A stretch of 22,399 nucleotides of DNA, taken from a virus. Below, piece after piece: positions 1 to 22,399 of the stretch (positions are counted from its first letter, which is position 1; each line of letters starts with the position of its first letter). A program made the translations under genes and the position numbers. The notes beneath the pieces are model-generated. The model did not search any database, had not been told where the DNA came from, and saw only the letters and a list, made by a program, of their open reading frames with translations. Location: IMG/VR virus record IMGVR_UViG_3300046516_000177, positions 1 to 22,399 of that record; one strand, given 5' to 3'.

Positions 1-812
1 AGCGCCGCCTCGCGATACTGCTTGGCCTGGTCCGTGAGTTGTTGCGCGCGGTCCTGCAACGTCTTCACGGCGGCCGGCGATTGACCATAGCGCGATGCCT
101 GCTGCAGAATTAGTGCGGCATGCGCGTCGAGACGATCGGCTGCCACAATGCGCCGGTCCTGCTGGCCATTATTTGCCGTCTCGCGCGATGATGTAGGTGC
201 CGCAGGCTGGCCGGTGGTGCCGTCCTGGGTGATCGTGCCGCCACCTACTGGACCAGGAGGCGCACCCTGCTGATCGCGATTGCCGGCAAACGGCGCTGGC
301 TGGCCGCCAAGGCCGGCGCCACCTTGCGGGCCGCCGCTCATGATCTGCGGCGGCGACGTTCCCGGCTTGTACGGGAAGATCGAGCCGCCGCCCGTGCTCG
401 GGTGCTCGCCCGTGATGCCGCTGGGGCCGGTCGCTGCATTCGGCGCCATCGGCGTGAATGTCTGCGGCGGATTGCCTTGGCCACCTTGCGGCGCTGGCTG
501 GCCGCCGAGAACTGCCTGATTGCCGGCTGCATTGCCCTGCTGCAAGCCCATTTGGAAATATGGCTGCGCGGCTTCAGGGCCGCCGATCGCCAGCAAGCGG
601 GTTGCCATTGCATTGTAATCGGGATTTCCCTGCTGATCGGTAGGAAACCCGTCCTTGAACGCCGTCTGCAGGGCGCGCTTGACGCCGTACTGCTGGCCCT
701 CCTGATACGAAGTCGGGAGCGACGCGATCTGTGAGCCGAGGTCGAATTTCGGCAGCGAATAGCTGGCGCCTTCCGGTCCTTTCACCGTCAGATAGTCTTG
801 GGGACTGGCCAT
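1..812 (-). CDS. Putative DNA-ejection/internal virion protein, N-terminal part (runs off left edge)
   Basis: An uninterrupted frame of 270 codons runs from an ATG at 812 to the left edge, so the C-terminus is missing. The start follows a good ribosome site (AAGGA, 7 bases before ATG) that overlaps the stop of the upstream gene. The visible protein starts MASPQDYLTVKGPEGASYSL. A globular-looking first 90 residues is followed by a long Gly/Pro/Gln-rich stretch (about residues 90-200) and then an Ala/Gln-rich helical segment with possible coiled coil (about 205-270). It is the last visible member of the tail-end gene run, where P22-like phages carry ejection proteins delivered with the genome. 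The ejection role is inferred from position and composition. I do not recognise a specific family, and a structural scaffold-like role is possible. Confidence 0.75.
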   Translation of the reverse strand, partial: MASPQDYLTVKGPEGASYSLPKFDLGSQIASLPTSYQEGQQYGVKRALQTAFKDGFPTDQQGNPDYNAMATRLLAIGGPEAAQPYFQMGLQQGNAAGNQAVLGGQPAPQGGQGNPPQTFTPMAPNAATGPSGITGEHPSTGGGSIFPYKPGTSPPQIMSGGPQGGAGLGGQPAPFAGNRDQQGAPPGPVGGGTITQDGTTGQPAAPTSSRETANNGQQDRRIVAADRLDAHAALILQQASRYGQSPAAVKTLQDRAQQLTDQAKQYREAA

Positions 813-823
813 TGATCAGTCCT

Positions 824-1744
824 TTATGCCGCCGCGATTTTGGCTGCGGCATTGGCGCCGCCGAGCAGCGTGTTCCACAAGTTGCCGGACGCGGTGTATT
901 GAGCGAGATCCGCATTGGCCTGGGCGTTGCCGATGCCCGTGGCAGCGCCGTAGGCCGCATTGCCCTGATTTTGCAGGCTTTGATTTAGTTGACTGCCGGT
1001 GCCCTGATTGAGGGCGGCAAGGAGCTGTCCGACATTGACGTTGGTTCCAGCGAGGCCCGAGGCCGTGCCGAGGTTCGCGCCGCCAATGCCGGAGGCGATG
1101 TTCTGGTTGAGACCGCTGACCTGGTTGCCGTAATTCTGGTAGGCGCCGGCAGTTCCTTGCGCCGCCGCATTCGAAGAACCGATGAACGGCTGCAGGTTTT
1201 GCAGATATTGCTGCCAGCCCTGATTGGCGATGCCGGAAGCCTGTTGCAAGGTGTCGACATTCGTCGCACCCGAATTGGCCTGTCCCGTCGCCTGCTGATT
1301 GCGCAGCAGGTTCTGCATCATCTGGTCCATTTGAAATTGATAGCCGGGGCCGGCTTGGAAATTCTGCACGGCTTGAGCATTGCCGGCCGGACCATTGACG
1401 CCGAGCGCATTGGCATAGGCGTTCTGCCCGGCCTGACCAGTCTGTAGGTTGGGCTGGTATGCTCCCACTGATCCGGCGAGCGCTCCCCCCAGCGCGCCGG
1501 TACCGGCGCCGAGCGCCTGTCCATAGGCGCCGGTCGCGCCGGTTAGGCCTGAACCATAAGCATTCGTCGCGTTGCCCAGCGCGGTATTCAGCGCGCCGGT
1601 GCCGGTGCCGAGCGCGCCCGTGAGCGCATCGCGGCCCTGGCTGAAAAACGGCGTTAGATTGGCGTAGCCCTGCTGAATGCCGGCTTTCTGCGCATCCGCA
1701 GCGTTCTGCGCGTCTTGCCCGCTAAAGTAGTCGAAGAGGCCGAT
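824..1744 (-). CDS. Putative DNA-transfer/ejection protein, Gly/Ala-rich, apparent ATC start
   Basis: The open frame begins after an in-frame stop at 1757-1759 and ends with TAA at 824-826. It contains no ATG, GTG or TTG near its 5' end; the first standard start is a GTG at 1466-1468, about 90 codons in. An AGGAG at 1753-1757 lies 8 bases before ATC GGC CTC TTC GAC, giving (M)GLFDYFSGQDAQ. That looks like the usual N-terminus of short phage DNA-transfer proteins (MGLFD..G.DA), so I place the start at 1744 (306 residues). Residues about 45-100 are a Gly/Ala/Thr repeat region (GTGTGAL, GATGAYG, GAGTGALGGALAG). The rest is rich in Gln, Asn, Ala and Gly with helical QQATG/LNQ segments. Its position after the tailspike and before another low-complexity gene fits P22 gp7-type ejection proteins. 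The function is inferred; the start codon is the main doubt. Confidence 0.8.
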   Translation of the reverse strand: MGLFDYFSGQDAQNAADAQKAGIQQGYANLTPFFSQGRDALTGALGTGTGALNTALGNATNAYGSGLTGATGAYGQALGAGTGALGGALAGSVGAYQPNLQTGQAGQNAYANALGVNGPAGNAQAVQNFQAGPGYQFQMDQMMQNLLRNQQATGQANSGATNVDTLQQASGIANQGWQQYLQNLQPFIGSSNAAAQGTAGAYQNYGNQVSGLNQNIASGIGGANLGTASGLAGTNVNVGQLLAALNQGTGSQLNQSLQNQGNAAYGAATGIGNAQANADLAQYTASGNLWNTLLGGANAAAKIAAA

Positions 1745-1767
1745 GACACGTACTCCTCATATGGCAG

Positions 1768-3030
1768 TTACGTTGGAGTAATCGTCGTGGTGTTCGTGCT
1801 ACTAATGGTGCTTGCACCACTTCCTGCACTGTGAATATTTGGCCCCACGACAGCCCTATCGGCCGCGGCTCGCGCAACGACCATTGTCATGCTGGCAAGC
1901 GCCGTCCCGCTAAAAAATCCTACATTCCCGGTGATGCTGAATGTACTCGTACTGTCGATATCCATCGCATTGAAACTTCCCGAGTTCATGCTGCAGGTCA
2001 TAAGGTTGTTTGATATGTTCAAGCATGAAACCCACAAGCCGTTTGCGTCACTTGGTATATAGACCGCTCTGCAGGAACTAAGCCCAGAGGTGATTCCAAA
2101 TTCATTGCCGATTATCGTGACATTCACGAACTGACCTGTGGTGCCGAGCCTCTGCATAACGATGCCATACGGATTCGCTCCGGCCATGGCTTCAATGCTG
2201 TTTCCGGTTATCATCAGGAGGCTGGAATTTGTTGCATTTGGCTGTTGAAGTATGATGCCGCCGTTCGAAGCAAATATCTTGTTGTTGATAATACGCGCAC
2301 CTCCAACGCCCCTCAATATGATAGCAAAAGAAGCAGTTACCGAAGATGTTGAAAACACATTATCATCTATGCTGAAATCTCCCCCATCGGGGGCAACCGG
2401 GTTTTGCGCGATAATTCCGGCACTGGAATATTGTTGAAAAGAACAAGCTCGAATTGTATATAGTTGACTGTTGACTACTGACAGGCAAATATCCGCCGAT
2501 ATGATCGCCAAATTATCAAACAAACATGAAGCGGTAAAAGACGCTCCGGTCGAGCACGACAATGAAATTCCAAATGTCCCAGTCGTGGCGGCGGAAGGAT
2601 AACGTATCCCGAAATCCCTACAGAAAACGCCGGTGTTTTGAGGAATTGAAATGTTGAGACAATTTATCCCAACTGCCGGACTCAGAATAGACGTAAGATA
2701 ACCGGTTCCTAGAAAACTAACGAGACCAGTTACAGACAATGCCGTGGTAATTTTATACGTTCCGGCAGGGAAGAAAACGATACCGCCTCCAGCGGCCTGC
2801 GCTGCATTGATGGCGGCCTGGATTGCCGCCGTATCGTCGGTAGCGCCGTCACCAGCGGCGCCATAAGGCGCATCCTTGACATTGATAAAAGATGCATTGG
2901 GCGCACTCACGTTCTTGTTGATGAAATCGAGCCACTGCCCGAATTCAACGGTGGGAATGCCATTAGGGACGCCACCGGTCATTATGACCGGCTGACCGGC
3001 TGGCGTCAGTGGCTTTAGTGCTGCTGTCAT
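1768..3030 (-). CDS. Tailspike with pectate-lyase-type beta-helix
   Basis: The 420-residue protein starts at an ATG that overlaps the stop of the gp10-like gene by four bases (ATGA), indicating coupled translation. Residues 1-45 (MTAALKPLTPAGQPVIMTGG...) would be the virion-binding head. Residues about 49-75 carry the hallmark of the pectate_lyase_3 superfamily, with VKDAPYGAAGDGATDDTAAI followed by QAAINAAQ, then VFFPAGTYKI. The remainder has the short N, G and hydrophobic rungs of a right-handed beta-helix (INNKIF, ITGNSIEA, ISNNLM). It has no signal peptide, as expected for a tailspike that binds and perhaps cleaves host surface polysaccharide. G+C falls sharply after about residue 90, suggesting that the receptor-binding part was exchanged. 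The fold is confident; enzymatic activity is not shown. Confidence 0.85.
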   Translation of the reverse strand: MTAALKPLTPAGQPVIMTGGVPNGIPTVEFGQWLDFINKNVSAPNASFINVKDAPYGAAGDGATDDTAAIQAAINAAQAAGGGIVFFPAGTYKITTALSVTGLVSFLGTGYLTSILSPAVGINCLNISIPQNTGVFCRDFGIRYPSAATTGTFGISLSCSTGASFTASCLFDNLAIISADICLSVVNSQLYTIRACSFQQYSSAGIIAQNPVAPDGGDFSIDDNVFSTSSVTASFAIILRGVGGARIINNKIFASNGGIILQQPNATNSSLLMITGNSIEAMAGANPYGIVMQRLGTTGQFVNVTIIGNEFGITSGLSSCRAVYIPSDANGLWVSCLNISNNLMTCSMNSGSFNAMDIDSTSTFSITGNVGFFSGTALASMTMVVARAAADRAVVGPNIHSAGSGASTISSTNTTTITPT

Positions 3031-4772
3031 GATGCTGGTGGCGGCTCCAGTGGGTTGGTGGACATCGTGCCGCCGAGAAATCCGTCGTAGACGGGATCGC
3101 TGCAGTCGATCCGCCAGCGCACGCCTTGTATCCCGGACATGCCGCGCGACTTCACCGAGGCGCGCACGCCCTTGACGTGCTGCTGCGTCCCGATCTGCCG
3201 AATTGCGGGATAGTCCCAGGTGATGCCGCCGTCCTTCGAGCACGATATGGCGCACACCGGGGCGACCATGTTATGCGGCGCCGTGACATCGGTAACCGTC
3301 CCGCCAAAGGTCCAGGCATTGGCCCACAGCGAGCCCTGCAGATCGATGTGGGTCGGATCGACGATGGTTGCCACCCATGTGCCATTGGCTTCGGTCGTGC
3401 CATGGACGCCGGCGACATTGACCTGATCGTTGTTTGTCATCCCCGCTGTCGAGATGACCTCCAGCCGGATCAGATGCGAAGGCGAGGCCGCCGTTCCCAC
3501 GATATTGGTGATGAAGTTGGCGACGTTTTCGCCCACCCCAAACACGAAATTGAAATCCGCGCGCGCGATCCTGGTCTGGCCGGGGAATGCGCTCACTGGC
3601 CCGCTCTCGATCCGCGAGCGCAGCGGTGCCCCATCCTCGGTGAAGTTCTGACTATCGGTAAACAGCAGGTTTCCTGATTGCGTATCGCCCATCAGCCATT
3701 TGCCGAAGGCGTTGTGGCCGCCGACGCCGCGCCACGGGCCATAGAGCCCAGTAGTAGCGTTGAGGCTCTGCCGCTCGTTCCACTTCTGCGTCGAGAGGTT
3801 GAACTGCCAGGTCCAGGTCGAGGACGTGAGCGTCCAGAATTTACGACCCGCCGAGATGTGGACGCCGGCCTTGATCGTATCGCCGGCCTTGACCGCGAAC
3901 TCGATCAGCGTGTTGAGCGCCGGCGGCGAGATCGCCGGACCCGGCTGCAGCGTGTTGTACGGCAGGCGATAGACGTTGAAGTCTTGCGCCACCCAGATCA
4001 GATCGTCGAAGCCGGTTTCCCATCCCGCGATTGCGCTCTGCTGCACCAGCCCATAGGCCAGCGTCATGAATTTTGTATAGGGATAGGCTGGTGTCGGGGC
4101 TGCCGTGTCCTGCCAGACCTCGCAGCCGCCCGTGGTGAAAAAGTACATCATGCCGTTGAAGGCAATGCCGCGGAGCAGTACGACATCCGACTTCGACTGC
4201 AGCTTGACGAACGTGAGCGCGTTCTGCGTCAATGCATTGATCCCCGAAGCAAAGACGCGGCCATCCGCGATCGTGAAGTGAAAGACGCCATCCTGGAACG
4301 CCACGCTGTTAGGCTGCGGCAGCACGCCGCCGCCGTTGTAGGAGACGGGCGCCGCCCCACCGGTCGACGTGAACGCCCCATCCCCCGGACTGACGATCAC
4401 GACATCGACGGTGACGGCCAGATCGCGCGCGATGCTGATCGGAGCCGTCCCCGGTATGCTGCCGAGCGAGGTCACGCCGCCGCCCGCGTCGACCGTCGAA
4501 AGGTTGTTGTTCCACACCTCATAGGACAGATTATTGACGATCAAGCCGCCGCGATAGCCGGTCTGGGACGTGACGGCGTGGCGTGTCAGCCCAGGCGATC
4601 GTCGCCAGACTTGCGGTGATGGTCCGGTAGGATGCTGCGCCTCGCCCAAGGCTTCTGCGTATCGATTGATGATCCTCCCGGCCGATTCCTGCGTGTTGTC
4701 GCCGGGATGCAGATTTGATCCGGGGAACGAGCTCAACGGCCATGGGATCGGGATATAGGGAGTGTTCGGCAT
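3027..4772 (-). CDS. Tail hub / packaged-DNA stabilisation protein, P22 gp10-like
   Basis: This 581-residue protein starts MPNTPYIPIPWPLSSFPG. The ATG shares one base with the stop of the upstream gp4-like gene (TGATG). A longer frame reaching 4976 is only the antisense-like extension through that neighbour. The sequence has many short beta repeats (SVAFQDGVFHFTIADGRVF, IAFNGMMYFFTTGGCEVW, AYGLVQQSAIAGWETGFDDL, then WVAQDFNVYRLP). These resemble the beta-propeller-like body of P22 gp10 tail accessory factors, which bridge the portal/gp4 ring and the needle or tailspikes and keep DNA in the head. It is longer than P22 gp10 (about 470 residues). The extra length includes an insert around residues 440-520 with repeated V/T/G-rich strands. 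The family call rests on recalled similarity, order and size. Confidence 0.72.
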   Translation of the reverse strand: MPNTPYIPIPWPLSSFPGSNLHPGDNTQESAGRIINRYAEALGEAQHPTGPSPQVWRRSPGLTRHAVTSQTGYRGGLIVNNLSYEVWNNNLSTVDAGGGVTSLGSIPGTAPISIARDLAVTVDVVIVSPGDGAFTSTGGAAPVSYNGGGVLPQPNSVAFQDGVFHFTIADGRVFASGINALTQNALTFVKLQSKSDVVLLRGIAFNGMMYFFTTGGCEVWQDTAAPTPAYPYTKFMTLAYGLVQQSAIAGWETGFDDLIWVAQDFNVYRLPYNTLQPGPAISPPALNTLIEFAVKAGDTIKAGVHISAGRKFWTLTSSTWTWQFNLSTQKWNERQSLNATTGLYGPWRGVGGHNAFGKWLMGDTQSGNLLFTDSQNFTEDGAPLRSRIESGPVSAFPGQTRIARADFNFVFGVGENVANFITNIVGTAASPSHLIRLEVISTAGMTNNDQVNVAGVHGTTEANGTWVATIVDPTHIDLQGSLWANAWTFGGTVTDVTAPHNMVAPVCAISCSKDGGITWDYPAIRQIGTQQHVKGVRASVKSRGMSGIQGVRWRIDCSDPVYDGFLGGTMSTNPLEPPPAS

Positions 4773-5182
4773 CAGAAATAAGTAACCTTGAGCGGTTCTA
4801 ACGTCGGCTTCAATCGCGTGATCTGCTTGAGCGAGAGTGCCGCGGCTCCTCCTCCGATCGGCGTTGTCACGCCGTCGCCGAGCCCCGCATTCATCATGTC
4901 GGTGCGGTCCTGCCCGGTGTAGCTGAACTTCTGGCATACCTCGCCGGCGATGATGGAGGCGAGATCGAGGAACCACGCGCCGGGAACGGAACTCGTATCG
5001 TAGCTCGACAGCGTAATGATCTCCAATCCGGCAAGCTTGCGCAAGATGGCGTCATAGGCCGAGAAGACGTAGTTGTAGTCCTCTGGATCGGTAGGCTGCC
5101 CGGCCGACTTCACGCCCAGTTTCGCCAGCGTCTCGTCAATCAGGTCGTTGACTGTGCGGTACTGGCCGGCGTAGGGAGCCAT
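4772..5182 (-). CDS. Head-tail joining / tail accessory protein, P22 gp4-like
   Basis: The 136-residue protein starts MAPYAGQYRTVNDLIDETLA at an ATG that shares one base with the preceding stop (TAATG). The N-terminal helical region TVNDLIDETLAKLGVKSAG, then YVFSAYDAILRKLAGLEI and WFLDLASIIAGEVCQKF, matches the helical pattern of gp4-type tail accessory factors. In those proteins the N-terminus reads L...AL.KLGV, followed by a lid helix and an LA.RIA segment. In P22 these proteins form the ring that binds below the portal and closes the head after packaging. Its immediate neighbour is the gp10-like hub, the same order as in P22. The assignment is moderate; a different head-tail connector family is possible. 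Confidence 0.68.
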   Translation of the reverse strand: MAPYAGQYRTVNDLIDETLAKLGVKSAGQPTDPEDYNYVFSAYDAILRKLAGLEIITLSSYDTSSVPGAWFLDLASIIAGEVCQKFSYTGQDRTDMMNAGLGDGVTTPIGGGAAALSLKQITRLKPTLEPLKVTYF

Positions 5183-5757
5183 TACATATCCCCGCCGTCA
5201 TTGCTGGCGTGCTTGATGCCGAGGTTGCTGTTCATCTGCTCGACCTTCATGTCGAAGAACGGACGCAGCATCGCAATATCCTCCTCGGCGACGCCGATCA
5301 GCTCGCGCATCGATTTCTCGACGTCCCAGCGATAGACCATTTCCCGCGGGGTCTGCTCGTCGCTGCCATCGGTGCCCGCCGCCGCGAACCAGGCTTGCGC
5401 CCAGGAGCGGTATTCTTCCGCGGTTTGCGGCTTGCGGCCGTGCGCGATCGGTTTGACGAACCGCGGGAAGCCCTCGACCTCGAAGAACGGATTGTCCTTC
5501 AGCCGATCCGGCATGAAGGTGAGTGTCCTCACGGTGCGCGTGGTATGGGTTCCGTCGGCCGCGACATGGTGTTGGGGCATATCGTCCTCGAAGTAATGCC
5601 GCTTGTTTTTTCGTGACATCACGACAGGCTTGTTGGCGACAAAAAGAACCCCGTTCACGGTCGCCTGCGACTTGTCCTCGGGGCCGGGATGGAACGTGAC
5701 CTTGAGTTCAGCCTTCGGCTCGCTCTTGGCACGGGTCAGTTCTGCGGTGCTGTTCAT
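5182..5757 (-). CDS. Hypothetical virion-region protein, 191 residues
   Basis: The gene starts at ATG with a strong AGAGGTGAG ribosome site a few bases upstream and ends at a TAA that shares a base with the next ATG. The N-terminal half (about 18-80) looks like beta strands, with KVTFHPGPEDKSQATVNGVL then FVANKPVVM. The middle holds DRLKDNPFFEVEGFPRFVKP. The C-terminal third is helical (AEEYRSWAQAWF, VEKSMRELIGVAEEDIAMLR). There is no signal peptide or membrane segment. It lies between the capsid/decoration genes and the gp4-like gene, so a head or head-completion role is reasonable. I do not recognise a named family. Confidence 0.8.
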   Translation of the reverse strand: MNSTAELTRAKSEPKAELKVTFHPGPEDKSQATVNGVLFVANKPVVMSRKNKRHYFEDDMPQHHVAADGTHTTRTVRTLTFMPDRLKDNPFFEVEGFPRFVKPIAHGRKPQTAEEYRSWAQAWFAAAGTDGSDEQTPREMVYRWDVEKSMRELIGVAEEDIAMLRPFFDMKVEQMNSNLGIKHASNDGGDM

Positions 5758-5772
5758 TTCTCACCTCTATCG

Positions 5773-6159
5773 CTAAGGAACCACCGAACTACGCCATCCG
5801 CTGCTGCTCCCGGCGAGATTGTTGGGGACGCGCACGAAAATGGCGGATTGACCGGCCGGAACGGCGAGCACCTGATTGACGACGCCGTTGTTGAACTCGC
5901 CTGCGGCCGGGAAGGCATTGATCGAGTTGGGGCCGTCATTGATGACCCACACCATGGGTCCGGCATCACCCGAGAGGACGCTCTTGAGGATGACGCTGGT
6001 GCCGGCGCCGCCGCGCAGCACGCGAATGCCTTCTCCGAGTATTGATGTGGCGCCGGCTTGGACGGTCGCGCCGCTGGCGCCGCCGGCGGTCTGGTTATCA
6101 TCGATCACCGTACCGGCGAGCGAAAGGCTGTTCAGCACAGCGTTATTGGCTAGGCTCAT
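5773..6159 (-). CDS. Small virion-like protein (possible decoration or head-fibre type)
   Basis: The 128-residue protein starts MSLANNAVLNSLSLAGTVID, with AAAGGA seven bases before the ATG. It is rich in Gly, Ala, Ser, Val and Asn, with alternating hydrophobic residues (SVILKSVLSG, PMVWVINDGPNSINAFP, VLAVPAGQSAIFVRV) suggesting an all-beta fold. It has no signal peptide and no cysteine, in contrast to the gene just upstream. Position two genes after the major capsid gene and the composition fit a capsid decoration or head fibre protein. That role is inferred. A GC hairpin lies in the gap just before this gene. Confidence 0.75.
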   Translation of the reverse strand: MSLANNAVLNSLSLAGTVIDDNQTAGGASGATVQAGATSILGEGIRVLRGGAGTSVILKSVLSGDAGPMVWVINDGPNSINAFPAAGEFNNGVVNQVLAVPAGQSAIFVRVPNNLAGSSSGWRSSVVP

Positions 6160-6181
6160 GGATCTATCCTTTCATGAGGAA

Positions 6182-6201
6182 GGGGCGGGAGACCCCGCCC
6201 C
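6182..6201 (-). terminator. Perfect 8-bp GC hairpin, possible weak terminator
   Basis: On the minus-strand transcript GGGGCGGG-GTCT-CCCGCCCC forms a perfect eight-base-pair stem with a four-base loop. It begins 7 bases after the TGA of the decoration-type gene and is followed by TTCCTC rather than a full U-run. It could be a leaky terminator or an mRNA-stabilising hairpin. It sits immediately before the ribosome site of the next gene. Confidence 0.4.
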
Positions 6202-6208
6202 GTTGCCC

Positions 6209-6799
6209 TCAGCATCCGGGAGCGGTGGCGCCGAGTGCGACCGGCCCGCATAGTCCGTCATTGGGAGCGGCGTATTCCAGCACGATGGCGGCGGCTCCAG
6301 CCGTTGCGGCCGTGGCGCCTGTATACGCGATATTTGCCCAGATATCGAAGCCGCCATTGCTCCCGGTCTGGGCGATGTTGTTGCCGGTCGATTGCACACC
6401 GAGGCCGGTCGCCGTGACGATGGTCAATTGCGTGACACCGGCGGCGCCGTGCGTCGAAGTTCCCGCCACCAGCAATGCACCCGTGCCGGAAGCCGTGCTC
6501 AATGCAACGGTGTCGGTGGTGGTGGAGTTGAACGAGGTGAATACCTCGAGGACGCCGCGCAGGATCCATGAATTGTATGGAACGGCGCCGACTTTATAGG
6601 AACAGTTGCCGGCCGCGGCAGGGAGTGGGCAGGAATTGAAATTGACCGGGAACCGCATGTAGTGGACTTGCTGGGTCGGGAATATACGCGGCGAGAACAC
6701 GGGTTGAGCCGCGACATAGAACCCGGAGCCAACGACGAACAGAGCAAGCGCGAGGCCGGCAAGAAATCCGCCGCTCACCCGCGAGATGAGATTCTTCAT
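6209..6799 (-). CDS. Predicted secreted or surface protein next to the capsid gene
   Basis: I place the start at the ATG at 6799, with AAAGG 7 bases upstream, rather than at the TTG five codons earlier. The 196-residue product has a basic n-region (MKNLISRVSGG), a long hydrophobic core (about 12-30) and a plausible signal-peptidase site after VAA at residue 31; a non-cleaved anchor is also possible. The remainder is Thr/Gly/Ala-rich and beta-like (ALSTASGTGALLVAGTSTHG, GGFDIWANIAYTGATAAT). It has four cysteines after the signal, in two pairs (CPLPAAAGNC and CGPVALGATAPGC). Its position directly after the major capsid gene would suggest decoration, but the signal peptide is unexpected for a cytoplasmically assembled capsid. 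Function unknown. Confidence 0.78.
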   Translation of the reverse strand: MKNLISRVSGGFLAGLALALFVVGSGFYVAAQPVFSPRIFPTQQVHYMRFPVNFNSCPLPAAAGNCSYKVGAVPYNSWILRGVLEVFTSFNSTTTDTVALSTASGTGALLVAGTSTHGAAGVTQLTIVTATGLGVQSTGNNIAQTGSNGGFDIWANIAYTGATAATAGAAAIVLEYAAPNDGLCGPVALGATAPGC

Positions 6800-6875
6800 G
6801 GGATTGCCTTTCAAGTTGGGTTGAGGGACGGAACCGACGCTGCCGCCTCCTGACGAGCAGCAGCGCCGGGCCGAT

Positions 6876-6901
6876 AGAACCGCGAGGGCAGCCGCGGCTC
6901 T
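6876..6901 (-). other. Hairpin at the 3' end of the major capsid gene
   Basis: On the transcript AGAGCCGCG-GCTGCCCT-CGCGGTTCT can form a nine-pair stem (one G-U) with an eight-base loop, starting at the last base of the capsid stop codon. No U-run follows, so it is not a standard intrinsic terminator. It may stabilise the capsid mRNA or reduce read-through. Confidence 0.38.
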
Positions 6902-8049
6902 TATGTGTCATTCGCCGAGGCGAAATACCCGTAGAAGATGCCCCAGCTCTTGTAGTTTCCGGCCGGGTTCGCCTTGGCGATGGTCTTGAGGCCATAGGCC
7001 ATTTCGACGCCGACGCCGCGGAAGAACTGGTAGTCGTCCTCTTTCAAGAACGTCGGGCGAGGCATTCTGCCCCATGCCCAGGCCATGGCGGATTGTCCGC
7101 ACATGAACACGGGCGCGATCTGGATGCCGCCGGCGCCTGCGGTGGTGTAGGTCGTGGGCAGCCGGATATCCAGCTCCGGGATCTCGCGGAAGATCATGCC
7201 GTTGTAGAGCAGGTCGCCGTCTTGGAAGAGCGGGTTCTTGTCGAGCCCGTCGCCTTCACGCGGACGCGCCTGGGTATTGGCGTTGATGATCGTGGTGTCG
7301 AGCTGGATGTCGCGGAAGCAATTCGACCCCACGAAGACCACGAAATATTCCCGGCCGTTTTTCAGCTTGTAGGGTCTGATCCTCGGGTTGGCTTTTTTGG
7401 CCAGCCGCTTCATCTTATTTGCCGCGGCGGCGCTGAAGGTCATGCCGGACGTGACATTAGCGGCCGAGGTTGCCCAGTTGCCGGGCGACAGGTTGCCTTG
7501 GCTGCCACCAAACAGGACGCGATCGGAGTTGTCGGTGGTGAATGTGTTGCGTTGTGCTGGGGTTGCCGCGTCGAAAAACGCGCCGTTGACGCGCTGGCCG
7601 CCGGCAGAGCCGAGACCGGCGGGCTGTGTGTTCTGGATCGGGATCGTGTTGAACGTGTCCACGATCTCGTTGCGCTGGAGCTCCTTGCCCCAGTCTTCGA
7701 GCAGCGGACGCGCCTGGCCGAATAGGTCGATGCTCGACTTCTGCTCTTCGGACTTCGGGATGCGGACGGCGTTTCTCGCCCAGTCGATCCACATCCGATC
7801 GCCGAAATTGTCGATATTTTCTTCGTTGCCGACGAGCGTTCCGGTCGAGATCGCGTTGGCCTTGAGCCTTGCGACCAGCGGGATATTGATCTGCTCGCCG
7901 CCTTTTTTCAGGTCATTGATGACGCGGATGATCGCGGTGAGTTCTGTGCCCACATACGGGCTAAACAGGTTCTGCCGGATGTATTCTCGTGTGACTTCCT
8001 TGCGGAAGACGATGAGTTTATTTTGGGCTTGTACGGTAGTGATGGCCAT
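6901..8049 (-). CDS. Major capsid protein, N4-gp56 family
   Basis: The 382-residue protein starts MAITTVQAQNKLIVFRKEVT, with GAAGGGG seven bases before the ATG. The N-terminus (V..Q..L..FRKEVTREYIRQNLFSPY), the GEQINIPLVARL strand, the WIDWARNAVRIPKSEEQKS region and the late PTFLKEDDYQFFRGVGVEMA region match what I know of the N4 gp56 (DUF4043-type) HK97-fold capsid family, at the usual size. It lies after a scaffold-like gene and is bracketed by hairpins. No maturation-protease gene is visible nearby. Family assignment is from recalled sequence features and is fairly secure. Confidence 0.88.
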   Translation of the reverse strand: MAITTVQAQNKLIVFRKEVTREYIRQNLFSPYVGTELTAIIRVINDLKKGGEQINIPLVARLKANAISTGTLVGNEENIDNFGDRMWIDWARNAVRIPKSEEQKSSIDLFGQARPLLEDWGKELQRNEIVDTFNTIPIQNTQPAGLGSAGGQRVNGAFFDAATPAQRNTFTTDNSDRVLFGGSQGNLSPGNWATSAANVTSGMTFSAAAANKMKRLAKKANPRIRPYKLKNGREYFVVFVGSNCFRDIQLDTTIINANTQARPREGDGLDKNPLFQDGDLLYNGMIFREIPELDIRLPTTYTTAGAGGIQIAPVFMCGQSAMAWAWGRMPRPTFLKEDDYQFFRGVGVEMAYGLKTIAKANPAGNYKSWGIFYGYFASANDT

Positions 8050-8092
8050 GGCCAGACCCCTTCAAGGGTTGGCTACGGACTTCTTAGCGGAG

Positions 8093-8122
8093 CGCGCCGA
8101 ACCGGCTAGGCCGGGAAGCGCG
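8093..8122 (-). other. Two-tier GC hairpin in the scaffold-capsid gap
   Basis: Between the scaffold stop and the capsid ribosome site the sequence folds as CGCGC-(internal loop)-CCGGC-CTA-GCCGG-(internal loop)-GCGCG when read on the transcript. This gives two perfect five-pair stems stacked across a TTC/TTCG internal loop. No U-run follows. It lies about 30 bases upstream of the capsid ribosome site, a typical place for an mRNA processing or protection element. Confidence 0.42.
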
Positions 8123-8130
8123 AAGCGTAG

Positions 8131-9129
8131 CTAGTTGAATGCGTCTCGGAAGATGCTTTCCTCGGAACCGTCGAAGCCGCGCGGGTCGAGGTTACGGCTA
8201 TTGCCGCCCTCGCGCCCGACGCCGCCTGCTGAGTTCAATGAGGGAAGCCGGGGACTAGTCCCCCTGCCGCGTTGTGCGGGCGCCTGGCGTTGCTCGCCGC
8301 GCTCCCGGGTATCCTGCCGCGGCGCCTGGCGCTGCGGGGCAATGCCTTCAAGGTCTGCCGGGTCTACGCCGAGCAGGCGTGCTGCCTGCTCGCGGTTGCG
8401 TTCCGCCTGCTCCTGGCGGAAGTTCTCCAGGTCGAGGGTATCCTCGGCCCATTGCATCAGCGCGTAGCCGGGATCGGGTGCATTCACGATGCCGCGTACC
8501 GTAGCCGCAGCATTCGGGTCCGTCCTGGCGCGAAACGAGAGCTCGTTTAACTGGCTTGCTGCCAGCGTGAATTCGTCCCTTCGGTTCTCACGCGAATAGG
8601 CCGCCTCGGTTGCCTTGAAGTTGTTCTCCAGAATGGCCGTTCTGGTGGCCTGCTGATATTCGGCCCGCATCTGCGCCGCCATGCCTTCGCGGAAGCCGGC
8701 CGGGTCGAGGACGGGGTCGGGCAGTTCCTGCGGGGGCGGCGCCGGCTGTTCTTGTCGGGGCGCTTCCATGCGTGCCAGCCGGGCTTCGAGCTCGGCAATG
8801 CGTTGGGCGGAAGGGTCGACTGGCGGCAGGCGGTAACTCGGGCGCTCTTGCGGGGGAGCCTCGGGAGGCTCGCGGGCGCCTTCCTGCGGCCGCTCCTCGG
8901 TTTCATCGGCGTCCTCCTCGCCTTCATCCTCCTCGCCGGCGTCCTCTTCGTCGTCGCCGACAGGGTCTTCCATCTGTTCGAGCGAGGTATCGCCGTCATT
9001 CTCGTCCTCGTCGTCGCCCATCGCCTCGGTGAAAATTTCGCTCTCGGTATTGGCCATGGCGGCGACCAGGAGGCTCTCGTCATCGTCGGACGTATCGGGC
9101 GCTGCCGCCCGCTGTGTTCTCGGTGCCAT
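8131..9129 (-). CDS. Scaffold-like protein
   Basis: The 332-residue protein starts MAPRTQRAAAPDTSDDDESL with GAGGA nine bases before the ATG. Residues about 37-80 are extremely acidic (runs such as GDDEDENDGD and GEEDEGEEDADETEE). Then come a Pro/Gln-rich linker, a short coiled coil near 107-122 (AQRIAELEARLARMEA), another Pro/Gln linker and a helical region (about 145-250) rich in Ala, Glu, Arg and Gln. The C-terminus is basic and ends GFDGSEESIFRDAFN. Acidic, helical, low-complexity proteins directly upstream of the major capsid gene are usually internal scaffolds that guide capsid assembly, with the basic C-terminus binding the capsid. The role is inferred from composition and position. 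Confidence 0.8.
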   Translation of the reverse strand: MAPRTQRAAAPDTSDDDESLLVAAMANTESEIFTEAMGDDEDENDGDTSLEQMEDPVGDDEEDAGEEDEGEEDADETEERPQEGAREPPEAPPQERPSYRLPPVDPSAQRIAELEARLARMEAPRQEQPAPPPQELPDPVLDPAGFREGMAAQMRAEYQQATRTAILENNFKATEAAYSRENRRDEFTLAASQLNELSFRARTDPNAAATVRGIVNAPDPGYALMQWAEDTLDLENFRQEQAERNREQAARLLGVDPADLEGIAPQRQAPRQDTRERGEQRQAPAQRGRGTSPRLPSLNSAGGVGREGGNSRNLDPRGFDGSEESIFRDAFN

Positions 9130-9133
9130 TGCT

Positions 9134-9325
9134 TTAATTCCTCAACAGTTCGTCCTGGCGGCGCTCGCGCCATGTTTCCAGGTCGGTCTTGACGGCGTGG
9201 TAGCCGCCGCCCTCGTCGCGCATTTCCTTGACGATCTTGAAGCCGTATTCGTAGGCGAGCTCGCGCCAGCGCCGCGGCCACTTGTCGAGTGCGGCCATAT
9301 GGGCGAATTGCGCGTTATAGGTCAC
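9134..9325 (-). CDS. Small hypothetical protein, 63 residues, GTG start coupled to upstream gene
   Basis: This gene is too short to stand out. The best start is GTG at 9325, overlapping the TGA of the 1041-residue gene as GTGA, with GGGA five bases upstream. An ATG at 9298 is the alternative and would give 54 residues. The product (VTYNAQFAHMAALDKWPRRW, then RELAYEYGFKIVKEMRDEGG) is charged and helical, with a Trp/Arg-rich middle, and ends RRQDELLRN four bases before the scaffold ATG. Close packing with both neighbours supports it. It resembles small conserved proteins seen beside capsid genes in alphaproteobacterial phages. Function unknown. Confidence 0.7.
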   Translation of the reverse strand: MTYNAQFAHMAALDKWPRRWRELAYEYGFKIVKEMRDEGGGYHAVKTDLETWRERRQDELLRN

Positions 9326-12300
9326 TGAAATCCCAAGCGGATGTAGGGGTTGAGGCCATTGTTGGCGGTCCAGGTTGGGTCCCAGTTCCATTTCGCGTTC
9401 GCGAGAGCTTTCGCCATGTAGCCATCGATGGTCGCGGCCTGGCCATGCAGAGCGGCGTAAGTGGAGACAGTGCGCGTGGGGTCGGACCAGACCTTGGTGG
9501 GGGAGCACACATACGAATACATCGTTGTGCTGGTGACGCTCTGCGATGGGGAGACGGTCCAGGCCGTGCCGGAGCCTCCAGTGATCGTGGTATTGGCTGT
9601 GACGCCGGCACCTGCGAGGTTCTGGCCGATTGCTATTGACCCGAGCAAAAGACTGCTCGACGTCAACGCTCCAGACGTGATCACCCCGGTGAACTGAGCG
9701 CCGTTGGTGGTGCAATTCGTGTTCCCGGTCCAGGTGTTCGCCACGCCGCTGCCAAGAACCCCGCCAGGGGAGTCGTGTGTCCCGCCAGCATCGGTGCCAG
9801 CAACCGCCGGAGGGCCATCATCCGGCCAGTTGAAGATGGTGTTCCCGGTCCATGTAAGTCCGTGGACACCGGCAGTGTTCAGGCTGGCAACGGTAAGCTG
9901 CCAACCCGTCAGGGCCGAAATCGAATTAACCCTGATCCGAAGACCGGCCTGTCCTCCAGGGGAGGCTGTCAGAACGTCCCCGACTTGATAGGCCACTCCG
10001 GTGTTGACGATCTGATAAGCGATCAAGTGACCAGGGGTGGTCACGGGACCTGGGTCCGCAACGAGCCCAGTAGACCAGGTTATGGTGTTGCCTGACGAAA
10101 TGACGTTGTTCCATGTGCCATTGTAGGCAGCAGGAACCGCGCCATAGACAGTGATGGTGCTGGTATAGGTGCTAAGGCCGCCATTGTTTGCATTTTGAAT
10201 GGTGTTGGTTCCGGCCGGGACCGTGCCAGTGGCATCATAAAAACCAGTGCCGCCATTGAGAACGCGCGTGACACCCGTGAAGTCATTCAAATCAAAGGTC
10301 GCAAGCGCCCCGCTTCCAGCCATACTGCCACTGAAATTTGTTAAAGCTACTCCAGGCCCCACCCCAACCGTCGAGTTGGATGGAAGGAGCCGACATCCCA
10401 CACCGGCAGTGCCGTAAGTTCCCGCCGTTCCGCCAGACCCGGCGGCAGTGATTGAGACCCCAGCTGTATTGATGCTCGGGTAATTCGCAACCGGCGTCAG
10501 CACATCTCCGAGCAAAAAATTCTGACTGAAGGCCAAGTCATCGACAAAAAGCGGTGACGGGTCATCGATCGATCCGCCAGCACCGACATGGATGGTGTAG
10601 TTTGACACGCTAGTGCCGTGCCCTCCGGTGAAGTGTCCAGATTGACCGATGCACGGCCAGTATCCTAGCGTTCCTCCACTTCCAACTCCGGTTATGTTCA
10701 TAAAGGAAGTGGTGCCATCAATGGCGTCGGTCCTGGCAAAATAGACTGCACCGCCGGAGGCTGGGTCTTTGTGCGCGATAATGTTGCCTGATGACGTAAC
10801 GTTGTTTGAATTGAGGAAGTTGATACCTAGTGGAATTGGAGAAGTGATATGCTGTGGAAACATCACCACGTTGTTGGTGACGACTGTGCTGCTGGTCAGC
10901 GGCGGGTCACCCTCGACATGTCCAACGTCGAAGCTGAAAGAACCGCCATAGATGAAGTTGTTGTCGATGATGCCGCCAGATCGAAATTGAAACCCCTCCG
11001 ATGCGCTTCTGGCGCTGGTGTTTCCTCGCCTGTTCCCGAATGCGGTGTCCCATTGAATGTAGGCGTTCCGAGAAAATGGGTCTCCTGCCGTGAAGGTAGC
11101 GTCAGTGTAGCCGTTCAAATCAAACACGTTCTCTTCGAAGTTTAACCCGGCAGCCATTGCGCCCCCGGCAGACTTTATGTCATCGGCGGTAATGCCACTG
11201 CCGTGGTCCGAGTCGGCGGTGTAGCTGTGGTCAGCCTGATTGCGACGGATGTTGACGTCAAAGTTCCCTACGCTGAAATTAATGCCGCCGTGAAACCATC
11301 TAACGCGACAATCTTCGATCAAAAACCCGGTTCCTCCACTAGGGACAGTTATAGCTACGTTGCCAGCAGTGTTGCCTACTCCAGAATAATTCCCCCCGCC
11401 TGGATCGCGTTGCTGGGCATAAAATTCAATCCCCATGATGGCGATGTGACCGCGAGTGCCGCCCTGCATCTGTATCCCAGGACGCCCATAGTACAGATAT
11501 TCGGTTCCTGCTGGCTTGCCTGCTGCAAAAGCAGCGGATGAGCTTGGGACGATGATGATCGGCCGGGCGCGAGCGCCGACGTTTGGGCCATTGGTTGCGG
11601 AAGGGAAGTTCTCGTCATAGGCAGAGACGACCAACGGCTCCTGCTCGGAGAACCCGCCGAGACCGAAGTTGTCAGAGCCGCCTCCGGTATAGCTGAACGC
11701 AGTTTCGAGCGCCTGCCCGGTGAAGGTGTCGCCCATTCGTAGCAGCAACCAATCAGGCTTCCCACCACGGAGGCCGAAACTCGCAGCCGCACTCCCTGCT
11801 GTGCGCCAGTTGCCTTGCGTGCCGAGGCCAGTGCCGTCACCGGTCGTGAACCGACTATTGTTGTCGGGATCGTACAGGCCAGGACCGGTCCCGCCGGCAC
11901 CCTTGATCAAGGTCTTGACCGGGCCATGGATTCCGGGCGCGGCGGTTGTGTAGGCCATCGTGGCAGGCCCGGTGCCGGGGCCTCCACATCCAGGTGAGCA
12001 TAAAGTCAGCGTTCCGCTTGCGTCAGGGAGACCGGTACGGGAGGTCATCTGCACAGTAAGCTGACTTGTAACGCTCACTGCGACGGTGAAATGATTGCCG
12101 TTCGGGCTGGTGTAGATGTTGTTGACGACTGGGCTTGCGGCCGAGCTTAGAGCGAATTGCTCGGTGACGCCGTCGTCGACGAAGGTCGGGGTCGAGCCGT
12201 CGCGGAGGTCGTTGCCGAGGAAGTCCGACACGTAGATGATGTTGGTAACTGTAGCGCTGGGCTGTGCGATAGTGCTCGGGCCGATGCGGGTCCAGCCTGC

Positions 12301-12447
12301 TGCGCCAGTAGAACCGTAAGTGCCGAGGACGAGGCCTGGGACGAGAGGGCCGCCACCAACGGGAGCGCCATGACGAGGCCACGCAGCGGCGTGGAAGCTC
12401 GACATGGAGGCAACGACCAAGGCTAAAAGGAAACTCTTAGTACGCAT
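9322..12447 (-). CDS. Large secreted-type beta-helix protein, 1041 residues
   Basis: The protein starts MRTKSFLLALVVASMSSFHA with a textbook Sec signal peptide: basic n-region, hydrophobic core 6-14, and AAA before a likely cut after residue 22. The start overlaps the upstream gene by 11 bases and has no clear ribosome site, so coupling is likely. After an N-terminal beta-rich part, residues about 310-560 carry right-handed beta-helix rungs (FLIEDCRVRWFHGGINFSVG, VNIRRNQADHSY, GIIDNNFIYGGSF, STVVTNNVVMF). The region about 640-950 is Gly/Thr-rich, with repeats of the phage/bacterial type GAGVTANTTITGGSGTAW followed by TVSPSQSV. The C-terminus is short and Trp-rich. Seven cysteines remain after the signal. 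It looks like a polysaccharide-binding or -cleaving surface protein. Presence of a signal peptide argues against an ordinary tailspike. Specific function unknown. Confidence 0.82.
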   Translation of the reverse strand: MRTKSFLLALVVASMSSFHAAAWPRHGAPVGGGPLVPGLVLGTYGSTGAAGWTRIGPSTIAQPSATVTNIIYVSDFLGNDLRDGSTPTFVDDGVTEQFALSSAASPVVNNIYTSPNGNHFTVAVSVTSQLTVQMTSRTGLPDASGTLTLCSPGCGGPGTGPATMAYTTAAPGIHGPVKTLIKGAGGTGPGLYDPDNNSRFTTGDGTGLGTQGNWRTAGSAAASFGLRGGKPDWLLLRMGDTFTGQALETAFSYTGGGSDNFGLGGFSEQEPLVVSAYDENFPSATNGPNVGARARPIIIVPSSSAAFAAGKPAGTEYLYYGRPGIQMQGGTRGHIAIMGIEFYAQQRDPGGGNYSGVGNTAGNVAITVPSGGTGFLIEDCRVRWFHGGINFSVGNFDVNIRRNQADHSYTADSDHGSGITADDIKSAGGAMAAGLNFEENVFDLNGYTDATFTAGDPFSRNAYIQWDTAFGNRRGNTSARSASEGFQFRSGGIIDNNFIYGGSFSFDVGHVEGDPPLTSSTVVTNNVVMFPQHITSPIPLGINFLNSNNVTSSGNIIAHKDPASGGAVYFARTDAIDGTTSFMNITGVGSGGTLGYWPCIGQSGHFTGGHGTSVSNYTIHVGAGGSIDDPSPLFVDDLAFSQNFLLGDVLTPVANYPSINTAGVSITAAGSGGTAGTYGTAGVGCRLLPSNSTVGVGPGVALTNFSGSMAGSGALATFDLNDFTGVTRVLNGGTGFYDATGTVPAGTNTIQNANNGGLSTYTSTITVYGAVPAAYNGTWNNVISSGNTITWSTGLVADPGPVTTPGHLIAYQIVNTGVAYQVGDVLTASPGGQAGLRIRVNSISALTGWQLTVASLNTAGVHGLTWTGNTIFNWPDDGPPAVAGTDAGGTHDSPGGVLGSGVANTWTGNTNCTTNGAQFTGVITSGALTSSSLLLGSIAIGQNLAGAGVTANTTITGGSGTAWTVSPSQSVTSTTMYSYVCSPTKVWSDPTRTVSTYAALHGQAATIDGYMAKALANAKWNWDPTWTANNGLNPYIRLGFQ

Positions 12448-13369
12448 TGATCGCCGACCCGTAGCCAGTCAGGAACTTCGCGAAGGTGTTGATGCGATTG
12501 GAAACCAACGCCATGTTGGCCGCCGTGATGGCGTTGCCCACGAAAGCAAACGACAAACGGTCAACGGAGAAAAGTATCGGGCTCCCAGCATTATTCGTGG
12601 CTCCTATGAGAAATTCCGTTGTTGGAGGCCCTGCCGAGGTGTCTGATCCATTGGACGCAAATGGTGTCGTGTTGCTGTTGAGATAAAGTGCGGTGGCGGA
12701 GCCGGTTGTTCTTGTTGCCACCCATTGACCCTTGGCGTCGGTGTTGGCGACCGCCGCCGAAGTGGTTAGGCTGTTTGCCGTGTATTGCGCCAAATTGCCC
12801 GTGAACAATGGGCGAATGTAGGATTGCGTTCCTGGTTCAAGCGTACCTATGGCAACGCCCGTATTGGCTGTTGTGTTGCTCAGAGTTACATAAACACCGA
12901 ATGACAAACTATTTAGATTGGGGGGCGAGGCGTTGGGCGCTAGTCCTGTTGATAGATATTGAGACGATCCATTGCCCGTGTAGCCGATGTTGATGGTGAA
13001 GGGGATCGATGCCTGCGCGACGAGAGTGAAGCTGCTACTGCAAAGGTTCAACAGCGAAGTAGCCGAATCTGGCGCGGCAAGAACCCAAAGACCAATCAAT
13101 TGGCTGCCGGTCACGCAGCCAACAGAGTCGGTTTCCAGTCCGCAGATCAAATTGTCGTAATTAGTCTTCTGCGGGTTGGTCAGACCGGAGGTGCGGGCGA
13201 GGAAGTTTGACGATGGCGTGCAGGAGGGCGTGAAAGGTGCGCCACCCGCAGGCGGGTTGTTGTACGCCGAGTCCCGCGTCTGCCAGTAGGCACTGGACTG
13301 CCTTTGCTGCGCCAGGCACACAATGCCAGCAAGCAGAAGCGCCCAGCCTATGAGGCGGTGCAACATCAT
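12437..13369 (-). CDS. Secreted-type protein with concanavalin/tail-fibre-like domain
   Basis: I start this gene at the ATG at 13369, which overlaps the previous stop by four bases (ATGA), giving 310 residues. A slightly longer start at 13384 is less likely. The N-terminus MMLHRLIGWALLLAGIVCLA is a signal peptide or anchor, with cleavage plausible after residue 20; VC does not make a lipobox. The mature part includes LIGLWVLAAPDSATSLLNLC, then TINIGYTGNGSSQYLSTGLAP, NSLSFGVYVTLSN, WVATRTTGSATALYLNSN, FLIGATNNAGSP and a closing helix INTFAKFLTGYG. This pattern is familiar from C-terminal lectin-like (LamG/concanavalin-type) domains in phage tail proteins of rhizobial phages. Four mature cysteines could form two disulfides. 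A surface-binding role is inferred. Confidence 0.8.
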   Translation of the reverse strand: MMLHRLIGWALLLAGIVCLAQQRQSSAYWQTRDSAYNNPPAGGAPFTPSCTPSSNFLARTSGLTNPQKTNYDNLICGLETDSVGCVTGSQLIGLWVLAAPDSATSLLNLCSSSFTLVAQASIPFTINIGYTGNGSSQYLSTGLAPNASPPNLNSLSFGVYVTLSNTTANTGVAIGTLEPGTQSYIRPLFTGNLAQYTANSLTTSAAVANTDAKGQWVATRTTGSATALYLNSNTTPFASNGSDTSAGPPTTEFLIGATNNAGSPILFSVDRLSFAFVGNAITAANMALVSNRINTFAKFLTGYGSAINAY

Positions 13370-14391
13370 AGTTGATATCCCCAAGCCGAGACGGATACGG
13401 TGCCACCAGTGCCTGGTGCTCCAGATACCACGTTGATTGCTGTGTTTGTTGCGCTGGACGGGATACAGGGGGAGAAGACCATTTCAGTCACGCCCAGACC
13501 GCTAGCGAGCGGCGCAGTCCATTGAGTGAAGTTCATGGTCGCGGTAACAACGCCAGTTAATGTGGCGTTATTAGTCACCGCCGCCGTAGCGTTGGCACGG
13601 ATTGAGAACCCGCAGATATAGGTCTTCAGGCCGCCCGCCGAGGCTGCGAGCGTAGCGGTCGTGGCTGCGGTCGTGCCGGTCGCAGTGGCCGTGATCGGCA
13701 CGGCGCCGTCTGCGTATGGAGCGGTGCCAACGGTGCCGATGTGGGCGGTGCCCGCGGGAATCGCGGAGTTAATGCTGGCGTTGACCTGTCGCAGACAGGA
13801 GACGACCGAAGTACCACTGGCGCAACTGGCGGCGTCGGTGTTGTTGCCTTCGACAACATCGGCGCCGTTTGCCACAGTGACGGCGCCGCCGCCCGCTCCG
13901 CCAGCGACGACGTTGACGCGGAGGTTGCCAGTCGAGTCAACCTGGAGCGGGGCCATGTTGGTGGTGGTCAGGGTGCCGGGCGAGGTCAGGAACTGTCCGA
14001 GCATCAACTGTCCGTTGGCCACAAGCGCGCTATTGTAGGTACTGGTGCCGATGCCCCAGTTCGCCGCGGTGGTCGGGTTGACGGTCCAAGCGCCGGATTG
14101 GGTGGCGGCGACGGTGCCGGAGACGGGCTGGGTGGTGGTGCCAGTGGGGTCGATTCGAAGAGGGGCAGCAGCGATACCAACTTCGGCACCTGCAGAGTTA
14201 GTATTGACAATACCTTGACACTGGGTGTTGGCGGCGGCGCAAAGGGACGTGCCGCCATGGGTGGAATCGAAGGCGCGGAAGATCGTGCCTGCGCCCTGCG
14301 TGGCGTTGTAGTCGGCCAGGGCGTAGATCGGCAGGATGGCGGCAAGGCCAAAATAGGCCAGGCGAAGAAAACGCAGATGCCATTTGTTCAT
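13366..14391 (-). CDS. Secreted-type PVSGTV-repeat phage protein
   Basis: The ATG at 14391 overlaps the upstream TGA by four bases and follows GGAGG at six bases. It is preferred over the start ten codons earlier. The 341-residue product has a signal peptide (MNKWHLRFLRLAYFGLAAIL, then PIYALA, likely cut after residue 26). The mature chain is rich in Ala, Thr, Gly, Val and Asn, with motifs QPVSGTVAATQSGAWTV and APLQVDSTGNLRVNVVAGG. These motifs are common in uncharacterised phage structural or decoration proteins. The C-terminal half (about 225-341) is beta-like (LKTYICGFSIRANAT, MNFTQWTAPLASGLGVTEMV). Six cysteines remain after the signal. Function unknown; a virion-decoration relative with an added export signal is one reading. 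Confidence 0.8.
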   Translation of the reverse strand: MNKWHLRFLRLAYFGLAAILPIYALADYNATQGAGTIFRAFDSTHGGTSLCAAANTQCQGIVNTNSAGAEVGIAAAPLRIDPTGTTTQPVSGTVAATQSGAWTVNPTTAANWGIGTSTYNSALVANGQLMLGQFLTSPGTLTTTNMAPLQVDSTGNLRVNVVAGGAGGGAVTVANGADVVEGNNTDAASCASGTSVVSCLRQVNASINSAIPAGTAHIGTVGTAPYADGAVPITATATGTTAATTATLAASAGGLKTYICGFSIRANATAAVTNNATLTGVVTATMNFTQWTAPLASGLGVTEMVFSPCIPSSATNTAINVVSGAPGTGGTVSVSAWGYQL

Positions 14392-14837
14392 GGCACACCT
14401 CCAAGCATGGCCTGTGGGCAACCTTTGGAAAGATCGAGCGCGCCACTACAGCCGATCGGCAACACGTTGATGTTGAAGATCCGCGAAGAAACCGTCGGCA
14501 CCGTACCGGTTACCGAGATGGTGATCGGAATAATCGGGTGGGTCGCGAACACTAGGTTCACGTTACTGAGCACGGTCACCACGCCGGTCGACGAGTTGAT
14601 CTGGAAAACCCCCAAAGGGTCGGTCAAGGCCCAGACCGGGACGCCCGTAGTGCTGCCGCCCGCGATGCTCGCGGTCCCGAGCGTGGTGCCGTTCGCTGAC
14701 ATTTCCAGGATCGAGGTATTGGATAGCGCGATGAACAAGCCGCTGGCAAAGTTGCCGGAGCCGTATCCCGTAGTCAGCAACTGCGCCGGCGCCGACGAGG
14801 CTAGGCAGATGAGAAGCGCCGTTATGAGCCCCCTCAT
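14388..14837 (-). CDS. Secreted-type small protein with cadherin-like segment
   Basis: The ATG has GAGGG six bases upstream and follows the previous stop by 25 bases. The 149-residue product begins MRGLITALLICLASSAPAQL, a clear signal peptide with a likely cut after APA at residue 18. The middle (about 68-128) reads WALTDPLGVFQINSSTGVVT followed by a strand ending FNINVLP. The F.I...TG.V and closing .I.V pattern is that of a single cadherin/Ig-like repeat. The tail has two cysteines (GCSGALDLSKGC). This fold usually mediates adhesion or protein-protein contacts. The domain call is from pattern only. It is translationally coupled to the next gene. Confidence 0.78.
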   Translation of the reverse strand: MRGLITALLICLASSAPAQLLTTGYGSGNFASGLFIALSNTSILEMSANGTTLGTASIAGGSTTGVPVWALTDPLGVFQINSSTGVVTVLSNVNLVFATHPIIPITISVTGTVPTVSSRIFNINVLPIGCSGALDLSKGCPQAMLGGVP

Positions 14838-14862
14838 GGTGAGCCCTCATCCTGAAGCACCA

Positions 14863-15267
14863 TCACTGCTTGATGCCGAAATTGATCGCCAGGCCGGTCG
14901 CCGCCACCGTGGTGTCGCTATCGGCCTGCAGTCCGGTAAGGCAGAAGCCCAGCCCGTTGGCAAATGCCAAGCCATCGGAGATCGGCATGACGGCGCCGCC
15001 GCCAGCATTCGCTGCCCCGAACGGGATCGGCACCTTCCATTTCACCACCGAGGTGCCGCAGGTCGGCGCCACGGCAAGATCGTAAAGCTTCAGCCAATAG
15101 ATCGCGGCCGTCGTATTGAACAGGCCGAGCACGCGAAGCTGCACGGCGCCGGAAACGACCAGGGTCGAGTTGGTGGAGGCGGCGCTGTCGTATTTGAGCG
15201 GCGCCGACTGCGCAAACGCGCTGAAGCTCCACGCTGTTGCCAGCGCGGCGAGAAGTAGTCTGAGCAT
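14863..15267 (-). CDS. Secreted-type hypothetical protein, 134 residues
   Basis: The ATG has AGAGG seven bases upstream and starts 12 bases after the portal stop, so the gene is in the same operon. The N-terminus MLRLLLAALATAWSFSAFAQ is a strong signal peptide with a likely cut after AFA at residue 19. The mature chain (about 115 residues) is beta-like: STLVVSGAVQLRVLGLFNTT, IYWLKLYDL, VVKWKVPIPFGA, ATGLAINFGIKQ. It has two cysteines (PTCG and GFCLTG). Similar short sequences occur near head genes in related phages, usually without a name. First of five consecutive signal-peptide genes. Function unknown. Confidence 0.8.
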   Translation of the reverse strand: MLRLLLAALATAWSFSAFAQSAPLKYDSAASTNSTLVVSGAVQLRVLGLFNTTAAIYWLKLYDLAVAPTCGTSVVKWKVPIPFGAANAGGGAVMPISDGLAFANGLGFCLTGLQADSDTTVAATGLAINFGIKQ

Positions 15268-15278
15268 TGGGGAGCCTC

Positions 15279-17393
15279 TTAAGCTGTTGCTTTGATCGGA
15301 GCGTTACGCCGCGGGATATTCTGCTTCGCCCGCTGTGCGTTTCTGTGCTTCTCTTGCGCCGCCAGCTCACGCATCTTGAAGACATGCTCTTCGCGGCGTT
15401 CCTGCATCTGGAGCGCAATACTGGCCCGTTCCGCATTGGCCCGTTCGCGCTCCAATTGGAGGTCGGCGGCGTTGTTCTGCATCTCGGCTTGCGTCGCAGC
15501 GGCATTGGCCTGGGTGGCCATGTGCGCCTTGGCAATTTCTGCCTGTCCGCGCGCCTGCGCCGTCTGTGCGCCGATTTGCGCGGCCTGTATCTTGGCCTGC
15601 ACTGCCGGATCAGGAGCCGGTGGCTGGCTCATCATTTTTATGATCTTTTGCTTGATGCTGTCGGCCAATGGCATCAACTCGATCAGCGCGCCGGGTGGCA
15701 CCGTCCCAGGCGGCATGTGCGAGAGTGTTTCAAATGCATCCTGCATCAGGTTGGCGTTGTCCGGCCCCTCGTCCAGCACGATCTCGACTTCGATGTCGCC
15801 GATCACATTGATGAAGCCGGGACGGCCGAATTGATCTTTGCCGAAACCGTTGATCTGGATCAGCTTCTGGGTGTCGTCGGTGCCGACCCGGATGAACCGT
15901 TCCTGGTTCCAGGTGCGTTTGACGATATTCCACACGGTACGATAAACACGCAGTTTCCACGCGCGATACGCCAATATAAACGAACCGAGTTCAGCGATGC
16001 CGGCCTTCTGAAGGTAATTAATCGCCACCCCTGAATGAAACGTGCTGTCATCCGCTCCGATGGCGTCGGGTCGTATGTTGGCAAACCCATCGATTTCGCT
16101 CGTCGCTGTCTGCATGAGTTGCAGTTGCGCCGCCAGGTCGGCCTGCCGATCGTCCGGCATCGGCTTCTCGAAGCCCTTGTTGTATTCTACCCATCCGTCT
16201 GGGCGCGAGCTTTCGCGGCGAGCTGTTTCCACATCGTCAACCGAGCCTTTCTGCGCGAAAGTGCGCGTAACGTTCGAGATAAAGAGCGCCTTGGACCGGC
16301 GCTGGTTGACTTCGTCTTGCGGACCTTTGAGGTTGCGGACGAAACCATAGCGATCTCCATCGTGGTCGACCGCGGCCGAGAACATCACGTAGCGGTTCAT
16401 CGGCCTGTTGCGCTCATCGAGGAACGGCGACACGCCCTGATCAAGCAAAATGAAGCTGCAATAGAACGCCCAGTACCATTTGCCTTTGTGCTTGTACCAG
16501 TGCTCGATCAGTCGAAGTCTTTGCTCGTTGACATAGACCCACTTGAACTCGCGATCCGAATGTGTCGTGAGATCGAAGCCCGTGTCGACCATGAGGGTTC
16601 TAAGCTCTTCCTCCTTGTCGGGGAAAAGCTCGATTGCCGCCTCCACGTCCAACCATTTAGCAATACCCATATAACGGGCGTCACTAAAATCAGGCTTGTA
16701 AGAACGAGGATCGTAGAAAAAATCATCGCCGAAAATAAAATCACCGCCAATATCCGGGTCGCCATGGTCGCCTTCGATCAGCTTGAGCTCGATTCCGCCG
16801 ATGCCGTCGATGGCGGCCTGCTTGGTGCATTCGAAGTCGAGATATTTGAAATCCATCCCATCGAGTGCGGCGCGGATGCACTGCGTGGCGAGCTCGGCAC
16901 CCCCGGCATTCTTAGGCGATCGGGGAAAAGCCTTCGGGTCTTGGCGAAGTCGCTGCACAAGCGCTGTGATGCCGTCAACTTTTCGGTTGATCCTGTTGAA
17001 TGTGATGATCGGTTGCTTGCGCTGCCGGAGGATGCGGATTTCCTCCGCCGTCCAGTGCGCGCCGTGGTAGTAGTGGCGCGAGACTTTCTGCTCCTCATAT
17101 TCCAGCACCTTCGTTGCCAGATAGTCGGTGTATTGCTGCCGTAGCCGCGTGACCGGGAAATAGCCGTCCTCGTCGCCCGAGAAGTCGTATTCGTCGGGCG
17201 CCTCGGTGCCCCAATTGCCTACTGTTCCGGTCTGCGACTTGAAGCCGGGATTATTCTGCGCCGCCCGGCGCCCCATGGTATCGCCGCCGAATTGCCGCCC
17301 GCCGAGCACGCCGACGCCCGAGAGAATATTGCGCCTCGGGAGCTGATCGCCCGGATTGCTCTGCGATCGTGCCGGGAGGCCGCCGAATGCCAT
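15279..17393 (-). CDS. Portal protein, P22-type
   Basis: The 704-residue protein starts MAFGGLPARS with AGAGGTG just before the ATG, overlapping the terminase stop region, so this start is favoured over the internal Met-40. The first 70 residues are Gly-rich and look disordered. Residues 85-150 (YTDYLATKVLEYEEQKVSRH, then TFNRINRKVDGI) and the later DFIFGDDFFYDPRSY and NRYVMFSAAVDHDGDRYGFV segments match the P22 portal family, which is also about 725 residues long. The C-terminal 110 residues are an Ala/Gln/Glu/Arg-rich helix (QAAQIGAQTAQARGQAEIAK) that could form the barrel or a coiled coil. It forms the dodecameric DNA gate at one capsid vertex and docks the terminase, whose gene is directly upstream. 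Confidence 0.88.
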   Translation of the reverse strand: MAFGGLPARSQSNPGDQLPRRNILSGVGVLGGRQFGGDTMGRRAAQNNPGFKSQTGTVGNWGTEAPDEYDFSGDEDGYFPVTRLRQQYTDYLATKVLEYEEQKVSRHYYHGAHWTAEEIRILRQRKQPIITFNRINRKVDGITALVQRLRQDPKAFPRSPKNAGGAELATQCIRAALDGMDFKYLDFECTKQAAIDGIGGIELKLIEGDHGDPDIGGDFIFGDDFFYDPRSYKPDFSDARYMGIAKWLDVEAAIELFPDKEEELRTLMVDTGFDLTTHSDREFKWVYVNEQRLRLIEHWYKHKGKWYWAFYCSFILLDQGVSPFLDERNRPMNRYVMFSAAVDHDGDRYGFVRNLKGPQDEVNQRRSKALFISNVTRTFAQKGSVDDVETARRESSRPDGWVEYNKGFEKPMPDDRQADLAAQLQLMQTATSEIDGFANIRPDAIGADDSTFHSGVAINYLQKAGIAELGSFILAYRAWKLRVYRTVWNIVKRTWNQERFIRVGTDDTQKLIQINGFGKDQFGRPGFINVIGDIEVEIVLDEGPDNANLMQDAFETLSHMPPGTVPPGALIELMPLADSIKQKIIKMMSQPPAPDPAVQAKIQAAQIGAQTAQARGQAEIAKAHMATQANAAATQAEMQNNAADLQLERERANAERASIALQMQERREEHVFKMRELAAQEKHRNAQRAKQNIPRRNAPIKATA

Positions 17394-17402
17394 TACCCAC
17401 CT

Positions 17403-18896
17403 CTACATTGCCAGGAAGCTATCGGTGACGGGCTCGTTCTCGAACGGCTTGTAGCCGGTCTCTTCCTCGAGGATCGGCGCCTTGGGCTTGCGCCCGCTCG
17501 ATACCTGGTCGAGGAGCTGTCCCAGCAGCCCCAGCGCGTCCACCTGGTCGTCGTGCTTGCCGGCCGGGAAGCTCAGGAGCTCGGAGCGGAATGCCGCATA
17601 CCAGGGCGCCGCGGTCGGGACGTGCAGCCCCTGCAGCGCCATGCGGCCGCGGATGGACTGCGCCCGCACCGCCTTGTCGCCGCGGGTCGGAAACTGCTCG
17701 CGCCCGATCCAAGCCTTGCGCTCGATCAGCCGCTGGTCGAGGAACGGCCCGATGCCGGACTTGATCTGGCCCTGCTCCTCGGCCCACAGCCACGGCTTCC
17801 ATTCCAGCACGAGGTCGCAGACGCCCTCGACCCAGACATCCGACGAGGCCTGCTTGCGCCACAGATCCAAGAGCCACATCTGGCCCTCGGGATCGACGCC
17901 CACGATCACATGCACCGTGTAGTCGCCGCCGTCCGAGGTCACCGCATAGTCCGAGGCGCCATACACGTTGAGCGTGGCGCGCGCCGGCGCCTTGCTGTAC
18001 GGCCGCAGCCACTCCTCCTTGAAATAGTCTCCGGTCTCGGGCGTCGGCCGCTGCTGGTAGAGCGCCGACCAGTTGCGCGGGATCTGGGTGGCCTTTTCCC
18101 GCGCCAGGAACCTGGCATAGCCGTAGGCGTCATCCCACAGCCATTCGCCGGGCGCGCGGCCCAACGGATCGTTCTCCTCGGCCTCGGCCGGCAGCGAGAG
18201 CACGCTCCAGCGGTCGCCGCTGCCTTTGGCCATCTCCTCGAGCACCCGGCCGGCCAGATCCACCTCGTGCCATCTGGTCTGAATCAGCACCACGAAACCG
18301 CCAGGCCGCAGCCGCGTCAGCAGGTCCGACTTGTACCACTCCCAGGTCCGCTCCCTCACCGTCTCGGAGTCCGCGTCCTCGCGCGAGCGGATCGGGTCAT
18401 CGATGATGGCGCCATCGGCGCGGAAGCCGGTGATGCCTGTTCCAACGCCTGCCGCATAGTATTCGCCACCCGACGCAAGCGCCCAGCGTCCCGCTGCTTG
18501 GCTGTCTTGCGAAAGAACCGCCGCCAGCGTCGGGCCATGCTCGGCGATCAGATTGCGGACCTTGCGGCCCCATTTCTGCGCAAGCTCGGTGGTATGCGAG
18601 GCCGCAATGATCGAGCGGCCAGGCGCACGAGCCATGAACCATGGCGGAAACAGTATCGAGCCGTAAGTCGACTTGGCCGAGCCGGGCGGCATAAAGACAG
18701 CCAGACGATCTATTTCGCCATTGGCAACCTGCGTCAGCTTCTCGATCAGCAACCGATGGTGCCGCGCCGGCTCATAGCCGCAGTGGCGCGCCCAGGCGAC
18801 CAGTGAAGCCCTAATGTGTCGTCGTTTCAGGAGGTTCCGGGCTGCCGTCTGCGGTGAGATAGGCGGCAAGCTCGTCGTCGGTGAGCTGTTCAACAT
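17403..18896 (-). CDS. terL: Terminase large subunit (packaging ATPase/nuclease)
   Basis: The 497-residue protein has a Walker A variant MPPGSAKSTYGS at residues 69-80 and a Walker B-type DGAIIDDPIRSREDAD at about 161-175 (acidic D166/D167). A likely coupling segment VVLIQTRWHEVDLAGR lies at about 202-217. The C-terminal RNase-H-like nuclease shows GASDYAVTSDGGDYTV at about 313-328 and HDDQVDALG at 448-456, placing the acidic metal ligands. It cuts concatemeric DNA and drives it into the capsid through the portal. The ATG at 18896 overlaps the small terminase by 86 bases and lacks a clear ribosome site, so the exact start is uncertain. The ending TAG is nine bases before the portal ATG. Confidence 0.93.
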   Translation of the reverse strand: MLNSSPTTSLPPISPQTAARNLLKRRHIRASLVAWARHCGYEPARHHRLLIEKLTQVANGEIDRLAVFMPPGSAKSTYGSILFPPWFMARAPGRSIIAASHTTELAQKWGRKVRNLIAEHGPTLAAVLSQDSQAAGRWALASGGEYYAAGVGTGITGFRADGAIIDDPIRSREDADSETVRERTWEWYKSDLLTRLRPGGFVVLIQTRWHEVDLAGRVLEEMAKGSGDRWSVLSLPAEAEENDPLGRAPGEWLWDDAYGYARFLAREKATQIPRNWSALYQQRPTPETGDYFKEEWLRPYSKAPARATLNVYGASDYAVTSDGGDYTVHVIVGVDPEGQMWLLDLWRKQASSDVWVEGVCDLVLEWKPWLWAEEQGQIKSGIGPFLDQRLIERKAWIGREQFPTRGDKAVRAQSIRGRMALQGLHVPTAAPWYAAFRSELLSFPAGKHDDQVDALGLLGQLLDQVSSGRKPKAPILEEETGYKPFENEPVTDSFLAM

Positions 18897-19281
18897 TGCG
18901 GTTCAGATGCTCGCTCTTCTCGATCCTCATGCCCGAGAGAATGCCCTTCTCCTTGATGGCGGCGACGGCTGCGGCGGGATTCTTGATCTTCATGGCCAGG
19001 ACACGGGCCTCCTCGGCCTCGGCGATCAGCGAGGCCACGGTGGTCGCGGAGCGCACCGCGGCGATGGCCTGGAGCTTCAGCGTGCGGGCCATGGCGGTGG
19101 CCTGGATTTCGTCAATGCGCGCTCTCACCGCGGGATGGTGCGCCAGGCGATGGCCGTTCGTGCCGGTGCAGGGCTTACCTTTCGCATAGCCGGCGAGTTC
19201 ATTGGCCTCCACCATGCTCTTGCCGGATGCCAGCGCCTGGGCCAGCAACTCACGTCGGGTGTCTTTCAGTGGTCCGCTCAT
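18811..19281 (-). CDS. terS: Terminase small subunit-like protein
   Basis: I choose the ATG at 19281 (MSGPLKDTRRELLAQALASG; 156 residues) because GGA lies at the right distance, inside the first codons of the longer alternative start at 19293. Residues 8-60 (ELLAQALASGKSMVEANELA, then GYAKGKPCTGTNGHRLAHHP) look like the helix-turn-helix of small terminases. A long Ala-rich helical centre (ATTVASLIAEAEEARVLAMK) follows for oligomerisation, and the acidic C-terminal tail LTDDELAAYLTADGSPEPPE may contact the large subunit. It sits directly upstream of the large subunit. It would recognise phage DNA and regulate the motor. Function is inferred from position and domain pattern. Confidence 0.78.
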   Translation of the reverse strand: MSGPLKDTRRELLAQALASGKSMVEANELAGYAKGKPCTGTNGHRLAHHPAVRARIDEIQATAMARTLKLQAIAAVRSATTVASLIAEAEEARVLAMKIKNPAAAVAAIKEKGILSGMRIEKSEHLNRNVEQLTDDELAAYLTADGSPEPPETTTH

Positions 19282-19549
19282 TGATGATTCCATCGACCGC
19301 CCAGTGGACGGCCTCCTCTATCCGCTGCCGGGAGATCGAGAACGATCGGCTCGAGCCGAACTCCCGCAGCAATGCCTTGAACGCCTGCGCCTGCGCCCGG
19401 ATGGCCTTGACCTTGGCGAGCTTGTCGGCCTGCGGGTCGAAGCTGTGCGTGGTCGGCACGTCCTCCACGACCGCGGCGGCATCCGTGAACTGCTCGCCGC
19501 CGATCGTCTCGACCTTCATCCGATCGGCTCGTCGCAGTGCATTGGCCAT
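19250..19549 (-). CDS. Hypothetical accessory protein, 99 residues
   Basis: The gene starts at ATG just after the TAA of the previous gene and overlaps the small terminase start by about 32 bases. The product MANALRRADRMKVETIGGEQ contains an acidic, variable middle and a helical region DKLAKVKAIRAQAQAFKALL, ending SISRQRIEEAVHWAVDGIIN. It has no signal peptide or metal motif. It may be a packaging or DNA-binding accessory, but nothing in the sequence shows this. Function unknown. Confidence 0.75.
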   Translation of the reverse strand: MANALRRADRMKVETIGGEQFTDAAAVVEDVPTTHSFDPQADKLAKVKAIRAQAQAFKALLREFGSSRSFSISRQRIEEAVHWAVDGIINERTTERHPT

Positions 19550-19552
19550 AGC

Positions 19553-20053
19553 TTACCCGCCTTCGGGCGGGTTGCGGTTGCCGCCGCCGTAGTAGTTCCG
19601 CCCGCTGCCACCCGGGCCGCCGGTGCGCTTGGCCGGGGGGCCCTTGACGCCGACGCTCTTCTTGCCCTTGGCGCTCACCTTCCCGCCGGCCGGAAACGTC
19701 TTGCCCTGGCCGCGCGGGAACTTGTCGATCTGGTAGCGCGTCGGCGTCTGGCTCGCACCCACATGGCCGCCCTGCGTCGACTTGGAGCGCTGCGCCGAGC
19801 CTACCTTGCCGCTCATGCCCTTGTTGCGGCTCGGCGCCGACTTGGCCCGATCGGCCTGCGTCATCTTCGAGTTGATCTCATCGACCCGCGCAATGGCGTG
19901 GCCGAGGCCGTGCGCCTCGCCCTCGTCCTTCTGGCGGCCATGGAACGGCGCCATCTTGGACTTCTGCACCTTGGTGGAGTTGTTGATGGCGTTCTGCACG
20001 CCCTTGGACGACACCAAGCCGCGCCGCGCCAGTGCTCGCATCGATTCAGCCAT
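19553..20053 (-). CDS. Basic Gly/Lys-rich hypothetical protein, 166 residues
   Basis: The ATG follows AGGAGG with ideal spacing (six bases), one of the strongest ribosome sites in the window. The product has a short helical N-terminus (MAESMRALARRGLVSSKGVQ) and a middle with KMAPFHGRQKDEGEAHGLGH then AIARVDEI. The C-terminal half is disordered and strongly basic, rich in Gly, Lys, Ser and Pro (KGKKSVGVKGPPAKRTGGPG). Such composition suits nucleic-acid binding or a packaged basic protein. No family recognised. A small inverted repeat at the 3' end (CCCGCC-CGAA-GGCGGG on the transcript) lies inside its last codons. Confidence 0.75.
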   Translation of the reverse strand: MAESMRALARRGLVSSKGVQNAINNSTKVQKSKMAPFHGRQKDEGEAHGLGHAIARVDEINSKMTQADRAKSAPSRNKGMSGKVGSAQRSKSTQGGHVGASQTPTRYQIDKFPRGQGKTFPAGGKVSAKGKKSVGVKGPPAKRTGGPGGSGRNYYGGGNRNPPEGG

Positions 20054-20070
20054 GATCGCCTCCTATGCGA

Positions 20071-20331
20071 CTATGTCGCCTTGGGTTCCGGCTCGGTAGA
20101 CGGCGGGTCCGGGTCCATCTCGGCGTAGAGCGCCCGCAGCTCGGCCACCACGGCCGGCGCCGGCGCCGTGCCCTGTGCGTGACGGGCCGCAACATCGTCA
20201 ACCGCCGCCTTGAACCGCTCCAGCCACGGCTTGGCCTGCTCGCCGAGCTCGGCTTGCTGCGCCGGCGTGAGGTCGCCCTCGGCCAACGGCGCGTCCTCGT
20301 GCTCGGCGTACTTGTCCTGCTTCTTGCTCAT
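20071..20331 (-). CDS. Small acidic hypothetical protein, 86 residues
   Basis: The ATG overlaps the upstream TGA by four bases (ATGA) and has AGGAG at six bases. The product MSKKQDKYAEHEDAPLAEGD is followed by a helical segment TPAQQAELGEQAKPWLERFK and an Ala/Glu/Pro-rich tail ending TEPEPKAT. It is soluble, without motifs. It belongs to the tightly packed accessory genes before the small terminase. Function unknown. Confidence 0.72.
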   Translation of the reverse strand: MSKKQDKYAEHEDAPLAEGDLTPAQQAELGEQAKPWLERFKAAVDDVAARHAQGTAPAPAVVAELRALYAEMDPDPPSTEPEPKAT

Positions 20332-20540
20332 TTCCGGCTCCTCGCCTTGTCCAGCGCCCGATCGGAGATCAGGCCGCGCTTCTTGAGCTTCTTGACGCGC
20401 ACCGGCAGCGCCGAGCGCTTCTTGCCGGTGTCGGCCTCGTTGAACTCACGGCCGACCGACTGCGGCACGCCGCCATAGCCGCCGGGCGTATGGGCAGCTG
20501 CGGCCATCAGTCGAGACTGGGATTGCGATACGCTCGGCAT
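20328..20540 (-). CDS. Small basic phage protein, 70 residues
   Basis: The ATG lies right after the stop of the metallopeptidase-like gene (TGAATG). The product begins MPSVSQSQSRLMAAAAHTPG and contains GGVPQSVGREFNEADTGKK, then a very basic tail ending KKRGLISDRALDKARSRK. The pattern S..Q.RLM.AAAH.P......GVPQ.V..EF..AD.GK is one I recall from small uncharacterised podovirus proteins in this genome position. It is not a named family to me. Function unknown. Confidence 0.75.
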   Translation of the reverse strand: MPSVSQSQSRLMAAAAHTPGGYGGVPQSVGREFNEADTGKKRSALPVRVKKLKKRGLISDRALDKARSRK

Positions 20541-21281
20541 TCAGCGCCTGCCTTTTGTTTCACGGGAAACGTATCGCTCACACTGTCTGTTGTTTCTCAC
20601 CAGCCCGCAGACGAGCTCGCACGTCGAGAGATCCTTGCCCGGCTGCTCGTACATGGCGCAGTCGGCACACTTGCGCCCCGCCATGCGATACATCACGCTC
20701 GGATCGCCCTTGGCCAATTTGAATGCGTCGGTGACGCCCTTGGCGCGGAATATCCGCAGCAATTCCTTGTCGCGCGCGCTCGGCTCGTCGAGATACGGGC
20801 CGGCCCACAGATCCTTCGGCACCTTGACCGGATCGCGCTTGGCGCAGGCCGCGAGCGCGCCCTCGAGCGCGTCCTCGTAACGATCGGCTTTGCCTTTGCC
20901 CAGGATGGCCTCGGCAGCCTCGTATTCCTTGGCGGTCGCCATGCCATGCGCGGCCTGGTAGACGTCAACGGGGTTATCGCCGTCGTCGACCGACTTCTCG
21001 GTGTGCTCGTGCTCGACAAAGCAGTTGATGATCTGTTTCCAGCCCATGCCGCGGACGCAGACCTTGCCGGCTCGCACATCGTCGTAAAGCCGCCGATCGA
21101 TGTAGACCATGCGACTGTCGACCGACACGCCGCCCGCATACGGGATGTCGTGGCTAGTATCGAGCTTCACCGGCTTGGCGTAGTGCTTCGAGGTGTCGGC
21201 CTCACCTAAAACGAGGTACAGCTCTTCGGTTGTTTTCGCCGCGTGCTTCAAATGCCCTACTGACATCGTGAAGCCATCCAT
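20541..21281 (-). CDS. Metallopeptidase-like protein with C-terminal Cys cluster
   Basis: The 246-residue product could start at 21281 or at the second ATG at 21266 (MSVGHLKHAA); neither has a clear ribosome site. Residues 46-130 resemble a phage family with the order IDRRLYDDVR, then FVEHEHTEKS (H91, E92, H93, E95), then VYQAAHGMATAKEYE (H112, E119). The His/Glu arrangement suggests a metal site but does not match HExxH. After a linker, residues 205-237 form a compact cluster C205-x2-C208, C221, C225, C234 (RKCADCAMYEQPG, then CELVCGLV), reminiscent of high-potential iron-sulfur or small zinc modules. It is the first gene after the candidate promoter. Enzyme activity and cofactor are both inferred. 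Confidence 0.8.
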   Translation of the reverse strand: MDGFTMSVGHLKHAAKTTEELYLVLGEADTSKHYAKPVKLDTSHDIPYAGGVSVDSRMVYIDRRLYDDVRAGKVCVRGMGWKQIINCFVEHEHTEKSVDDGDNPVDVYQAAHGMATAKEYEAAEAILGKGKADRYEDALEGALAACAKRDPVKVPKDLWAGPYLDEPSARDKELLRIFRAKGVTDAFKLAKGDPSVMYRMAGRKCADCAMYEQPGKDLSTCELVCGLVRNNRQCERYVSRETKGRR

Positions 21282-21434
21282 GGGGTGAGGGAGTGGGGCC
21301 GTCCGCTAAAGCGGCCACACCCTAGGTCCGGCGGCGTGCTGCCGGCCGGGAAAGGAAACGAGCGGCTCAGTCGGATGGGGGGGTCAAACCGCCCGTCTGT
21401 GCTGACAGGGCGCAACACAAAGAGTGTATATTCC
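21282..21434 (-). other. Structured leader region without a supported gene
   Basis: The 150 bases between the candidate promoter and the next gene contain several short hairpins. One pairs CGCCC/GGGCG with an inner TGT/ACA stem (21390-21412). A second pairs CCGGC/GCCGG (21328-21345). A third is CCGC-TTTA-GCGG (21303-21314). No good terminator is present. A 59-codon frame from an ATG at 21436, with a fair ribosome site, crosses the region but looks non-coding in composition. The region may be an untranslated leader. Confidence 0.35.
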
Positions 21435-21463
21435 ATTGTCCCCTCAGTTCTAGGTGCCGTCAA
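21435..21463 (-). promoter_or_regulatory. Candidate sigma70-type promoter
   Basis: On the minus strand TTGACG at 21458-21463 and GACAAT at 21435-21440 are separated by exactly 17 bases. The -35 box matches the consensus at five of six positions and the -10 at four of six. It lies just after the stop of the 181-residue gene and would transcribe the accessory, terminase and head genes. It is the only promoter-like pair I found in the larger gaps. Confidence 0.4.
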
Positions 21464-21466
21464 GTT

Positions 21467-22012
21467 TTAAACGCATGGGCGGCCTTCTCTGCCCCGCCTA
21501 TCCAACCCGTAGAAGCCCACCAGCGCCGTCAGCCCGGCCCGCAGTTCGGCCACCGACACCAACGGGTCTGGTTCCAGGTCAAGGATCGCCACCAACCGCA
21601 CCGCACCCGAAGACCTAAGCCCGGTGTCCTGTAGCGCGCGCATGGCACCCAAATACATCTCCAACCGCCGCCGGCATTCGCAAGCAGCCGCCAGGCACAC
21701 CATCCGCTCGCCGTCCCACCGCGGTACGCAGGCGTAGCCGCTGCCGTGCGCGCCATTGCCGGGTGTCCCGATACTCGCCCGATACTCGCCCACCGTCACC
21801 TGGAAACGCTGCCCAGCCTCGTGCTGCTCGTCGCTGATCGAGCCCATGAGGTTCAGCCGACCGAGCGCCGTTGCGGCCTTCTCGGAGAGCCGCAGGCTGG
21901 CCGGAAGCGTCCGCCGGTGCGGCTGCTCGCTGGTGGCGATACGGCCAGACAAGTCCTTGACTTCGCGGGACAAATATCCGCGTTGCGTGCGTTTTCGGCC
22001 GGCTCTGGACAT
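21467..22012 (-). CDS. Hypothetical phage protein, possible regulator, 181 residues
   Basis: I start at the ATG at 22012 (MSRAGRKRTQRGYLSREVKD) because the longer frame would overlap the previous gene by about 70 bases and its extra part is low-complexity. The basic N-terminus AGRKRTQRG resembles small alphaproteobacterial phage proteins beginning RAGRKRK. A helical region follows: AATALGRLNLMGSISDEQHE, then AGQRFQVTVGEYRA, a pattern seen in those same proteins. The C-terminal half has AACECRRRLEMYLGAMRAL and LVSVAELRAGLTALVGFYGL, with Cys in ACECRRRL. The position before late genes would fit a late-gene regulator, but I have no direct evidence. Function unknown. Confidence 0.72.
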   Translation of the reverse strand: MSRAGRKRTQRGYLSREVKDLSGRIATSEQPHRRTLPASLRLSEKAATALGRLNLMGSISDEQHEAGQRFQVTVGEYRASIGTPGNGAHGSGYACVPRWDGERMVCLAAACECRRRLEMYLGAMRALQDTGLRSSGAVRLVAILDLEPDPLVSVAELRAGLTALVGFYGLDRRGREGRPCV

Positions 22013-22055
22013 GAAATTCGGGGACCTTCGGCAGTGATACTTACCTATTCGACGG

Positions 22056-22399
22056 CTATGCGAGCAACTTCGACGTGATGGGCGGTTCTTCGGCAGTCCA
22101 GCCTTTATCGCGGACGATCTGCTCAAGGCTGCGTCCGTCGCCCAGCCCGCTTGCTTGCTTCCTCGGAAGTCCGCTTTCTTTTTCGGGCGGCTCGGTTTGG
22201 CTCGCGCGCGCGGTTCCGAGTTCAGAAAGAGTTTTTCTTTCTTTCTTAGGAAAGGGGGGGACCAGCGGCTCGGAAATCTGTCGCGGCACGTGTTGCGGCA
22301 GGTGCTGCGACAGGTCGCGAAATTGCTTATTTATCAAGTTCGTATGCTCGGCGCCTTTTCGACCTGCTCGCGCTTTTTTTGCTCGCAGCTCGGCATCGC
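22056..22399 (-). CDS. C-terminal part of an unidentified gene, starts beyond the right edge
   Basis: The frame is open from the right edge to a TAG at 22056, about 114 codons. A TTG at 22337 is the first possible internal start, but the sequence before it (AELRAKKARAGRKGAEHTNL) continues naturally, so the gene most likely begins outside the window. The visible part is basic and Pro-rich (QHLPQHVPRQISEPLVPPFP, then KKERKTL) and ends with a helix GDGRSLEQIVRDKGWTAEEP. A run of seven C on the coding strand lies at 22254-22260. No family recognised; a DNA-binding or replication-region protein is a guess only. Confidence 0.6.
   Translation of the reverse strand, partial: DAELRAKKARAGRKGAEHTNLINKQFRDLSQHLPQHVPRQISEPLVPPFPKKERKTLSELGTARASQTEPPEKESGLPRKQASGLGDGRSLEQIVRDKGWTAEEPPITSKLLA

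Follow-up and report, generated by a model that had tools for sequence, protein, structure and literature searches.

The heads and tails of tailed phages are usually assumed to be built wholly in the reducing cytoplasm. Virion proteins with signal peptides are found in filamentous phages, in the coat proteins pIII and pVIII, but these phages assemble in the membrane, whereas the locus described here belongs to a tailed phage that has a portal, a terminase and a scaffold and assembles its heads in the cytoplasm. T4 Hoc decorates the capsid surface and can join heads that are already complete, and we know of no signal peptide in either Hoc or T5 pb10; both are made in the cytoplasm, in contrast to the export predicted for the cassette proteins discussed below. 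T5 pb10 can likewise be added to finished heads (PMC5292684), and in this respect it resembles the role that we propose. The cements of phages Pam1 (gp6), KHP30/KHP40 and GP4 resemble one protein of our locus, F196, in predicted fold (Z 8.3-9.3), and those of Pam1 and Pam5 also in that their gene is placed after the capsid gene, yet the annotated Pam1 and Pam5 cements have no signal peptide, while F196 bears a Sec-type signal peptide and paired cysteines.

T5 Llp is a phage-encoded exported protein that works outside the cytoplasm, and its likeness to the proteins of our locus (A to F below) lies in their predicted export. However, Llp is an early lipoprotein, whereas A to F have no lipobox, belong to a late operon and comprise several unrelated beta-proteins. 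Serotype-converting phages (epsilon15, D3) carry wzy and acetylase genes; the likeness is the presence of surface-glycan genes in a phage, with a Wzy_C protein at the same place in three relatives, but the cassette studied here has no such domain. The sequence-only reading of this DNA knew of no described system with this make-up, and in the literature searched, which was covered in part, we found neither a counterpart nor a tailed phage whose cement or fibre bears a signal peptide.

Gene order and export signals

The window, by which we mean the whole stretch of 22,399 nucleotides analysed, has 421 capsid relatives in one collection, and the group comprises hundreds of soil phages, probably with rhizobial hosts. 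An integrase in 17 of 31 records of the group points to a temperate lifestyle. Five consecutive signal-peptide genes, four of them linked by 4- to 11-base overlaps, had been proposed to lie between portal and scaffold, and the block sits exactly there, on the minus strand: A starts 11 bases past the stop of a P22-type portal gene, a gap of 25 bases separates A from B, and the overlaps are 4 bases (B-C), 4 bases (C-D) and 11 bases (D-E). Because of this tight spacing after the portal gene and the overlaps from B to E, lysogenic conversion from a promoter of their own was judged unlikely. The features are as follows, with a slash marking the predicted cleavage site.

15279..17393, minus strand: P22-type portal, 704 aa, upstream border of the slot (PF16510, E 1.1e-92)
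14863..15267, minus strand: A134, predicted exported beta-domain protein (signal-peptide score 6.3; relatives keep the pattern)
15211-15267, minus strand: A134 signal peptide, residues 1-19 (AFA/Q), by rule-based score
14388..14837, minus strand: B149, predicted exported cadherin-like protein (score 7.2; cadherin-23, E 0.0043)
14784-14837, minus strand: B149 signal peptide, residues 1-18 (APA/Q), by rule-based score
13366..14391, minus strand: C341, predicted exported modular protein (score 6.9)
14314-14391, minus strand: C341 signal peptide, residues 1-26 (ALA/D), by rule-based score
12437..13369, minus strand: D310, predicted exported protein, lectin-like by inference (score 5.9; phrog_17104, E 3.8e-7)
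13289-13369, minus strand: D310 signal peptide, probably residues 1-27 (SSA/YWQTRD), by its conserved mature end
9322..12447, minus strand: E1041, predicted exported large beta-rich protein, beta-helix-like by inference (score 7.1)
12382-12447, minus strand: E1041 signal peptide, residues 1-22 (AAA/WPRHGA), by rule-based score
9134..9325, minus strand: 63-aa protein between E and scaffold, no signal peptide, conserved in the close relatives examined
8131..9129, minus strand: scaffold, downstream border of the slot, assigned by its position ahead of the capsid gene; no cysteine, no signal peptide
6901..8049, minus strand: major capsid gene (62-88% identity to 10 aligned relatives)
6209..6799, minus strand: F196, predicted sixth exported protein, cement-fold (AlphaFold2 and structure matches)
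6707-6799, minus strand: F196 signal peptide, residues 1-31 (VAA/Q), by rule-based score

Signal peptides were called by a rule-based score rather than by SignalP, calibrated on 11 known ones and on core phage genes. The score recovered 10 of the 11 known E. coli signal peptides and misses some real ones, namely the PhoA control and, judged by eye, the slot gene of L027/L080 and L111. By this score the N-termini of all five noted genes are signal-peptide-like, as had been claimed, and the five-gene set is incomplete in that a sixth gene, F196, lies directly after the major capsid gene. Each of A to F combines a basic n-region, a hydrophobic core and an AxA-type site, while none of the 15 other window genes scores positive; neither a lipobox nor a second membrane segment was found in A to F. 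The cleavage site first assigned to D, CLA, is likely to be SSA/YWQTRD instead, since the conserved mature end of its relatives begins at YWQTRD.

The search of related phages for the same cassette, suggested at the outset, found their slot to be signal-rich as well. Among 50 distinct relatives, the score is positive for 76 of 174 slot genes, for 15 of 294 genes that lie further downstream and for 0 of 240 genes from the scaffold, the capsid and four more core families, and thus signal peptides in the slot exceed chance. At the E position, the signal peptides of relatives are of at least six kinds, and every one ends right before WPRHG (AxA/WPRHG); conservation is 58-92% in this tag and 23-36% in the signal peptides, and one body is unrelated. 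That such diverged signal peptides all end at the same point, even ahead of an unrelated body, supports cleavage there. In relatives of D, the YWQTRD tag region is 58-100% conserved and the body 25-59% identical, and the bodies of both E and D show this 25-59% identity between phages whose capsids are 99-100% identical.

Cysteine pairing and slot content

Signal-bearing proteins have an even number of mature cysteines in 75 cases and an odd number in 5, while the even/odd counts in two control sets are close to 1:1 (55/65 and 34/41), and their cysteine density is twice that of the controls. There are two mature cysteines in A134, two in B149, six in C341, four in D310 and four in F196 (positions 57, 66, 184 and 196). 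Among homologues of domain A, 32 have both signal and cysteine pair, none has a signal without the pair, 29 have neither and one is discordant; signal-less homologues are without cysteine pairs. Many independent gains of signal and pair in domain A are not supported: the tree fits about three changes, so the correlation does not represent many independent events. Given the signal pattern, the cysteine pairing and the conserved cleavage point, export of A to F is strongly supported as a prediction.

The mature parts had been described as cadherin-like, lectin-like and beta-helix modules. The first description agrees, weakly, with the cadherin-23 match of B149, whereas the evidence for a lectin-like D and a beta-helix in E is weak or indirect: the AlphaFold2 model of E1041 has a mean pLDDT of 35.8, so that its beta-helix fold reflects the look of the sequence alone. 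In both L227 and L231, B149 and E are fused into one protein. The C341 family is the largest in the slot, with 27 members among the relatives' signal-positive slot genes, and has a shared C-terminal domain with an ICGF..SPCIP cysteine pair. Pfam searches found no domain in A to F, PDB sequence searches with profiles of E, D and A gave no significant relative, and tblastn in a phage collection gave a single short match for C but none for E or F.

The variable slot of relatives also carries beta-helix or lectin-like modules, predicted secreted GDSL/SGNH esterases (L021, L052, L063), a predicted secreted pectate-lyase-like protein (L098) and, among signal-bearing genes, arabinofuranosidase-like modules. 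In three relatives (L036, L040, L041) it holds a Wzy_C O-antigen-ligase-like membrane protein, and in some it holds signal-less tail-fibre-like proteins. Since phages whose capsid genes are different (L238, L240) also have a cassette of this kind, A to E are not bound to one capsid.

The cement-fold protein and the fibre

The AlphaFold2 model of F196 (pLDDT 74.8, pTM 0.63) predicts a jelly-roll/beta-sandwich of the cement type, and its top four solved-structure (VIA) matches, with Z scores of 9.3, 9.2, 8.6 and 8.3 over 116-120 residues, are all capsid cements, from phages Pam1, KHP30, KHP40 and GP4. The F gene lies directly 3' of the major capsid gene, an order that is the same in relatives and for the cement in Pam1 and Pam5. 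By sequence alone the link to the Pam1 cement is weak: that cement is top among 449 ORFs for some F profiles (E 0.0018 to 0.03), and hhalign of F against the Pam cements gave no match. A signal peptide and an even cysteine number occur together in 59 of 60 distinct forms of F, and 16 seemingly signal-less calls proved to be gene-calling artefacts, other ORFs overlapping the match. L129 and L064 encode, right after the capsid gene, signal-less F orthologues of 136 aa with one cysteine (profile E 1e-25 and 2e-9). The signal-less G128 could be the working cement where it is present, which would count against this role for F. The fibre offers a parallel case: relatives have a signal-bearing fibre (L248, 13519-14652) that matches the tail protein family phrog_8763 (E 3e-27) and is orthologous to the signal-less Pam5 tail fibre (39% over 221 aa). 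The signal peptides, their cleavage point, the cysteine pairing, the fold and position of the cement and the signal-less orthologues thus have support from the sequences.

Proposed roles in finishing the particle or acting on the envelope

Why a tailed phage should export such proteins can be explained in several ways. The sequence-only reading preferred decoration of the infected cell and offered, as its alternative, virion proteins that cross the membrane. The comparative evidence does not favour the former and leans to the latter, because F has a cement fold, a cement position and signal-less orthologues, and because the fibre shows the same switch. Our best explanation, held tentatively and suggested by sequences and models, is that the virion proteins of the exterior leave the cytoplasm by export, become oxidised in the periplasm and attach to particles when the cell lyses. 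In these temperate short-tailed phages, proteins for the outside of the particle would bear Sec signal peptides and be made from the late structural operon, the set comprising the putative capsid cement F, the tail fibre and the variable cassette A to E of decoration-, fibre- and glycan-binding type. We infer that these proteins are indeed exported, shed the signal peptide, form disulfides in the periplasm and end up on virions: at lysis, DNA-filled heads would exit the cytoplasm and the stored proteins would dock onto them, with the constant mature N-terminal tags WPRHGA, YWQTRD and DYxATQGAGT perhaps acting as docking peptides for swappable bodies. Such late decoration is physically possible, since T5 pb10, once purified, attaches in vitro with picomolar affinity to heads filled with DNA (PMC5292684). 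Even more tentatively, it can be proposed that a whole clade has moved its exterior virion proteins (cement, fibre and cassette) to Sec, with folding and disulfide formation in the periplasm and the particle being finished from outside at lysis.

Against docking stand the dilution of periplasmic proteins at lysis, the esterases and Wzy_C protein in the slot of relatives, and the occurrence of the A to E cassette with other capsid genes. The esterases and Wzy_C protein fit the main rival, a less probable envelope-acting set that would stay with the infected cell, within it or on its surface, and with the debris, where it would bind, mask or modify surface glycans, block superinfection and keep progeny off lysed envelopes, a role that Llp has for FhuA in T5. 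The signal peptides and disulfide-type cysteines fit here too, as do the pectate-lyase-like protein, the mobility of the cassette and the fast divergence of the E and D bodies, and according to a T5 paper exclusion proteins also stop adsorption to lysed fragments, sparing progeny from debris (PMC9586334). Yet the fold, position and signal-less orthologues of F, a signal-bearing fibre that still matches a tail protein family, and the lack of a lipobox or second membrane segment in A to F speak against such a set. It is improbable that the proteins are soluble enzymes or lectins, freed at lysis to loosen exopolysaccharide so that progeny spread, and serving neither virions nor exclusion: the esterase, arabinofuranosidase-like and pectate-lyase-like modules of relatives would suit this role, but A to E have no Pfam enzyme domain, and F and the fibre are left unexplained. 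Still less probable is that the hydrophobic N-termini are no export signals and instead serve cytoplasmic virion proteins as assembly segments or as anchors that stay uncleaved, akin to membrane-interacting ejection proteins. While the virion-type modules and the operon position agree with this, the AxA motifs of cleavage type, followed directly by conserved mature ends, the even cysteine numbers and the signal-less versions without cysteine pairs argue against it.

A cement-type protein and a fibre with cleavable export signals, paired cysteines and signal-less orthologues among close relatives open the notion of cytoplasm-only assembly to experiment, and Sec-routed finishing of the particle, if this is what docking at lysis amounts to, would be an assembly route undescribed for tailed phages. 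Should the exported proteins be on virions, assembly in these phages would extend to a second compartment and could yield disulfide-hardened shells, with a bearing on survival in soil; should they be absent from virions, the clade would own a large secreted set acting on the host envelope. Either way, hundreds of soil phages appear to have an unrecognised exported proteome. If confirmed, sending outer-shell and fibre-type proteins through the host's export channel would be novel among tailed viruses, whether it serves to complete the particle or to act on the surface of the host.

Signal-peptide genes between portal and scaffold

On the minus strand, the window, an IMG/VR virus record of 22,399 bases, runs terS, terL, a P22-type portal gene, the five cassette genes A134, B149, C341, D310 and E1041 (A to E), a 63-aa gene, scaffold and major capsid, followed by F196 (F), G128, H191, I136, a head-closure protein (phrog_578), the spike and further genes. 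Pam1 and Pam5, phages of freshwater cyanobacteria, have terS, terL, portal, scaffold, capsid and cement in the same order, but without the cassette. The sequence-only reading had claimed five signal-peptide genes here, and by a rule-based score A to E do all come out as Sec signal-peptide proteins; F scores likewise, and none of the 15 other window genes does. The overlap linkage that it described also holds, with B to E joined by overlaps of 4, 4 and 11 bases. The cassette was sought in related phage records (L-numbers), a sample of many contigs from a few soil studies that was reduced by k-mer and identity filters. Among 50 distinct relatives, the portal-scaffold slot spans 0.2 to 7.5 kb, and at least one signal-positive gene lies in 35 of the 50 slots. 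By the score, 76 of 174 slot genes are positive, as are 15 of 294 genes downstream, whereas none of the 240 genes for scaffold, capsid, head closure, G, H and I is.

The slot proteins are diverse. A is a beta-domain that elsewhere forms the C-terminal part of larger signal-less phage proteins, for example in Caulobacter phages S2B and KSC; B has a weak cadherin-like match, D matches phrog_17104, and no known domain was found in E. C belongs to the most widespread slot family, whose members have in common a domain bearing a conserved Cys pair. B and E form a single fused protein in L227 and L231 (58-67% identity), and so the two probably work together. The slot of some relatives holds signal-less tail-fibre-like proteins, while signal-bearing occupants include GDSL/SGNH esterases (L021, L052, L063), a pectate-lyase-like protein (L098) and an arabinofuranosidase-like relative of D (L110). 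O-antigen-ligase-like (Wzy_C) membrane proteins also occur in the slot:

L036:2202-3281, Wzy_C membrane protein
L040:17910-19055, Wzy_C membrane protein
L041:12053-13225, Wzy_C membrane protein

Similar signal-peptide cassettes, E included, accompany other capsid genes in L238 and L240, which argues that the cassette is a mobile module.

Cellular relatives of the capsid protein come from Bradyrhizobium sp. YR681, an uncultured Rhizobiales MAG, a Salinarimonadaceae MAG and one further MAG, making a rhizobial host probable, and integrases in 17 of 31 records of relatives indicate that the group is temperate. The portals of many close relatives (L008, L010, L015 and others) match that of the window (15279-17393) at 95% only to residue 610, with a different end part. 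The large terminase of L014 and L031 is 79% identical, versus 97-100% in most other close relatives, the gene having been swapped. Further large signal-bearing proteins lie among tail genes of records with other capsid types (L238:13099-15507, L240:4399-5865).

A candidate cement protein and the tail fibre

Almost every relative has F immediately behind the capsid gene. The single, medium-confidence model of F (pLDDT 74.8) shows an N-terminal helix followed by a beta-sandwich, and among solved structures Foldseek matches it best to the capsid cements of Pam1, KHP30, KHP40 and GP4 (VIA Z 9.2, 9.3, 8.6 and 8.3, respectively), the last of which is present in 540 copies on the phage (PMC9698820). 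Signal peptides are found in 59 of 60 distinct F proteins, and these 59 contain 0, 2, 4 or 6 Cys. The exception comes from L129, which encodes at the corresponding position an orthologue of 136 aa that has one Cys and lacks a signal peptide, and no signal-peptide gene was found within the 10.7 kb of L129 examined. L064 encodes another signal-less orthologue; its slot is nearly empty and its fibre is signal-less too. A profile built without these two recovers them at E 1e-25 (L129) and 2e-9 (L064), the next-ranked of 886 ORFs being the Pam1 cement, which is not significant. Fold, place and orthologues thus make F a candidate capsid cement. phrog_20969, labelled 'Rz-like spanin', matches cement-position, cement-fold proteins (window 6209-6799, L129:1761-2168, L138:8883-9395); the label is probably wrong.

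A tail fibre of L248, L319-L321 and others carries a signal peptide, whereas its orthologue, the Pam5 tail fibre, also a phrog_8763 member, is signal-less. Together with the signal-less F orthologues, this indicates that, along with the cassette, both the cement and the fibre, two classes of exterior virion protein, have acquired or lost an export signal within the clade. The window spike (1768-3033) has a pectate-lyase-type body; in L066, L070, L072 and L077, whose capsids are 99-100% identical, the spike is cut to 74-169 aa and keeps only about 45 N-terminal residues.

Cysteine pairs and a conserved cleavage point

Cys numbers tend to be even in exported proteins that contain disulfides. After reduction to 60% identity, Cys-containing mature parts of signal-bearing proteins are even in 75 cases versus odd in 5 (p 4e-17, which assumes an independence that these proteins do not fully have), at 1.75 Cys per 100 residues. 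The corresponding figures are 55 versus 65 and 0.82 for signal-less slot and downstream proteins, and 34 versus 41 and 0.67 for core structural proteins. Domain A homologues have the Cys pair in 32 of 32 cases with a signal peptide and lack it in 29 of 30 without; the sole discordant row, L179, has a signal-like start beyond the distance limit applied, and the 'signal' row of L193 is a chance internal start. About three changes suffice on the domain A tree, so this association does not reflect many independent events. In E, four Cys are invariant in eight signal-bearing homologues and absent from the signal-less homologue L235.

The cleavage point is conserved as well. In the E position, no fewer than six signal peptides of widely differing sequence all end AxA|WPRHG; signal regions there are 23-36% identical to that of the window and the first 12 mature residues 58-92%. 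In L005 and, judged by motif and start, in L006, the WPRHG tag is followed by a body that has no relation to that of E; in D the tag is 58-100% and the body 25-59% identical. Cysteine parity, the association of signal and Cys pair, and the conserved cleavage point make it very likely that the signal-bearing proteins are exported, whether they serve the virion or the envelope. The signal peptides of the swapped E-position proteins of L005 (5556-7814) and L006 contain an RR motif (VSRRSLLVG, NRRKLLAAT), and Tat rather than Sec export is therefore possible for them.

Virion or envelope

Where the exported proteins act is a matter of weighing. Our preferred reading, put forward tentatively and at somewhat less than an even chance, is that exterior virion proteins would be exported to the periplasm, oxidised and stored there, and would attach to heads and tails when the cell lyses; the constant mature tags would act as docking peptides, and the bodies would be exchangeable parts for binding or enzymatic functions. 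Attachment this late is physically plausible: in vitro, DNA-filled T5 heads are decorated by purified pb10, which binds them with picomolar affinity (PMC5292684). The main rival, which we consider rather unlikely, is a set acting on the envelope that blocks superinfection and spares progeny from debris, the role of the T5 exclusion proteins (PMC9586334). The esterases and the Wzy_C protein in the slot of relatives speak for such a set, as does the presence of the cassette alongside other capsids, but F and the fibre favour docking onto virions instead.

To our knowledge, no tailed phage has a cement or fibre protein with a signal peptide, and a literature search of partial coverage found none. 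Whether the proteins act on the virion or on the envelope, an exported, disulfide-type state of virion-type proteins would be far from known systems.
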